From positions 1,663,501 through 1,727,500 of the forward strand of contig NZ_CP053187.1 in the NCBI RefSeq assembly GCF_013046825.1: 64,000 nt of DNA. The letters run 5' to 3'. Made by a program: the position numbers and the translations under genes. The notes below the pieces were generated by a model, which worked only from the letters and a program-made list of their open reading frames with translations, ran no database searches and had not been told where the DNA came from. Numbering within the stretch: the stretch's first letter is position 1; each line of letters begins with the position of its first letter. Below, piece by piece: positions 1-64,000 of this stretch. Source of the DNA: Turicibacter sanguinis. GTDB taxonomy: Bacteria; Bacillota_I; Bacilli_A; MOL361; Turicibacteraceae.

Positions 1-21
1 AACTTTTTTGTGTCCAAAATA

Positions 22-49
22 TTGACCTAGATCCAATTATTTGTATATA
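22..49 (+). promoter_or_regulatory. Probable sigma-A promoter
   Basis: TTGACC (22-27) and TATATA (44-49) are separated by 16 bases, just upstream of the small gene at 64. Seen by eye only. Confidence 0.45.
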
Positions 50-63
50 CAAAGGGTAATAAA

Positions 64-390
64 ATGCTTACTTCAATTAATCTAACTAATAATTTTCAAG
101 ATAATAAAATTCAATTGAGTATACCGTTAAAATTATCTACTCAAAAAATAGAAGGAAGAGATATGACTAAAGCAGAACGAGAAATGTATCGTGACTTACT
201 CATTGAACATGTACAAAAAGAGGGTATCGATCTTGATGGGAGAACAGCGTATCTTGGAACTTATTCGACACTTCTTCAACGTATCACATATCCAACAGGA
301 GAGAAGTTTTTAGAAAATTTGATTAAGTTAGCCATTCTAAAAGGACATTTTGCAAAGAATAAACACTACACTCTTCCTAATATTATATAG
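64..390 (+). CDS. Hypothetical protein, 108 aa, left of the first att site
   Basis: I do not recognise this family. The protein is 108 residues, mostly charged and probably helical, with no signal peptide or membrane segment. The ATG follows a weak ribosome site (aaaggg) and a plausible promoter at 22-49. It ends only six bases before the terminator hairpin at 396-446, which in turn precedes the att core at 489. The gene therefore occupies the position expected for the last gene of another cassette whose left part lies outside the window. No function can be proposed from the sequence. Confidence 0.6.
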   Translation: MLTSINLTNNFQDNKIQLSIPLKLSTQKIEGRDMTKAEREMYRDLLIEHVQKEGIDLDGRTAYLGTYSTLLQRITYPTGEKFLENLIKLAILKGHFAKNKHYTLPNII

Positions 391-395
391 AAATA

Positions 396-446
396 AAAAA
401 CCATTATCTCAAATCAGATTAAATCTGAACTCAGATAATGGTTTTT
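396..446. terminator. Bidirectional terminator, ssrA type, att-proximal
   Basis: A long hairpin has arms AAAAACCATTATCT and AGATAATGGTTTTT, with an inner CAGATT/AATCTG stem and T-runs on both strands. It is nearly identical to the hairpin at 35277-35338, which serves as the downstream terminator of ssrA. It lies 43 bases from the att core at 489. Confidence 0.85.
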
Positions 447-474
447 GTTTTGTTCAATTTCCTGTAACAGTTGC

Positions 475-525
475 GGACGTGGATTTCATGGTGGAGATGG
501 GGCGTTCCGGTTAGTATCCACGTCC
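475..525. other. Attachment site 1 (left boundary of cassette A)
   Basis: The core tggtggagatgggg (489-502) equals the 3' end of ssrA on the + strand. It lies inside a 51-bp site with perfect 9-bp inverted arms, ggacgtgga (475-483) and tccacgtcc (517-525), centred on base 500. From 489 to 525 it is identical to 9664-9700. Upstream of the core, about 100 bp resemble the DNA beside the ssrA copy. This size and symmetry suit a serine-recombinase site. Which recombinase uses it is an inference. Confidence 0.8.
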
Positions 526-540
526 CGAATTGTAATTAAG

Positions 541-570
541 TTCAAATTATAAGGTAATTTATGCTAAAAT
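541..570 (+). promoter_or_regulatory. Probable promoter of mcrBC
   Basis: TTCAAA (541-546) and TAAAAT (565-570) are separated by 18 bases, with an extended -10 (TGC before TAAAAT). It sits between att site 1 and mcrB, so the operon carries its own promoter right at the cassette end. Confidence 0.4.
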
Positions 571-602
571 TATGATAGGAAATTAATTGAAAGGGTGAAA
601 AT

Positions 603-2357
603 ATGGGGGTCTCTAGTGAAAATATTCAAACTGTAATAGATTATTTAAATAGATATCAAGGAAAGCAGTATGTTGTTTCAAATAAACTAAAAACTAGTGA
701 ACAGAAAATAGAAATGCTTGAATTTAAGAAAAATGGCCAAGAGGCTGTAGATTTACTACACTCGATTGCAAATACTGTACGAGAATCAGCATTACCTAAT
801 TATGAGATAGTAACTAATAAGCGTTGGTTTAATGCGGCCCAAAAAGGATTAACTTATTTTTGGATTGAATATAAGAAAACTGGTTATAAAGACAGTAAGT
901 CTAGTATCTCACTATTTATTTCAGTAGAACAAGGATGTTCATCTCCGGTATTTTTAGCTGTAGAAGCAAAAGATAATAAATGTAGCGAACTTGATTATAA
1001 AAAGCATAACCGGTTAGTATATAAGGAACTAGAATCTTCTAATCTATATCTCGCATTAAAGTATAAAAAAGATGCTACTCATTATATTACAAATCTTTCA
1101 AGGGAAGAAGTTATCGAAGAGTATGAAAAAGGAAAATTAGACAAGGTAAGATTGCAGTTAGATATTAAAGCTCCGTATGATAATTTACTAAAGAGATTAG
1201 AAGAAGGGGTTAAAGAGTTAGAACCCTATTATTTGGAAGCTATTTCGGATTTTGATGAAGAAAATGACGGTATTAATGAAGGTGATTCAAAATATAATGT
1301 CAAAATAGAAGGTTTTTATCCCAAAAACATGATTTTATATGGGCCACCGGGTACTGGAAAAACATATCACACTATTTATTACTCAGTGGGAATTATTGAA
1401 GGGAAATCTTATGATGTTATTGTACAAGAGCCATATGAAGATGTTTTACAACGATATACTTATTATAATCAAAATGGTCAGGTCATGTTTACTACTTTCC
1501 ATCAATCTTATGGATATGAAGAATTTATCGAAGGAATCAAACCAAAGTTAATAAATTCTAATTTAGGGAGTAAAGGTCAAGATACGAAAGATGATAATTT
1601 ATTGTACACATTAGAACCAGGAAAATTTAAGATGTTTTGTAAACGTGCACTAGGTTATATGGATAATGAACAAGATGAAACTAAAAATTTTGTTTTTATT
1701 ATTGATGAAATTAACCGCGGGAATATTTCTAAAATATTTGGTGAATTAATTACACTAATTGAAGCAAGTAAACGATTAGGTGAAAAGGAAGAAATGACAT
1801 TGCAACTTCCATATTCAGAAGAAGCGTTTGGAGTTCCGAATAATGTGTATATAATAGGAACAATGAATACAGCAGATCGATCTATCGCACTAATGGATAC
1901 AGCACTTCGAAGACGATTCAATTTTATAGAGATGATGCCTACCCCACAAGTACTTGAGAAAATAGATCAGGATATAATGCAGGGAATTAGTGTTTCTAAG
2001 ATATTGGAGGTAATGAATCACCGAATTGCAGTATTGTATGATAGAGAACATACAATCGGACATGCATATTTTGCTAGTTTAATTGAAGAACCATCAGTAA
2101 AGAAATTAGCCGAAATTTTTAAAAATTCAATCATCCCATTATTACAAGAATATTTTTATGAGGATTATGAGAAGATTCAATTAGTTTTAGGAGATAATGC
2201 AAAATCTGATAATCAATATAAGTTTATAGTTGATAGAAAGTTAAATGTAAGTGAAATTTTTAAAGGTCATATCGATGTAGACATAGCTGAAAAAGATTAT
2301 AAAATTCAGAGTCAAGCTTTTTCATTAGCCCAAAGCTATATTGAAATTTATAGGTAA
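603..2357 (+). CDS. mcrB: McrB-type GTPase of an McrBC modification-dependent restriction system
   Basis: This is the GTP-driven motor subunit that recognises methylated or otherwise modified DNA and activates McrC. The N-terminal part (about residues 1-230) is a specificity domain. The AAA+ core shows Walker A GPPGTGKT near residue 247, Walker B DEINRG near 368, and the McrB signature MNTADRS near 420 followed by an arginine-rich LRRRF. Its first 50 residues resemble the C-terminal tail of the EVE protein at 29503-30114. It is the first gene of cassette A, only 78 bp from the att arm, and lies 3 bp upstream of mcrC in one operon. The start follows AAAGGGTG. Confidence 0.93.
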   Translation: MGVSSENIQTVIDYLNRYQGKQYVVSNKLKTSEQKIEMLEFKKNGQEAVDLLHSIANTVRESALPNYEIVTNKRWFNAAQKGLTYFWIEYKKTGYKDSKSSISLFISVEQGCSSPVFLAVEAKDNKCSELDYKKHNRLVYKELESSNLYLALKYKKDATHYITNLSREEVIEEYEKGKLDKVRLQLDIKAPYDNLLKRLEEGVKELEPYYLEAISDFDEENDGINEGDSKYNVKIEGFYPKNMILYGPPGTGKTYHTIYYSVGIIEGKSYDVIVQEPYEDVLQRYTYYNQNGQVMFTTFHQSYGYEEFIEGIKPKLINSNLGSKGQDTKDDNLLYTLEPGKFKMFCKRALGYMDNEQDETKNFVFIIDEINRGNISKIFGELITLIEASKRLGEKEEMTLQLPYSEEAFGVPNNVYIIGTMNTADRSIALMDTALRRRFNFIEMMPTPQVLEKIDQDIMQGISVSKILEVMNHRIAVLYDREHTIGHAYFASLIEEPSVKKLAEIFKNSIIPLLQEYFYEDYEKIQLVLGDNAKSDNQYKFIVDRKLNVSEIFKGHIDVDIAEKDYKIQSQAFSLAQSYIEIYR

Positions 2358-2360
2358 CAG

Positions 2361-3656
2361 GTGATGATTGTGAGTAAAGTTATAGAGGTAAAGGAATTTG
2401 ATATTATAACCTGTAACCCTGTATATAGAGATAGTTCAGTGATCTATGTAGATAAATCGATTTTTGATGATTTAGAAAACTTTATTCTAACTCTTTATCA
2501 ACAGGAACAGGAGAATACTAATTTTTTTAATATAATGATGAAGAAAAATATTGGGAAAGTTATTCAGGTTAAGAATTATGTAGGATTAATTCAATTAGAT
2601 TGTGGATATCAAATTCAGGTACTTCCAAAAGTAATAACTCATGATACTGAGCTAATCAAAAAAACATTTATTCGGATGTTACAATCGTTAAAGAATTTTC
2701 CTTGTCAACATTTTAATGCAGCTAATTTACGAGTTGAACAAATGAGTATTTATGAAATCTTTATTACTATGTATATCCAAGAGTTAAACTTACTGTTAAA
2801 AAAAGGTCTTAAATCATCTTATTTAAATATAGAGAATAATCAAAATTATTATAAAGGTAAATTGTTGATAAATGAACATATTAAAAATAATTTAGTAAGT
2901 AAGCATCAGTTCTATGTGTCCTATGATGAATTTGAGATTAATCGACCAGAGAATAGACTGATTAAGTCTACTCTAATGAAATTAGGTAAAGAATCTACTA
3001 GTCATAAAAATAAAAAGGAATTAATGCAGTTATTGCTTCAATTTGATGCAGTTTCACCATCTAAATGTTATAGTAGTGATTTTTCAAATATTAAGCTAGA
3101 TAGAACAACAAAGCTATATTCTAATTTAATGGAATGGTCTAAAGTATTTTTAATGAATAAAAGTTTTTCAACATTTTCAGGGGAAAATAACATGCAATCT
3201 TTATTGTTTCCTATGGAAAAACTATTTGAATCCTATGTAGCTCAACAGTTGAAAAAAGTACTGTGGGATTTACCATGGGACATCGATGTTCAAGCAAATG
3301 GATATTATTTATTTGATCGCCCTAAGAAATTTGCTTTAAGGCCTGATATTGTGATTACTAAAAAGTGCGGTCAAAAAATAATATTAGACACTAAGTGGAA
3401 AATATTAACGAATGATTCAAGACGAAATTACGGAATTTCACAATCAGATATGTATCAGATGTATGCTTACTCCAAAAAGTATGAAGCACTTAATATGAAT
3501 CCTGAAATATGGTTACTGTATCCATTGACTGAAGAGGGTAAAGAATTAACAAATATTGAGTATATAAGTAATGATGGTGTAAGTGTTCATGTGTTCTTTG
3601 TGGATATAGTTAATATCGTTCAATCCCTGAATGCTCTTAGGGAATTATTGTTGTAA
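2361..3656 (+). CDS. mcrC: McrC nuclease subunit of McrBC
   Basis: This is the endonuclease partner of McrB, 431 residues long. The C-terminal PD-(D/E)XK nuclease core is visible as RPDIVI near residue 327 and LDTKWK near 342, the latter giving the (D/E)-X-K pair. The N-terminal half is the McrB-binding region. The gene begins three bases after the mcrB stop with a GGTG just upstream, so translation is probably coupled. Length and order match known mcrBC operons. McrBC cleaves between distant modified sites, so it restricts modified phage DNA and acts as a counterpart to the type ISP enzyme next door. Confidence 0.92.
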   Translation: MMIVSKVIEVKEFDIITCNPVYRDSSVIYVDKSIFDDLENFILTLYQQEQENTNFFNIMMKKNIGKVIQVKNYVGLIQLDCGYQIQVLPKVITHDTELIKKTFIRMLQSLKNFPCQHFNAANLRVEQMSIYEIFITMYIQELNLLLKKGLKSSYLNIENNQNYYKGKLLINEHIKNNLVSKHQFYVSYDEFEINRPENRLIKSTLMKLGKESTSHKNKKELMQLLLQFDAVSPSKCYSSDFSNIKLDRTTKLYSNLMEWSKVFLMNKSFSTFSGENNMQSLLFPMEKLFESYVAQQLKKVLWDLPWDIDVQANGYYLFDRPKKFALRPDIVITKKCGQKIILDTKWKILTNDSRRNYGISQSDMYQMYAYSKKYEALNMNPEIWLLYPLTEEGKELTNIEYISNDGVSVHVFFVDIVNIVQSLNALRELLL

Positions 3657-3960
3657 ATATCAGAAGGTTATGTAAACTCAACATAATAGATCATTATATT
3701 GAGAAAAGTTAGATAAATTTCAAGAAATTAGGATAAATCCTAGTTTCTTTTTTTGTTAAAAGGAAGTAGTAGATAGAAGTCATTGTTAGATGTACGAGCC
3801 TGTATAAAGTTCTTATATTTCTATTAGGATTTGTAGAATTTAGAGAAATAAATAAGGTATAATTATTGAGTAAAATCTTAATTTGATCAAGGTAACAAAA
3901 TCAGTTTTATTTAATTTTATATAAGAGTTTATTTTATTAAATAGTGAGGTTATAAGTGTT
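3657..3960. other. Intergenic region, 304 bp
   Basis: It holds the mcrBC terminator at 3721-3755 and a TATAAT at 3858-3863 that could be the -10 box for the type ISP gene (the -35 is poor). I see no other gene or repeat in it. Confidence 0.5.
3721..3755 (+). terminator. Terminator after mcrBC
   Basis: The hairpin AAGAAAtTAGGA-taaa-TCCTAgTTTCTT is followed by a run of T. Confidence 0.7.
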
Positions 3961-6900
3961 ATGGAAACGCAAGTAGATTATAAAGTAAGAAGTAGCTTTG
4001 ATAGTATTATTCAAAGTTTAGAAACAGAAAATATGACACAACGTGATCGAGGAACCTTATTTGAAGCAGTAGTTACTGGATATTTAAAAAATGAGCCAAT
4101 GTATTCACGTTTATTTGATGAGGTTTGGATGTTAAAGGATGTTCCCGAAGCATATCAAATTCCTAAAAAAGATACGGGTGTCGATTTAGTAGCAAGAAAT
4201 CGTGATACTGGTGATTTGGTTGCGATTCAATGTAAGTATTATTCAAAAGATACAACGATTCAAAAATCGCATATTGATTCGTTTTTAAATGAGATAGGAA
4301 AGAGTTATTATGCTGAGGGGATTGTTGTTTCATCTACGGATAAATGGAGTAATAATGCAGAAGAGGCATTGTTGAATCGTGATAAAAATATTGCCCGTAT
4401 TGGATTATCACAGCTAAGGGATAGTGAGATTGATTGGACAATGTTTTCTTTAAAATCCCCTAAAAAGATTCAGTTGAAGTCACCAAAGAAACCACGTTTT
4501 CATCAAGTGCCTGCCATTGAAGCGGTGGTTAATGGATTTAAGGAAGCTGATCGTGGGAAGTTGATTATGGCACCAGGTACGGGGAAAACATATACGTCTA
4601 TGGTAATTGCAGAAAAGATGGCTGAGGAAAAAGAGGGGTCATTTAGAGTTTTATATTTAGTACCAAGTATTCAATTATTATCTCAATCATTACGTGGTTG
4701 GACAGCTGATTCTAAATATCGTCAGGATATGAATACATTTGCCGTTTGTTCAGACCGTAAGGTAACAAAACAAAACGGAGAAAATGAATTTGGAGATATT
4801 GCTGCTACTGACTTAGGGTATCCAGCGACAACGGATTACCATAAATTGTTAGAACGTAAGAAAGAGATTGATTCACAAGAGAATCCAAGTAAATTCCTTG
4901 TTGTTTTTTCAACGTACCAATCGATTGATGTTATTATTGCAGCACAAAAAAATGGATTTTATGAATTTGATTTAGTGATTTGTGATGAAGCACATCGTAC
5001 AACAGGGGTAACGGCACCAGGAAATGAGGAAAGCCCATTTGTTAAGGTGCATTATGATTATAATATTAAGACTGCTAAGCGTTTATATCAAACGGCAACG
5101 CCGCGAGTTTATGGAGATGATGCACGTTCAAGAGCGGATGAAATGTCAGTCGTTGTTGCGGATATGAATGATACAGGTATTTATGGTGAGGAATTTTACC
5201 GTATTGGATTTGGTGATGCTGTAAATAAAGGGATTTTAACGGATTATCGAGTGATGGTGCTTGCGGTTGATGAAGAGTCGATTGCTAAGCAATTTCAAGA
5301 AATGTTAGCAGATGAAAAGACATCGGAACTTAAATTTAATGATGTAACTAAGATTGTCGGATGTTGGAATGGACTTGTTAAACGTAGGAGTAATTCTAAT
5401 GTTATTTCTAATAATCCTATGAAACGTGCGATTGCCTTTACTGGAACAATCAAAGAATCAAAGTTAATGAAAGAAATGTTTAGCACAGTGGTTGAACAGT
5501 ATCTTTATGAATCAAGAGATTATACCAATCCCATGCAAATTGAAATTGACCATGCGGATGGGTCAATGAATGCTTTACAAAAGAATGAAAAAATCGCCTG
5601 GTTAAAGTCGCCTGTTCCTGATAATACGTGTCGTATTTTAACGAATGCGAGGTTTTTAACAGAAGGGGTTGATGTTCCTGATTTGGATGCAGTTATGTTT
5701 TTAAAACCTCGTAAATCGAAGATTGATATTGCCCAAGCCGTTGGACGTGTGATGAGAAAAGCTGAGGGAAAACAGTACGGTTATGTAATTTTACCGATCG
5801 GGGTACCTGCAGGTGTTGAACCCGAAAATGTTTTAAGTCAAAATGATAATTATCAAGTCGTGTGGGAAGTTTTAAATGCCCTACGTTCATTAGATGAACG
5901 CTTTGACTCAATGATTAATAAATTAGAATTAAATAAAAAAAAGCCTCCACAATTAGGAGTTGTAGGGGTAGGTTCTGCTCCAACGGATGAAGAGGGTGGA
6001 TTTGAGGCAAGAGGTGAAACAGCCACTCAGTTGGCACTGGATATAGAGAATGAAAATATTTCTGATTTAGAACGAGCCATATATGGGAAAATCGTTAAAA
6101 AGGTTGGAAATGTTCGCTATTGGGAACAGTGGTCAGCAGATGTTGCCGATATAGCAAGACAACACATGATGCGAATTAGAGTCATGTTAGAGGATAAAAC
6201 GAGCGCAGCTTATCATGCATTTTCACAGTTTTTAATTGGATTACATCAGAATATCAATGATTCTATCTCAGAAGAACAAGCCATTGAAATGTTAGCTCAA
6301 CACTTGATTACAAAGCCCGTTTTTGAAGCCCTATTTGATTCATACAGTTTTGTTAATAATAACCCCGTTTCTCAATCAATGGATGCCGTATTAACAGTTA
6401 TGGATGAAAAAGGGCTTATGAAAGAGCAAGAACGCCTTGAAAAGTTCTATGAGAGTGTCCGACTACGTGCAGAGGGAATTGATAATCTGAAAGCAAAACA
6501 AGACATTATCATTCAATTATACGATAAATTTTTTAAAGTCGGATTCAGAGAAACGACAGAGCGCTTAGGAATTGTTTTTACGCCCGTTGAGGTCGTTGAT
6601 TTTATCATCCATTCGGTTGAAGATGTCTTACAAAAACATTTTGGGAAATCAATTAGTGATGAAGGAGTGCATGTTTTAGATCCGTTTACAGGAACAGGAA
6701 CGTTTATCGTGCGCTTACTTCAAAGTGGATTGATTAAAAAGGAAGATTTACTAAGAAAGTACACACAAGAATTACACGCTAATGAAATGATTCTATTAAG
6801 TTATTACATCGCCGCTATTAATATCGAAGAAACCTACCACGCTATAACCAGTGGAGAATATGTGCCATTTGAGGGAATCGTTTTAACAGATACCTTTGAA

Positions 6901-8679
6901 AGTACTGAACGAGAAAATTCATTCGAAAGCGAACTCTTTAACGAAAACAACGCTCGTTTAAAACGCCAACAACAAGAACCAATATTTGCGATTATCGGAA
7001 ACCCACCGTATTCTACCGGTCAAAATAATGAAAATGAAAATAATCAAAATAAACATTATCCTATTTTAGAACAGGAGATTACAAATACATATGCAAGAAA
7101 TTCTAGGGCAAAATTAAAGCAAAGTTTGTATGATTCATATGTTAAATCATTTAAATGGGCATCCCAGCGGATTGAAGAAAAAGGAGTCATTGGTTTTGTG
7201 ACGAATGGTTCTTTTATTGATAGTCAAAGTACAGATGGATTAAGAAAATGTTGGCATGAGGAATTTAATTATATTTATTTATTTAATTTAAGAGGAGATG
7301 CGAGAACATCGGGAGAACAAAGAAGGGCAGAGGCAGGAAATGTTTTTGGTGAGGGAACTCGAACAACTGTTGCGATTACCTTGCTTGTAAAGGATGGGTC
7401 TGATAATCATGAAATTTATTATCATGATATTGGGGATTATTTAAGTAGAGACGAAAAATTGGATATAATCTCTGATTATAAATCGATTAATAGAATACTC
7501 TGGAGTAATATAATTCCTGATAATAATAATGATTGGATTAATCAGCGAGATGAAAAATACGAAAATTATATTCCAATGGATAATGAATTAGAGAATTCTA
7601 TTTTTAAGGACAGATCTATTGGAATAAGTACTAATAGAGATATGTGGGTATATGGATTTTCTAGAAATAAAGTAAAAGAAAATACGGAATATATGGTAGA
7701 GAATTATAATAGCGAAGTTAGACGCTTAGAAGGAAAAACAGATACTCAAAAGTTAAATGAAATGAATACAGCTGATAATTTTATTAAATGGACAGATGGA
7801 TTAAAAAAAGCATTGATAGCTGAAAGGATAATTAGCGTTGATGAAAAATACCTTCAACTTAGTTATTATCGGCCTTTTACGAAAAAATGGTTATATTTCG
7901 ATAAAGCTGTTATACATAGACCACGAAAATATCACGACATTATGAGTATAAATAATGAGATTATATTTACTTCAGGAGCAGGGGCAAAACGTGATTTTTC
8001 TGCTATAATGGTAGATTTAATTCCAAATCAGGATATGAATGAGAAAGGGCAAGGATTTTATTTGAATTCACCTCAAGAGGTAGGAATATCATTTGAAAAT
8101 GAGAAATTAAATGTTAATGAGAAAATTGCTCAACAATTCCAATTAAATCAAAAAGATCTATTTTACTATACTTATGGTGTTTTACATTCATCAGCATATA
8201 GAGAAAAATACGCTAATGATTTAAGAAAAGCTTTACCTCGCATTCCCATCTTGAAAAATAAAGAGAAATATATTGAAGTGGGGCGACAGTTAGCTAATTT
8301 ACATTTGAACTATGAATCAGTTCCACCATATGAAGGGGTAGAGGTTATTTATAAAACATCTAATCCATCTTATAAAGTGACAAAAATGAAACATCCGAAA
8401 AAAGGTGTCCTCGATACAATTATCTTTAATAGTGAGATTACCATTAAAAATATTCCTGAAAAAGCCTATGAATACCTCGTTAATGGTCGATCTGCTATTG
8501 GATGGATTATGGATCAATATCAATTGAAAATCGATAAAAAATCGGGTATCACGGATGATCCTAACTTATACTCAGAAGATGAAAAATACATTTTTAATTT
8601 ACTACTAAGTATCATCAATGTTTCCGTTCAAACAGTAGAGTTAGTTAATAGCTTACCTCCTTTAGAAATTGAAGAGTAA
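3961..8679 (+). CDS. Type ISP single-polypeptide restriction-modification enzyme (LlaBIII/LlaGI-like)
   Basis: One chain combines nuclease, translocase, methyltransferase and target recognition. An Mrr-like nuclease lies at the N-terminus, with a VDLVA aspartate near residue 75 and QCK near 90. The SF2 helicase shows PGTGKT near 203, CDEAHRTTG near 341 and QAVGRVMRKA near 590. The N6-adenine methyltransferase shows DPFTGTGTF near 907 and GNPPYS near 1014. The remaining C-terminal third should hold the target recognition domain. The 1572 residues match the roughly 1570-1580 of LlaBIII and LlaGI. Such enzymes methylate one strand of an asymmetric site and cleave between head-to-head unmodified sites. 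No separate specificity gene accompanies it. The recognition sequence cannot be read from the protein. Confidence 0.93.
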   Translation: METQVDYKVRSSFDSIIQSLETENMTQRDRGTLFEAVVTGYLKNEPMYSRLFDEVWMLKDVPEAYQIPKKDTGVDLVARNRDTGDLVAIQCKYYSKDTTIQKSHIDSFLNEIGKSYYAEGIVVSSTDKWSNNAEEALLNRDKNIARIGLSQLRDSEIDWTMFSLKSPKKIQLKSPKKPRFHQVPAIEAVVNGFKEADRGKLIMAPGTGKTYTSMVIAEKMAEEKEGSFRVLYLVPSIQLLSQSLRGWTADSKYRQDMNTFAVCSDRKVTKQNGENEFGDIAATDLGYPATTDYHKLLERKKEIDSQENPSKFLVVFSTYQSIDVIIAAQKNGFYEFDLVICDEAHRTTGVTAPGNEESPFVKVHYDYNIKTAKRLYQTATPRVYGDDARSRADEMSVVVADMNDTGIYGEEFYRIGFGDAVNKGILTDYRVMVLAVDEESIAKQFQEMLADEKTSELKFNDVTKIVGCWNGLVKRRSNSNVISNNPMKRAIAFTGTIKESKLMKEMFSTVVEQYLYESRDYTNPMQIEIDHADGSMNALQKNEKIAWLKSPVPDNTCRILTNARFLTEGVDVPDLDAVMFLKPRKSKIDIAQAVGRVMRKAEGKQYGYVILPIGVPAGVEPENVLSQNDNYQVVWEVLNALRSLDERFDSMINKLELNKKKPPQLGVVGVGSAPTDEEGGFEARGETATQLALDIENENISDLERAIYGKIVKKVGNVRYWEQWSADVADIARQHMMRIRVMLEDKTSAAYHAFSQFLIGLHQNINDSISEEQAIEMLAQHLITKPVFEALFDSYSFVNNNPVSQSMDAVLTVMDEKGLMKEQERLEKFYESVRLRAEGIDNLKAKQDIIIQLYDKFFKVGFRETTERLGIVFTPVEVVDFIIHSVEDVLQKHFGKSISDEGVHVLDPFTGTGTFIVRLLQSGLIKKEDLLRKYTQELHANEMILLSYYIAAINIEETYHAITSGEYVPFEGIVLTDTFESTERENSFESELFNENNARLKRQQQEPIFAIIGNPPYSTGQNNENENNQNKHYPILEQEITNTYARNSRAKLKQSLYDSYVKSFKWASQRIEEKGVIGFVTNGSFIDSQSTDGLRKCWHEEFNYIYLFNLRGDARTSGEQRRAEAGNVFGEGTRTTVAITLLVKDGSDNHEIYYHDIGDYLSRDEKLDIISDYKSINRILWSNIIPDNNNDWINQRDEKYENYIPMDNELENSIFKDRSIGISTNRDMWVYGFSRNKVKENTEYMVENYNSEVRRLEGKTDTQKLNEMNTADNFIKWTDGLKKALIAERIISVDEKYLQLSYYRPFTKKWLYFDKAVIHRPRKYHDIMSINNEIIFTSGAGAKRDFSAIMVDLIPNQDMNEKGQGFYLNSPQEVGISFENEKLNVNEKIAQQFQLNQKDLFYYTYGVLHSSAYREKYANDLRKALPRIPILKNKEKYIEVGRQLANLHLNYESVPPYEGVEVIYKTSNPSYKVTKMKHPKKGVLDTIIFNSEITIKNIPEKAYEYLVNGRSAIGWIMDQYQLKIDKKSGITDDPNLYSEDEKYIFNLLLSIINVSVQTVELVNSLPPLEIEE

Positions 8680-8763
8680 AATCATAGCTTGGATGAAGAA
8701 TGTTTTAAACTAAATTATAAATATATATTATTCTCTTGAATAGTTACTCAGGAGGTAATATAC

Positions 8764-9213
8764 ATGTCGAATGTGGCAAAACGTATTAATATTGTATCCA
8801 TTAAAATGGTAAAGGAGTCTAGCTTCCTTTACCAAACACTTACCATTTCATCACCTAAGGATGCGTATGAAATGATTCATGAGCAACTTGAAGATTTGGA
8901 TAGAGAGCAATTCATCATTGCCTGTTTGAATACTAAGAATGAACCGACTAATATTTCAGTGGTATCAGTTGGTTCATTAAATAAGGCTATTGTGCATCCA
9001 AGAGAAGTGTTTAAGACAGCCACCCTATCGAATGCTGCTAGTATTATGGCATTTCATAATCATCCATCAGGTGAAACTACACCATCACAACAAGATATTC
9101 AATTAACCAAACGCTTATATGAAGCAGGTGAGTTACTTGGTATCAAGTTGTTAGATCATCTCATTATCGGAGATGGTTCTTTTACATCATTAAAAGAAAA
9201 AGGTTATTTATAA
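8764..9213 (+). CDS. RadC-like JAB/MPN domain protein, copy 1
   Basis: This 149-residue protein consists of the RadC-type JAB domain only. The metal-binding motif appears as HNHPSG followed by SQQD. The helix-hairpin-helix part of full-length RadC is absent. Short RadC/JAB proteins are common in restriction islands, SCC-like elements and prophages, but their biochemical role is not established and a metalloprotease or nuclease activity is only proposed. The ATG follows AGGAGGT. A near-identical paralogue lies at 19276-19725 in cassette B. A terminator follows at 9215-9250. Confidence 0.88.
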   Translation: MSNVAKRINIVSIKMVKESSFLYQTLTISSPKDAYEMIHEQLEDLDREQFIIACLNTKNEPTNISVVSVGSLNKAIVHPREVFKTATLSNAASIMAFHNHPSGETTPSQQDIQLTKRLYEAGELLGIKLLDHLIIGDGSFTSLKEKGYL

Positions 9214-9214
9214 G

Positions 9215-9250
9215 GAGCTAAGTGATACAGAAGTCGCTTAGCTCTTTTTA
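9215..9250 (+). terminator. Terminator after radC copy 1
   Basis: The hairpin GAGCTAAG...CTTAGCTC is followed by five T. It is absent from the second radC copy. Confidence 0.7.
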
Positions 9251-9281
9251 TATATCATGAATAAGAGAAGGAGAAGAGATA

Positions 9282-9509
9282 ATGAGTTATAAATTAACGA
9301 TTTGTATTACTGAAACATTGGAACGTCTGATTGAAGTAGAGGTTGATAACATTGACTGTGATCCGATTGAATATGTTAGACAACAATATCTTGATGAAGA
9401 AATCATCTTAGATGCTAATGATGCTTGGTTATCTCTTTTTTTGCTAATTTTAATAGTAATTGTGCTCATGGTGGAGGATACTGCCACCATGGATACAAGT
9501 TCATCATAA
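9282..9509 (+). CDS. DpnD/PcfM-like small protein with an altered C-terminus
   Basis: The first 47 residues match the intact paralogue at 19739-19912 almost exactly (MSYKLTICITETLERLIEVE, then EEIILDAND). This pattern, a beta-rich start followed by an EEIILD segment, resembles the DpnD/PcfM family found in restriction loci and conjugative plasmids. After LDAND the paralogue continues with the family's V-D-x-E-F ending, whereas this copy runs into an unrelated hydrophobic stretch (WLSLFLLILIVIV) and a new tail. It is probably a recombination-damaged copy that still has a good ribosome site (GGAGAAGAG). Function unknown. Confidence 0.6.
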   Translation: MSYKLTICITETLERLIEVEVDNIDCDPIEYVRQQYLDEEIILDANDAWLSLFLLILIVIVLMVEDTATMDTSSS

Positions 9510-9582
9510 GATTACATTTTATAGTAGGCTATTATATCGATGAAATGTTTTATCAAAATACTTGAAACCATTGATAATAAAC

Positions 9583-9635
9583 AAAAAAACATATCTAAAC
9601 TCAGAATCACCTTCTGTACTTAGATATGTTTTTTT
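9583..9635. terminator. Bidirectional terminator at the right end of cassette A
   Basis: A 15-bp perfect stem AAAAAAACATATCTA / TAGATATGTTTTTTT lies 29 bases before att core 2. It occupies the same position as the hairpins at 396-446 and 35277-35338 but has a different sequence. Confidence 0.85.
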
Positions 9636-9649
9636 ACTGTAAATATTGC

Positions 9650-9700
9650 GGACGAGAATTTTTTGGTGGAGATGGGGCGTTCCGGTTAGTATCCACGTCC
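9650..9700. other. Attachment site 2 (junction of cassettes A and B)
   Basis: The core tggtggagatgggg (9664-9677) and the right arm tccacgtcc (9692-9700) match att site 1 exactly over 37 bp. The left arm ggacgagaa (9650-9658) is degenerate. Excision between this site and the ssrA site would pair the perfect left arm at 35360 with the perfect right arm here, giving a fully symmetric circle junction for cassette B. Confidence 0.8.
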
Positions 9701-9813
9701 TGAGAGTATGTTAATATTAGTAGTTTTGTATTTTATCCTTAAGCTTTTAATAGCATTGTTTTCTTAGATAAAAACACATATAATTTATATTGGCTATAGA
9801 AGGAGGGGATTCG

Positions 9814-10305
9814 ATGCAGAGTAAATATTGGAATTTAATGGTCCATACTAAATTTAGGGAGATATACATTGATGAGTTAGTAAAGAAATACCAAAGAAAA
9901 GAGAGTAGAGTTAAAATAATCTCTATAATTTTTTCCCTAGGAACGGTTATCTCACTAAGTACGCAACTTGGATTTGCTAGTCTTATTACAGTTATAACGG
10001 CATTTATACAAGTTTATTTAATCATTGAAGATTACTTACCACATAAGAAAAATCAGAAAGAGTTAATTAGGTTGAAAGAAATATTATCTAAAAAGTTTAT
10101 CGAAATTTCTCATGACTGGTATTATGTTTCAAATAGTCAATGGACAGAAGATGAGATTAATCAGAAGTGTACTGATTTTGAAATGACTTTATTAAGAGAA
10201 ACACAACAAATTACTAATTCTGTAAACTTTGATGATAACAATAAGAAGCTGATTGAATTAGCGCAAATAAAAACTGATCAATATTTTAGTAGTTCTATTA
10301 ATTAA
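9814..10305 (+). CDS. Two-TM membrane protein, SLATT-like
   Basis: This 163-residue protein is the first gene of cassette B. Two adjacent hydrophobic segments (about residues 34-52 and 55-70) are joined by a very short turn and followed by a long charged helical region. This is the shape of SLATT-type 2TM effectors, which are predicted pore formers in nucleotide-signalling and abortive-infection systems. The family call rests on architecture only. No SMODS/cyclase or SLOG gene is visible nearby, so the sensor would be unknown. The ATG at 9814, preceded by AGGAGGGG, is preferred over an upstream in-frame TTG at 9790. A 45-residue gene follows 20 bp downstream. Confidence 0.6.
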   Translation: MQSKYWNLMVHTKFREIYIDELVKKYQRKESRVKIISIIFSLGTVISLSTQLGFASLITVITAFIQVYLIIEDYLPHKKNQKELIRLKEILSKKFIEISHDWYYVSNSQWTEDEINQKCTDFEMTLLRETQQITNSVNFDDNNKKLIELAQIKTDQYFSSSIN

Positions 10306-10325
10306 AAGTTGTAAGGAGAAAATAT

Positions 10326-10463
10326 ATGAAAAGACGTAAAGGATTTAATCAAAGAGTAAGAAGGAGTGTTCAGGCTAGTATGTTACCTCTAGCACCAAGG
10401 CCAGTGCCAATGCCTGATACTGTAAAACCTCCAAAAGAAAAGCCAATACAAATAAAAGGTTGA
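10326..10463 (+). CDS. Small basic proline-rich protein, 45 aa
   Basis: An ORF with AAGGAG upstream encodes 45 residues. The N-terminus is strongly basic (MKRRKGFNQRVRRS) and the second half is rich in proline (APRPVPMPD, then KPPKEKP). It begins 20 bp after the 2TM gene and appears to be its operon partner, possibly a regulator, antitoxin or accessory of the membrane protein. I do not recognise the family. Confidence 0.5.
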   Translation: MKRRKGFNQRVRRSVQASMLPLAPRPVPMPDTVKPPKEKPIQIKG

Positions 10464-10549
10464 TTTCTTTCCTACGAGGGAGCATATAATATAGTTTCAG
10501 ATAATGTTACTATATGGATTTTAACAAAGTATATTAATTATTAAGGAAA

Positions 10550-10590
10550 GAAGTAATTAAGAAATCAATAACCTTAATTGCTTCTTTTTA
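10550..10590 (+). terminator. Terminator after the 2TM operon
   Basis: A 12-bp stem GAAGTAATTAAG / CTTAATTGCTTC (one G-T pair) is followed by five T. Confidence 0.75.
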
Positions 10591-10802
10591 ATTGTCTTTG
10601 TTTTGTAATCAGTCTAAATAGAGATGTTTTTTATTATCGAATTTTTATGTGGTAACAATTGTTAAAACATTAATGAATGTATTATAGTGGGGTTTAAATA
10701 CTAAACTAAACGCCTGTTTTAAAGGTATTTTGAGGATATTTAACAAGGGATAAATATCCAAAAGAAAAGTGAAGTCTATAGTTAAGATGGAAGGGGATTG
10801 AA
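10591..10802. other. Intergenic region without a recognised feature
   Basis: AT-rich DNA between the terminator and the gene at 10803. The sequence AGATGGAAGGGG just before 10803 provides the ribosome site. I see no gene or clear hairpin here. Confidence 0.4.
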
Positions 10803-12101
10803 ATGAAAACGAATCAATTTAATATAATCTTAGATTTAAGTATACTTAAAAAGCTGAGAAATAAGATAAATGAGCAATATAATATTTCGTATTCTAAACA
10901 ATATGGGAAATATCGTGCATGGGATAAGATATGTTCCATAATGGATAGACTCGATGATACTGTCGCTTATTTGAATGAAATTAAATTAAATACTGGGAAG
11001 TATAGAAGAAGTGCTTTTGATTTTTATGATTTTATGAATAATGCAGCTGTAGTTGTTGATTGTATTAAAGAATTAGCAAAGATTTTTGATATTTCTGATG
11101 ATAGAATTAAAAATTCAACAGATATATTTAAACAGTTAGGTAGTGATGGAACAGGGACAGATGAAAAATATTTTCAATATTTACGTTCTTTATGTTCAGT
11201 TCACCCAATAGAAACGAGCCATCATAAAATCTATCAAGCGAATGATTTTGAATGTAGCCCATATGTAATTTGGAATAATCAAACTATTTGGTTTAATGAC
11301 GATTGTGATCTTTATGCTATTGTTTATACCAGTAAAGATGAAGGGAGTACTAAAAGAGTACAGATATATATTCCACAGATTTTTGAGTATGTTAAGACAA
11401 GATTAGAGTTTGTTAACGAGATAATAGATGGAATTCAACAGTATCATCAAAATATAATTTCTGATTTTAAAAATCGTCCGATAAAAAGTGAGAACGAGTT
11501 TAATACTTATGTAGAATACTTAGAAAATTTAGAAAAAGAGTTAGTCGAACGTTATGGAACTGACTTACTTTATTCATTTAATCCTATCATTGATCTATTT
11601 AAACTTAAACTTTCAAATTCTGAAAATCAAGAAAAGATGAACTTATATTTGAATGCATTAAAGTATGCTATTAAATTTGAACATAGTAGTTTGCAAAATA
11701 TGACTTGTGATGGATTTGAGAATAATGGGTTATTATATCCAAAAATGAACACTGAAACATCTTTATTTAACGAGTTATATTCACCTCATAGTAACAGTGA
11801 TGAAGTACGATCTTATGCATATCAACTGCAGAAAATTAATTGTTTAAGTTATGACTCTGAGAAGATTAATAAAGAATGGGCGTATAGACAATTAGAAGAG
11901 ATTAGACCATTTCTTGAAAGATATGTATCATTTAATAATGTTCAGAGTGATTTTGAATATTATGCCTTAGTTCAGTTAGCATTATACTTAGACTGTTTGA
12001 AACATAATTGTTTGATAAACAAAAATATTCCGAATGATTTAAAATTTCGCATAAGGTTATTATCTGATGAAGAATATAGAAAACTAATTTCAGATGAATA
12101 A
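10803..12101 (+). CDS. Uncharacterised 432-aa protein upstream of type I R-M
   Basis: I do not recognise this protein. It is soluble-looking, without a signal peptide or membrane segment. The N-terminal third (about residues 1-110) is helical and charged. Conspicuous tryptophan- and aspartate-rich patches lie in the middle (YVIWNNQTIWFNDDCDLYAI near 160-180). The C-terminal half is helical again. No nucleotide-binding loop, nuclease or protease motif stands out. It has its own terminator on each side, so it is a separate transcription unit between the 2TM pair and hsdM, where anti-phage cargo would be expected. A defence role is inference from location only. Confidence 0.6.
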   Translation: MKTNQFNIILDLSILKKLRNKINEQYNISYSKQYGKYRAWDKICSIMDRLDDTVAYLNEIKLNTGKYRRSAFDFYDFMNNAAVVVDCIKELAKIFDISDDRIKNSTDIFKQLGSDGTGTDEKYFQYLRSLCSVHPIETSHHKIYQANDFECSPYVIWNNQTIWFNDDCDLYAIVYTSKDEGSTKRVQIYIPQIFEYVKTRLEFVNEIIDGIQQYHQNIISDFKNRPIKSENEFNTYVEYLENLEKELVERYGTDLLYSFNPIIDLFKLKLSNSENQEKMNLYLNALKYAIKFEHSSLQNMTCDGFENNGLLYPKMNTETSLFNELYSPHSNSDEVRSYAYQLQKINCLSYDSEKINKEWAYRQLEEIRPFLERYVSFNNVQSDFEYYALVQLALYLDCLKHNCLINKNIPNDLKFRIRLLSDEEYRKLISDE

Positions 12102-12184
12102 ACGGAGATTAAGAATATGTCAACCATTATTTTGAATAGTTATAGTAGAAAGATAAATATAATAGTAAGTTTTTAGATTGTAAG

Positions 12185-12228
12185 GGGTAGGTATGAGGTG
12201 AATGATCTCAACTACTTCTTTTTTGTTT
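12185..12228 (+). terminator. Probable terminator after the 432-aa gene
   Basis: GTAG and TGAG pair with CTCA and CTAC around a short loop, followed by CTTCTTTTTTG. The stem is imperfect. Confidence 0.5.
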
Positions 12229-12295
12229 GTCTTTCTATATTAATAAGGCTAAAATAGAATTATATATTGTAAAAATGTCTTAGGAGGAAAGATTA

Positions 12296-13783
12296 ATGGG
12301 CAGCATTACGTTACAGGAGTTAGAGTCGCATTTATGGGAATCAGCGAATATATTACGTGGATCGATTGATTCATCAGATTATAAAAATTATATTTTTGGA
12401 TTACTTTTCTTAAAGCGTGTAAATGATGTGTTTGAAGAGATTTGTCATCATTTAGTGGATGATGAAGGATGGGATTTAGAAGATGCAGAAGAAGAACGTG
12501 ATGAGTATCAGTTCTTTGTTCCAAAGGAAGCTCGTTGGTCTTATTTACAATCATTAACGACTGATATTGGGCCTGCTTTAAATCATGCATTTGAACGTTT
12601 AGAAGAAGAGAATGGATCATTAGAAGGTGTATTTAAGCAAATTGATTTTAATGATAAAGAAAAGTTACCAGATACATTACTAATTCAATTAATTCAACAT
12701 TTCTCAAAAATTAATTTAAGTAATGAGTCATTAGAAGAACCGGATATGCTTGGTCGTGCTTATGAGTATTTAATTAAACAGTTTGCCGATGATGCAGGTA
12801 AAAAGGGTGGAGAATTCTATACGCCAACGAAAGTTGTTGAATTACTTGTTAAATTAATCAAACCAGAAGAAGGAATGCGAATCTGCGACCCAACATCGGG
12901 ATCAGGTGGGATGTTAATTCAATCAGTAGATTACATTAAATCTAAAGGTGGAAATCCGAATAACTTATCGCTATACGGACAAGAGAAAAACTTAAATACA
13001 TGGGCCATTTGTAAGATGAACTTATTATTACATGGATTAAGTGATCATCGTATTGAAAAAGGAGATACGATCCGTGATCCTAAGTTAACTGAAAATGGAG
13101 AATTAATGTTATTTGATCGAGTGATTGCGAATCCTCCATATAGTTTAAAGAATTGGGGGCGTGAAGAAGCAAGTGCTGATGAATTTGGACGTTTCCGTTT
13201 TGGCTTACCACCTGCGAATGCTGGGGACTATGCGTTTGTTCAACATATGTTAGCGACGTTAAATCATACAGGGAAAGCAGGAGTTGTCTTACCTCATGGG
13301 ATTTTGTTCCGTGGTGGAGCTGAAGGGAAAATTCGCCAGGGATTAGTGAAGGAAGATTTAATTGAAGCGATTATTGGATTACCTGCTAACTTATTCTATG
13401 GAACTGGAATTCCAGCTACAATTATCCTATATAATAAGGATAAAGAAGAAGCACGTCAAAATAAGATCTTCTTTATTGATGCCTCACGTGATTTCCAAGA
13501 AGGGAAAAACCAAAATGTGTTACGTGATGAAGATGTAGAAAAAATCGTTTCAACCTTTGATAATTATGAAGAAATTGAAAAGTATTCACGTATTGTGACA
13601 TTAGATGAAATCAAAGAAAATGACTACAACTTAAATATCTCACGCTATATAGACACAACTGAAGAAGAAGAGCAAATTGATGTTGCACAGGAAATCAAAG
13701 AACTAAAGCAACTTGAACAAGAACGTGAGAAAATAGAAGCCACGATGTACAGCTTCTTAAAGGAGTTGGGATATTGTGAGTAA
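12296..13783 (+). CDS. hsdM: Type I restriction-modification, methyltransferase subunit HsdM
   Basis: This is the N6-adenine DNA methyltransferase subunit, which works as an M2S complex with HsdS. The N-terminal HsdM domain begins LESHLWESANILRGSIDSSD. The catalytic domain shows GGEFYTPTKVVELLV, the SAM-binding DPTSGSGG near residue 198 and the catalytic ANPPY near 279. The 495 residues are of normal length. The ATG follows TAGGAGGAAAG. It overlaps hsdS by 8 bp, implying coupled translation. The order hsdM-hsdS-hsdR is complete here. Confidence 0.96.
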   Translation: MGSITLQELESHLWESANILRGSIDSSDYKNYIFGLLFLKRVNDVFEEICHHLVDDEGWDLEDAEEERDEYQFFVPKEARWSYLQSLTTDIGPALNHAFERLEEENGSLEGVFKQIDFNDKEKLPDTLLIQLIQHFSKINLSNESLEEPDMLGRAYEYLIKQFADDAGKKGGEFYTPTKVVELLVKLIKPEEGMRICDPTSGSGGMLIQSVDYIKSKGGNPNNLSLYGQEKNLNTWAICKMNLLLHGLSDHRIEKGDTIRDPKLTENGELMLFDRVIANPPYSLKNWGREEASADEFGRFRFGLPPANAGDYAFVQHMLATLNHTGKAGVVLPHGILFRGGAEGKIRQGLVKEDLIEAIIGLPANLFYGTGIPATIILYNKDKEEARQNKIFFIDASRDFQEGKNQNVLRDEDVEKIVSTFDNYEEIEKYSRIVTLDEIKENDYNLNISRYIDTTEEEEQIDVAQEIKELKQLEQEREKIEATMYSFLKELGYCE

Positions 13784-15029
13784 AGAAAAACAAGATTTAT
13801 GGCAAGAATATAATTTTTTTGATGTAATTGAAGTGTTAGATTTCCGAGGTAGAACACCTAAAAAGTTAAATCTTGATTGGGGAGGAGATATTCCCGCTTT
13901 ATCTGCTAATAATGTAAAAATGGGGAAAATAGACTATTCATTAACCACTAACTTTGGAAGTGAAGAATTATATTCTAAGTGGATGACTAAAGGTGATTTA
14001 GAAATCGGTGATTTAGTTTTAACAACTGAAGCACCGGCTGGAAATGTTGTTGTTATTAATGACAATAAAAAATATATATTAAGTCAGCGGGTTATTGGTT
14101 TAAAACCTGATAAAAGAGTTATAGATAGCAATTATTTAATGTATTTTTTTATGAGCAATTACTTTAAAAATTATCTTCAAGGATATGGGACAGGAACAAC
14201 GGTTACTGGAATATCTCAAAAGAATTTAGAGTTTTTAAAAATAATTGCCCCGCCATTAGAAGAACAGCAAAAAATTGCCGAGATTCTTTCATCTGTTGAT
14301 GCAGCGATTGAAAAGACAGAACAAGTGATTGCTAAAACAGAAGAAGTCAAAAAAGGATTAATGCAACAAATCCTAACAAAAGGAATCGGACATACAGAAT
14401 TCAAACAAACAGAGATTGGAGAAATTCCTGTTGGATGGAATGTCATAAATTTAGAAGAAATATGTTCCTTAATTACATATGGATTTACTAATCCTATGCC
14501 AACTACAGATGAAGGTCCCTACATGATAACAGCTAAAGATATTAGAGATGGAGATATCCAGTATAAAACGGCAAGAAAAACCTCTATGGAATGTTATTCT
14601 AATGATTTAACTGATAAAAGTAGACCCTCGATAGGCGATATTCTAATAACTAAAGATGGGACATTAGGAAGACTAGCGATAGTAAAACAAGAAGATATTT
14701 GTATAAATCAATCGGTTGCTCGAATTGTTTTAAAGGATATAAATTTAGTAAAGTATATTTATTATCTTTTAGATTCACCACAAGTTCAGACTAGAATATT
14801 GGCTGAATCAGGTGGATCAACAATTAAACATATTTACATTACTAAACTAGCAAAAACGTTGATTCCAATATCAACCGATGTTGAAGAAATAAAAAATATT
14901 ACTAATATTTTAGATAGTTATGACTATAAGATTTCATCTGAAAAGAGAAAATGTAATTACCTAATTAATATTAAAAAAGGATTGATGCAACAATTATTAA
15001 CGGGTCAAGTTCGAGTTAAAATAGATTAA
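13776..15029 (+). CDS. hsdS: Type I restriction-modification, specificity subunit HsdS
   Basis: HsdS sets the bipartite recognition sequence. Two target recognition domains (about residues 1-150 and 215-370) are each followed by a conserved helical spacer. The central one reads PPLEEQQKIAEILSSVD with KKGLMQQILT after it, and the C-terminal one KKGLMQQLLTGQVRVK. The paired GLMQQ spacers are typical. The start is a GTG inside the end of hsdM. A strong hairpin at 15033-15063 follows directly and separates it from hsdR. There is one intact hsdS and no silent copies in the window. Confidence 0.95.
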   Translation: MSKEKQDLWQEYNFFDVIEVLDFRGRTPKKLNLDWGGDIPALSANNVKMGKIDYSLTTNFGSEELYSKWMTKGDLEIGDLVLTTEAPAGNVVVINDNKKYILSQRVIGLKPDKRVIDSNYLMYFFMSNYFKNYLQGYGTGTTVTGISQKNLEFLKIIAPPLEEQQKIAEILSSVDAAIEKTEQVIAKTEEVKKGLMQQILTKGIGHTEFKQTEIGEIPVGWNVINLEEICSLITYGFTNPMPTTDEGPYMITAKDIRDGDIQYKTARKTSMECYSNDLTDKSRPSIGDILITKDGTLGRLAIVKQEDICINQSVARIVLKDINLVKYIYYLLDSPQVQTRILAESGGSTIKHIYITKLAKTLIPISTDVEEIKNITNILDSYDYKISSEKRKCNYLINIKKGLMQQLLTGQVRVKID

Positions 15030-15032
15030 ATG

Positions 15033-15070
15033 AAAATAGTATCTCGTCACGAGATACTATTTTATAAAAT
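15033..15070 (+). terminator. Terminator or attenuator between hsdS and hsdR
   Basis: A perfect 14-bp stem AAAATAGTATCTCG / CGAGATACTATTTT with a 3-base loop lies between hsdS and hsdR. It would lower read-through so that methylation subunits exceed the restriction subunit. Confidence 0.75.
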
Positions 15071-15106
15071 GATAAATTTATGATTTAGGAGAAATGGGGT
15101 GCTTAT

Positions 15107-18037
15107 GTGAGTCATGAGGCTTGGAATGAGAAGGGGTTAGTTGAGAACCGTTTAATTGAGCAGTTAGTTGAATTAGGATATACTCATTTGATTGGCTCTG
15201 ATCTTATGAATGATCGATTAGAGTCGGATGTTTTATTAAAGGGACGTTTAGAATCGGCAATTATTCGACTGAATCCTTGGATTAACGAGAGTAATGTTGC
15301 ACAAGTGATTCGTAAGGTATCGCATATTTCTGCGACGTCTTTAATGGAAGCGAACCAAGAGTTCTATAGTTATCTAGTGAATATGATTTCGGTGCAACAG
15401 GATTTAGGAAAAGGAAAGAAACATCAAACGGTTAAATTGATTGATTTTGAGAATATTGAAGCGAATGAGTTTTTAGTGGTAGAACAATTAACGATTAAGA
15501 CGGCTAAAGCAACTATTCGTCCTGATTTAGTTCTTTATGTGAATGGATTACCGCTTGTTGTGATTGAATGTAAAAGTCCGATGTTAAATCCAGACGAACA
15601 AATGGGACAAGCGATTCATCAAATGTTACGTTATCAAAAGGATGTTGAGACGTTATTCCACTATAATCAACTTTGTATTGCAGCTAGTTGGTATCAAGCA
15701 AAGGTCGGAACCATTGGAGCACGTCCACAACATTACAGTGCATGGAAAGATCCTTATCCTTATCCATTAGAAGAGGGGATGGAACCACAACAAATTCTAA
15801 CACTTGGGATGTTAAGTCGTCCGAATTTACTAGATTTAATTCAAACGTTTATTGTGTTTGAAGGTGAAGGCCAACGAATTATTAAAAAGGTAGCTAGATA
15901 TCAACAGTTTCGTGCGGTTAATAAAGCAGTTGATCGAATTAAGAATGCAAAATATAATACTGAACGTGGTGGAGTTATATGGGCGACACAAGGTAGTGGG
16001 AAGTCTATTTCAATGGTCTTTTTAGCTGTCAAACTAAGACGATTAAAACAGTTAGAAAATCCGACGATTGTTGTCGTTACTGATAGAAAAGATTTAGATG
16101 ATCAAATTACCGCTACGTTTAGAAGATGTGGCTTTCCTAATCCAAAACAAGCGACGTCTGTCTCAGATTTGCGTCAGTTGTTAAATGGAGCAGTCGGGGA
16201 AACAGTCATGACCTTAGTTCATAAATTCCAAACAAGTGAAGAAGAAACGTCATTCCCACTTCTTTCAGAAGCATCAAACATTATTGTGATGGTTGATGAG
16301 GCTCATCGTACACAGTATGGGACTTTGAGTGTGAATATGAGAACGGCTTTACCTAATGCCATTTACTTAGGATTTACTGGAACACCAATTGATAAAGATG
16401 ACAAACATACGACGAAAACATTCGGGACTTATATTGATACATACACGATTGAAGAAGCCGTTAAAGATGGAGCGACTGTCCCCATTTTCTATGAGTCACG
16501 ATTACCCGATGTCCAAATTCAAGGAGGATCACTTGAAGAAATGTTCAATCTAGTGACACGAGAACTTGATGATGAGGCAAGAGAACGTGCTAAGAAGAAG
16601 TATGTCAATGATCAACTCATTGTTGCGACGCCAAAACGAATTCAACATATTGCGATGGATATCGTGAAGCATTACGAAGAATATATTAAACCAAATGGAT
16701 TCAAAGCACAGGTCGTCGCTATTAATCGTCGGGCAGCCGTCATGTATAAAGAATACATTGATCAGTTCACGGATTTAGAATCAGCAGTTGTCTTTTCAAC
16801 ATCAGCCAAAGATAAAGATAATGAACTGATTTGGAAGTATCGTTTAGAGGAAGAACAAGAAAAAGAAATCATCAAGCGATTTAAAGATCCAAATGATCCA
16901 TTAAGCTTCATTATCGTGGTGGATAAATTACTAACAGGGTTTGATGCCCCGATTGAACAGGTTATGTATTTAGATAAACCAATTAAGGAACATAACTTAC
17001 TTCAAGCGATTGCTCGTACGAACCGTACCTATGATAAGAAGACTTATGGTTTATTAGTCGATTATTTTGGGGTTTCTCGTTTCTTAGATGAAGCATTAGA
17101 AAAGTTCAGTAATACCGATGTTGAAGGAGCATTGAGTGATATTGATTCTGTCATTCCAAGACTTCAAATGCATCATCAAGCCGTTTTAAATGTCTTTCAT
17201 ACCGTTGGCCTAGATGATTTTGATGCCTGTGTGAAGGTTTTAGAGCCAGAAGATACTCGACAAATCTTTGAGGAAAAGTTTAAACGATTTGTGAAAGACA
17301 TGGATATGGTGATGCCGAATCCAAAAGCGAATCCTTACATCTCAGATTTGAAGAAGTTTGGAAAGATTAGACAAGCTGCCAAAAATCTATATCGTGATTC
17401 TGGAATGGATATCTCCGATTATGGGGAAAAGGTCCGTAAAGTTGTTGAAGACTATTTAGTGGTTAATCATATTGAAGTCTTACATGAACCGATTAACTTA
17501 ATGTCTGATTATTTCAATGAACGTTTAGAGGCGGCGAAAACACCAGAAACGAAAGCTGCAGAAATGGAACATGCATTGAAACACGAAATCCGTGTCAAAT
17601 TAGGAAGTGATCCTATTTATCAAACGTTAATGGAACGACTAGAAGAGTTAATCCGAAGACGTCGTGAACATCAACTACAAATTGCTGAATACATGGAAGA
17701 GCTAGGTTCTTTAATTAAACAAGCCAGTCAAGTTGGAAAGCAAACAAAAGGAAACTTAGATGCAAAACAAATGCCATTTTATCGTTTCTTAGAACAAGAT
17801 GAAGCCATCGAAGCGTTAGTTGAAGATAAGAAACTCATTGAGCAATTAACCATCAATGTCACAAAAGTCATTCAAAAGTATGCACAGATTGTGGAGTGGA
17901 CCAAAAAGGAAGATACGAAACGAGAGATGCGATTAGCTATCCGTCGTGAAATCAATGACACACTGAATGCACGTGGACCATTCAAAAAAACAGTACAAGG
18001 CTTAGCCGAACTAGCAGAAGTACATTATGGGAATTAG
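15107..18037 (+). CDS. hsdR: Type I restriction-modification, restriction/translocase subunit HsdR
   Basis: HsdR translocates DNA using ATP and cleaves far from the recognition site. The PD-(D/E)XK nuclease lies near residues 140-155 (RPDLVLY, then VIECKSP). The SF2 motor follows with ATQGSGKS near 293, VDEAHRTQYG near 397, FTGTP near 424 and QAIARTNRTY near 640. A helical C-terminal region would contact the methyltransferase core. The 976 residues are a typical length. Translation starts at a GTG with GGAGAAATGGGG upstream. It is followed by a 93-aa gene and, convergently, by a YgjP-like metallopeptidase. Confidence 0.96.
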   Translation: MSHEAWNEKGLVENRLIEQLVELGYTHLIGSDLMNDRLESDVLLKGRLESAIIRLNPWINESNVAQVIRKVSHISATSLMEANQEFYSYLVNMISVQQDLGKGKKHQTVKLIDFENIEANEFLVVEQLTIKTAKATIRPDLVLYVNGLPLVVIECKSPMLNPDEQMGQAIHQMLRYQKDVETLFHYNQLCIAASWYQAKVGTIGARPQHYSAWKDPYPYPLEEGMEPQQILTLGMLSRPNLLDLIQTFIVFEGEGQRIIKKVARYQQFRAVNKAVDRIKNAKYNTERGGVIWATQGSGKSISMVFLAVKLRRLKQLENPTIVVVTDRKDLDDQITATFRRCGFPNPKQATSVSDLRQLLNGAVGETVMTLVHKFQTSEEETSFPLLSEASNIIVMVDEAHRTQYGTLSVNMRTALPNAIYLGFTGTPIDKDDKHTTKTFGTYIDTYTIEEAVKDGATVPIFYESRLPDVQIQGGSLEEMFNLVTRELDDEARERAKKKYVNDQLIVATPKRIQHIAMDIVKHYEEYIKPNGFKAQVVAINRRAAVMYKEYIDQFTDLESAVVFSTSAKDKDNELIWKYRLEEEQEKEIIKRFKDPNDPLSFIIVVDKLLTGFDAPIEQVMYLDKPIKEHNLLQAIARTNRTYDKKTYGLLVDYFGVSRFLDEALEKFSNTDVEGALSDIDSVIPRLQMHHQAVLNVFHTVGLDDFDACVKVLEPEDTRQIFEEKFKRFVKDMDMVMPNPKANPYISDLKKFGKIRQAAKNLYRDSGMDISDYGEKVRKVVEDYLVVNHIEVLHEPINLMSDYFNERLEAAKTPETKAAEMEHALKHEIRVKLGSDPIYQTLMERLEELIRRRREHQLQIAEYMEELGSLIKQASQVGKQTKGNLDAKQMPFYRFLEQDEAIEALVEDKKLIEQLTINVTKVIQKYAQIVEWTKKEDTKREMRLAIRREINDTLNARGPFKKTVQGLAELAEVHYGN

Positions 18038-18090
18038 GCTATTCCAAACTCATTGACTAAATAAAATTAATTAAATATGGGGGAGATTTA

Positions 18091-18372
18091 GTGACTGATA
18101 AATTAAAGGTTTATCATAATGAGAATGGAATTGGAGAAATAATAAAAATAGATAGACCATATTTCTGGGTTAAATATGAGAATAGTAACTATACATACAG
18201 ACATCATATTAGTGAATTAACCGGAATATCTAGTAAATTTAAATCGACAGCAAAAAATAAGTCTAAAGAGGGTTTTTCTTGTTCACGTGCAGATGAGTGT
18301 GATAAAATTGATGAAAACCAAGAGTCTAGTTTGAAATACGCAGAAGATGTTGTCTTCTTAGGTCATTTTTAA
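18091..18372 (+). CDS. Hypothetical 93-aa protein downstream of hsdR
   Basis: It starts at GTG 18091 after GGGGGAGA. The first 50 residues alternate charged and aromatic residues (YFWVKYENSNYTYRHHISEL) and could form a small SH3-like barrel. The second half is lysine- and glutamate-rich and probably disordered. It ends just before a 25-bp bidirectional terminator. I cannot assign a family. Confidence 0.5.
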   Translation: MTDKLKVYHNENGIGEIIKIDRPYFWVKYENSNYTYRHHISELTGISSKFKSTAKNKSKEGFSCSRADECDKIDENQESSLKYAEDVVFLGHF

Positions 18373-18385
18373 TACTTACTATATT

Positions 18386-18443
18386 AAATTTAAAACTATA
18401 AAAGAGAGCCTAAAAATTGGCTCTCTTTTATAGTTTTAAATTT
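18386..18443. terminator. Very long bidirectional terminator
   Basis: Perfect 25-bp inverted repeats (18386-18410 and 18419-18443) flank an 8-base loop, with T-runs in both directions. It lies between the convergent hsdR side and the metallopeptidase gene, and overlaps the latter's last codons. Confidence 0.9.
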
Positions 18444-19156
18444 GGACCATGAATTCGTAACCATTCTTTACGATCTTCATAGTCGGGGATTAAGCTGCTG
18501 ATGAGATTCCAAAAGTCATCACTATGATCCATGTATTTCAAATGACAGAGTTCATGAACAAGGATATAGTCAACATATCGCATAGGAGCAGTAAAGATTC
18601 GCCAATTAATATGAATATTCCCTGATGGCGTACATGTCCCCCATGATTTTTCTTGTTCTTTGACGATTAATTGGCTAGGTGATAGATTAAGTTTGTTCTC
18701 ATAAAGTTTAAGACGTTGTTTTAATTTTTTAGCCCCCATTTCAATATACCATTTCTTAAATAAATGATTGAGAGATTGTATACGCTCTGTGTCATTAAAA
18801 TGATTAGGTACTTTGGCTGTAAATTTACCTTGATGGAATTGAATATGGCAATCTGTTAAAGAGTCATCTTTAATGACTTTTAATCGATACTGACGACCTA
18901 AGTATGGAATCTTTTCACCACTTTTAAATTGACGTGAACTTTCTTCTGGTTTTATTTCAGATAACTTTCTAAGTTGCTTGTAGATAGCAGGAGCTTTCTT
19001 TTTTATAATAGCAGCAATTTGTTCATCACTAGTATGTGGGGGGGCCACGACTGTGACACCTATTTGATATTCGATTAAGATTGAAATATCTTTCTTACTT
19101 TCCTTGTAAGTAATCTGGTAATCAATTAGCGTTGTTCCATATTGAATACTTGGCAT
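18428..19156 (-). CDS. YgjP-like (DUF45) zinc metallopeptidase
   Basis: This 242-residue protein of the YgjP/WssP (DUF45) family carries the zinc motif HELCHLKYMDHS near its C-terminus (HExxH plus a downstream H). The KSWGTCTPSGNIHINWR segment before it is the family signature. Such putative proteases are often encoded beside hsdR in type I loci; whether they regulate HsdR by proteolysis here is inference. An upstream in-frame ATG at 19207 exists but lacks a ribosome site, whereas ATG 19156 follows AAAGGCGG, so I use the latter. It is transcribed towards hsdR. Confidence 0.85.
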   Translation of the reverse strand: MPSIQYGTTLIDYQITYKESKKDISILIEYQIGVTVVAPPHTSDEQIAAIIKKKAPAIYKQLRKLSEIKPEESSRQFKSGEKIPYLGRQYRLKVIKDDSLTDCHIQFHQGKFTAKVPNHFNDTERIQSLNHLFKKWYIEMGAKKLKQRLKLYENKLNLSPSQLIVKEQEKSWGTCTPSGNIHINWRIFTAPMRYVDYILVHELCHLKYMDHSDDFWNLISSLIPDYEDRKEWLRIHGPNLKL

Positions 19157-19213
19157 CCTTAATACCGCCTTTATAAATGAATTGAATATAACCATTATAA
19201 CAAACATATGATC

Positions 19214-19870
19214 GTTTTAAACTAAATTATAAACATATATTATTTCCTTGAATGATTACTCAGGAGGTAATATACATGTCGAATGTCGCAAAACGTATAA
19301 ATATTGTATCCATTAAAATGGTAAAGGAGTCTAGCTTCCTTTACCAAACACGTACCATTTCATCACCTAAGGATGCCTATGAAATGATTAAAGAACAACT
19401 AGAAGGATTAGATCGGGAGCAGTTCATTATTGCTTGTTTGAATACAAAGAATGAACCCACTAATATCTCAGTGGTATCAGTTGGAACACTTAATAAAGCG
19501 ATTGTCCATCCAAGAGAAGTGTTCAAAACAGCCATTCTATCGAATGCAGCGAGTATTATGGCATTTCATAATCATCCATCAGGAGAAACAACACCATCAC
19601 AACAAGATATTCAATTAACCAACCGCTTATATGAAGCCGGTGAGCTACTCGGTATCAAGCTATTAGATCATCTCATTATCGGAGATGGAACATTTACCTC
19701 ATTAAAAGAAAAAGGGTATTTATAAGGAGGATAAATTTATGAGCCATAAATTAACGATTTGTATTACTGAAACATTGGAACGTCTGATTGAAGTAGAGGT
19801 TGATGATATTAATTGTGATCCGATTGAATATATCAGACAACAATATCTTGATGAAGAAATCATCTTAGAT
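19214..19870 (+). repeat. Copy 2 of the duplicated radC-dpnD block
   Basis: Near-identical to 8702-9420, including the leader upstream of radC. This copy has an intact dpnD end. Confidence 0.9.
19276..19725 (+). CDS. RadC-like JAB/MPN domain protein, copy 2
   Basis: A second copy of the JAB-only RadC protein, differing from 8764-9213 at only a few residues (for example R for L after YQT, KEQLEGL for HEQLEDL, NRL for KRL). The metal motif HNHPSG with SQQD is intact. ATG 19276 after AGGAGGT is chosen over in-frame ATG 19252. Many differences between the copies fall at silent third positions, so the protein appears to be under selection in both cassettes. dpnD follows 13 bp downstream. Confidence 0.88.
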   Translation: MSNVAKRINIVSIKMVKESSFLYQTRTISSPKDAYEMIKEQLEGLDREQFIIACLNTKNEPTNISVVSVGTLNKAIVHPREVFKTAILSNAASIMAFHNHPSGETTPSQQDIQLTNRLYEAGELLGIKLLDHLIIGDGTFTSLKEKGYL

Positions 19871-19912
19871 TCATCAGATTTGGTTGATACTGAATTTAGA
19901 ATATGTGAATGA
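19739..19912 (+). CDS. DpnD/PcfM-like small protein, intact copy
   Basis: A 57-residue protein reading MSHKLTICITETLERLIEVE and ending ILDSSDLVDTEFRICE. The EEIILD segment followed by VDTEF fits the DpnD/PcfM-like pattern seen in DpnII loci and conjugative plasmids. The role of the family is unknown. It lies 13 bp after radC behind AGGAGG and is clearly co-transcribed with it. The copy in cassette A (9282-9509) has lost this ending. Confidence 0.6.
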   Translation: MSHKLTICITETLERLIEVEVDDINCDPIEYIRQQYLDEEIILDSSDLVDTEFRICE

Positions 19913-19980
19913 TTTAGTTGACATCAACCGACAATATATTCCATAATTAAGTAGCAACAAGAATTATGGAGGTATATACA

Positions 19981-20016
19981 ATGTTTGATGTTTATTATGA
20001 AGAAGATGATGAGTGA
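19981..20016 (+). CDS. Possible 11-residue micro-ORF
   Basis: ATG with TATGGAGG nine bases upstream encodes MFDVYYEEDDE and a stop. The ribosome site is good but the peptide is tiny. It may be a leader or the remnant of a deleted gene. Confidence 0.25.
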   Translation: MFDVYYEEDDE

Positions 20017-20055
20017 CGTAGTTACTCTATTATAAAAATGAATGAAGTAGATAGA

Positions 20056-20093
20056 AGAACCAAGTGAACACAGAGTTTGCTTGGTTCTTTTTT
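20056..20093 (+). terminator. Terminator
   Basis: A 9-bp stem AGAACCAAG / CTTGGTTCT is followed by six T. Confidence 0.85.
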
Positions 20094-20122
20094 ATTTACC
20101 TTGTTAATAGGAGGAGTTTGAA

Positions 20123-20488
20123 ATGTTAAAGTGGATTAACGTGAAAGAACTGGTTCGATTAGATTTAGATGAATCAAAGTCATTAGGAATTATGAGATTA
20201 GATTGGTCAGGATCAAGGATAGATGAGGTTTGTAATCAGTGGTATCCATCACAACAGTTTGATGAAGTTATAACAAAATACGACATCTCTATTCAATCGT
20301 TACAAGAAGGGTTAAATGAATTAATCTTTAATCAATTAAATGTATTTAATCAAGTCATCGAACAATGTGGAGGTGAAGGATATAGTTATGAACAGACATT
20401 CAAAGTTCAAACAAGTGATTTCAATTTCTTCATTCGATTAAAACCTGTAAGAGGTGAATGTAGTCATATCTTTGCTTATTATCGTTAA
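20123..20488 (+). CDS. Hypothetical 121-aa protein of the cassette core
   Basis: A soluble, acidic protein beginning MLKWINVKELVRLDLDESKS with GGAGGAG upstream. I do not recognise the family. It starts a run of small same-strand genes (20123-21951) that includes DUF1643 and DUF960 proteins, the set of small conserved genes seen around recombinase and helicase in SCC elements and some plasmids. A role in replication, anti-defence or transfer is possible but not shown. Confidence 0.6.
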   Translation: MLKWINVKELVRLDLDESKSLGIMRLDWSGSRIDEVCNQWYPSQQFDEVITKYDISIQSLQEGLNELIFNQLNVFNQVIEQCGGEGYSYEQTFKVQTSDFNFFIRLKPVRGECSHIFAYYR

Positions 20489-20509
20489 ACAAATAAAGGA
20501 GGTTTAAAG

Positions 20510-21034
20510 ATGGCAATTGTAAATAGAATGAGTCTAAGAACAGAGGTGGTATATAGTGATGATATGAATCATCGCTATATAATAAGGAAAGAGTGGGATA
20601 AAAATAAACCTAAAGCTACCATTATCATGATTAATCCATCAAGTGCTAATGAAGTAGAAATTGATCATACCACTATGAATGTGATTAATAATCTGAATCG
20701 ATTAGATTATGGAGCTGTAGATATCACTAACTTATTCTCATTGATTTGCCCTAAGATAAGTTATAGAAAATCAATTGGTGAATTAGTTGAGGATGAGAAT
20801 GACATCTATATAGAAAAGTCATGTTTAAAGTCAGATATAGTCATTATTGCTTGGGGTTCTATAGGAGAAGGGAGTAAGAAAATTACAGGCCGACAAGAAG
20901 AGTTACTGGAGAAACTAAAACCATTTAGAAATAAGATGTATGTTATCTGTGATCCTTATCGGAGTATTCCGATGCATCCATTATGCCCACGAATTAAGAA
21001 TCAGTGGCGTTTAGTTAAGATGTATAAGGAGTGA
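20510..21034 (+). CDS. DUF1643 family protein
   Basis: This 174-residue protein shows the DUF1643 pattern: IIMINPSSANEVEIDHTT, then VDITNLFSL, then IIAWGS, followed by a C-terminal PLCPRIKNQW. Members are found in staphylococcal SCC elements, phages and plasmids; the biochemical activity is unknown. It lies 22 bp after the previous gene behind AAAGGAGG. It supports reading cassette B as an SCC-like element. Confidence 0.8.
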   Translation: MAIVNRMSLRTEVVYSDDMNHRYIIRKEWDKNKPKATIIMINPSSANEVEIDHTTMNVINNLNRLDYGAVDITNLFSLICPKISYRKSIGELVEDENDIYIEKSCLKSDIVIIAWGSIGEGSKKITGRQEELLEKLKPFRNKMYVICDPYRSIPMHPLCPRIKNQWRLVKMYKE

Positions 21035-21161
21035 TCATTAATTATTCAAAATTAAATTCAATTAGTATTAATTATGATTTAATACTTAACCAATCCATTA
21101 GAAGACCTAGCCAATAAGGCTAGGTCTTTTACATAGGAACAAAGAAAGGATGAAATAAGCA

Positions 21162-21524
21162 ATGAAAATTTGGAAGTTAGAACAGTTAAAGCAAGAAATG
21201 AATGTAGATGAAATGGTCTTAGCGAAGGCAGAAGAGATTCTCAAGGTCTTAAATGTTCATTATGGGGATGACCGATTAGTGACCGATTTAGGTGGCTATA
21301 TCTTGTTGGATATAGAAGAAATTCATATATTCATTAATCAACATTCAACATTAATTCCTGAATACATTGAAACCTTTGAAGGTCGAGATTCAAATCAATA
21401 TGTGGAAGTCCTGTTTATGTTATCAAGTGATGATCATGTGGTGCTTTACTTGTTAAAAGAAACATTGGATCAAGATTATCCCGCATTAGTTAAACAGTAT
21501 GAAGCATTAGAAGGAGATGAGTAG
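21162..21524 (+). CDS. Hypothetical 120-aa acidic protein
   Basis: A 120-residue acidic protein (MKIWKLEQLKQEMNVDEMVL...) with GAAAGGATG upstream and no membrane or nucleotide-binding motif. It lies between the DUF1643 and DUF960 genes and directly abuts a 43-aa gene. Its size and acidity would suit a DNA mimic such as an inhibitor of host defence, but nothing specific supports that. Family not recognised. Confidence 0.55.
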   Translation: MKIWKLEQLKQEMNVDEMVLAKAEEILKVLNVHYGDDRLVTDLGGYILLDIEEIHIFINQHSTLIPEYIETFEGRDSNQYVEVLFMLSSDDHVVLYLLKETLDQDYPALVKQYEALEGDE

Positions 21525-21525
21525 G

Positions 21526-21657
21526 ATGTTGTATTGGTTAAAAGTCATTGCATTAGTTCTAGAGCTTATCATGGAAGGGTTGAGTCAAGGTGAAGCTATC
21601 CATCGAGTGGCTGATCGATTAGGACTAGATCCAGAAGAAATCAAACGTTGGATGTAA
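21526..21657 (+). CDS. Small 43-aa protein with a helix-turn-helix-like end
   Basis: It begins one base after the preceding stop codon and encodes MLYWLKVIALVLELIMEGLS followed by GEAIHRVADRLGLDPEEIKRW. The second half looks like a short helix-turn-helix. ATG has AAGGAGATGAG upstream. It is probably co-translated with its neighbours. Function unknown. Confidence 0.5.
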   Translation: MLYWLKVIALVLELIMEGLSQGEAIHRVADRLGLDPEEIKRWM

Positions 21658-21678
21658 TAAAAAGAAGGAGGAAGAAGA

Positions 21679-21951
21679 ATGCAACGATACATAACAAGTG
21701 GAGTCAATGAACAAATCTCGATAGACATACAACAGTGCTATGAGGTAGTTAAAGCGACAGGTAAATACGACTACCTACAAGTGTTTGAATTGAAACAGGT
21801 AGCAGAACATACTCAACAAATTGAACATAGACAAGAAGTACCAGAATACAATCAAGTTTATCAATTAAGGTCAATCAATCCAATTGAGCAGAAGATCTTC
21901 ATCATTGATGAAGGAGAATATGCCACGATGTTGTTAGCGGAAGAATACTAA
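21679..21951 (+). CDS. DUF960 family protein
   Basis: This 90-residue protein carries the DUF960 signature elements in order: MQRYITSGVNEQI, then YDYLQVFEL, HRQEVPEY, IFIIDEGEYATMLLAEEY. The family is frequent in SCC elements, phages and plasmids of Bacillota and has no assigned activity. The start follows AAGGAGGAAG. It is the last gene of the 20123-21951 run and is followed by a terminator. Confidence 0.82.
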   Translation: MQRYITSGVNEQISIDIQQCYEVVKATGKYDYLQVFELKQVAEHTQQIEHRQEVPEYNQVYQLRSINPIEQKIFIIDEGEYATMLLAEEY

Positions 21952-21953
21952 TC

Positions 21954-22010
21954 AAAAAAAGGACATAGTTTATATTAGTTTAATTGAACTAATGCCACTA
22001 TGTCTTTTTT
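21954..22010 (+). terminator. Terminator
   Basis: The outer stem GACATAGT / ACTATGTC with flanking A- and T-tracts encloses an inner stem ATTAGTT/AACTAAT; it ends in six T. Confidence 0.8.
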
Positions 22011-22073
22011 ACTTAATGATATGTGTGATAAATAAAAAATAGAAAGTTACAACTTATTGTAGTACTAGAAATT

Positions 22074-22757
22074 CTAATAATAAGTGTTATTTTGTATTTT
22101 TGTGAAATTTAATATGCGTTCTCTATTTTTTTTGACTATTTTACACCATTCAATAGAAGTGAAAGTTGGTACATTATATTTAGAAAAATATAGAACTTGA
22201 AAAAGTGAGTGAAGTTTTTTTTGACAATGTAACTCATAAACTAGTGATGTGTCATTAATTTCTACGCTAGAGATTCCATCTAGAACTTGGGGTCTAATCC
22301 AGGAAAAGTATTCGACGACAAGATCATGAACTCGTCGAAGGTGTTCTTTATTTTCTATCCCCTGTTGATGTGTTATTACTATACGATAATACGTTATACT
22401 AGGGGCTTTTTTAAATTTATTTTCGTTATCATTAAATATAACCTCTTGAGATATTTGAATAGGTTTATAGGTGTTGAGATTGCTTAATAAATTACTTAAT
22501 TGAGAACATATTTCTTTGAACTCAATCACAGGGGAAAATTGATACGTACCATCTATGTATTTAATATTAGATTTTTGTAAATCTCTCTGAATTGAGCGGT
22601 CTGTATGACTAAAATCATTTTGCTTGTAAATATCTTTAATATCATCAATTGTTAAGGGCGATTGTGAAATATAACGATCGACGGCTAGTTCTTTTAATTG
22701 TTGTTTTATTATATCTATTTGTTTATTAGTGCGACGTTTTGGTGCTGTGTTATTCAT
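22074..22757 (-). CDS. ArgR-like DNA-binding regulator of the cassette
   Basis: In this 227-residue protein, residues 10-72 resemble the ArgR winged helix (TNKQIDIIKQQLKEL, then TDRSIQRDLQKSNIKYIDGT, matching the SRDL-K-LG-K-dG-Y pattern). The C-terminal region includes VLDGISSVEINDTSLVYEL, which recalls the G-I-A-G-D-D-T-I-L strand of ArgR. Length exceeds the usual 150, with an insertion in the middle. It is transcribed away from the primase-helicase gene, and the 465-bp gap between them holds two palindromes that could be its operators. A role as cassette repressor is inference. Confidence 0.55.
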   Translation of the reverse strand: MNNTAPKRRTNKQIDIIKQQLKELAVDRYISQSPLTIDDIKDIYKQNDFSHTDRSIQRDLQKSNIKYIDGTYQFSPVIEFKEICSQLSNLLSNLNTYKPIQISQEVIFNDNENKFKKAPSITYYRIVITHQQGIENKEHLRRVHDLVVEYFSWIRPQVLDGISSVEINDTSLVYELHCQKKLHSLFQVLYFSKYNVPTFTSIEWCKIVKKNRERILNFTKIQNNTYY

Positions 22758-22892
22758 TTAAAGTAATCACCTCAAAAAAAATAATTTTTTAAAATTTATG
22801 TCGTAGTAAGTAGATTATATCCATATATGTAGGCTTTAGGATATAGTTTGGAGAGAGATTATATTTAACATTATACATTATAACATACATTA

Positions 22893-22920
22893 CGACATAA
22901 AAATGTTTATTTTTATGTCG
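22893..22920. promoter_or_regulatory. Palindromic operator candidate
   Basis: Perfect 12-bp arms CGACATAAAAAT / ATTTTTATGTCG around GTTT. TACGACAT and TTATGTCG motifs recur around it (for example near 22800). Confidence 0.55.
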
Positions 22921-22932
22921 TTTTATGCTTCG

Positions 22933-22964
22933 TTCGACAGATTGATTTAAAATAATGTGTCGAA
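22933..22964. promoter_or_regulatory. Second palindromic operator candidate
   Basis: Arms TTCGACA (22933-22939) and TGTCGAA (22958-22964) share the CGACA/TGTCG half-site with the palindrome 13 bases upstream. Confidence 0.5.
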
Positions 22965-23222
22965 TATAATGTTTTTGTGTTGAGGTGATAATCGTTTAAG
23001 TATTGAGTTGTTTCTTTTATAGAATCATTAAACATTTATAAATGTAATGTTTAAAAGTTCAAAGGAGATGCCCAAATGCTTAATCATAGTTCAATCTATG
23101 AGATTGAATAGTGAGTCATTTCATAGAGACTGAAGATTGCGAAAGTTCCGACAATGCTTTGAATCACTTTCATATTTCGCATCTTTCGCAACTTTGAGTA
23201 TGAAATTTAGGAGGATACAAAC

Positions 23223-25697
23223 ATGAAAAACTTAAAAAACTTACAAACGACTATTTTAGAAAATTTGAATTTAATTCGTAAACCGCATGAGGTGGTCGAA
23301 GTTCGTATGTTAAAAACAAAAACTGGGACTGTTTCTGGATATTACGATAATTATTCTAAGCTTGTGCAGGATATTCAATCACATATAGGAAAACAGGATA
23401 TTTATTTCTCATTAAACCCTGTATGTCAAGATTTAGTTGCTCGATCTGCAAATCGTCTAACAACATATGCTAAAACTACGACAAGCGATCAAGATATTAA
23501 AAAAATCTCCTACATCTTAATTGATTTAGATCCAGTTCGTCCATCTGGGATTTCATCGACAGATGAAGAAAAAGAACGTGCATTTAGTAAATTAAAAGAC
23601 ATCTATAAATTTCTATCAGACTATGGATGGCCCAAACCTATTGTTGCTGATAGTGGAAATGGGTATCACTTGCTATATTCTGTTGACTTTGCTAATACGA
23701 ATGAGAATCGAGATTTATTAAAACAATTATTAGCGACACTAGATCAATTGTTTTCTGATGATAAGGTACATGTGGATAAAACAACATTTAATCCAGCTCG
23801 CATAGTTAAACTTTATGGGACCAAAGCTTGTAAAGGGGATTCCATTGAGGAGCGACCTCATCGTTGGTCAAGTATTATTTCTAAACCTACTAAGTTATTA
23901 GAGGTCTCAGTTGAAAAAATTATTGAGATCAATCAATTATTTATTCATCACAAGGATTCTAATAAAAAACAAGATAATCTTCAAAAAATTGATGTTGAAA
24001 AAATAATTAAGAAGTACAATCTCGGTGAATATAGGAAATCACCTTGGAATAATGGAACTCGTTATATCTTTAAAACATGTCCTTTTAATGAGAACCATAA
24101 TGATTCGAATTTTTACATTATTCAGTTTGATAATGGTGCTATCTATGCAAGATGCCACCATGATTCTTGTTCAGGAAATGACTGGAATGCGTTGAAAGCT
24201 AAATTAGGTATTGTGACAAAAGGAATGAAAAAGTCAGAAAAGGATAGTAAAGATGAAGAAGTTATTAAAGAATCAGTTTCTGATATATTATTACGATTGA
24301 CACATGATCTTGACTTCTTTTCCGATGATTTAGAAGAGGCACATGTGAAAATTCCTCTTGATGATGCTGTAAAAGTAGTTAAGGTAAAAGGGGAATTCTT
24401 TAAAAAATGGTTGATAAAGATTTACTACGATGAAACTGGAAAAGCGGTGACCGCTGAAGGGTTAAATCAAGCTATTAATGTATTAGATGCTAAAGGTCTC
24501 TTTTCGGAGAACGCTAATCGTAAGTTATTTCAGCGTGTGGGTAAAGTAGATAATAACTTTTACTATGATCTTTGTGATGATCTAGGGTCAGTGGTAGAGA
24601 TACATAACAATGAATGTCATATTATTAACGATTCGTATGGAATCTTCAATAAAAAAGGTGTCATGTCACAGCAGGTACAACCCAACTTTAAGGTATCTTC
24701 AAGAAGACTGTTAGAATTGATTGTAAAAAGTTTTAATTTTAAATCTAGAAAAGATGCCATCTTATATTTAGTTTATCTTGCTACTTGTTATATTCCGGAT
24801 ATTGCACATCCTGTTTTGATTTTACATGGAGAAAAGGGAGCAGCAAAATCAACGACGATGAGATTTACACGAATGTTAGTTGATCCATCTCGAGTTCCTT
24901 TAATTTCCATGCCTACAAAAATCGATGATTTAGCTGGGGTTTTAGCAAAGACTCATATGATTTGCTTTGATAATCTAGCAACTATTAAGTCTGATGTTAG
25001 TGATTTATTATGTATGGCTTCAACGGGTGGAGGATATACCAAAAGAAAGTTATATACCGATGATGAAGAAGTGATTTATAGCTTTAAGCGTTGTATTTGT
25101 TTAAATGGTATTGATATTGTAGCTACGCAACCTGACTTGTTAGATCGCAGTCTTTTAATTGAATTAGAACGAATCCCTACAGGAGTTTATCAAACAGAAG
25201 CAACTATTAATGCTCGTTTTGAATCAGTTCGTGCAGAGATAATTGGAGGATGTTTAACTGCCATTGCTAAAGCTAAAGTCATTTATTCTGATATAACTGT
25301 TCCAGGTCTTGGACGAATGGCTGATTTTATGCACTGGGGATATGCAATAGCAGAAGTATTAGGAGTAGGTGGAGATAATTTCGTGAAGATTTATGCTGAA
25401 AACCAAAGTAAGAGTATTTTAGAAGCCATTGATTCACATCCTGTTGCTGCGGCGGTTGTTACTTTAATGAGTAATCAAACTCAGTGGCGTGGAAGTGTTT
25501 CATCGCTTTTAATGGTATTAAATCAAGTCGCTAATACCAGTGGAATGGATACAAATCATAAACTGTGGCCGAAGGCTCCTAAATCATTAAGTTCAAGACT
25601 GAAGGAAGTTAAGTCTAATCTAGAAGCAGTAGGTATTAAATATTCTATTCGAAATGTTGGAACACATAAAGAAATTACTGTTGTAGCAGAACGTTAG
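23223..25697 (+). CDS. Primase-polymerase / SF3-type helicase fusion (replication protein)
   Basis: This 824-residue protein has three parts. An archaeo-eukaryotic-type primase-polymerase region carries YILIDLDP (DxD) near residue 97-104, DSGNGYHLLYSVDF near 140 and NPARIVKLYGT near 198. A cysteine/histidine cluster, CPFNENH near 285 and CHHDSC near 310, could bind zinc. A D5/VirE-like helicase shows Walker A GEKGAAKSTT near 536 and ICFDNL near 580. Such fusions replicate plasmids and mobile elements, so this is probably the cassette's initiator, equivalent in position to the cch helicase of SCC. It starts after AGGAGG and is followed by a hairpin at 25701-25754. Confidence 0.85.
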   Translation: MKNLKNLQTTILENLNLIRKPHEVVEVRMLKTKTGTVSGYYDNYSKLVQDIQSHIGKQDIYFSLNPVCQDLVARSANRLTTYAKTTTSDQDIKKISYILIDLDPVRPSGISSTDEEKERAFSKLKDIYKFLSDYGWPKPIVADSGNGYHLLYSVDFANTNENRDLLKQLLATLDQLFSDDKVHVDKTTFNPARIVKLYGTKACKGDSIEERPHRWSSIISKPTKLLEVSVEKIIEINQLFIHHKDSNKKQDNLQKIDVEKIIKKYNLGEYRKSPWNNGTRYIFKTCPFNENHNDSNFYIIQFDNGAIYARCHHDSCSGNDWNALKAKLGIVTKGMKKSEKDSKDEEVIKESVSDILLRLTHDLDFFSDDLEEAHVKIPLDDAVKVVKVKGEFFKKWLIKIYYDETGKAVTAEGLNQAINVLDAKGLFSENANRKLFQRVGKVDNNFYYDLCDDLGSVVEIHNNECHIINDSYGIFNKKGVMSQQVQPNFKVSSRRLLELIVKSFNFKSRKDAILYLVYLATCYIPDIAHPVLILHGEKGAAKSTTMRFTRMLVDPSRVPLISMPTKIDDLAGVLAKTHMICFDNLATIKSDVSDLLCMASTGGGYTKRKLYTDDEEVIYSFKRCICLNGIDIVATQPDLLDRSLLIELERIPTGVYQTEATINARFESVRAEIIGGCLTAIAKAKVIYSDITVPGLGRMADFMHWGYAIAEVLGVGGDNFVKIYAENQSKSILEAIDSHPVAAAVVTLMSNQTQWRGSVSSLLMVLNQVANTSGMDTNHKLWPKAPKSLSSRLKEVKSNLEAVGIKYSIRNVGTHKEITVVAER

Positions 25698-25700
25698 AAA

Positions 25701-25754
25701 AAAGATGCGAAAGGTGTGAAAGATCTGAAAGTTATAGATAACTGTCGCATCTTT
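25701..25754 (+). repeat. Inverted repeat after the primase-helicase gene
   Basis: Arms AAAGATGCGA (25701-25710) and TCGCATCTTT (25745-25754). The right arm belongs to the 15-mer also found at 23177-23191. It could act as a terminator or replication element. Confidence 0.55.
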
Positions 25755-25791
25755 CGCAATCTTATTCACGATAGAGAGTGGGGACATCAAT

Positions 25792-25935
25792 ATGAATGTG
25801 ACATATAGTAAGTCGGAATTAAAGCAACAGATTGAAGATAGCACATTTGAGGTATCTAAAGATTTAATTAGTGAATTTAGCCTATGGTTAGCGGAGTACA
25901 TACTAATGAATCTCTATGACGATAGAGAAGATTAG
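25792..25935 (+). CDS. Hypothetical 47-aa protein
   Basis: ATG 25792 encodes 47 residues (MNVTYSKSELKQQIEDSTFE, ending MNLYDDRED). It is acidic and probably helical. The upstream GTGGGGA is a weak ribosome site. It sits between the primase-helicase and the 225-aa gene on the same strand. Family not recognised. Confidence 0.45.
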   Translation: MNVTYSKSELKQQIEDSTFEVSKDLISEFSLWLAEYILMNLYDDRED

Positions 25936-25989
25936 AAATCAATAGAGACTAGAGGTTTATCTAAAATATAATAGAAAAGGTGATTAGAT

Positions 25990-26667
25990 ATGAATTTAAA
26001 TTTATTGGATTTTAAATCGGTGAGTTATTATGAAGGATATGAAGAGGGAGGCGGTAAAGCTACTTTGACTAATATAAATGAGATGCTAACTCCACAAGAT
26101 TATCCGTTCATTCATCAACCGAAATCTCGATATACAACATGTTCTGATGTATTGTTTCAGAAGTTGTGGGATCAGTACCGTTTAAATGAATTAATTAATA
26201 AGCCTGTTCATCTTCAGTTTTCAGCACAAATTGAGCATTATAAGCTGTATGAGGTATTCCAGCATCATTTTACAACTAATAGCGAAATGAACATTCATGA
26301 TTATTCTATTCATAATTTTAAAGCTTTATGTTCAGAAGAAGGAATGCCCTTTTCAGATATTATTTGGAAGGGAGAGTTACTATACTTTATATGGGAAGTG
26401 AAAGAACCAGTAGTATTTAAAAGTAGTTTTCAATTATTTGCGGTGTTTCTCTCATTTCTGAGAATGATTGATCAAATTGGTATTGATAATTTAGTTTTTA
26501 GTCAAAAGTACACGGAGATTAAGGCTCAACAGTTTTCTAGTGTAACGTGGAGTCCTAATCAGTATCATCAATATAATCATCCATATAAACATAGAAAACA
26601 GCAGTTATCTGAAAGTGAATTTAACTATGTTGATACAGACGGAAGTATCTTACAATATAGAGATTAA
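25990..26667 (+). CDS. Hypothetical 225-aa protein between helicase and recombinase
   Basis: A soluble protein rich in aromatic residues and histidine (for example QYHQYNHPYKHRKQQ near the C-terminus). There is no nucleotide-binding or membrane motif. ATG 25990 follows AAAGGTG. A terminator at 26705-26735 closes the unit. By position it is a core gene of the element, comparable to the unknown genes between helicase and recombinase in SCC. No family recognised. Confidence 0.55.
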   Translation: MNLNLLDFKSVSYYEGYEEGGGKATLTNINEMLTPQDYPFIHQPKSRYTTCSDVLFQKLWDQYRLNELINKPVHLQFSAQIEHYKLYEVFQHHFTTNSEMNIHDYSIHNFKALCSEEGMPFSDIIWKGELLYFIWEVKEPVVFKSSFQLFAVFLSFLRMIDQIGIDNLVFSQKYTEIKAQQFSSVTWSPNQYHQYNHPYKHRKQQLSESEFNYVDTDGSILQYRD

Positions 26668-26704
26668 GGTTTTATTATATGATTGCATTACAGCGATGAC
26701 TAAG

Positions 26705-26740
26705 AAAAGAAGTGGTGTTGATAATCACTTCTTTTGTAAA
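26705..26740 (+). terminator. Terminator
   Basis: A perfect 10-bp stem AAAAGAAGTG / CACTTCTTTT. Confidence 0.75.
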
Positions 26741-26767
26741 AAAATATATAGTTAAAGGAGATTTAAA

Positions 26768-27286
26768 GTGATAATGAAACATTTAACGGTGGCTGAGCAA
26801 CTATTATCTGGAGTAAGTATAGAAACATTTAAGGAGCATTTGCGGTCTTTTGGAGTACCCTTTCGTAAGGCATTTAGATTAGAATATCTTCTTGTGTTAC
26901 CGATTAATAGATTATTGGATTACGGGGCGGATATTAGTATAGAGGATGATCATTTACTCTCTTGTCACAGAAGTATGATTAAACTTAGAGAGCAGTTGAA
27001 GCAACATAATATAGAAGTGCTTCAATTTTCTTTAGACAATGATTTTAAACATCAATTGTGGATTAGATGCCATCATTTGAGATTTGGTTTTATTCAAGGC
27101 TATCAAAGTTATTTAGATGAATTAATTAGTTTTGCGAATGGATTAGATCAATTAAATATACCTGATATTTTTATTGAAATTTATATCCCTATATTAGAAG
27201 GAGAAGAGGGGATAAACCTATGGGGTAGCTATGATGTTGAGGAATACGAATTACAATTACAACAAATGTCTACTAATGATAATTAG
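26768..27286 (+). CDS. Hypothetical 172-aa protein upstream of the recombinase
   Basis: It starts at GTG 26768 or ATG 26774 after AAAGGAGA. The protein is soluble, with an N-terminal helical part (VAEQLLSGVSIETFKEHLRS) and an acidic C-terminus. No known motif. It sits between the core replication genes and the serine recombinase on the same strand. A recombination directionality factor or regulator would be a natural neighbour here, but nothing in the sequence proves it. Confidence 0.5.
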   Translation: MIMKHLTVAEQLLSGVSIETFKEHLRSFGVPFRKAFRLEYLLVLPINRLLDYGADISIEDDHLLSCHRSMIKLREQLKQHNIEVLQFSLDNDFKHQLWIRCHHLRFGFIQGYQSYLDELISFANGLDQLNIPDIFIEIYIPILEGEEGINLWGSYDVEEYELQLQQMSTNDN

Positions 27287-27557
27287 TATATAAAGCAAGA
27301 AAGAGATAAAATAATAGACTAACTTAAAAAATGTTATTAATTGATAATTGCTGTAGCAAATTAGCTAGTAATCTTCGATTAATAATAAATTTAAAAAATA
27401 GGACTATTAAACGCTCGTTTAAGGCGATTAATGCTGTCTAAGTAGAATGGGTTTAGATTGATTATTATCGGATGTTATAGAGCCTTGAAATGTGTTTTAA
27501 ATGGAAAATGAAATAAATATTATTATATTGATAAATGTTTATATGGAGGTAAGTATA

Positions 27558-29162
27558 ATGGCAACAATTAGAGCAGTTAGTTATAGTAGATTTAGTAGTA
27601 ATAATCAACGAACAGAATCAATAGATGCTCAGCAGCGAGCAATCTATAAATACATTGCAGAGAATAAGTATACCCCTGTTGGTGACTATGTTGATGAAGC
27701 CTTAACGGGAACTAATCTTCAACGTCCCGGATTCCAAAGTATGTTAGATGATGCTAAAAAGGGAATGTTTGATGTTGTAATTGTTCATAAAATGGATAGA
27801 TTTTCCAGAGATGTGTACGATGCATTAGACGTTCAAAGAAAATTAGCATTCTACGGAGTGAGGATTGAATCGGTTATTGAACGATTTGAAGAAACACCTG
27901 AAGGTCAGCTCCAAAAGGTCATTCAGTTGGGGGTCGGACAATACTATAGTCAAAACTTAGCCCGAGAGGTCGTAAAAGGTTTGAAAGAGAATGCTTACAA
28001 AGCGATGCATAATGGAGGAATTCCACCATATGGATTTGACGTGGACCCTGAAACGAAGCGATATATTATCAATGAACATGAAGCAAGTGGAATTAGAATT
28101 ATGTTTGAAAAAATCATTCAAGGATGGAGTTATCGTGAACTAGCAGAGTATCTCAATTTATTAGGTTATCGGACTAAAATAGGAAATAAATTTAGTGCAA
28201 CATCATCTTTTTACGATATCTTAACGAATCCAAAGTACATGGGGGTTTATACCTATAATCGTTCTGTATCAAAGCCAAAGCAAATCGGTATGAAAAGATC
28301 TCATCGTAAAAATAAGAATGAAGAAGAAATCATTCGTATTCCTAATGGAGTTCCTGCTATTGTTGATAAAGAAACATTTGAACTTGTTCAAAAGTTGTTA
28401 AAGCAACGTCGCCGTTCTAAAGGCCAACATAAAGCCAAGGAAGTCTACCTATTAACGGGGTTAGTTGAATGTGCTGAATGTGGATCAGCTTACCATGGAA
28501 GTAGTAGAATAGGTGGAAGGAACAAAAGTAAATATGTATCGTATCGTTGCAGTAAAAGAAAGAAACTCGAAAATCCTTGTAAATGTAAAGAGATAAATAA
28601 GACCTTATTAGATGAGTTTGTGGTCAATCAATTATATACGACGTTGCTAAATCAAACGAACCTTGAACAGTTGCTTGAAGAGGTCAATGTTAAGTTGAAA
28701 CAAAAATATGCGGATATGGATCAAGACTTACCACAATTACAGAAGCAGTTAGATGAAGTTAATCAAAAGATTTCAAACCTTGTTCAGGCGATTGCAATGG
28801 GAGGGCTAGGTAGCCTAGATACTATTACCCAGGAAATACAACGATTAGAACACGATAAAGTTAAACTAACAGAATTAGTCCAAGAAAACCAAGTCAAGAA
28901 AGAATCATTAACTTTAACTCTTGAACAACTGAAACAAGTTTTAGATGAATCAAAGCAGTATATGTTATCTAATCACGATGACATGGTAAAGTACATTCTA
29001 TCACGTTTTATTCATAAAATTATTATTGGAAACGAAACCATCATAGTTAATTATAACTATGGTGGTTTTTATTTTGATTTTAAAAGTATTTTATTACTTG
29101 AATCTGTTACCTATCAAAGAGATGATGTTTATAGTAATTCATCTTTAAAGGAGGTGATATAA
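27558..29162 (+). CDS. Large serine recombinase, Ccr/LSR type
   Basis: This site-specific recombinase is the likely integrase/excisionase of the cassette. The resolvase domain begins RAVSYSRFSS, with the catalytic serine at residue 13 (Y-x-R-x-S), and includes DRFSRD near 77. The recombinase domain follows from about 150 (GGIPPYGF). A zinc ribbon has CAEC near 305, YRC near 328 and NPCKC near 338. A long coiled coil spans about 370-480. At 534 residues it is close in size to staphylococcal CcrA/B/C. The ATG at 27558 with GGAGG is chosen over an upstream in-frame ATG. It is the only recombinase gene in the window. Confidence 0.92.
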   Translation: MATIRAVSYSRFSSNNQRTESIDAQQRAIYKYIAENKYTPVGDYVDEALTGTNLQRPGFQSMLDDAKKGMFDVVIVHKMDRFSRDVYDALDVQRKLAFYGVRIESVIERFEETPEGQLQKVIQLGVGQYYSQNLAREVVKGLKENAYKAMHNGGIPPYGFDVDPETKRYIINEHEASGIRIMFEKIIQGWSYRELAEYLNLLGYRTKIGNKFSATSSFYDILTNPKYMGVYTYNRSVSKPKQIGMKRSHRKNKNEEEIIRIPNGVPAIVDKETFELVQKLLKQRRRSKGQHKAKEVYLLTGLVECAECGSAYHGSSRIGGRNKSKYVSYRCSKRKKLENPCKCKEINKTLLDEFVVNQLYTTLLNQTNLEQLLEEVNVKLKQKYADMDQDLPQLQKQLDEVNQKISNLVQAIAMGGLGSLDTITQEIQRLEHDKVKLTELVQENQVKKESLTLTLEQLKQVLDESKQYMLSNHDDMVKYILSRFIHKIIIGNETIIVNYNYGGFYFDFKSILLLESVTYQRDDVYSNSSLKEVI

Positions 29163-29167
29163 AGTTA

Positions 29168-29434
29168 ATTAATTTAGTTAGAAAGGAGGTACAAGCTATC
29201 CATAAGGAGATTATTCTATATGAACGTGTGCAGGCAGAATACGATTGTTTTATAGAGGAATTAGTACAACTTAATCAAGCTTTGTTGTCTCAGCGAATAC
29301 ATGAGCTCAGATTAAAGACGATGATTTTAGAATTGATTATTGAAGAAAGGTACATAAAAGAAGAGTTAGGTTATCTAATCAAGGAAGAAAAGCCATTAGA
29401 AATACTTTATAATTTGTTAACTCACTATATATGA
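29168..29434 (+). CDS. Small coiled-coil protein directly after the recombinase, unusual start
   Basis: A perfect ribosome site, AAAGGAGGTGAT (29147-29158), overlaps the end of the recombinase gene, yet no ATG, GTG or TTG stands at the right distance in this frame. ATT at 29168 (88 aa) is the best placed codon; GTG 29228 (68 aa) is the alternative. The product is charged and helical (VQAIHKEIILYERVQAEYD, ending LLTHYI). Tight coupling suggests a partner of the recombinase, perhaps a directionality factor. Function unproven. Confidence 0.5.
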   Translation: MNLVRKEVQAIHKEIILYERVQAEYDCFIEELVQLNQALLSQRIHELRLKTMILELIIEERYIKEELGYLIKEEKPLEILYNLLTHYI

Positions 29435-29502
29435 GGTCAAGGAAATTTTTGTTATAATTTATTTATAAAGTGATAGTTTAAGAGGTGAAGGGATGAGAGA
29501 AT

Positions 29503-30114
29503 ATGCAGTGGATTATACCCTGTGATTTTAATTATTATGATGCTAGGGGAGCATTTAAGAAACTAAATACAATTGATTGGAGACAACATAATCGTTTTAA
29601 TATTGATGATATTGTATATATTTATGCTTCAGCTCCTTATCAAAGAATTATGTTTAAAACTAGAGTGGTAGATGTTGATTTATCATACGAAGAAACAATT
29701 GATGATCGAGAGTTTTGGAAGAATCCAGAAGATAAAGAGGATGCAAAGAAAAAGAGACGTTATGTCCGATTACAATTAATTGATACATCGGATTCAGAAG
29801 CATTAAGTTTAAGCCATTTGATGGAATATGGACTAAAGAAAGCACCGCAAGGAGCAGTAAAATGCATTGGTGATAAACTTCAATTGGGTGAATATATATG
29901 TGAATGCTTTGGAGGAAGTAGTTCGATATCTATAGATAGATCTGATCAAGATATTGAAGATGTCATTAACTATTTAAAAGAATACCATGGAAAAAAATAT
30001 ATACAGGTTGAAAAATTAACAAATGAGGACCTAAAAAATGAAATGATTGAATTTCGTAAAAGAGGTCAAAATGCACAACCGAAATTTAAAATATCCTTAA
30101 GGGGGGATAATTGA
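29503..30114 (+). CDS. EVE-domain protein with an McrB-like N-terminal tail
   Basis: Residues 1-140 read as an EVE (PUA-fold) domain: MQWIIPCDFNYYDARGAFK, then IDWRQH and DIVYIYASAPYQRIMF. EVE domains bind modified bases and are often fused to McrB. Residues 148-197 (DQDIEDVINYLKEYHGKKYI, ending EMIEFRKRGQNA) align with residues 6-50 of the McrB at 603-2357. The protein then ends shortly after, so it looks like the front of an EVE-McrB fusion that lost its GTPase part, or a separate sensor able to share the interface. ATG 29503 follows GTGAAGGG. Confidence 0.7.
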   Translation: MQWIIPCDFNYYDARGAFKKLNTIDWRQHNRFNIDDIVYIYASAPYQRIMFKTRVVDVDLSYEETIDDREFWKNPEDKEDAKKKRRYVRLQLIDTSDSEALSLSHLMEYGLKKAPQGAVKCIGDKLQLGEYICECFGGSSSISIDRSDQDIEDVINYLKEYHGKKYIQVEKLTNEDLKNEMIEFRKRGQNAQPKFKISLRGDN

Positions 30115-30119
30115 TTTGC

Positions 30120-31014
30120 ATGATTAACTAGAGGGAAAGTGCCCATTAGTATCTACATTTTAAAAGTGCATGATCTACACTTTTAGCTGACGTGAAAATT
30201 AACGTGAGTGGAGGACTACTGGAAGATTTTCTGATAGTTTACCGCTTTAAAGGGAAAACTGTGTTTAAATGTAGCTCCCTCTCTTTTGAATACGTATGAC
30301 ATATTTAAACAAAAACAGGTGTCAATATCTTTGACATTCGAGTTTTTATTGAAGTAAATGACTTACCACCAAGTGGGGGCGAGTGAAAATCACTACAAGT
30401 TAGCTATACCCCAAACGTATAACTAAAAAAAGTTGTTGGGGGCGATCAATGTATTCATATCACGAATATGTTATGAAACCACTAATACCAATCTCCCTAT
30501 CGGCATTACGTAGCGAGTGAAAAAATGCGTCGGCTAAATAATTCTAAATCGGAATTATTAGGGATGGTTGATATAGGAAACACATATCTCTGTTGTCGTA
30601 ATTGTCGACGTTATAAAACGGAAATTTCTGTTCTCTCAAGGTTACGCAAAAATGCGTAGACTTATTAGGAGATTTTTCTGAATCATCACTGTATGTCTTT
30701 TAAGATACGGATGCATTCTGAAAAAATCCCTAACACTCAATATTTGGGGGAGTTGTCTTATTTAGTTAATAGAAGGAGTTATAGAGACTGCCGATATCGT
30801 AACTCGGATGTCCGTAAAAAGGACATCTGAACTCTAAACAGCACCTCCAGTATTATGGTTTGCATTACCGACAAAATGGTGGTGGTAAGCAATGCGCGTT
30901 GTCAGCCCCTCGCGTTTCACGACCTCCTTGAACAGGTTGTTCCCATCCACCTGTTTTGGAGATATAATTGATTTACACAGAGCTTTTAGACCTACCACTA
31001 ATAGGTCTTTTTTT
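30120..31014 (+). ncRNA. Candidate large structured noncoding RNA (ROOL/GOLLD size class)
   Basis: About 890 bases contain no plausible gene, are visibly richer in G and C than the surroundings, and fold into many local stems. Examples are AGAGGGA/TCCCTCT (near 30130 and 30277) closing a domain, AAAAGTG/CACTTTT near 30165, TGTCAA/TTGACA near 30320, CCCCA/TGGGG near 30408-30437, AATAATTC/GAATTATT near 30537-30558, ACGCA/TGCGT near 30643, GATGTCC/GGACATC near 30805, AACAGGT/ACCTGTT near 30933-30957. A perfect terminator closes it at 30988-31014. Large ornate RNAs of phages and mobile elements (ROOL, GOLLD) look like this. I cannot assign a class from memory, and the 5' end is a guess. Confidence 0.65.
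30988..31014 (+). terminator. Terminator of the structured RNA
   Basis: The stem AGACCTA / TAGGTCT with a 7-base loop is followed by seven T. Only the + strand has the T-run, which sets the direction of transcription. Confidence 0.85.
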
Positions 31015-31030
31015 ATGTGTCGCACTTAAT

Positions 31031-31760
31031 ATTACAATCTGTCTTATATTAAAAAGTTTAAATCGGTTCTTTATTTTCTTTTGAGGTGATTAGGTTTACC
31101 CCGATAAATTTATGAATAGCATCAGATAGTTTTTCTTTTTTCTTCAAAAATACTCCTTCTATCATCTTCAGTTTGAGGTAGGATTTAATTGGAGATGTGA
31201 TTTACTTGGATTGCTGAAGGAGTTGGAAGTAAAGGTCATGCTGTTCTTAGAAAATATGTATAAAAATTATATTTTAATTACTATAGGGAATTTTAATGAA
31301 AGGCTCTGTTAGATGAACATGTTGAAATAAGTAATCTATCGACTTGAAGTTAATAGAGTACTTAAAAAGGTTGTTTAGTTTTGTGTGGGCAATCCAAGTC
31401 AGTCCTTATCAGCAAAATTGTCTAATAGCGCTTAATGAAAAAGAAGTGATACATTATTTATCATAAGAATTTTTTTGAATTTATATGGAATAATAAAATC
31501 ATCTAATTATTTAAATTTAGCACTATAAAATTACCTATAAAAAGATAGATGACCTAGTGAAACATTTGTATAGCTTATTTTACTTACAAGAACATTTTGT
31601 TACATTTTCAACTGTAAAAAAATTCTATCTAAAGTAGTATAAATGCATCTAAGAAGTAGTAAAAAGAGTAATTTTTTATCAATAGAGATGACTATTGTCA
31701 TAACGAAGGTGTCTTTGTCACAATATGAGAGGTGTGAATTTTTTATAAAAACAGCTATAG
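31031..31760. other. Non-coding or decayed region
   Basis: AT-rich DNA with only short open frames. On the minus strand near 31085-31160 a frame reads LKKKEKLSDAIHKFIGVNL, and on the + strand near 31380-31470 one reads WAIQVSPYQQNCLIALNEKE before a stop. Both have the look of gene remnants but lack starts. I see no intact gene. Confidence 0.4.
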
Positions 31761-31799
31761 TATATTGCGTTATATAATATCCCTTGTATAATAAATGTT

Positions 31800-31817
31800 A
31801 TATAATAGATATTATAT
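31800..31817. promoter_or_regulatory. Operator candidate of the TetR-type regulator
   Basis: The perfect palindrome ATATAATAGATATTATAT lies 19 bases upstream of the regulator's ATG, and a related TTATATAATAT occurs about 45 bases upstream. It fits autorepression by a TetR-type dimer. Confidence 0.5.
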
Positions 31818-31835
31818 TATTAAGAGGAGAAAAGA

Positions 31836-32402
31836 ATGCCACCAAAAGCAAGAATTAGTAAAGAACAAATTATAGATAAAGCGGTTGATTTGATTAGAAA
31901 GGAGAAAACATTAACAGCCTCTACATTGAGTAAAGAGCTTAAATGTTCAACACAACCTATATTTTGGTATTTCAATAATATGGAAGAAGTTAAGAGTGAA
32001 ACTTTAAAGCAAGCGCATAAAAATTTTAGCGATTTTTTGCGTGTACCAATTGAAGGTATTTCATCATATAAATCTACTGGAATTAGGTATATTCAGTTTG
32101 CACGTAATGAAAAGGGATTATTTAAGCTCCTTTTTATGAGTGAACGTTCAAAAGATGAAAATATTTTTGTAGATGATTCGAACATACATTTTTTAACTAA
32201 CCTAATATGTAAAACAGAGTTTGTAGACAAATCTAAAGCCGATGAAATATATAAGATTATGTGGTTATTTTGTCATGGGATTGCAACTATGATTGCAACA
32301 AAAACTGTAGAAATAAATGATTCTGAAGTAGAGTATATGCTTGAAACTGTGTGTAAAGGTATTATAGGAGGAAATAGAAATGAAACTATTATTAAGCGAT
32401 AA
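31836..32402 (+). CDS. TetR/AcrR family transcriptional regulator
   Basis: This 188-residue regulator has a TetR-type helix-turn-helix at residues 8-50 (SKEQIIDKAVDLIRKE, then TASTLSKELKCSTQPIFWYF). The C-terminal ligand domain is helical. ATG follows AAGAGGAG. It overlaps the next gene by 23 bp, so the three genes to 33482 form one operon, probably repressed by this protein through the palindrome at 31800-31817. Its ligand is unknown. Confidence 0.88.
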   Translation: MPPKARISKEQIIDKAVDLIRKEKTLTASTLSKELKCSTQPIFWYFNNMEEVKSETLKQAHKNFSDFLRVPIEGISSYKSTGIRYIQFARNEKGLFKLLFMSERSKDENIFVDDSNIHFLTNLICKTEFVDKSKADEIYKIMWLFCHGIATMIATKTVEINDSEVEYMLETVCKGIIGGNRNETIIKR

Positions 32403-32892
32403 ACATGTGCATATTAACTTTATAGAAAGTGATGAAAATAAGTATATTAACCTCTCTAATCTTAAAATTTCCAACTGTGTGGGGTGCTTTGGCTGTTGGA
32501 CTAGAACACCAGGTAAGTGTGTTATTCGTGATGATGCAGTGAAGGTTTATCCTATTATTGCGAAGAGTGATGAGATTATTTATGTAAGTAAAATAAAATA
32601 TGGTTGCTATGACACAGTGATGAAAACTATGCTTGAGCGTGCTATTCCAATTCAACAAGCTTTTATTCGCCTTTTAGATGGAGAAGCACATCATGTGCAA
32701 CGTGATGTTGCTATGAAAAATGCAGTTATTATTGCATACGGCAATATAGAGCAGGGAGAACAAGAAATATTTAAACGTTTAATAGAGCGCAATGCTCACA
32801 ATATGAATTTTAAGAGTTTCAAGATTCTTTTTGTAGATGAAGAAAATTTGGAAAAAGTAGTGATGGAGGAGGTTGAAAAATGGGAAAAGTAA
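32380..32892 (+). CDS. Flavodoxin-like / NADPH-dependent FMN reductase family protein
   Basis: This 170-residue protein carries NCVGCFGCWTRTPGKC near residues 33-48, the cysteine-rich signature of a group of FMN-dependent oxidoreductases. Its N-terminus lacks the usual INGSPR phosphate-binding loop, which is present in the next gene, so the two may form a heteromeric enzyme. It starts inside the regulator gene and overlaps the next gene by 13 bp. It is probably an electron-transfer or stress-response oxidoreductase; the substrate cannot be inferred. Confidence 0.7.
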   Translation: MKLLLSDKHVHINFIESDENKYINLSNLKISNCVGCFGCWTRTPGKCVIRDDAVKVYPIIAKSDEIIYVSKIKYGCYDTVMKTMLERAIPIQQAFIRLLDGEAHHVQRDVAMKNAVIIAYGNIEQGEQEIFKRLIERNAHNMNFKSFKILFVDEENLEKVVMEEVEKWEK

Positions 32893-33482
32893 TTATTATA
32901 AACGGTAGTCCTAGGGCGACAAAATCAAATTCTAAACGTTATGGAGATATTTTTAGATGTTTCTATAAAGGCGATACAGATACTTTTAATATTACGAAGA
33001 ATAATCATAACGATATTTGTAGCAAAATAGAAGAATATAGCGATATTTTATTTATTTTTCCATTATATGCAGATGGGATTCCTGTGACATTACTTAATTT
33101 TTTAAAGTTTTTGGAACAGAATCCTCCTAAAAATAAACCTAATATAAATATAATGATAAATTGTGGTTTTATAGAGCCTTCACAAAATGAAGTTTGTATT
33201 GATATGATTAGATTATTTTGTAAACAAAATAGATATACTTTTGGATCGGTATTATCAATAGGTAGTGGGGAAGCAATTTTAGATACACCATTTAGATTTC
33301 TTGTTAGATGGAAAATAAAAAGGTTATCAAAATCTATTTATAATAATAGATTTGAAAGTTTAAATATTACTATGCCAATATCAAAGAAGTTGTTTATTAA
33401 GGCATCTACAAATTATTGGGTTGATTATGGAAAGCGAAATGGTATTACAAAATCGGAGATGGAAACCATGAAGATAGAGTAG
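32880..33482 (+). CDS. NAD(P)H-dependent flavoprotein (flavodoxin-like fold)
   Basis: A 200-residue protein beginning MGKVIIINGSPRATKSNS, the FMN phosphate-binding loop of the NADPH-dependent FMN reductase/flavodoxin-fold family, followed by LFIFPLYADGIPVTLLNFL, the conserved P-L-Y segment. It overlaps the preceding gene and presumably works with it. This operon is cargo unrelated to defence at first sight and is the last intact operon before the decayed zone. Confidence 0.75.
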   Translation: MGKVIIINGSPRATKSNSKRYGDIFRCFYKGDTDTFNITKNNHNDICSKIEEYSDILFIFPLYADGIPVTLLNFLKFLEQNPPKNKPNINIMINCGFIEPSQNEVCIDMIRLFCKQNRYTFGSVLSIGSGEAILDTPFRFLVRWKIKRLSKSIYNNRFESLNITMPISKKLFIKASTNYWVDYGKRNGITKSEMETMKIE

Positions 33483-34200
33483 CGGTGATTATTATTATAA
33501 CTGGATTCTAAATGAAACGAATGGAGCGGTTACAGTAGTACGTGGATAGCCGACACTAGCAAAATTATCATATTGAATAGTCTTCTAGTGTCGTATTAAT
33601 CATTGGTTGAGCGACTGTTACTGGGAACAAGTGTCTATGTGAATGGAAAGTCAACTGTAGTAACTAAAATTAATCAGGCATATACTGTATACGAATCTAA
33701 GATTAATTCTTATAGGCTAAGCGGAGCTGGGACTAGTATCGTTATTTTACCATTCTAACTGTTTATAACGATATGGTATATCTATGGGAGTAGTTAATCA
33801 ATGAATACAGCTCTACGATCTCAATGATTTCCTTTCATTAGACATTGTATTTGGTGTTGAATTCCTGTTTAATATGTTGATAACAATTCGTTTATAATAT
33901 CATTATCTATCTCTTTATTTTTTTATTGACTACGAATATCTAAAATAGAGCATGAATAAATCTATATTCTGATATGTAACGAAAAAAAGTTTTATTGGAA
34001 TGGCAACACTAAACTAAACAACTTTTTAAGGGGGGGGCACGATGCTCAACCAGAGATAAGTATCCTATTGAAGAATGGATTTTATGGTTATGATACTAGT
34101 TAACGTAGTCTGCAATTTCATAGCCTAATTGTTCTTGTGTTTGAAATACATGTTGATTGACAATTCACTTAAAGCGTTAGAAAATTCAAATTTTGATTAT
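33483..34200. pseudogene. Decayed region with gene and possible IS remnants
   Basis: No intact gene. On the + strand near 33605-33759 one frame reads coherently as ERLLLGTSVYVNGKSTVVTK and on to SGAGTSIVILPF before a stop, like the C-terminus of a lost surface or phage protein. A 9-bp inverted repeat CGACACTAG (33551-33559) / CTAGTGTCG (33585-33593) lies beside it. On the minus strand near 34100-34155 a frame reads VFQTQEQLGYEIADYVN, which resembles the end region of IS3-family transposases. All of these calls are weak. Confidence 0.4.
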
Positions 34201-34216
34201 TTAGAGGTATAACAAA

Positions 34217-34267
34217 AAACAACAGATGGAGAGAATATGATGAACTATTACTCACTATCTGTTGTTT
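34217..34267 (-). terminator. Terminator of the 74-aa gene
   Basis: Perfect 11-bp arms AAACAACAGAT / ATCTGTTGTTT with a T-run on the minus strand. Confidence 0.8.
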
Positions 34268-34287
34268 AAATTTTTGTCAGGGTTTAT

Positions 34288-34512
34288 TTAAAATGTCTCA
34301 CAAACTAAGTCACTGATTTCTTTTTGAAATTCGTTATTCCCATACCATTCTAATTGATTGTAAAGGTACATTACATCTGTGGTACAATTAATCAGTAAAT
34401 AAAGCTCTGTGATTTCCAGTACTTCTCCTGAGGAGACGTTGTGTTTAACTGCTAATTTTTGTAGCGGGAGTCGGTGTGTTTCTAGCCATTTGTTAATAAC
34501 ATCGTTATTCAT
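34288..34512 (-). CDS. Hypothetical 74-aa protein
   Basis: A small soluble protein (MNNDVINKWLETHRLPLQKL, with VSSGEVLEITELYLLIN) preceded by GGAGAG and followed by a good terminator, so it is probably a real gene. The first half could form a helix-turn-helix. Family not recognised. It lies on the minus strand in an otherwise plus-strand cassette end. Confidence 0.55.
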   Translation of the reverse strand: MNNDVINKWLETHRLPLQKLAVKHNVSSGEVLEITELYLLINCTTDVMYLYNQLEWYGNNEFQKEISDLVCETF

Positions 34513-34708
34513 AATTTTATCTCTCCATTTTCTTTACTTGCCACCATCTTGCCACTAATATATAAAACAGAGTATGATTAAGCTTATATTCCGATATGTA
34601 ATGAAAAAAAATAAGTTTTACTTATGGATATCGTAATATCAAAGGTTTAGAATGATTTTTTATAAACTTTCATAGGTTTATTTTATTTTCATAGTTAGAT
34701 TTAACAAG

Positions 34709-35233
34709 TTGGTTACAAAGTACTGTAGTGACAGAGAATTGAAGAGTCTAGATTTCTGGTGGGTATATAAACCTTCTTGTACTTATGAATTTGAAGAGTA
34801 TGTGGTGTATCGAATAGAGGCTCAACATAAAAAGTATGTCAAGTTAGAACAACATCAATTTAAAATGGATACTGAAAAAGGTATACATGAATTCGTAATT
34901 GTAGAACTTACGAGTGATGCAGTTGTAAGAATGATACAAGAAGAAGGGTATGAATTAACAGAAATCGATATTGAAGAAATTAAACTTGGGCTAGATAATA
35001 GTTATTGTGAAATGTGTTACTATATGATTGAATATTATTTCAATAGTGGTGATTACTTAGATTTAGATAATGGGTATTATCATGGTGAAACTTTGTGGTT
35101 AAATGATGTTTGGATTAATCATCAGTATATTGAAACTAAATGGAATATATTTACTGATAAAAAAGAAGCTATTAATTGGATTTATGAGAATTATCTCGAA
35201 GATGAATGGGTAGTAGAGGAAATCATATCTTAA
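34709..35233 (+). CDS. Hypothetical 174-aa protein, possibly N-terminally truncated
   Basis: An open frame of 174 residues starts at a TTG without a recognisable ribosome site; it stays open back to 34676. The product is acidic and aromatic-rich (SYCEMCYYMIEYYFNSGDYL) with no known motif. Upstream DNA is decayed, so the true start may have been lost. It is the last gene before the terminator and att site next to ssrA, the position held by the 108-aa gene left of att site 1. Confidence 0.45.
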   Translation: MVTKYCSDRELKSLDFWWVYKPSCTYEFEEYVVYRIEAQHKKYVKLEQHQFKMDTEKGIHEFVIVELTSDAVVRMIQEEGYELTEIDIEEIKLGLDNSYCEMCYYMIEYYFNSGDYLDLDNGYYHGETLWLNDVWINHQYIETKWNIFTDKKEAINWIYENYLEDEWVVEEIIS

Positions 35234-35276
35234 AGAATATATATTATCTTAATATTGTTAGTATTAGAAAAAAATA

Positions 35277-35338
35277 AAAAAACCATTATCTCAAATCAGA
35301 TTTAATCTGAACTCAGATAATGGTTTTTATTTGGATTA
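35277..35338. terminator. Terminator of ssrA, carried by the cassette
   Basis: The hairpin with arms AAAACCATTATCT / AGATAATGGTTTT and an inner stem has T-runs on both strands. It lies 34 bases downstream of the ssrA 3' end on the cassette side of the core, so the integrated element supplies the terminator. A near-copy is at 396-446. Confidence 0.85.
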
Positions 35339-35359
35339 ATTTTCCTGTAACAGTTGTGG

Positions 35360-35385
35360 ACGTGGATATTATGGTGGAGATGGGG
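35360..35385. other. Attachment site 3 (cassette-chromosome junction at ssrA)
   Basis: The left arm ggacgtgga (35358-35366 region) and core tggtggagatgggg (35372-35385) are shared with site 1. To the right the sequence is ssrA itself and the inverted arm is absent, as expected for a hybrid site formed by integration into the tmRNA gene. About 100 bp to the left are nearly the same as the DNA left of site 1. Confidence 0.8.
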
Positions 35386-35720
35386 GGAGTCGAACCCCCG
35401 TCCGAAAACACCGACCACTTAACTTTCTACAAGCTTAGTCTCCTATTGAATTTAACGGGTGACTGGTTAGGCGACAGACCTGTCAGACCGCGAGTTTGAT
35501 AATCTCTTCTAGGCTATTCAAACGGCACAGACTAGCGTATCCCACTAATAGTGAGCCTAAACATTCAACATGGGCGATTGAGTGAGTAGGCAGCTACGTT
35601 ATATTAAGCAGCTAATTGTAAGTTTGTTTTTCCGGTTATTATAAACCTCGACCTTTTAACGTGGGCGAACACGGCTTGCTTATTAAGCTCAAATGCCCCC
35701 GTCGAATCCGTAACATCCCC
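35372..35720 (-). ncRNA. ssrA: tmRNA (transfer-messenger RNA)
   Basis: About 349 bases, starting GGGGATGTTACGGATTCGAC on the minus strand and ending in the T-arm GGTTCGACTCC and ...CTCCACCA. It rescues stalled ribosomes with SmpB. The tag reading frame is at 35604-35633: GGA AAA ACA AAC TTA CAA TTA GCT GCT TAA, giving GKTNLQLAA. This is related to the GKTN start of Bacillus tags and ends in the usual LAA degron. The last 14 bases, including CCA, double as the integration core of the island, and remain intact. Confidence 0.97.
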
Positions 35721-35751
35721 AGGTTAATTTATCACTTAACTTACAGAATTA

Positions 35752-35780
35752 ATTATACTCGATTTTTAAATCTTTCGCAA
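35752..35780 (-). promoter_or_regulatory. Promoter of ssrA
   Basis: On the minus strand TTGCGA (complement of 35775-35780) and TATAAT (complement of 35752-35757) are separated by 17 bases. The start would lie about 25 bases upstream of the mature 5' end, which is then made by processing. Confidence 0.75.
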
Positions 35781-35944
35781 GTTTTCAATTAGATTAGTGA
35801 AATTCAAAACACTAATTATTGTGTGAAAACGACAAAAAAATATTCAGAATTTAAAAATAAAAAAATAAAAGCGTGTTTAAAATAAAAAAATCGGTTCATA
35901 CTATACCTGTGATTTCTGTTATTAAATCCAAATCGAGGTGAAAT

Positions 35945-36820
35945 ATGCTGACAGTTATAACAAATTTAATTTTAACCGTAATATTCACTTTTTCATCGGT
36001 TAGAATGCCCGTTACTAATGAAAAGCAAAATATTCAAAGCTCAACAGTTATGACAACGATGGAAAATAAAACAGAAAACAGTACTTTAAAAACCGTATCA
36101 AATTCAAATGTTTTGCAAAAACAGGAGTCACAAACAGGAGAAACTCAAACTACTTCTAAACAATTAAATAAGTCAAATTCAGAAATGATTACTTCTGATG
36201 ACATAAAAAAGCAAGTGGCAAATGAAAAATTATTTTCTGCATTATCAGAGGCAGTAGAGCAGTCTGAAAATGAGGTGCTTGTGAATGAGGAAGTGGAATC
36301 TGATGAGGGAACACAGCAGGTTGCTAAATTAAACTCAGGTGAAGAAAGTGATATTGCACCAATCGCAATGACACATGATTCAGAACCAGATGCAGGTATA
36401 GAGGAAACTGAATCAGTTTATAAAGATTATAGACAAACCTTTTACAGTGTTCAGTCTGGTGAAGTTAAAGTCGGTTATGGTTTATCTTATAATGATACAG
36501 AAATTCGTAATATTAATAATGTGATGCATTTTTATGATGATGAATACCAAGAATGGTTACCGATTGTTGCAGTAAATATTAATGAAGTATTAGAAGTCGG
36601 ACTTAATGAACGTGGAGTTCCTAATTATTATGGAACTATCTTAGAAATCACTTATCCATCAGGTGATGCGCAAAAAGCAATCGTATTAGATGCCTGTGGC
36701 GCTTGTAGTCGAGATAATCGTATTGATTTATGGGTATATGAAAAAGACTATAATCATGATGTGAAAGGAATTGAGTATCGAGTTATAAGGGAAGGATTTA
36801 AAGATGAAGACGAGCAATGA
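35945..36820 (+). CDS. Secreted 3D-domain (double-psi beta-barrel) protein
   Basis: This 291-residue exported protein has an N-terminal hydrophobic segment (residues 1-20), then a long serine/threonine/glutamine-rich linker to about 160. The C-terminal domain contains VLDACGACSRDNRIDLWVY, the 3D-type motif with its conserved aspartates, related to lytic-transglycosylase (MltA-like) barrels of spore and resuscitation proteins. A role in peptidoglycan remodelling is likely. ATG follows GAGGTG. It is the first chromosomal gene beyond ssrA, and a 43-aa gene overlaps its end. Confidence 0.75.
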   Translation: MLTVITNLILTVIFTFSSVRMPVTNEKQNIQSSTVMTTMENKTENSTLKTVSNSNVLQKQESQTGETQTTSKQLNKSNSEMITSDDIKKQVANEKLFSALSEAVEQSENEVLVNEEVESDEGTQQVAKLNSGEESDIAPIAMTHDSEPDAGIEETESVYKDYRQTFYSVQSGEVKVGYGLSYNDTEIRNINNVMHFYDDEYQEWLPIVAVNINEVLEVGLNERGVPNYYGTILEITYPSGDAQKAIVLDACGACSRDNRIDLWVYEKDYNHDVKGIEYRVIREGFKDEDEQ

Positions 36821-36935
36821 AGTTGAAAATCTTGAAATTTTATTAATTCAAATGATAGAAGATCAAACCTTGAGTGAGGATGATTATAACCTCATTCATA
36901 AATATTTAGTCAAAGTTAAAAATGATTTGCAATAA
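36804..36935 (+). CDS. Small 43-aa helical protein
   Basis: ATG 36804 follows AAGGGAAGG and lies inside the last codons of the 3D-domain gene in another frame. The product reads MKTSNEVENLEILLIQMIED and ends KYLVKVKNDLQ. A palindromic terminator follows at once. It is probably translated by coupling. Function unknown. Confidence 0.5.
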   Translation: MKTSNEVENLEILLIQMIEDQTLSEDDYNLIHKYLVKVKNDLQ

Positions 36936-36966
36936 AAAGGCATGAAGCGCGCTTCATGCCTTTTTT
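36935..36966. terminator. Bidirectional terminator
   Basis: Near-perfect palindrome AAAGGCATGAAGC / GCTTCATGCCTTT with flanking A and T tracts. It serves the 43-aa gene and the convergent LysR gene. Confidence 0.88.
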
Positions 36967-37861
36967 ATTTCAATAATTCATGTTTCGTTTGAGCAATAAT
37001 GAAGTTTTTAAATGCCATTAGAGTTGGACTAATAGATTTATTCCGAACACTGGCTAAATAAATATAGCGAGTGGGATTAGGATTTGAAATCTTAATTACT
37101 TTTACATCGAATTGATTTAGTATAGTAACTCGAGGTAAAATCGCAATTCCATAATTAAAAGCGACTAATCCAGCAACCACGCTATCTTCTTCGACTTCAC
37201 AAATGATATTTGGTTTTGTATTTGATTTTAAGAATAAATCATCAATCGTATGTCGAAGTTCGGTTTCTTTATTAAAAGATATAAATGGATAGTCTACTGT
37301 ATCTACTAAATCAATCTCATCTTGATGAGCAAGAGGGTGATTCTTTGGTACAATGAGAACCAACTCTTGTTCAGTAATGGGAACAAACTCAATGTCAGGT
37401 TCATTGTCAACATATGAACAAAGTATTAAGTCATACTTTTCATCTTTTAACCCTTGCAATAACTGATTGGATTCTCCTTGTGCGAAAGAAAAATGGACAT
37501 TCTGATAATCATCTTGCTGTAAAAATTGATTGATGAGTGTTGGGACAAATAACCCTTCAAGTGTGCAAATAAATCCTAATTCAATGGAACCCTGTGTATT
37601 ACTTGCTAGTTCACGTAGTTTCTTTTCCCCAAGTTCTAATTCATTTAACGCTGTTTCAACATAAGTTAAGAAAAATCGTCCGTATTTGGTGAGGCGAACG
37701 TTACGTCCCTGTTTTTCAAATAAATAAACTCCTAATTCTTTCTCAAGTGATGAAATAGCATGACTCAAACTTGGTTGAGTAATTGATAGTTGTTCAGCAG
37801 CCTGTGTATAATGCTCAAGTTTAGCTAAAACTCGAAAATATTGTAGATGGTTCAAGTTCAT
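36965..37861 (-). CDS. LysR family transcriptional regulator
   Basis: This 298-residue regulator has an N-terminal winged helix (residues 1-60: LNHLQYFRVLAKLEHYTQAA, then TQPSLSHAISSLEKELG) and a periplasmic-binding-like effector domain. Divergent transcription from the MFS transporter at 38213 suggests it controls that gene; gltB lies further on, so a GltC-like role is a second possibility. ATG follows AGGTGAAG. The effector is unknown. Confidence 0.9.
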   Translation of the reverse strand: MNLNHLQYFRVLAKLEHYTQAAEQLSITQPSLSHAISSLEKELGVYLFEKQGRNVRLTKYGRFFLTYVETALNELELGEKKLRELASNTQGSIELGFICTLEGLFVPTLINQFLQQDDYQNVHFSFAQGESNQLLQGLKDEKYDLILCSYVDNEPDIEFVPITEQELVLIVPKNHPLAHQDEIDLVDTVDYPFISFNKETELRHTIDDLFLKSNTKPNIICEVEEDSVVAGLVAFNYGIAILPRVTILNQFDVKVIKISNPNPTRYIYLASVRNKSISPTLMAFKNFIIAQTKHELLK

Positions 37862-38160
37862 GAATCTTCACCTCTTAATAATAGATTAAAATGCCTATAT
37901 TATATCATATTTAGAGTTATTCTATCTTCAAACAGAATTATTTTTTTGCTTAGCAGTCTCAGTCTGTTTTAAATTTGTATGTGTTAGATAGGGATAATAA
38001 AGGACAGAATTAAGGAAATTCCTTTATTTATTTTCTTAGTATTTGAAATCTAGCTTCTACTTCAGAGTCTGAATTTTTTATTTTGATTGATAAAATCTAT
38101 GCATGACTTAGTGCTTCCAACCTTTAATCTCCATAAAATATTCGGTAACGGTTTTAATAC

Positions 38161-38190
38161 TTCAAAAAACTTAACAAAAATGAGTATAAT
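38161..38190 (+). promoter_or_regulatory. Probable promoter of the MFS gene
   Basis: TTCAAA (38161-38166) and TATAAT (38185-38190) with 18-base spacing, 22 bases before the start codon. Confidence 0.45.
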
Positions 38191-38212
38191 GGATATAAAG
38201 GGGAGGAAAAAT

Positions 38213-39373
38213 ATGTTAACAATTTTGCTCATAATTATTTATATTGCTTTTATTAGTCTTGGTTTACCAGACGCCATTCTAGGTTCAGCATGGCCATTGA
38301 TGCATACTGATTTAAATGTTCCTATTTCTTATGCCGGAATCGCGACCATGATTGTCAGTGGAGGAACCATTATCTCAAGTTTTTTCAGCGAAAAAATGAT
38401 TCGAAAATTTGGAACAGGAAAAGTCACCACCATCAGTGTACTCTTAACAGCCACTGGCTTACTCGGGATTTATTTTGCGCCAAGCTTTATTTGGATCTGT
38501 CTTCTTGGAATTCCACTAGGAATCGGAGCTGGAGCAGTGGATGCTGCCTTAAATAACTTTGTCGCTCTTCATTATGAAGCGAAACACATGAACTGGCTTC
38601 ACTGTTTTTGGGGAATTGGCGCGACCTCAGGACCATTCATCATGTCTTTATTTCTACTCAATCAAAATGGATGGCGAATCGGATACGCAGCCATCGGAAT
38701 CATTCAAGCGATACTCGTTATTTGTTTGTTTATTTCGTTACCATTATGGCGTCAATTTGAAACGACTCAGAAAGTGGAGGAGGAAGACGATAATGGTATC
38801 AAAATAAAATCATTATTGAAAATTCCAGGAGCAAAACCGACACTTATCGCCTTTTTCTGTTATTGTGCAGTGGAACTTACCACCGGATTATGGGCCAGTT
38901 CTTACTTAGTTGTAAACGATGGACTAGCTGTTGAATTGGCCGCTAAATGGGCTTCATTTTACTACTTAGGGATTACAGTCGGAAGATTCATTGCTGGATT
39001 TTTAACAATGAAATTAACGAATACACAAATGATCCGAATCGGACAAACAATTTGTATCATAGGAGCTATTCTTTTAGTCTTACCTATCACTAGTGTGTTT
39101 AAATTAATAGGACTCATCTTCATTGGATTAGGATGTGCACCAATTTATCCTGCAATGCTTCACGAAACGCCGAATCGATTTGGAAAAGAATTATCTCAGC
39201 GTTTAATGGGGATTCAAATGGCAACAGCCTATGTGGGAAGCACCTTAATTCCACCACTATTTGGCGCTCTATCAAAAGTTCTAGGATTACAAATGTTACC
39301 TTACTTTTTATTAATCTTCTTAATCATTATGCTGGTTTCTTCAGAGAAAGCAGCCTATAAAAAAACAAACTAA
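38213..39373 (+). CDS. MFS transporter
   Basis: This 386-residue membrane protein has about 12 hydrophobic segments. The first reads MLTILLIIIYIAFISLGLPD, and the loop between segments 2 and 3 contains the MFS-type EKMIRKFGTGK. The pattern LGIPLGIGAGAVDAALNNF and the fold resemble the FucP-like or sugar/drug-type branch; the substrate is not evident. ATG 38213 with GGGGAGG is chosen over an in-frame ATG at 38087 that lacks a ribosome site. Its divergent neighbour is a LysR regulator. Confidence 0.85.
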   Translation: MLTILLIIIYIAFISLGLPDAILGSAWPLMHTDLNVPISYAGIATMIVSGGTIISSFFSEKMIRKFGTGKVTTISVLLTATGLLGIYFAPSFIWICLLGIPLGIGAGAVDAALNNFVALHYEAKHMNWLHCFWGIGATSGPFIMSLFLLNQNGWRIGYAAIGIIQAILVICLFISLPLWRQFETTQKVEEEDDNGIKIKSLLKIPGAKPTLIAFFCYCAVELTTGLWASSYLVVNDGLAVELAAKWASFYYLGITVGRFIAGFLTMKLTNTQMIRIGQTICIIGAILLVLPITSVFKLIGLIFIGLGCAPIYPAMLHETPNRFGKELSQRLMGIQMATAYVGSTLIPPLFGALSKVLGLQMLPYFLLIFLIIMLVSSEKAAYKKTN

Positions 39374-39381
39374 AACTGACA

Positions 39382-39408
39382 AAAGGAGCCAAACATTGGC
39401 TCCTTTAA
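39382..39408 (+). terminator. Terminator after the MFS gene
   Basis: 11-bp stem AAAGGAGCCAA / TTGGCTCCTTT; the T-tract is short. Confidence 0.65.
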
Positions 39409-39548
39409 ATATGTTTAGGAAAAAAATAGATAAATTTTTTGAGTCTTATTTTAGAAATTTGCTTTTTAAAAAAATGATTGATGATAGTCAAAACTTTAGT
39501 TCCCAATTCTAGGCCTTTGCATATTTTATAGGTAAAGGAGGAAATAAG

Positions 39549-39914
39549 ATGATCAGAAAAGAAATAGGTTTTTTAAAATTAGGAACAATCTTTTTACAAA
39601 TTGTTTTTATGTTACTCTTAATCCCAGCCACTCAGTTATGGACGAGTCGATTACTTGGTGGTTTTATTATTAATTCATTTAGTTTAGTCGTTTTATTATT
39701 ACTTCATGCTTATACATATCGTGAATGCAGTCGAAGTCGGATGCCGAAAATTGGGCATTTAGTAGGAATAATAGCTACTGCGATACAAGTTAGCTTCCCC
39801 CTATATCTTATCGCGACACTAATTTTAGGATTTGAATCTTATGTTGTCTTAGCCAATCGATTGCCTTGGAAATTAGATCAATTAAGTAAGCCGAAAAAAG
39901 TGAAATCAAATTAA
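39549..39914 (+). CDS. Small integral membrane protein, 121 aa
   Basis: Three to four hydrophobic segments (about residues 10-27, 34-55, 70-92 and 82-98) and a basic C-terminus (LSKPKKVKSN). ATG follows TAAAGGAGG. It is a single-gene unit with its own terminator at 39918-39950. No family recognised. Confidence 0.65.
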   Translation: MIRKEIGFLKLGTIFLQIVFMLLLIPATQLWTSRLLGGFIINSFSLVVLLLLHAYTYRECSRSRMPKIGHLVGIIATAIQVSFPLYLIATLILGFESYVVLANRLPWKLDQLSKPKKVKSN

Positions 39915-39917
39915 GAT

Positions 39918-39950
39918 GAGCTAATGTCCGACTTAGCTCTCTTTTTTTAT
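39918..39950 (+). terminator. Terminator
   Basis: Stem GAGCTAA / TTAGCTC followed by seven T. Confidence 0.75.
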
Positions 39951-39980
39951 CCTTAAGTGTCAGAAAAGGTCGTATGATAG

Positions 39981-40044
39981 TTGACGATATGAACACTTCA
40001 TATGATAATTAACATAAGTACCTAAAATTGGGAGATACTTATGT
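39981..40044 (+). promoter_or_regulatory. gltB promoter with a leader inverted repeat
   Basis: TTGACG (39981-39986) and GATAAT (40004-40009) have 17-base spacing. ACATAAGTA and TACTTATGT form a 9-bp inverted repeat at about 40011-40043, just before the ribosome site, and could be an operator or an RNA hairpin. Confidence 0.55.
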
Positions 40045-40062
40045 AGGAGTAAGGAGGAAAGC

Positions 40063-43000
40063 ATGATGTTTGATCATTCAAATTGTGGGATTGGGGCCAT
40101 CGCTAATCTTGACGGAACTTATAGCCATGAAATTATTCAACAGGGGATGACCCTCTTAAAAGCACTCAGCCATCGCGGGGGAAAAGCGAAGGATGGGACA
40201 GGTGATGGATGTGGGATTTTAATGCAAATTCCCCATCATTATTATGAAAAAAAATATGACATCAAAGGTTCATTTGCCCTTATGATGACTTTCTTACCAA
40301 AAGATTTAGTTGAAAGAAAAAAAGCATTAGATATTATACATGATGCAATGAAATCAAATCATGTTGAGGTCATGAAAGAAATCGTGGTGCCTGTTGATTC
40401 AACTCTTTTAAAACCAAAGGCACGTGCAACAGAACCATTTATTATGCAATTTATTTTAGATTGTGAAGACCAAGTGACATTATATAAGGTGCGTCGTCGC
40501 ATTGAGCAACAATGGAAGTTTGCTAATTTAGCTGATCGTACGTGTTATATATCATCATGCTCAGCAAAAACAGTTGTTTATAAGGGATTATTGACACCTG
40601 AAGAATTACCGAATTATTACTTAGATTTACAAGATGAAGCGTTCCATTCAAACTTCTGTATCGTACATCAACGTTTCTCAACCAATACCAATCCATCTTG
40701 GAATTTAGCACAGCCATTCCGATATTTAGCACACAACGGAGAAATCAATACGGTGTCAGGTAATATTGAATGGTCAAATTCACGCGTTGGACTTGCGACT
40801 CATAAAGACGTTTATCCAATTTGTAATGAGCGCCATTCAGACAGTGCAAATCTTGATCGAACGCTTGAGTCTTGGATTTATGAAGGATTTGACCTTGAAA
40901 ATATCGTGACGCGTTTATTACCTAAAGCATACGAAAAAGATGCGGGTGTGAGTGAGGAACTTAAAGCGTATTATGAATATAGTAATTTAAAACAAGAACC
41001 ATGGGATGGGCCAGCTGGGGTTATTATTTGTGATGGGCATAAATTAATTGCTACTCTTGACCGCAATGGATTACGTCCATTCCGCTACGTTCAAACAGAC
41101 AAACAGGTCGTTTTAGCCTCAGAAATTGGGGTCCTAAATACACCGCTTGAAAACATCAAAATGGCAAGCCGAATTCAAGCAAGCGAGCTACTTTGTATCG
41201 ATTTAGACAACCAAATCATCACAAAAGACGAAGAAGTCAAAGCTATGTTAGCCGCGCAACATCCATATCATGAGTGGTTGACAAAAAAAATAATCAAACC
41301 AGCTGCAAAGTATGACTTTAACGCAGAAGTAGCAGATTACACACAAAAATTTGCCTACACTAAAGCCGAATACATGCAAGAGTTAAAATCATTAGTGGAG
41401 ACGGGAAAGGAAGCCATTGGATCTTTTCCATATACGGCACAGTTGAATATTTTAAAGTCTAGTCCACAACTATTCTTCGATTACTTCAAACAAAATTTTG
41501 CACAGGTAACCAACCCACCACTGGATTCAATCCGTGAAAAAAGAGTCTTCTCATTAAAGACTTCTTTAACACCGGTTGTCTCATTAAAAGATGAGCCATT
41601 AACTTACCCAGTGTATCAATTAGAATCACCTATTTTAATGCAAAATCAATATGAAACTTTACTAAAGGAAACCACATTCAAACACATTCACCTATCGTTA
41701 AAAATTGACACCACCTTACGTGATGCTGTTGCGAAGTTCAGACAAAGCGTCATTGAGGCAACAAATGAAGGTGTTCATATCATTATTTTAGACGATGAAT
41801 GTGAAGGAAAAGTCATTCCATCTTTAATGGCGACAAGTATTGCGCATGAAGTATTAGTTAAAATGGGGAAACGTCTAGAAGTTCGACTCATCTTAAAATG
41901 TGGTGATGCCCGTTTACCGATTCATTTTGCAATGTTACTTGCTTATGGAGGTGACTTCATCTATCCATATTTCTGCTATCACGTCATTACAAAAAATGTA
42001 GAAGATAAAGAAACAGTTCTTAAAAATTATTTAAATGGATGTAAAGCCGCTTTATTAAAACAAATGGCTAAAATGGGAATCTCAACGATTTCTTCGTACC
42101 GTGGATCAAAAGTGTTTGAAGTTGTTGGTCTAAATGATGAGGTGACCTCTTTATTTACAAGTAAATCATCATTATTTGGTGGGAAATCCTACGAAGACAT
42201 TGAAGCGGGATTACTAGGAGAAGGGCTAGATTTAGCAAAAGTCAATGAATATCAAAACATGGACTCAATCTTCATGAATCACGCATACTCAAAAAAATTC
42301 ATCAAAGACATTAAAGCTGTCGTATCCGCTAATGATTATGATGGATTCAAACGCTTAACTGAAGAAGAAAGAAATCGTCAAATTAACCTTCGTGATTGCT
42401 TAAGCTTAAACAGAACTCAATCGATAGCGATCGAAGACGTTCAACCAGTCGAAGAGATTATTCGTCATTTTGTTGCATCAGCGATGTCATACGGTGCTTT
42501 ATCTATTGAAGCTCATGAAACGATTGCCCGTGCTTTTAATGAACTTGGAGCATCTTCAAATAGCGGTGAAGGTGGGGAACTTGTTGAACGTTTTGGAACG
42601 ATGACCGCTTCAAAAGTGAAGCAAGTTGCTTCAGGCCGTTTTGGTGTTACCTATGATTATTTACGTAGCGCTGAAGAAATTCAAATCAAGATGGCACAAG
42701 GTGCAAAACCTGGAGAAGGTGGACATTTACCAAAATCAAAAGTTGATGAAAATATTGCCCGCGTTCGCTATGCCAAACAAGGTGTAGATTTAATTTCACC
42801 ACCCCCTCACCACGATATTTATTCCATTGAAGATTTAGCGCAGTTAATTCATGATTTACAAACAACAAATCCATCTGCTCTGATCAGTGTTAAATTAGCA
42901 TCACTTGCAAACGTTGGAACGATTGCAAATGGAGTGGTTAAAGCAGGAGCTGCTAAAGTGGTTATTTCAGGATTTAATGGAGGAACAGGTGCTTCACCAA

Positions 43001-44199
43001 AATCTTCACTAAAATACACGGGACTTCCTTGGGAATATGGGCTATATCAAGCGCACAAATCATTACTAGAAAATGATGTACGTCATGAAACGTTTATCCA
43101 AGTTGATGGACAAATTAAATCAGGGTATGACGTGGTCATGGGAGCAATCCTTGGAGCCGATGAATTCGGAATCGGAACCATGTGCCTTGTCATGGTAGAC
43201 TGCATCGGATGTAAACAATGTCATACAGGTAAATGTCCCGCTGGAATTACCACTCAAGATGAAACATTGCGTGCTCGCCTCAAACAAGATCCGACGTTAT
43301 TAAAAACTTATTTAACTTATGTGGCGCGCCAAACACGTGAAATTATGTCTTACCTTGGAGTGAAATCACTTGAAGAACTTCGTGGACGCACAGACCTTTT
43401 AGTTGTGCCAAATCATTTAAAATTAGATTGGTTACAACCATTGCCTGTGACTCAAGATATGAATGTGAGAAAACAGCAGATACCAGTGCCAAAGTTAGTG
43501 GCAAACGAAGTAAATACTATTGATTCTTCTTTAAGAACACTTGGGGTGCAACTCGTAAGTGATCAAATGCGTACATTTGAAACTTATGGTTATGCTGGAC
43601 AAAGTTTTGGAGCCTTCATGAATGAAAGTGTTGAACTTATTCATACTGGATATGCCAATGACTATGTTGGTAAAGGATTAAGTGGCGGACGTATTACCGT
43701 TAAAGTTAATGAGACGATTCGCCAATTAGAAGAAGAAAACCCTGAATATATCAATCATCACTTAATTGCTGGAAATACGATTCTTTACGGTGCGACTTCA
43801 GGAACATGTTATCTTGAAGGGCGAGTTGGAGAACGTTTTGCCGTCCGTAACTCAGGTGCAACGGCAATCAATCACGGAATGGGAGTTCATGCCTGTGAAT
43901 ACATGACAGGTGGAGTTGTTATTTCCTTAGGAGATGTGGACGCGAATATTGGTGCCGGTATGACAGGTGGATTGTTATTCATTTATAAACCATCGGATCT
44001 CAACCTAAAACTTAATACGGCCTACGTCAATGTCTTTGAAATGAAAGAAGAACATCGACAAATTCTAAGTGCTGTGTTACAAGATTACGTTATCAAAACA
44101 AATAACACACTTGCCTCAAAAATTTTAGTTAACTTCGAAGAAGAGGCATTGAACTTTACACTCATTACATCATCAGATTACTATGAATTAGAACTATAA
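40063..44199 (+). CDS. gltB: Glutamate synthase large subunit
   Basis: It forms glutamate from glutamine and 2-oxoglutarate. The class II glutaminase domain follows a short propeptide, with the nucleophile Cys8 (NCGIGAI). The FMN-binding synthase domain runs from about residue 700 to 1080, with cysteines at 1047, 1050, 1053 and 1058 (CIGCKQCHTGKCP) for the iron-sulfur cluster. The C-terminal GXGXG helix domain follows. At 1378 residues it is somewhat shorter than the usual 1480-1530. No gltD small subunit lies next to it, so the electron donor must be encoded elsewhere or be ferredoxin. ATG follows AAGGAGG. Confidence 0.95.
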   Translation: MMFDHSNCGIGAIANLDGTYSHEIIQQGMTLLKALSHRGGKAKDGTGDGCGILMQIPHHYYEKKYDIKGSFALMMTFLPKDLVERKKALDIIHDAMKSNHVEVMKEIVVPVDSTLLKPKARATEPFIMQFILDCEDQVTLYKVRRRIEQQWKFANLADRTCYISSCSAKTVVYKGLLTPEELPNYYLDLQDEAFHSNFCIVHQRFSTNTNPSWNLAQPFRYLAHNGEINTVSGNIEWSNSRVGLATHKDVYPICNERHSDSANLDRTLESWIYEGFDLENIVTRLLPKAYEKDAGVSEELKAYYEYSNLKQEPWDGPAGVIICDGHKLIATLDRNGLRPFRYVQTDKQVVLASEIGVLNTPLENIKMASRIQASELLCIDLDNQIITKDEEVKAMLAAQHPYHEWLTKKIIKPAAKYDFNAEVADYTQKFAYTKAEYMQELKSLVETGKEAIGSFPYTAQLNILKSSPQLFFDYFKQNFAQVTNPPLDSIREKRVFSLKTSLTPVVSLKDEPLTYPVYQLESPILMQNQYETLLKETTFKHIHLSLKIDTTLRDAVAKFRQSVIEATNEGVHIIILDDECEGKVIPSLMATSIAHEVLVKMGKRLEVRLILKCGDARLPIHFAMLLAYGGDFIYPYFCYHVITKNVEDKETVLKNYLNGCKAALLKQMAKMGISTISSYRGSKVFEVVGLNDEVTSLFTSKSSLFGGKSYEDIEAGLLGEGLDLAKVNEYQNMDSIFMNHAYSKKFIKDIKAVVSANDYDGFKRLTEEERNRQINLRDCLSLNRTQSIAIEDVQPVEEIIRHFVASAMSYGALSIEAHETIARAFNELGASSNSGEGGELVERFGTMTASKVKQVASGRFGVTYDYLRSAEEIQIKMAQGAKPGEGGHLPKSKVDENIARVRYAKQGVDLISPPPHHDIYSIEDLAQLIHDLQTTNPSALISVKLASLANVGTIANGVVKAGAAKVVISGFNGGTGASPKSSLKYTGLPWEYGLYQAHKSLLENDVRHETFIQVDGQIKSGYDVVMGAILGADEFGIGTMCLVMVDCIGCKQCHTGKCPAGITTQDETLRARLKQDPTLLKTYLTYVARQTREIMSYLGVKSLEELRGRTDLLVVPNHLKLDWLQPLPVTQDMNVRKQQIPVPKLVANEVNTIDSSLRTLGVQLVSDQMRTFETYGYAGQSFGAFMNESVELIHTGYANDYVGKGLSGGRITVKVNETIRQLEEENPEYINHHLIAGNTILYGATSGTCYLEGRVGERFAVRNSGATAINHGMGVHACEYMTGGVVISLGDVDANIGAGMTGGLLFIYKPSDLNLKLNTAYVNVFEMKEEHRQILSAVLQDYVIKTNNTLASKILVNFEEEALNFTLITSSDYYELEL

Positions 44200-44201
44200 C
44201 C

Positions 44202-44233
44202 AAAAGTGCTATCCTTGAGATAGCACTTTTTTA
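44202..44233 (+). terminator. Terminator after gltB
   Basis: 12-bp stem AAAAGTGCTATC / GATAGCACTTTT followed by T. Confidence 0.85.
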
Positions 44234-44438
44234 ATACAATGATAAATAAATATTGTTAAAAAATGGTATAATCGTTTTAGTAGTAAGGGGAATAGGATGT
44301 TAAAGAAAAGGATAACCATGATTGCAATGAGGGGGAAAAATATAAGATGCGAGATATAAAGGGACATGATGTCTTGTAGGAGCTGATATTATGAAATTTA
44401 ATAGCGCTTAAATGTGATGAATTAAAGGGGGGAATGAA

Positions 44439-44837
44439 ATGTTAAAAAAAATCATGATCATGATGTTACTGTTCATCGTAGCAGGGTGTCAAAGACAAGA
44501 GAATCTACAGGAAACACCGATTCATACATCCATTCAATTATTTTCAACTTTAACAGGAAATTTAGTTCAAACAGACGACGAGTCTTATAAAGAATATGTT
44601 GAATTATTTCATGATCTATTCAAAGAAAAGGCAACGTATGAAAAGTTTCTAGGATTAAAAAATATGACAGGCTCAACAGGAGTGAGTTATTCAAACTTCG
44701 TCATGATGCAGTTAGATAATGGGGAAATGATACTTGTCTCCTTTGTTCCATGGCCAGAAGAAGACCGATATGAAATTTACGATATTTATCTTGTACCAGA
44801 TTCAGTGAAGTATTATTTTGAAGATATTCAAAACTAA
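44439..44837 (+). CDS. Small lipoprotein, 132 aa
   Basis: A signal peptide with a lipobox, MLKKIMIMMLLFIVAGC, places the lipidated cysteine at residue 17. The mature part is acidic with no recognised domain. ATG follows AAAGGGGGG. It lies alone between the gltB terminator and the hairpin at 44913-44943. Function unknown. Confidence 0.75.
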   Translation: MLKKIMIMMLLFIVAGCQRQENLQETPIHTSIQLFSTLTGNLVQTDDESYKEYVELFHDLFKEKATYEKFLGLKNMTGSTGVSYSNFVMMQLDNGEMILVSFVPWPEEDRYEIYDIYLVPDSVKYYFEDIQN

Positions 44838-44912
44838 GCGCCAGCCATGATAAAATACTTGAAGAAGGGTTCACAGATGACGAGTAAAGCGTTTAGATAT
44901 TCCATTGAAATT

Positions 44913-44943
44913 AAATAGGCCGCTAATGATTAGCGGCCTATTT
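44913..44943. terminator. Palindromic terminator
   Basis: 15-bp perfect arms AAATAGGCCGCTAAT / ATTAGCGGCCTATTT. Confidence 0.8.
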
Positions 44944-45041
44944 AATTATTTGAGGTTCTGATTCGTTTATTAAAATTGATTACAATTTAAGAGAATCAGT
45001 CCATTTTCTTTGAGGTAAAAAAGGACTGATATTAAATGTCA

Positions 45042-45167
45042 TTAATGTTTTTGTTCTTTTTTCTTAGTTGTCACTCCAGTTCCTGGAACAGGTTCACCTG
45101 CTTCATAAACTTTACCAGGTTGTTTAACTTTTTTTTCATTATATTTATGCATTTTTCCTGACATCAT
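45042..45167 (-). CDS. Small 41-aa protein, YjzC-like
   Basis: The minus-strand ATG follows an excellent AAGGAGGTGA. The 41 residues include KVYEAGEPVPGTGVTTKKK, which resembles the PGE-x-x-P-x-x-G pattern of the small YjzC family. It is highly basic and probably unstructured apart from that turn. Function unknown. Confidence 0.6.
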   Translation of the reverse strand: MMSGKMHKYNEKKVKQPGKVYEAGEPVPGTGVTTKKKEQKH

Positions 45168-45314
45168 TTGTCACCTCCTTCATCGTTATGATTTACCAAA
45201 AAAATTAAAGTAATTCTCAATTGTGACATAAAAAAGATAATTTTTTATTGGGGAAGCGTTCGATAAAATGCTATTAAAGTTAAATGGGTGACAATCTTGA
45301 CACCTAGATTCTAC

Positions 45315-45344
45315 TTTACATTCACTGGGAATTTCTTGTATGAT
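45315..45344 (+). promoter_or_regulatory. Promoter of the riboswitch leader
   Basis: TTTACA (45315-45320) and TATGAT (45339-45344) with 18-base spacing, about 60 bases before the aptamer. Confidence 0.5.
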
Positions 45345-45402
45345 GGGAATGCGTAAAAGTTGTAGAAATCGCATGAAAAAATGTATAAATCCTAAATTTT
45401 AT

Positions 45403-45478
45403 AGGCAAATTTGGAGAAATCCAAAGACGCAAAGCTAAAGGGGCTAAGGTCAATTGAGACTATGCTAGCCAGTTGCCG
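45403..45478 (+). promoter_or_regulatory. Cyclic di-GMP-I (GEMM-I) riboswitch aptamer
   Basis: The conserved GEMM-I elements appear in order: the P1 strand GGCAA (45404-45408), GACGCAAAGC, then GGGGCTAAGG, then GCTAGCCAG and the closing TTGCC (45473-45477). A Rho-independent terminator (45571-45596) lies downstream and the M60 protease gene follows. The arrangement points to transcription-termination control by c-di-GMP; whether ligand turns the gene on or off needs the alternative pairing to be worked out. Confidence 0.9.
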
Positions 45479-45570
45479 AAGAAAATCTATTCTTTGTTCG
45501 TCATAAATTGATTAAAACTAACATGATGTTGATTAGTTATGAACTTTTTGTGGTGCTTAAATTAGATGGT

Positions 45571-45596
45571 AACTACCCTTTAGGGTAGTTTTTTGT
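45571..45596 (+). terminator. Expression-platform terminator of the c-di-GMP riboswitch
   Basis: Stem AACTACCC / GGGTAGTT with loop TTTA, followed by T. It lies between the aptamer and the start codon at 45693. Confidence 0.88.
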
Positions 45597-45692
45597 TTTC
45601 TTAGGCAGGAATAGTTTTCTTAGTCAGATAAGAGGCGAATATTCCATTGTTTTATTGAATAATCCTTAAAAATTTTCCAAGGGGGACGAAGT

Positions 45693-48600
45693 ATGAAAAA
45701 ACAACTATCAGCTATTTTAGCAGTATCATTGATAGCATCTAACTTTTCACCAATGATCGACATTTATGCTAGTGAATTAGCAAAAGAAACGGTAGTCGAT
45801 TTAAATGAATCAAAAAGTATGCAAAGTGTTACAGCAACAATTACGCCATTTACCTTAACAAATTATCGTAACTTTGAATCGTATAATGAACAATTTAAAA
45901 TAGCAACAAGTCAAATTAAATCGATTACGAATAACGGGGGACAGTATTCATCAAGTTCAATTGATAAAGCAATTGATGGAAATTTATCAACTCATTGGGA
46001 AACCGGAAAGCAGAATAATTCTTCCTTTAAAAATGAAGTTGTCTTTGAATTTGAAGAAGTTGAATCCATTAATCGTTTAATCTATGCGACTCGACAAGAT
46101 TCAGCAAAAGGTAAAGGATTTCCAACTGAATTCGAAATTTATGGTTCTTTAAGTGGAAGCGATGAAGATTATCAATTATTAGTAACGGGAGAACATAAAA
46201 CAACAGGAGATCTTTTAGAATTTAAATTTCCAACGATGACAGTAAAAAAAATTAAATTTGTTTTTAAAGAAGCTAATCAAAATTGGGCGAGTGCTTCAGA
46301 ATTTTGGTTCTATAAAGAAGATGCTATTCTTGAACAAATGAATGAAATGTTTACGAATGAATCAAAAAATGAATTAAGTTCCCATGTTGATACACTTGAA
46401 AAATTAAATGAATTCGAAGCCACAGTGATGAATCATCCTTTATACGATGAGTATAAAGAAGATTTTAATAATGCACGAGTTTTACTTGAGAGTATGGAAG
46501 TTGTTTATATGAATGCGATTGTATCTAAATTCACTTCATTAGCGGATGAACGATTAGAGGCATATGACGAGTTATATAAAATTCCTTCTGAAAAAATTAC
46601 AAGTATTACAACAAATGGTGGGCAATACGCATCGAATGATATTACTAAAGCAATTGATGGTAACTTCAATACTAACTGGCATTCAGGAAAACAAAATACA
46701 TCAACTCATACAAATGAAGTGATTGTGACCTTGGATGAATTAACAACAGTTAACCGAATCATGTATACCAATAATCGTTCACGCGGTTTTGCTCAAGAAT
46801 TTGAAATTTATATTTCAAAAACTAGCCAGGGAGAAACGTTTGAAAAGGTAACCAGTGGACAAATGTCAATTGATACGAATCATACGATGGAAATATTATT
46901 TAATCCAACAGAAGCACGTCGAATTAAATTTGTGTTTACTAAGGGATATGAAGATTGGGCAGTTGCCTCTGAGTTTGGAATTTATAAACAAGATAGCTTA
47001 TCAGAAATGATGAATCGATTATTCGTTGATCCTTCAATGAGTGAAATCACTCCTGAATTTGGAACTCTTGGTGCACTTAATTCCTTGATCGAATTATCAA
47101 AAAATCATCCATTTGCGGACGAATATCTTGAAAAATTAAATTTAGCAAAAGAATTAATAGAATTTGGTGTTATTCAATCCGGAACATCAAACGTGTCAAA
47201 GTTTACACCTTTCTATACGGATTATATCAATCAGTATGATGAGCAATTTCGTGTAAACATTTCTAATATTAGTAATAATGGTGGAAGTTATGGTGGAGCA
47301 GCAATAAATTATGCGATTGATGAAGATGTAACAACTCACTGGGAGACAGGAACCCCTAATAGTGAAACATTTAAGAATGAAGTCGTATTAACTTTAGATA
47401 AAGCAACCGAAATCGATCGTTTAACCTATAAGGCGAGAACAATTAATAAAGGATTTCCAACCAAGTTTAGTATTTATATTTCACCGGTCGGATCAGGGGA
47501 TAATTTCCAAAAAGTTTCAGAAGGTGGTTATACTGTTACAAATGATATGTTAGAAATCAAGTTTGATTCGACCAAAGCAAAACGTATTAAATTTGTCTTT
47601 GAAGAGGCTTATCAAGATAGACCATCTATTGGAGATATTCGCGTTTACAAAGAAGATACTGTCTTAAATCAAATGAAAAACTTATTTACGGATGGATTAA
47701 TGGATACCGTATCTGAAGCGTATAATACGATTGAAAAATTAGCAGTGTTAGAAGCAGAGGTTGAAGGACATCCGTTAGCAACTGTTTACTTAGAAGAGAT
47801 TCAAATTGCAAAAGATATTTTGAACGGGGAGTTACAAACTATTAAAACAGTTGTTGCCGAACAGCATGGGGATCGTAATGCTCACGCCAGTCAAAATTTA
47901 AAATTTGGATTCGGGGATAACTTCCAATCAACAGGAATTGTTGCTTTAGCAGGTAAAGAAATTACAGTTTATGTGGATGCAGAGCCTGGACAACCGCTAC
48001 CACAATTAGTTTTTTCACAGCAAGAAGGAAGTTTTGCAAATTGGGGAAGAACAGTTAGCTTACATATTGGGAAAAATGTTATTACAGTACCGACAGTTTC
48101 ACAAAATGATGGATGGTATAATCATAGTGTGACCCCTGGTGGTGCCGTTTATATTTTAAATCCATATACAGAGGAACAACAATCTAAAGCTCCTATTATC
48201 CGATTCGCTGAGGGGGTTGAAAAATTCCCAATGATGGATGCTAATACAAATGAACAAGAATTTTTAGACTTACTAAAAGATTATAAAACTCGTCTAGATG
48301 CAGATAAGGCCGCTAATCCAGATGTAATGGATCGTCAAATGATTGATGTCGTTGAAGTTGTTTCTGATCACCTAGTATTCACTGGGACAGCAACGGGGGC
48401 TTATACAGCGTATATCGAGCAAGAATTTGGCCCAATGAATACCGTTAATATGTACAATGATCATATGGACATGGTATTTGATTACTTAGGGTTAGACGGA
48501 AGTAGCCTGCAACATGATGTGAAGTATACACGTGAAAATATCCGTTTAGCACAACCATTTGGATATATGTATGCAGCAGGAAATCATATCGGTGTTCAAA

Positions 48601-51600
48601 GCGATGTGATGGTTTCAATGCTAACGAGCATTGGTGGATGGGGTGTTGACCATGAAATGGGGCACCGTTTAGATATTGGCGTTCGAACAATTGGAGAAGT
48701 GACGAATAACATGATTCCTCAGTTCTCATCATATTATTACAATAAACCAAATAAACGAATTCCATTTGAAAGCCACGTTTATAAAAATGTAATTGCAACA
48801 GATAATAACGCCTATTATGCAGGTGGATATTTTGAACAATTAGCAGTATTTTGGCAACTTGAAATGATCTATCCAGGTTATTGGGGGAAATTAAATAGCC
48901 TGTATCGTGAAAATAATGTCGTGTTAGATTCGAGTAATACAGCTAATGATAAATTAAATCAATTAGCTAAATATTCTAGTATTGCTTTAGAGTTGGACTT
49001 AACGGAACATTTTGAACGCCATGGATTCTTCGTGTCAGATGAAACAAAAGAATTCACTAGACAATATGAAAAACCAAATGTGAAGACTTGGTACGCTAAT
49101 TACGATTACATCGAATACGAGGGAACGGGATTTGATGATAATGTCACCACAGCACTCAATCTATCGACATTATCAGATCAAATTAAACTCACATTCCATG
49201 TTAATCAAAGTGCCTCAAATGATGTCATGGGATATGAAATCTTTAAAAATGGCGAATTAATCGGATTTACCTCAACTAATAGCTTTATTGATACCGAGGC
49301 CGTTATTGGCGAACAAGTTGAGTATACGGTTGTTGCTTATGATAAAACATTACACACAGCAACCCCTGTTAGCATTCAATCGCTATCACCATCGCTTCAT
49401 GTACAGCAAGAGACATATACCATTAAACTTCACGAATCATTCAATCCAATGGACTTAGTGAAGGCAACAAACTATCTTGGAGAGGATATGACGGATTCAA
49501 TTGTTGTCAGTGGAGCCGTTAATACGGAAGAAAAAGGAACTTACTCAGTTGAGTATACAGTCGAAGATCACGGAGTAACTGCAACTAAAACGATTCTTGT
49601 AACCGTTGTAAGTGACTATGATTACTTATCAGATTTACAGTGGTCAGACTCTAAGTTAGGTTATGGAACAATTCGTAAAACAGATATTAAAGGTCGTGTG
49701 AATGGAGACATTAAAAACTTTGAAAATGGACTTCGAATTCATGCAACATCTAGTGTTACCTATGATTTATCAGACTTAGACTATGACTATTTTGAAGCCT
49801 TAGTCGGTGTGGATATGACCATCGTTGAACAAACCAATTCAAGTATTAAATTTGTGATTAAAGCCGATGGAGAAGTTGTAGCGACAACGAATACATTACG
49901 TCATGCTGATAATATGGTGGCGATTAAAGTTCCAGTTCAGGGTGTAAATGAATTAGTAATTGAAGTCAATGATGCCGGAAATGGAAATACAAGTGATCAT
50001 GGGGTGATTGCTCATCCTATTTTAACAACAAACAATGCTAAACCAAGCTTAACGGTGATGGATCAAACCTATTACTTAGGAGAAGCGGTTGATTTTAGGG
50101 CAGGATTAAATGCCACTGACGCAGAAGATGGAGATTTAACAGAGGAAATTGAAATCATTTCAAATAACTTTGAAGAAAATAAAGTGGGACGCTTTGAAGT
50201 GACTTACCGAGTTAGTGACAGCGATGGTAATAAGGTGGAAAAAACGGCTTATGTTGTTGTGTATGAAGATTTTACAGTAATAAAATCAAAATACGGTCAA
50301 TTTAGTCAATTAGCAGCGTATAACGAAATGTTTAAAATTCCAGTCGCATCAGTTTCTAATAATGCCGGACATTATGGAAGTAGTGTGATTGCAAATGCAA
50401 TAACATCAGATTTAAATGCGCATTGGGAAACAAATTCACCAAACAGTCCAACCTTTAAAAATGAAGTCGTGTTCGATTTAGGAACAAATTCGGATGTCGC
50501 AACGATGACGTATGCGGGGCGTCGTGGTGGAAAAGGATTTGCAACAAAATTTGAAGTTTATGTTTCAAGTGAAGCAACAGGAAATGACTTTATCTATGCC
50601 GGAGCAGGAACCTATACAGGAAATACTAATGATGTCATTCAATTCACTTTAAATCGTCAAGACGTTCGTCGTGTCAAATTTGTCTTCGTTGAAGCGAATC
50701 AAGGGTGGGCATCAATAGGAAATGTTTCATTCTATAAACAAGATGAGATTGCGAAAAAACTTCAAACTCAATTATTTACAGATGAAACACAAACAGAAGT
50801 GGCTGAAGCTTATAATACGTTTGAAAAGCTAAATGCTTTCAAAGAAGAAATTCAAGCAAGTTATCCAGCCTATGAACTATTTGAAGCCTACTTTGTCAAA
50901 GCAGAACAAGTGTTACAAGCGAAACTTCCTGTTTTAACTGTTGAAAAAGATATAGCGGTTAAAGTTGGGGAAACATTAGAAAATATAGCAGGTATTTATC
51001 AAGCCATCGATCAAGAAGATGGTGATATAACACCGTCTGTCATCGTGAGTGGATTAGAAGGCATCAACTTTAATCAACCAGGAGTGTATAGCATTCATTA
51101 TAAAGTTGCAGACTCTGATGGTAATACAGTTGAAAAAACGCGCCATATTTCGGTTGTCAACTTAGAAGACTTCGACTACTTAACAGATTATGATTGGACT
51201 TCAGCTAAACAAAGCTATGGAAGTACAAAAAAAGATCAATCGGCAAGCTCAAATACATTACGCTTAACAAACGAAGATGGAACGGTTGCAACTTACGAAC
51301 GAGGAATTGGAGCCCACTCAACGGCAACAATTATGTATGACTTAAGTGACAAAAACTACGATATTTTCTCAGCATATGTCGGGGTAGATCGTGCCATGCA
51401 TGGAAGTGTTGGAAGTGTACAATTTGAAGTCTTTGTTGATAATGAATTAGCCTTTGATAGTGGGGTCATGAATTCACGTGATGCTAAAAAATATGTTGAA
51501 GTTAGCATCGCTGGAGCAAAACAACTTAAACTAGTCGTTAAAGATGGTGGAAATGGTGATGGATCAGATCACGCCACTTGGGGAGATACAAAACTACATT

Positions 51601-52562
51601 TTGCCAACAGTGAAAGTGTGGGAATTGATCGAACACAACTCGATGATTTACTAACAAGCATCAGTGAGTTAAATGCAAACCATTATACAGAAGCATCTTG
51701 GAGTGAATTAATCTCGGTTGTCACAAGGGTTAATGAACAATTAGCAGCGGGTTATACGCAAGAAATTATCAATGAATTAACAACTCAATTGGCACAAGCT
51801 TTAGAACAATTAATTGTGGCAACAAATTACGAATTATTAATTGAATTAGTAGAGCAGGCGAACCTGATTGATTTAGAAGGTTATACAGAAGAAAGTATTG
51901 CCCTTTTACAAACCACTATTAATCAAGCAATGGAGATGCTTAAGGCGAATGATAGTCAACAAGCAGACGTCAATCAAATGATTGAAAAACTGCAATCCGC
52001 AATAAATGGATTAGAAGAAATAATCGATTTAACTCAAGTTATTGAGTTTGAAGATTCAATTTTAAAATCAGCTATCATTAGCCAATTAAATTTAGCAACA
52101 ACAGAGATTACACTAGGGGATTTATTAAAATTAACTGAATTAAATGTGAGCTCTTCTCGTATTTCTAGCCTAAAAGGATTAGAGTATGCGAACAATCTAG
52201 AGACATTAGATATTTCATATAATGAAATTAAAGATTTGTCTCCATTATCTTCATTAACAAAATTGGTAAATGTTAAAATAGAATACCAAATCATCGAGGG
52301 TGGAATGTTAACCCCGCAAGATGGAAAAATTCAATTTAAATTCGATGTGATTAATCGAAAAGGTGAAAACCTATTGCCAATTTTATCTTTAAGAAATAAT
52401 CGAACCTTCGAGGAGACGACACTTGAAACGATGATTGATGAGAATGGATTTATTACCATTGATGTTAACACATTAGACTCTGGTGTTTATACACTTTATG
52501 TTGGCTTCATTGATCACTTTGATGATTTACAACTTCAAGTTCTTTATATGTTCGAAAAGTAA
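45693..52562 (+). CDS. Secreted multidomain M60-like (mucin-type) metallopeptidase
   Basis: This 2289-residue secreted protein starts with a signal peptide (residues 1-26). Three F5/8 type C (discoidin) modules lie at about 60-215, 290-430 and 500-650, each with NNGG and AIDG motifs. The M60 peptidase (about 720-1130) carries HEMGHRLDIG, with zinc ligands H987 and H991 and the glutamate E988. Then come an Fn3/Ig-like part, an NPCBM-like module (about 1310-1450), Ig-like repeats, a fourth discoidin (about 1540-1690), a second NPCBM-like module (about 1830-1970), FIVAR-like helices and a short leucine-rich repeat end. M60 enzymes cleave O-glycosylated mucins. No LPXTG anchor is visible. A c-di-GMP riboswitch controls it. 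Confidence 0.9.
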   Translation: MKKQLSAILAVSLIASNFSPMIDIYASELAKETVVDLNESKSMQSVTATITPFTLTNYRNFESYNEQFKIATSQIKSITNNGGQYSSSSIDKAIDGNLSTHWETGKQNNSSFKNEVVFEFEEVESINRLIYATRQDSAKGKGFPTEFEIYGSLSGSDEDYQLLVTGEHKTTGDLLEFKFPTMTVKKIKFVFKEANQNWASASEFWFYKEDAILEQMNEMFTNESKNELSSHVDTLEKLNEFEATVMNHPLYDEYKEDFNNARVLLESMEVVYMNAIVSKFTSLADERLEAYDELYKIPSEKITSITTNGGQYASNDITKAIDGNFNTNWHSGKQNTSTHTNEVIVTLDELTTVNRIMYTNNRSRGFAQEFEIYISKTSQGETFEKVTSGQMSIDTNHTMEILFNPTEARRIKFVFTKGYEDWAVASEFGIYKQDSLSEMMNRLFVDPSMSEITPEFGTLGALNSLIELSKNHPFADEYLEKLNLAKELIEFGVIQSGTSNVSKFTPFYTDYINQYDEQFRVNISNISNNGGSYGGAAINYAIDEDVTTHWETGTPNSETFKNEVVLTLDKATEIDRLTYKARTINKGFPTKFSIYISPVGSGDNFQKVSEGGYTVTNDMLEIKFDSTKAKRIKFVFEEAYQDRPSIGDIRVYKEDTVLNQMKNLFTDGLMDTVSEAYNTIEKLAVLEAEVEGHPLATVYLEEIQIAKDILNGELQTIKTVVAEQHGDRNAHASQNLKFGFGDNFQSTGIVALAGKEITVYVDAEPGQPLPQLVFSQQEGSFANWGRTVSLHIGKNVITVPTVSQNDGWYNHSVTPGGAVYILNPYTEEQQSKAPIIRFAEGVEKFPMMDANTNEQEFLDLLKDYKTRLDADKAANPDVMDRQMIDVVEVVSDHLVFTGTATGAYTAYIEQEFGPMNTVNMYNDHMDMVFDYLGLDGSSLQHDVKYTRENIRLAQPFGYMYAAGNHIGVQSDVMVSMLTSIGGWGVDHEMGHRLDIGVRTIGEVTNNMIPQFSSYYYNKPNKRIPFESHVYKNVIATDNNAYYAGGYFEQLAVFWQLEMIYPGYWGKLNSLYRENNVVLDSSNTANDKLNQLAKYSSIALELDLTEHFERHGFFVSDETKEFTRQYEKPNVKTWYANYDYIEYEGTGFDDNVTTALNLSTLSDQIKLTFHVNQSASNDVMGYEIFKNGELIGFTSTNSFIDTEAVIGEQVEYTVVAYDKTLHTATPVSIQSLSPSLHVQQETYTIKLHESFNPMDLVKATNYLGEDMTDSIVVSGAVNTEEKGTYSVEYTVEDHGVTATKTILVTVVSDYDYLSDLQWSDSKLGYGTIRKTDIKGRVNGDIKNFENGLRIHATSSVTYDLSDLDYDYFEALVGVDMTIVEQTNSSIKFVIKADGEVVATTNTLRHADNMVAIKVPVQGVNELVIEVNDAGNGNTSDHGVIAHPILTTNNAKPSLTVMDQTYYLGEAVDFRAGLNATDAEDGDLTEEIEIISNNFEENKVGRFEVTYRVSDSDGNKVEKTAYVVVYEDFTVIKSKYGQFSQLAAYNEMFKIPVASVSNNAGHYGSSVIANAITSDLNAHWETNSPNSPTFKNEVVFDLGTNSDVATMTYAGRRGGKGFATKFEVYVSSEATGNDFIYAGAGTYTGNTNDVIQFTLNRQDVRRVKFVFVEANQGWASIGNVSFYKQDEIAKKLQTQLFTDETQTEVAEAYNTFEKLNAFKEEIQASYPAYELFEAYFVKAEQVLQAKLPVLTVEKDIAVKVGETLENIAGIYQAIDQEDGDITPSVIVSGLEGINFNQPGVYSIHYKVADSDGNTVEKTRHISVVNLEDFDYLTDYDWTSAKQSYGSTKKDQSASSNTLRLTNEDGTVATYERGIGAHSTATIMYDLSDKNYDIFSAYVGVDRAMHGSVGSVQFEVFVDNELAFDSGVMNSRDAKKYVEVSIAGAKQLKLVVKDGGNGDGSDHATWGDTKLHFANSESVGIDRTQLDDLLTSISELNANHYTEASWSELISVVTRVNEQLAAGYTQEIINELTTQLAQALEQLIVATNYELLIELVEQANLIDLEGYTEESIALLQTTINQAMEMLKANDSQQADVNQMIEKLQSAINGLEEIIDLTQVIEFEDSILKSAIISQLNLATTEITLGDLLKLTELNVSSSRISSLKGLEYANNLETLDISYNEIKDLSPLSSLTKLVNVKIEYQIIEGGMLTPQDGKIQFKFDVINRKGENLLPILSLRNNRTFEETTLETMIDENGFITIDVNTLDSGVYTLYVGFIDHFDDLQLQVLYMFEK

Positions 52563-52574
52563 AATCTAACAAAT

Positions 52575-52611
52575 AACAAAAAAGAATCCAACTATTGGAT
52601 TCTTTTTTGTT
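52575..52611 (+). terminator. Terminator after the M60 gene
   Basis: Perfect 17-bp arms AACAAAAAAGAATCCAA / TTGGATTCTTTTTTGTT. Confidence 0.88.
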
Positions 52612-52717
52612 ATCACTAAAGTAAATTGGATGAAATAAAAAGACAATTTAGATTTTATTTATCTTCGATTAAATGGTAAAATTGGTTTAATATTTTACGT
52701 TAGAAAAGAGGAATCAC

Positions 52718-53866
52718 ATGTTTGCACATCTAAAAAACAATAAAAAACTCCTATACAGCATCATGGCCTTTACCGTTGGATTAGCTTTGATTCTTGCCTT
52801 CAATCTCATTCAAAATCTTCAATTGATCATCGCAGCTATCAAAGAATTCATGGCTGTCATCACCCCTGTTATCATTGCATTTGCGATTGCCTACATTTTA
52901 TGGAAACCAACCGTATTCGTCGAAAAAAATCTCCAAAAAATGACTAAAAAACTTATGAAAAGGGACCTTTCATCAGGTGCTTCACGAGGAATCAGTCTTT
53001 TAATTGTTGTCTCTCTCGTTGTAATGCTAATTTTATTATTATTTAATACGATTATTCCGCCTATTATCACCAACCTAAAACTACTAGTCGACTCAATTCC
53101 AGCTCTGCATCAGACCTTCAACAAATATATAGATGACATTAGTCCATATATTCAATCTTTTATAACAGAAGAACAAATTAATGAAATCACACGTGCCATT
53201 ACCAACTTATTAAGCTATATCGCAACCCAAATCCTTCAATTTGGAACCGGCATGATTACAAATATGACAGGATTTATTATTAGTGTCTTAACAACCATTA
53301 TCCTATCCATTTACTTCCTTAAAGATAAAGAAACACTAACAAGATCAGTCTACAAAGCCGGACAAACCTTACTCACACCAAATGGACTCAAAAGAAGCCA
53401 ACAATTCCTAAAAGATTTAGATGCCGTCTTTGGTGGCTTCTTAATTGCCCAGCTTATTGCTGCCATTTTGGCAGGGATCTTCTCATCCCTTATTTTAATT
53501 GCCATCGGTCATCCCTTTGCACTACTCGTTGGACTCGTTACCGGTGTTGCTAACGTTATTCCCTATGTTGGACCAATACTTGGTGCCGTACTAGGAGGTC
53601 TTCTTGGGCTCTTCTCAAGCCTTAAGATGGCCATATTATCTCTCGTCTTACTAACTATCTACCAACAACTTGATGCCAACGTCATCCAACCTAAACTTCT
53701 AAGCAATAGCGTTGGACTCAACCCAGTCTGGGTTCTTATCGCCATCTTAATAGGTGGACACTATCTTGGAATGCTTGGAATGATCGTTTCGATTCCATCA
53801 GCCGCCCTTTTTCAAATTTATATGACACGTCGCTATAACCGCCTAAAAGCGGCCAATCGAATCTAA
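52718..53866 (+). CDS. AI-2E family transporter
   Basis: A 382-residue membrane protein of the AI-2 exporter (YdiK/TqsA/PerM) family. Two hydrophobic segments lie near the N-terminus, with a large soluble part containing the family motif NVIPYVGPILGAVLGG near residue 286, then LDANVIQPKLLSNSVGLNP near 325, and a final hydrophobic segment. Some family members export AI-2 and others are sodium-proton antiporters, so the substrate is uncertain. ATG follows AAAGAGG. It is a single-gene unit. Confidence 0.9.
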   Translation: MFAHLKNNKKLLYSIMAFTVGLALILAFNLIQNLQLIIAAIKEFMAVITPVIIAFAIAYILWKPTVFVEKNLQKMTKKLMKRDLSSGASRGISLLIVVSLVVMLILLLFNTIIPPIITNLKLLVDSIPALHQTFNKYIDDISPYIQSFITEEQINEITRAITNLLSYIATQILQFGTGMITNMTGFIISVLTTIILSIYFLKDKETLTRSVYKAGQTLLTPNGLKRSQQFLKDLDAVFGGFLIAQLIAAILAGIFSSLILIAIGHPFALLVGLVTGVANVIPYVGPILGAVLGGLLGLFSSLKMAILSLVLLTIYQQLDANVIQPKLLSNSVGLNPVWVLIAILIGGHYLGMLGMIVSIPSAALFQIYMTRRYNRLKAANRI

Positions 53867-53874
53867 AAAAAGAG

Positions 53875-53904
53875 GATGTATCCCTAATGGATACATCTTT
53901 TTTA
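53875..53904 (+). terminator. Terminator
   Basis: Stem GATGTATCC / GGATACATC followed by seven T. Confidence 0.85.
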
Positions 53905-53993
53905 TTAAATTGATAAAAACAAGCATCTTCCAACTAAAAAAACAAATACTTTACAAAAATCGATAAATACTAAGCATTAGGAGGTGAAGTATC

Positions 53994-55013
53994 TTGTTTA
54001 TTCCAAAAAAAGTTTACATCGAAAAAGAAGCATTAGACTATAAACTAGGAAAAGAATTGCAAAGACAGTTCTTAGAACATGGAGTTCCAGTTGAAATATT
54101 AGAAAATAATCGGGTCAATTTTTTAAGGGGGAAAACTCCACAAGAAAAATACGAAACCGGAAAACGAGTTCTCGTCGTTGGTGTCAGACGAACACTCGAA
54201 TTCCAATCATGTAAACCATCTGCTCACTATCAACTTCCACTCGTTACCGGATGCATTGGAAAATGTGAGTACTGCTATTTAAATACTAATCTAAAAGATA
54301 AGCCATTTACTCGTATTTATGTCAATGAAGAAGATATTCTCAAAAAAGCTAAACGCTATATCCAAACTGGGAAGTTTAACCCAACTATTTTTGAAGGATC
54401 TGCAACCTCAGACCCTGTTCCAGTCGAACCTTATACCCATGCTTTAGAAAGAGCCATCGAATTCTTTGCCAAAGAACCAAATGCCAGATTCCGATTCGTC
54501 ACCAAATTTACCGACATCGATAACTTGCTCTTCCTAAAACATAATGGCCACACCGAAATGAGATTCTCAATTAACACGGATACGGTAATCGAAAGCTTTG
54601 AACACTCTACACCGCGTGCAAAACAAAGAATTGAAGCTGCTAGAAAAGCCATTAAAGCCGGATATCCAGTCGGTTTCTTAATCGCACCCGTTTTTATCTA
54701 TCCGCACTGGAAAGAAGACTACTTAATGCTCATCAAGATGCTAAAAGACTATCTCCCAAAAGAAGAACTAAAAACCCCCATCACTTTTGAAATCATCTCC
54801 CATCGCTACACCCCAACAGCCAAAAACCACATCATGCAAATTTTTGAAGAAACGAAACTACCAATGGATGATGAAAAAAGAACCTATAAATACGGACAAT
54901 TTGGATATGGAAAATACGTCTATTCAAAAGAAACCATGGCTGAAATCAAAGAACTCTTCGAATTCGGACTTAGCCATCTAGAAATTCCTTACGAAATCAA
55001 ATACATCATTTAA
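53994..55013 (+). CDS. splB: Spore photoproduct lyase
   Basis: This radical-SAM enzyme repairs the spore photoproduct (a thymine dimer) during germination. The iron-sulfur motif is CIGKCEYC, with cysteines at 87, 91 and 94 (C-X3-C-X2-C), preceded by the SplB-specific SAHYQLPLVTG. The 339 residues are of normal length. Translation starts at TTG 53994 with AGGAGGTGA at the right distance. It shows that the host makes endospores. Confidence 0.95.
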   Translation: MFIPKKVYIEKEALDYKLGKELQRQFLEHGVPVEILENNRVNFLRGKTPQEKYETGKRVLVVGVRRTLEFQSCKPSAHYQLPLVTGCIGKCEYCYLNTNLKDKPFTRIYVNEEDILKKAKRYIQTGKFNPTIFEGSATSDPVPVEPYTHALERAIEFFAKEPNARFRFVTKFTDIDNLLFLKHNGHTEMRFSINTDTVIESFEHSTPRAKQRIEAARKAIKAGYPVGFLIAPVFIYPHWKEDYLMLIKMLKDYLPKEELKTPITFEIISHRYTPTAKNHIMQIFEETKLPMDDEKRTYKYGQFGYGKYVYSKETMAEIKELFEFGLSHLEIPYEIKYII

Positions 55014-55017
55014 CAAT

Positions 55018-55050
55018 AAAAGAGACTATCTCGCTTGAGTAGTCTCTTTT
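55018..55050. terminator. Bidirectional terminator
   Basis: 11-bp stem AAAAGAGACTA / TAGTCTCTTTT between splB and the convergent 55-aa gene. Confidence 0.82.
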
Positions 55051-55216
55051 ACTTATTTACTTTACCTTGAATGAAATTCATCTTGAACGCTTCATCTACA
55101 TAATCACTTGACTTGTGATGAGTCGCTTCCTTCGTCACGCCGACCCATTTCATATATGCCCATTGAACGAGTAGGAGAGGGATTGCAACCATTGAAATCG
55201 CCAGAAGAAAATACAT
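55049..55216 (-). CDS. Small membrane protein, 55 aa
   Basis: The minus-strand ATG follows AAGGAGGAA. Residues 1-20 (MYFLLAISMVAIPLLLVQWA) form one membrane helix, and the rest is a short soluble tail ending FIQGKVNK. It ends at the terminator shared with splB. It was found by reading the gap on the minus strand. Function unknown. Confidence 0.6.
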   Translation of the reverse strand: MYFLLAISMVAIPLLLVQWAYMKWVGVTKEATHHKSSDYVDEAFKMNFIQGKVNK

Positions 55217-55295
55217 AGAAATTCCTCCTTCATCATTTGGCTTAAAGATATTATAGTATGATTATCTTCCAGCGTATATTCAAAAGATTCGACAA

Positions 55296-55322
55296 AAAAA
55301 GCGATCTCATAAGAGACCGCCA
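55296..55322 (-). terminator. Terminator of the LCP gene
   Basis: On the minus strand GCGGTCTC-TTAT-GAGATCGC (one mismatch) is followed by seven T. Confidence 0.75.
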
Positions 55323-55325
55323 CTT

Positions 55326-56381
55326 TTATTTGATACCCGTATTATTAATAATTTTCTGATTATAAGTTGCAACCGTACTAGATGGTTGATAGTCAGACAT
55401 TTCATAGACAATATCATGCCATTCAATAACATTGTCGCTTAATGTACGAGGAACTAAATAATAAAGACCATCATTTAAAATTCCACCATAACTTAACTCC
55501 GTACTTGGAAGTTGTAATTGTTCAACATCTGTAACGCCACTCATTAAGAATTGAGTTCCAAGAGAAATAATCTCATTTGTTGTTAAATTTGTTTGAATAT
55601 ATGGTAAGAAATCATCCACTAAACCGAGTAGTTTAACTTTATTATAACTCATTAACTTTTGCATCGTTAACGTAATGACATGTCGTTGACGCTCCATACG
55701 TTCATAATCTCCGTTACCCACCTTACGGATACGCATATACGCAACAGCTTGACGACCATTTAATGTCTGCACTCCAGTTCCATCAATTAAGTCTGCTGGC
55801 TCACCACTAACTTCAACATTCATTTCTGCAATGACACGATTTAATTCAGTCAACTCATAATCTTGGATATCAACCTCAATCCCGCCTAATTTATTGATAA
55901 TATGCTCAACGGCATTAAAGTTAACCGTCACATACTTTTGAATATCTAGGTCAAAGTTTTGATTAATCGCCTGAACAGCAAGAGTTGCCCCACCATAAGC
56001 ATAAGCATGTGTTAATTTTTCAAAACCATGTTGTTCATTAATATAAGCATAAGTATCGCGAACTAATGATGTAATATAAGCTTTATTTGTTTTGTTATTA
56101 AAGGATAAAACCATCATCGCATCCGAACGTGTATTTTCATAAGCATCCTCGCGAGAATCCACTCCAAATAATGCGATATTAGTTACCCCAGAACCTTTTT
56201 TATTACTTAAAACCTCTTCAGAAATTGTTAAGTCATTTAGTTGTTGACGATCAAGCTTCGATAACATAAAATGTGCCCCGACATAACCGGCCCCAGCTAA
56301 AATTAATAATACTAATACCATTATAAGAAAGCTTTTTAAACAACCGTACTTCTTAGCACGAGCATCTTTTGCCTTACCCAT
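55326..56381 (-). CDS. LytR-CpsA-Psr (LCP) family cell-wall ligase
   Basis: LCP enzymes attach wall teichoic acid or capsule polymers to peptidoglycan. After a short basic N-terminus there is one membrane helix (about residues 15-38) and an extracellular LCP domain beginning TNIALFGVDSREDAYENTRS, with conserved arginines and aspartates for the lipid pyrophosphate, then LVRDTYAYI and YMRIRKVGNGDYERMERQR. ATG 56381 with AGGTG is preferred over an in-frame GTG nine bases upstream. Transcribed divergently from the U32 gene. Confidence 0.92.
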   Translation of the reverse strand: MGKAKDARAKKYGCLKSFLIMVLVLLILAGAGYVGAHFMLSKLDRQQLNDLTISEEVLSNKKGSGVTNIALFGVDSREDAYENTRSDAMMVLSFNNKTNKAYITSLVRDTYAYINEQHGFEKLTHAYAYGGATLAVQAINQNFDLDIQKYVTVNFNAVEHIINKLGGIEVDIQDYELTELNRVIAEMNVEVSGEPADLIDGTGVQTLNGRQAVAYMRIRKVGNGDYERMERQRHVITLTMQKLMSYNKVKLLGLVDDFLPYIQTNLTTNEIISLGTQFLMSGVTDVEQLQLPSTELSYGGILNDGLYYLVPRTLSDNVIEWHDIVYEMSDYQPSSTVATYNQKIINNTGIK

Positions 56382-56537
56382 TTTCTTCACCTAGTTTCTA
56401 TAGTTTATATAAGTAGTCTCAGAATAACTACATAATTTTATAATAGACGACAGTAGAATACAATTAATAGTATATTAATTTTTACAAAATTTATATAAGT
56501 AAATCCTAACTTTAACTAAAAATCTATTAACAGGTCA

Positions 56538-56567
56538 TTGGTAACTAAAACTGAATTATGTTACAAT
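56538..56567 (+). promoter_or_regulatory. Promoter of the U32 peptidase gene
   Basis: TTGGTA (56538-56543) and TACAAT (56562-56567) with 18-base spacing and an extended -10 (TGT). Confidence 0.6.
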
Positions 56568-56603
56568 GAATGAAAATAAAAGTTGAAAAATGGAGCGGAT
56601 CAT

Positions 56604-59009
56604 ATGTCTACAATTGAATTATTAGCACCAGTGGGTCACCGCGAAGGATTACTAGCCGCCGTTTCAAATGGTGCAGATGCCATCTATGTGGGAGGATCTG
56701 CATTTGGCGCGAGGAAAGAAGCAGCCTTTTCAAACGAAGAACTAATTGAAACAATCAAATACAGTCACCTACATGGTGTCAAAGTTTACGTTACTGTGAA
56801 TACGACAATTTTTGATGCAGAACTCGAAGCCTTACAAGAATATATTCACTTTTTATACCTAAACGACGTTGATGCGATCATCGTTCAAGATATCGGAGTC
56901 GCTCATCTAGTCAAAGAACTATATCCAGACTTCGAATTACACTTCAGTACCCAAATGACACTTCATAATACAAAAGGAGTAGAATTTGCAAAATCATTCG
57001 GAGCAGACCGAGTTGTCGTTGCCCGTGAAAATACACTAGAAGAAATCAAAGCGATGAAACAAGCCGTTGATATCGATTTAGAAGTCTTCGTACACGGTGC
57101 CCTTTGTGTTTGTTACTCAGGACAATGTTTAATGAGTAGTATGATAGGAGCACGCAGTGGAAATCGTGGTGCCTGTGCCCAAACATGTCGTCTGCCATAC
57201 GAACTAGTAGACCTTAAAAGTGGTGAAACACTGGATTCAAACGTTGGAGACTTCATCTTAAGCCCACGCGATTTAAAAACAGTTGACCATATTGGAGAAC
57301 TAATTGAAGCGGGAGTAACCTCATTTAAAATTGAAGGTCGCCTCAAAAAGCCAGAATATGTTGCAACAGTTGTCAAAGCCTACCGAGAGGCGATTGACCA
57401 ATACCTAGAAAACAAAAAAGTCAAACTATCAAAACAAATCCATGCCGACATGGACCAAATCTTCAGTCGCGGATTCACAAAAGGATTCCTGTTTGGTGAA
57501 AAAGGTCTCAACTGGATGAGTGCTGACCGTCCAAACCATAAAGGAATCAAAATTGGAGAAGTGGCAAACGTCAAAGGAAAACGCGTAACCCTCAAACTCA
57601 CGTCAGCCTTAGAAGTAGGAGATGGACTACGATTCGTCGGACAAAAAGATCAAGGACTTCAAGTACAAAAAATGTTTGTTAAAGGCCAAGACGTCAAACT
57701 TGCCAATCCAGGTCTCGTTGATTTAGACTGCCCATTCCCTGTAACTAAAGGCATGCCAGTCTACAAAACGACATCCGTTTCCCTAGCAAAACGTGTGGAA
57801 GTCACTGAGAAAACAGTTCCTAAAATCGACATCTATGGAGAAGTTAGTGCTAAACTTGGAGAACCACTGCGTATCATGGTTTGGGATGACGCTTCAAACA
57901 TGGTAACCGTTGAAACGGAAGAACTTTTCGAAGCTGCAAGTAACACCCCGCTTTCAAAAGAACGACTCAAACAACAGCTTGAAAAAACAGGTAGCACGCC
58001 ATTTAAGTTTGGTTACTTGAGCGTGAATATGGATGAATCTGTGACCATGCCGATTTCTGTGATTAATAAAATCCGTCGCGAGGTGATTGGGCAACTAGAA
58101 TTAAAACGTAGTCGCCACTTTGAAACACGTGAAAAAACACACGTCACTCTCACGAATCCACAACCTGCAAAACATTCAGAAACGACAACACTTAGCGTTA
58201 GTGTAAGAAACCTAAAACAGTTAAAAACAATCCTTGAACGCCAAGACATCGAAACCATTTATTATAAAGAAATTAAAACATTAAAAAAGGCAGTGGAATT
58301 AGCACAACAATACAATAAAACCATCATTCCGCAACTTCCACGCATCATTAACGATGAAGAAATTAAAGAAACAGTTGAGATTCTGGAATCATTACCATTA
58401 CAAACCGTTATGTTAGGTGAATACGGAATGCTAGAGGCACTAAAGGATTCAGGATACAACCTAATGAGTGATTTTGCTTTCAATAATAATAATGTGCAAA
58501 GTATCGAAGCTTTAAAACAATTGGGAATCACACAAACGACTTTATCTTATGAAATCAACCAAAAACAAATACGTACACTGTTAAAATACGCCTCTTTACC
58601 AGTAGAAGCAATAGTCTTTGCACGAATTCCGATGATGATTACTAAACATTGTCCTGTGAAGCTTTTAAACCAGCCAAACCAAGAATTCTGTCGCTTATGT
58701 CTAACCACACCATTTGGGCTACGCGATCGCAAAAACAAAATTCTTCCACTGCTTCGCACAGGAAACTGTATCACAGAAATTTTTAATTCACAGCACTTAA
58801 TCCTCATCGAATTCTTACAAGAGCTTCAAAAAATGGGAGTCTCTAAATTCCGTTTAGAATTCACAAATGAAACAGAAGCAGAAATGCATCAGGCGATTAC
58901 TGCTTATCAAACAGCCTTACAAACAAAGAATATTGATGTTGACTGGCTAGAACAGTATAAACAAACACAAGATTATACAAAAGGACACTACCATCGAGGA
59001 GTAGAATAA
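56604..59009 (+). CDS. Peptidase U32 family protein (with DUF3656-like region)
   Basis: This 801-residue protein has the U32 domain at about residues 1-330. It begins IELLAPVGHREGLLAAVSNG and carries the four-cysteine signature (ALCVCYSGQCLMSS, then GACAQTCRLPYEL) near 167-195. A C-terminal accessory region of about 450 residues follows, as in the long form of the family. U32 proteins related to RlhA hydroxylate 23S rRNA, so an RNA-modification role is more likely than proteolysis. ATG 56604 with GGAGCGG is chosen over an in-frame TTG at 56583. Confidence 0.88.
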   Translation: MSTIELLAPVGHREGLLAAVSNGADAIYVGGSAFGARKEAAFSNEELIETIKYSHLHGVKVYVTVNTTIFDAELEALQEYIHFLYLNDVDAIIVQDIGVAHLVKELYPDFELHFSTQMTLHNTKGVEFAKSFGADRVVVARENTLEEIKAMKQAVDIDLEVFVHGALCVCYSGQCLMSSMIGARSGNRGACAQTCRLPYELVDLKSGETLDSNVGDFILSPRDLKTVDHIGELIEAGVTSFKIEGRLKKPEYVATVVKAYREAIDQYLENKKVKLSKQIHADMDQIFSRGFTKGFLFGEKGLNWMSADRPNHKGIKIGEVANVKGKRVTLKLTSALEVGDGLRFVGQKDQGLQVQKMFVKGQDVKLANPGLVDLDCPFPVTKGMPVYKTTSVSLAKRVEVTEKTVPKIDIYGEVSAKLGEPLRIMVWDDASNMVTVETEELFEAASNTPLSKERLKQQLEKTGSTPFKFGYLSVNMDESVTMPISVINKIRREVIGQLELKRSRHFETREKTHVTLTNPQPAKHSETTTLSVSVRNLKQLKTILERQDIETIYYKEIKTLKKAVELAQQYNKTIIPQLPRIINDEEIKETVEILESLPLQTVMLGEYGMLEALKDSGYNLMSDFAFNNNNVQSIEALKQLGITQTTLSYEINQKQIRTLLKYASLPVEAIVFARIPMMITKHCPVKLLNQPNQEFCRLCLTTPFGLRDRKNKILPLLRTGNCITEIFNSQHLILIEFLQELQKMGVSKFRLEFTNETEAEMHQAITAYQTALQTKNIDVDWLEQYKQTQDYTKGHYHRGVE

Positions 59010-59011
59010 TA

Positions 59012-59050
59012 TACAAAAAAACAGCATGATTTTTATGCTGTTTTTTTGTA
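59012..59050 (+). terminator. Terminator
   Basis: Perfect 16-bp arms (59012-59027 and 59035-59050) around CAGCAT/ATGCTG, followed by T. Confidence 0.88.
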
Positions 59051-59115
59051 TATTATAAAGAATTTAATGCCAAAATAATAATTATAAGAAAAAGTATAGA
59101 ATGAGGTTGTTTTAG

Positions 59116-59781
59116 ATGATGGAAGTTTTAGCTTCAATATTGTTAGCAGCATTTTTTTATGTTGTCATCTTAGTTTGCTATAAAATAATGGGTAAAAGAG
59201 AACTAAACCAACTAGGTGCGGTCGATGTTGTTATTAATATCTTAATTGCTAATATAGCAGCTTCGGGTATCGTTGAAGAATCTTTTTGGGTTGATGCCTT
59301 TGGCGGCGTTGTCATGATTGTAACACTCCAAGTTCTAATGTCAAAAATTCAGTTACATAAAACAAAGGTACGTGACATTGTAGATGGAGAACCCTCACTT
59401 ATTATAAAAAACGGTAGAATCGATTACTCTGAGCTTGGGAAAATACGCATTGATTTAGATGACTTTATCATGCTACTTCGCACTCAAGGTGTAGTTAATC
59501 CAGAAGATGTTCAGTATGCCATTATTGAAAAGAATGGTAAACTCATTGTGTTTGAAAAAAAATTACCAACAAAAGTTTTCCCTCTTCCCCTTATTGTATC
59601 AGGCTCAATTAAAGAAAAAGCCCTTCAAAGTTTTGGACAATCAAAACAATGGTTAAAAGATACATTGCGTAAACATGAAGTAACCAATCTAAATGAAATT
59701 GATTATTTATTTTATGAAGAACATAAGTTTATCATTTATACTCGTCAGGGAATGAATAAAATAAAAATCAATGAGCTATAA
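59116..59781 (+). CDS. DUF421 (YetF-like) membrane protein
   Basis: This 221-residue protein has three membrane helices in the first 80 residues, with the family motif KIMGKRELNQLGAVDVVINI, followed by the cytoplasmic YetF-type beta domain (GEPSLIIKNGRID, then LLRTQGVVNPEDVQYAIIEK). YetF-family proteins act in spore membranes in Bacillus (YetF, YdfS) and enhance germinant sensitivity or membrane repair. The function here is inferred from family membership only. Start ATG 59116 has a weak ribosome site. Confidence 0.85.
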   Translation: MMEVLASILLAAFFYVVILVCYKIMGKRELNQLGAVDVVINILIANIAASGIVEESFWVDAFGGVVMIVTLQVLMSKIQLHKTKVRDIVDGEPSLIIKNGRIDYSELGKIRIDLDDFIMLLRTQGVVNPEDVQYAIIEKNGKLIVFEKKLPTKVFPLPLIVSGSIKEKALQSFGQSKQWLKDTLRKHEVTNLNEIDYLFYEEHKFIIYTRQGMNKIKINEL

Positions 59782-59782
59782 A

Positions 59783-59811
59783 AAAAGTGCAGTGATATTC
59801 ACTGCACTTTT
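59783..59811. terminator. Bidirectional terminator
   Basis: 13-bp stem AAAAGTGCAGTGA / TCACTGCACTTTT between convergent genes. Confidence 0.88.
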
Positions 59812-60544
59812 AAGCTTCTTTATCAGAAATGTCATCAAATAATGAAACACGATCTCCATTTGATAAAGCATTTAACATATTTTGTTTTGCCATTGGATAA
59901 TCACGATACAATTTCTTTAACAACTGTTTAACATCCTCGCGCTTCGTATGCTTATCCATAGGACAAGTACTCGGCACAATCGGAACATGACGATTTGCCG
60001 CAGAAATAATATCATCCTCATAACAATAAACTAATGGACGAATAAAAGTAACATCAGTACGATCTAAATACATTTTTGGCTTAAATGTTGCCATGTATCC
60101 ATTATACATCGTATTCATCACTAATGTTTCAACTGCATCATCAGCATGATGCGCCATTGAAATCTTATTACATCCAAGTTCAACACCTTTCTTAATTAAA
60201 ATAGCTTTCTTGAACTTAGAACATAAAGAACATGGAATTTTTCCATTTTCGTCTGCATTTAATTGTAATATCTCATAAACTTGTGTATCTACTAAATGAT
60301 ATTCAATACCGTGTTCTTTACAGAATTCGACAACAGGATTGAAATCCATTCCTGGAAATCCAAGCTTTAATGTAATTCCTACTAATTCAAACTTCACAGG
60401 AGCAAATTTTTGATATAAATGAAGAGCATATAATAATGCCATACTATCTTTTCCACCACTAACACCGACAGCGACTCTGTCACCTTCTTGTATTAATGAA
60501 AAGTCTTGATCTGCTTTACGAATGCATCCTAGTACTTTTTTCAT
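59810..60544 (-). CDS. TtcA-like tRNA 2-thiocytidine synthetase (PP-loop ATPase)
   Basis: This 244-residue protein has the PP-loop GVSGGKDSMALLYAL at about residues 27-41, an inner CSLCS pair near 105 and a further cysteine in STCPMD near 200. This is the TtcA layout: ATP activation of a tRNA cytidine and transfer of sulfur through an iron-sulfur cluster. It belongs to the TtcA/TilS-like family; the exact tRNA position is inferred. ATG follows GGTGAG. Confidence 0.85.
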   Translation of the reverse strand: MKKVLGCIRKADQDFSLIQEGDRVAVGVSGGKDSMALLYALHLYQKFAPVKFELVGITLKLGFPGMDFNPVVEFCKEHGIEYHLVDTQVYEILQLNADENGKIPCSLCSKFKKAILIKKGVELGCNKISMAHHADDAVETLVMNTMYNGYMATFKPKMYLDRTDVTFIRPLVYCYEDDIISAANRHVPIVPSTCPMDKHTKREDVKQLLKKLYRDYPMAKQNMLNALSNGDRVSLFDDISDKEA

Positions 60545-60702
60545 ACGGGCTCACCAACCTTTTTAGCATACTCGGATGTCATTATATCGAATAAAAAATA
60601 AAAATACAATCATTTAAGCTCTAACATTTACATGACAATCGTCCGTTATTGGTAATAATATGATAAAATAGAAATATTAACAATTAAAAAGGGAGAATAA
60701 TA

Positions 60703-61602
60703 ATGAATAAAAAAATAATTATGGGTATTATCATTTTCATTCTTTTATTAACCCCCGTTGGATACTTCATTACGAAAACGGGATGGTATGAAAACTATCG
60801 ACAGGCTCAATTCTTAGCAGCTGTTATTAATAATACTAAGAATCTGGAAACGTATCATGTTAGTTTGAATGTTAATTACGATATATTAGGATATCAAATG
60901 GAATTAAGCAGTGAAGGAGATGTTTCACAATCTGATTCAACGGTGTCGCATCTTAATTATTTGATTAGAATGAATGGCTATGGGGTTTCACCAATGACGG
61001 TTGAATTAGAGCAATATGCACAATGGTCGGCCCAGAATAAAATTTTATATATGAATTTAAATAGAGGGCAATGGTTTAAAGAAATAGATCCAACTTCAGA
61101 TAAATATTATCAATATTTTGTTGATTTTAATAATCTTGATTATTTAAATCAAATTTATAAAGAAACAGTGAAAAATGAAAATGCAAATGATTTTGTGATA
61201 TTAGAAGATAATAATGAACAACAAGTTATTTCAGTTTATGTTGATTTTTTAAAGGCTGATCAAATGATTCAAATTCTAATTGGGGAATTATTAAATGTAT
61301 CACCTGATATTGATATTAACGCTATTTATCAATTAGCACCAAAGGTAAATTATATTTTTACAATCGATAAAGAAACAGAACGAGTTTTAGAGTATGAGCT
61401 ATCTTATAAAGATGGAATTCAAGAAATCATTAAGCAACTTCAAACAGCATATTCTTCTTTTTTTGCAACAATCAGTGAAGATCGATTAGCAACTATGTAT
61501 TTTGATTTGAAAGTTAAAATTAGTGACGGAAATAAAGGAAATAAAATTGAAATTCCATCTAATGTAGTTAATTCAGCTATATCAGTTTCAGATATAAGAT
61601 AA
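60703..61602 (+). CDS. Membrane-anchored extracellular protein, 299 aa
   Basis: One N-terminal hydrophobic helix (MNKKIIMGIIIFILLLTPVG) acts as signal or anchor. The remaining 275 residues are extracellular, polar and beta-rich (repeated YHVSLNVNYDILGYQMELSS-like segments), as in LolA/DUF-type lipid-binding folds, but I cannot name a family. ATG follows AAAGGGAG. It has its own terminator at 61611-61640. Confidence 0.65.
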   Translation: MNKKIIMGIIIFILLLTPVGYFITKTGWYENYRQAQFLAAVINNTKNLETYHVSLNVNYDILGYQMELSSEGDVSQSDSTVSHLNYLIRMNGYGVSPMTVELEQYAQWSAQNKILYMNLNRGQWFKEIDPTSDKYYQYFVDFNNLDYLNQIYKETVKNENANDFVILEDNNEQQVISVYVDFLKADQMIQILIGELLNVSPDIDINAIYQLAPKVNYIFTIDKETERVLEYELSYKDGIQEIIKQLQTAYSSFFATISEDRLATMYFDLKVKISDGNKGNKIEIPSNVVNSAISVSDIR

Positions 61603-61610
61603 TCAATTTA

Positions 61611-61640
61611 AACTGCCGACTTAATAATCGGTAGTTTTTT
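61611..61640 (+). terminator. Terminator
   Basis: Stem AACTGCCGA / TCGGTAGTT followed by T. Confidence 0.8.
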
Positions 61641-61662
61641 TTATAAAAAAAACGTAAATGAA

Positions 61663-61692
61663 TGTATTAATTTGTCGAAACGACACATATTA
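61663..61692 (+). promoter_or_regulatory. Possible sigma-G promoter of the first ssp gene
   Basis: TGTATT (61663-61668) and CATATTA (61686-61692) with 17-base spacing, close to the forespore sigma-G pattern TGAATA / CATACTA. Confidence 0.5.
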
Positions 61693-61714
61693 AGATTGTC
61701 AGGAGGTGAATGAC

Positions 61715-61909
61715 ATGCCAAATCAAACAAATAAATTAGTAGTACCTGGAGCACAAGCTGCAATCGATAACATGAAAGCAGAGATTGCAAGTGAATTAGG
61801 TGTAACTCTTGGAGCAGATACATCTGCTCGTCAAAACGGTTCAGTTGGTGGAGAAATTACTAAACGATTAGTAAAAATGGCTCAACAACAATTAGGATCA
61901 ACAAAATAA
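61715..61909 (+). CDS. Alpha/beta-type small acid-soluble spore protein, copy 1
   Basis: A 64-residue DNA-binding spore protein. It contains the family segments [20 protein letters not shown] with the germination-protease site around EIASELGV, and [20 protein letters not shown]. It coats and protects spore DNA from UV and is degraded at germination. ATG 61715 follows AGGAGGTG; an in-frame GTG at 61706 is too close to that site. Confidence 0.95.
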
Positions 61910-61967
61910 ATGTAAAAAATTTGTCGGAATCTTAAGTATTAAATATTAATATTAGAAGGTGACTAAA

Positions 61968-62162
61968 ATGGCAAATAAATCAAATAAATTAGTAGTACCT
62001 GGAGCACAAGCTGCAATTGATAACATGAAAGCAGAGATTGCAAGTGAATTAGGTGTAACTCTTGGAGCAGATACATCTGCTCGTCAAAACGGTTCAGTTG
62101 GTGGAGAAATTACTAAACGATTAGTAAAAATGGCTCAACAACAATTAGGATCAACAAAATAA
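61968..62162 (+). CDS. Alpha/beta-type small acid-soluble spore protein, copy 2
   Basis: Differs from copy 1 only in the first residues (MANKSNKL instead of MPNQTNKL). ATG 61968 follows AGAAGGTG. The spacer upstream is the 253-bp repeat spacer; a clear sigma-G promoter is harder to see in it. Confidence 0.95.
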
Positions 62163-62220
62163 GTGTAAAAAATTTGTCGGAATCTTAAGTATTAAATATT
62201 AATATTAGAAGGTGACTAAA

Positions 62221-62421
62221 ATGGCAAATAAATCAAATAAATTAGTAGTACCTGGAGCGCAAGCTGCAATTGATAACATGAAAGCAGAGATTGCAAGTGA
62301 ATTAGGTGTAACTCTTGGAGCAGATACATCTGCTCGTCAAAACGGTTCAGTTGGTGGAGAAATTACTAAACGATTAGTAAAAATGGCTCAACAACAATTA
62401 GGATCAACAAATCAAAAATAA
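62221..62421 (+). CDS. Alpha/beta-type small acid-soluble spore protein, copy 3
   Basis: Same as copy 2 but with a slightly longer end (STNQK). ATG 62221 follows AGAAGGTG. Confidence 0.95.
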
Positions 62422-62461
62422 CATTTAAAACCTTAAAAATATCAACACGACTACAAACTAC

Positions 62462-62494
62462 AAAAAAAACGATCACTAGTGATCGTTTTTTTTT
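62462..62494 (+). terminator. Terminator after the ssp array
   Basis: Perfect palindrome AACGATCACTAGTGATCGTT flanked by eight A and eight T. Confidence 0.88.
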
Positions 62495-62513
62495 GTTCTA
62501 AAAGTTTATACAA

Positions 62514-62542
62514 CTGACATATAATCATATTTTGGGTATAAT
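62514..62542 (+). promoter_or_regulatory. Promoter of the thiol-redox operon
   Basis: CTGACA (62514-62519) and TATAAT (62537-62542) with 17-base spacing. Confidence 0.65.
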
Positions 62543-62563
62543 CATAAAAAAGGAGGAAAAAAT

Positions 62564-62917
62564 ATGAATATCTTAATTTATCCAAAGTGTAGTACCTGCA
62601 AAAAGGCAATTAAATGGTTAAACGATGAAGGTGTAAATCATACAGTTAGACATATTGTAGAGGAGCCCTTAAGTATAGAAGAAATTAAATCAATTCACGA
62701 GAAATCTGGTGAAAATATTAAAAAGTTTTTTAATACAAGCGGAATGAAGTATCGCGAGTTAAATTTAAAAGATAAATTATCGCAGATGACTTTAGAAGAA
62801 TGTTATGCATTACTTGCTAGTGATGGCATGTTAGTGAAACGCCCATTAGCATATAATGAGAAGGATGTAACTTTAGGGTTTAAAGAAGATACATACAAAG
62901 ATGTATGGAGTAAGTAA
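62564..62917 (+). CDS. ArsC/Spx-family thiol protein
   Basis: This 117-residue protein of the arsenate reductase (ArsC)/Spx/YffB family has a thioredoxin-like fold. The N-terminal CSTCKKAIKWL supplies a CxxC pair at residues 9-12, and KRPLAYNEKDVTLGF near 96-110 is the family's R-P segment. Similar glutaredoxin-like proteins reduce disulfides or regulate RNA polymerase. Its stop codon overlaps the start of the thioredoxin-like gene by one base. Confidence 0.85.
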   Translation: MNILIYPKCSTCKKAIKWLNDEGVNHTVRHIVEEPLSIEEIKSIHEKSGENIKKFFNTSGMKYRELNLKDKLSQMTLEECYALLASDGMLVKRPLAYNEKDVTLGFKEDTYKDVWSK

Positions 62918-63234
62918 TGAATTCTTTAAAGGAAGTTAATTACCCAGATTTAAAGGAATTATATAAAATTAATTCTGTTGTTGTGGCTTTAGCTCATACC
63001 CCAACTTGTGGAACCTGTGTTCTAGCAAAAAAAATGTTGTTCATAGTTAGTGAAATTTTAAAGTCATTACCTATTGTACAAATTAATTTGAATTATAATT
63101 CTGATTTAGCGATGAAAGAAGAAATTTTTTCTGTTCCATGTATCTTAATATTTAAAGATTGTAATTGTGTGGAAAAAATCTACGCTATAGAATCAGTTCC
63201 GAATTTATATAAAAAGATATCTTCTTATCTTTAA
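62917..63234 (+). CDS. Thioredoxin-like protein
   Basis: A 105-residue thioredoxin-fold protein. The active site is TPTCGTCVLAKKM (CGTC, near residues 28-31), followed by the cis-proline region SVPCILIF, in which the cysteine after the proline is unusual. It overlaps the preceding ArsC/Spx-like gene (TAATGA), so the two form a redox operon. Confidence 0.8.
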   Translation: MNSLKEVNYPDLKELYKINSVVVALAHTPTCGTCVLAKKMLFIVSEILKSLPIVQINLNYNSDLAMKEEIFSVPCILIFKDCNCVEKIYAIESVPNLYKKISSYL

Positions 63235-63313
63235 TATCCAACTCATTATCATTGTATGGTAAAATAATACATGTATTAGGGAAATGTAATGATAGGGAAA
63301 GAAGGGATGAGAG

Positions 63314-63850
63314 GTGCATTCTCCAGAGATAGGGCAACATGTAGAAATTCATAGTTATAAGCATAATGGAAATATACATCGTATTTGGCACGAGACAACT
63401 ATTTTAGACGCCTCTGATCAAGTATTAATTGGAGCTAACAATAAAACATTGGTCATGGAATCAGATGGAAGAACTTGGTACACAAGAGAACCGGCCGTTT
63501 GTTATTATTATACTGAATATTGGTTTAATGTTTTATGTATGCTAAGGAAGGATGGCGTATATTTTTACTGTAATATAAGCTCACCTTTTGTTTATGATCA
63601 GAAAGCTATTAAATATATTGATTATGATTTAGATGTAAAAGTATTCCCGGATTTTACCTATAAAATTTTGGATGAAGATGAATATAGAAAGCATAAGAGT
63701 GAAATGGATTATCCAGAGGAAATTCAATCAATTATTTATCAACAATTAGATATATTAATAGATATGATTGAAAATAGGCGTGGTCCTTTTGCACCTGGTT
63801 TTGCAGAGCATTGGTATTATGTATATAAAAATCGATTTATAAAAAGGTGA
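63314..63850 (+). CDS. ntdP: DUF402 nucleoside di-/triphosphatase (NtdP-like)
   Basis: This 178-residue protein of the DUF402 family is similar to nucleoside tri- and diphosphate phosphatase NtdP (YgaC/SA1684). Visible signature segments are HRIWHETTIL, then YYTEYWFNVLCMLRKDG and FYCNISSPF, then DYDLDVKVFPD, with acidic residues that bind metal. It starts at GTG 63314 after GGGATGAGAG. Function by family. Confidence 0.85.
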   Translation: MHSPEIGQHVEIHSYKHNGNIHRIWHETTILDASDQVLIGANNKTLVMESDGRTWYTREPAVCYYYTEYWFNVLCMLRKDGVYFYCNISSPFVYDQKAIKYIDYDLDVKVFPDFTYKILDEDEYRKHKSEMDYPEEIQSIIYQQLDILIDMIENRRGPFAPGFAEHWYYVYKNRFIKR

Positions 63851-63858
63851 GTGAAAAA

Positions 63859-64000
63859 ATGCGTGATCCAAGATTACAAAAGTTAGCAAAATCTTTATTG
63901 GAGTATTCAAATAAGATACAAGCAGGACAACATGTATTGATTAAGGGGAATTATTGTGCAAAGCCATTGATTAAAGAGCTTATTAAGGAGACATATCGAC
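63859..64000 (+). CDS. M29-family aminopeptidase, 5' part
   Basis: The reading frame starts at ATG 63859 after AAAAGGTGAG, eight bases beyond the ntdP stop, and runs off the window. The 47 visible residues (MRDPRLQKLAKSLLEYSNKI, then GQHVLIKGNYCAKPLIKELI) match the start of thermophilic-type M29 aminopeptidases (AmpS/AmpT). The metal site lies outside the window. Confidence 0.7.
   Translation, partial: MRDPRLQKLAKSLLEYSNKIQAGQHVLIKGNYCAKPLIKELIKETYR

Follow-up and report, generated by a model that had tools for sequence, protein, structure and literature searches.

A candidate orphan large structured RNA in a CcrB-type cassette array of Turicibacter sanguinis

Few large RNAs of mobile elements are known, and their roles are unknown. 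Two of them, ROOL and GOLLD, occur in phages and prophages; the ROOL RNA measures 659 nt in the solved example, and GOLLD RNAs are often over 800 nt long (PMC12286853). Other candidate RNAs have come from the GC-IGR method, which takes a G+C-rich gene-free stretch as its criterion and in which candidates are developed by comparative sequence analysis (PMC8632094). The stretch described here, in a window that comprises the whole 64,000 nucleotides of Turicibacter sanguinis DNA analyzed, resembles the GC-IGR candidates in being long, G+C-rich, and gene-free within an A+T-rich genome (PMC8632094), but it is a singleton. With ROOL it shares large size, a predicted branched fold, a mobile-element setting, and the lack of an evident protein partner, and with GOLLD a similar length and a mobile-element setting. 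Unlike ROOL, it has no Rfam match, does not lie near tRNA islands, and has no homologues that we could find; unlike GOLLD, it gives no match to the conserved 3' half and sits in a restriction-rich cassette rather than a phage. We favor the reading that a large structured non-coding RNA, an orphan, is encoded here, on the right-hand margin of a CcrB-type cassette array. To this reading we give a little less than an even chance, and we infer the transcription, fold, and function of the RNA from the sequence.

SCC-type cassettes, with their ccr genes, restriction cargo, and DUF1643, are the closest parallel to the setting. Their usual insertion site is rlmH. The array in the window likewise has a CcrB-like recombinase, tandem att sites, and restriction cargo (an McrB-like gene and type I and IIG restriction-modification genes), but it is inserted at the 3' end of ssrA. 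The SCC-like context proposed in the initial annotation is therefore confirmed. The features that define the setting are as follows.

485-526, + strand: cassette att half-site of the form GGTGGAGATGGGGCGTTCCGGTTAGTATCCACGTC
9660-9701, + strand: cassette att half-site of the form GGTGGAGATGGGGCGTTCCGGTTAGTATCCACGTC
27501-29162, + strand: CcrB-like large serine recombinase (NF047343, E 1.5e-56)
29503-30114, + strand: EVE-type N-terminal protein, apparently without an effector domain (HNH and McrB-like linker matches)
30115-31014, + strand: candidate structured non-coding RNA (gene-free, G+C-rich, fold compared with shuffles)
30120-30161, + strand: possible decayed att half-site (matrix score -0.3, against 67-68 for true sites)
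30988-31015, + strand: rho-independent terminator, a 7-pair stem with a T-run
31008-31043, - strand: solo left end of an IS30-family element, from comparison with host copies
35277-35385, + strand: ssrA 3' end with the shared att repeat (Rfam tmRNA and att comparison)

The att half-sites at 485 and 9660, together with the ssrA 3' end and its repeat at 35277-35385, place the candidate inside a tandem cassette array at ssrA, at its ragged right edge. More att copies lie in tandem upstream of ssrA in genomes G000, G001, G002, and G004, and tandem att sites were seen, besides those of the window, at loci L078, L081, L083, and L085-L087, which puts cassette arrays at the ssrA 3' end in four or more species of the genus. 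In the sister genome G001 the recombinase is 70% identical and the right flank is 98% identical from 31245 on; the place of the candidate is taken there by other genes and an IS256-type transposase gene, and the candidate was found neither in this sister cassette nor in the other cassettes examined. Several further observations concern these arrays. At some att sites (L081, L085, L086), about 70 additional bases form a palindromic insert. In G001, 7.4 copies of a 61-bp unit, 99% identical (L081:13186-13636), form an array beside an att site, with an internal palindrome and a G+C content of about 50%. A second gene-free stretch within an ssrA cassette lies behind sucrose genes in G002 (L083:15752-16290, C1:460751-461289); it has two terminator-like hairpins and a fold z of -5.2, has no Rfam, plasmid, or phage match, and shows no similarity to the candidate. 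Elsewhere in the window, a 42-base stretch is tandemly repeated with a period of 253 bases (61842, 62095, 62348), within or close to gene-free sequence.

At the left border of the candidate, the 203-aa protein encoded at 29503-30114 matches the N-terminal part of plasmid HNH proteins (45% over 137 aa). Its C-terminal part, as far as residue 191, resembles the linker of the McrB-like protein encoded in the window, with 47% identity over 45 aa. Since the effector domain is missing, the gene looks truncated, although it may encode a stand-alone protein. The statement that the stretch follows recombinase and EVE genes stands for the upstream CcrB-like recombinase, whereas Pfam recognized no EVE domain in the 203-aa protein. 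The McrB-like gene at 603-2357 presents the reverse arrangement: its start lies about 90 bases past an att site, and it has no EVE-type N-terminal part. The att-like match at 30120 is suggestive by position only, because its score is at background level, and local alignment gave it no support. On the right, the IS30 end derives from an element of which the host has eight near-full copies and a ninth, diverged one. It is followed by a hydrolase-gene remnant at 31056-31150. An RNA borne by an IS30-type element was rejected, because only a left end was found in the vicinity, without a right one. Solo IS30-family left ends were observed exactly behind three different terminator stems (31008-31043 in the window, L069 at about 1009-1043, and L070 at about 1040-1078), as if the IS had been lost by recombination between T-runs. 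Because in L069 and L070 the solo end abuts the terminators of other genes, the T-run of the terminator at 30988-31015 may come from the IS30 end.

The stretch at 30115-31014, flanked by the 203-aa gene and by a TetR-type regulator starting at 31836, is gene-free, as had been claimed. Its longest open reading frame is 63 aa, every frame holds 15 to 28 stop codons, Pfam gave no match in the six read-through frames, and the best PHROGs match had an E value of 0.015. The period-3 signal is 0.9-2.6, for which the reference medians are 1.4 in non-coding DNA and 5.6 in genes (5th percentile of genes, 3.1). A protein gene in a shifted frame, strong hits to which the initial annotation had counted as a refutation, was rejected on these Pfam, PHROGs, and period-3 results, and the lack of a longer open reading frame and of protein matches, together with the non-coding-like period-3 signal, indicates that the stretch is not a recent pseudogene either. 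Its elevated G+C content is likewise real, at 37.6% compared with 25.9% just downstream (31045-31835). In a set of 346 300-nt tiles without ORFs, drawn from this genome and its sisters, a clearly higher G+C content than the candidate's was seen, besides contig-edge tiles, in tmRNA genes and one tandem array; the G+C-rich tiles from L084:4051 on are an edge artifact of a gene running off the sequence piece, and one more such tile lies at the edge of L066.

The expected + direction terminator was recovered as a pattern at 30988-31008. It lies on the strand that also carries the genes upstream, and no second terminator-like site occurs on the + strand between 29200 and this one. Between 29200 and 31300, one promoter-like site was recognized, at 30940, with none upstream of it. 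We propose that the + strand would give rise to the RNA. Since no promoter of its own was recognized, transcription would probably come from the recombinase and EVE-type genes by read-through, and it would end at 30988-31015. The predicted fold comprises 5' hairpins, a 3' hairpin, and, between them, a branched body that closes at about 30191 and 30921; as a folded RNA, the molecule may act in trans. The predicted elements, with their pairing probabilities, are listed below.

30127-30150, + strand: 5' hairpin overlapping the weak att-like match (p 0.97)
30161-30185, + strand: hairpin with 8 perfect pairs (p 0.97)
30191-30206, + strand: 5' strand of the root helix, predicted partner 30911-30921 (p 0.53-0.54)
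30478-30488, + strand: 5' strand of a long-range helix, predicted partner 30850-30859 (p 0.53)
30489-30570, + strand: stem 30489-30498/30560-30570 with inner hairpin 30538-30558 (p 0.69 and 0.98)
30665-30733, + strand: long imperfect hairpin (p about 0.75-0.9)
30745-30849, + strand: 11-pair helix closing a branched domain, with inner hairpin 30804-30830 (p 0.83 and 0.96)
30930-30956, + strand: 3' hairpin (p 0.93)

In the partition function, the local hairpins at 30127-30150, 30161-30185, 30538-30558, 30643-30658, 30804-30830, and 30930-30956 and the terminator exceed a probability of 0.9, and the domain-closing helices are less certain (0.53-0.83). The long-range pairing claimed near the 5' end is indeed predicted (30191-30206 with 30911-30921, p about 0.54), but from one sequence only. 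The claim of many perfect local stems fared less well: the candidate has 7 perfect stems of at least 7 bp against a shuffle mean of 5.8, a number reached by 41 of 100 shuffles. Over its whole length the candidate folds better than its shuffles (z -6.3 against 20 dinucleotide shuffles, -4.33 on the + strand against 40, and -4.14 against 24), and it had the highest stability per base among 12 long gene-free stretches tested. Folding the minus strand gives an equally good score (z -5.29), and z values of -4.0 to -5.4 are reached by four other long gene-free stretches of the genus. The fold score is neither specific to the candidate nor strand-biased. The tmRNA, in 150-nt windows of its own strand, does not stand out, and therefore the score decides nothing either way.

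Among known RNA families, Rfam matched only tmRNA and a c-di-GMP riboswitch in the whole window and none in the candidate at gathering level; at E values up to 10, the candidate gave three unrelated matches of chance-level strength. The suggested kinship with RNAs of the ROOL and GOLLD kind was not borne out by this search, which had been recommended for ROOL, GOLLD, OLE, HEARO, and others. The covariance models rule out ROOL (at gathering level and up to E 10), GOLLD (including its conserved 3' region, up to E 10), and OLE and HEARO (up to E 10). Because the ROOL, GOLLD, and OLE profiles of one study were taken from Rfam by its authors (PMC12286853), membership in these three families counts as tested, with a negative outcome. 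A group II intron is ruled out by the lack of an RF00029 (domain V) match in the candidate; the host genome has one such match, elsewhere.

Relatives were sought in about 700 Bacillota genomes. No copy was found in the host genome beyond its own locus, and no homologue in other members of the host family, in 395 genomes of the class (where E values up to 1 brought only chance-like matches of about 20 to 60 bases), in 392 genomes of the phylum, or in three other families of the class (196, 43, and 8 genomes). BLAST against plasmids and phages gave none even when E values up to 10 were admitted, nor did a search of IMG/VR with six motifs only, in which some hits shared only short stretches and others gave one 20-base match. 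Scans of viral and genome contigs for EVE-type and recombinase proteins led to no relative through its neighbors, and a covariance model of 30660-30862 found only itself in 149 genomes and the retrieved loci. The candidate has no significant similarity to the att sites, the tmRNA, the L081 array, or the gene-free stretch of G002. This absence is informative for close relatives in the group and weak for Clostridia and metagenomes, because the samples overlap and hold one genome per species. In these searches the candidate stands as an orphan, a plausible one-off, and it is not one of the known giant RNAs.

The main rival to an orphan RNA is that the stretch is functionless junction DNA. Recombination would then have brought together an EVE-effector gene cut short, perhaps what is left of an att site, imported DNA of higher G+C content, a scar of an IS30 element, and a hydrolase gene in decay. 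We regard this as a serious possibility, though a doubtful one. The truncated-looking gene on the left and the solo IS30 end and hydrolase remnant on the right fit it well, as do the equally good folds of other gene-free stretches and the lack of homologues, but 900 bases without decay products of any recognizable gene, and a high G+C content amid A+T-rich surroundings, speak against it. The orphan RNA in turn has in its favor the non-coding character, a G+C content that stands out as that of tmRNA genes does, the terminator, and a fold that beats shuffles; weighing against it are the missing homologues, and hence no covariation, the perfect stems at chance level, the unspecific fold score, the lack of a promoter-like site upstream of 30940, and its absence from the sister cassette.

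The position of the stretch directly after the stop at 30114, with no promoter found and one terminator at its end, would also fit if the recombinase/EVE transcript had a long 3' untranslated region with effects in cis alone, such as on its stability or termination. The 10-mer ACCACTAATA is present in both the terminator and the long-range helix, so both could compete for one partner; yet repeats of this size also arise by chance (an 11-mer repeat in 15 of 100 shuffles), and among 3' untranslated regions of bacteria one of 900 nt would be very long. We consider this explanation unlikely. More improbable still is a DNA-level element of the cassette whose hairpins serve recombination or replication: equal folding of both strands and the repetitive palindromic DNA near att at some cassette ends of the genus (L081) speak for it, but the candidate resembles neither the att sites nor the L081 array significantly and is missing from the other cassettes examined.

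The large structured RNA claimed in the initial annotation is the likeliest single reading, shorn of its kinship with ROOL, GOLLD, OLE, and HEARO, for which no Rfam match was found. A bolder version, in which the candidate represents a new class of large ornate RNAs that are unrelated to ROOL and GOLLD, travel as cargo of Ccr-type cassettes integrating at ssrA, and are possibly tied to the neighboring defense functions, seems to us a long shot. The locus also holds a caution for long gene-free DNA in A+T-rich genomes, where fold scores alone, without relatives or a transcript, are no proof of an RNA. If the orphan RNA reading is true, an RNA in a restriction-rich Ccr cassette would tie large RNAs to bacterial defense islands.
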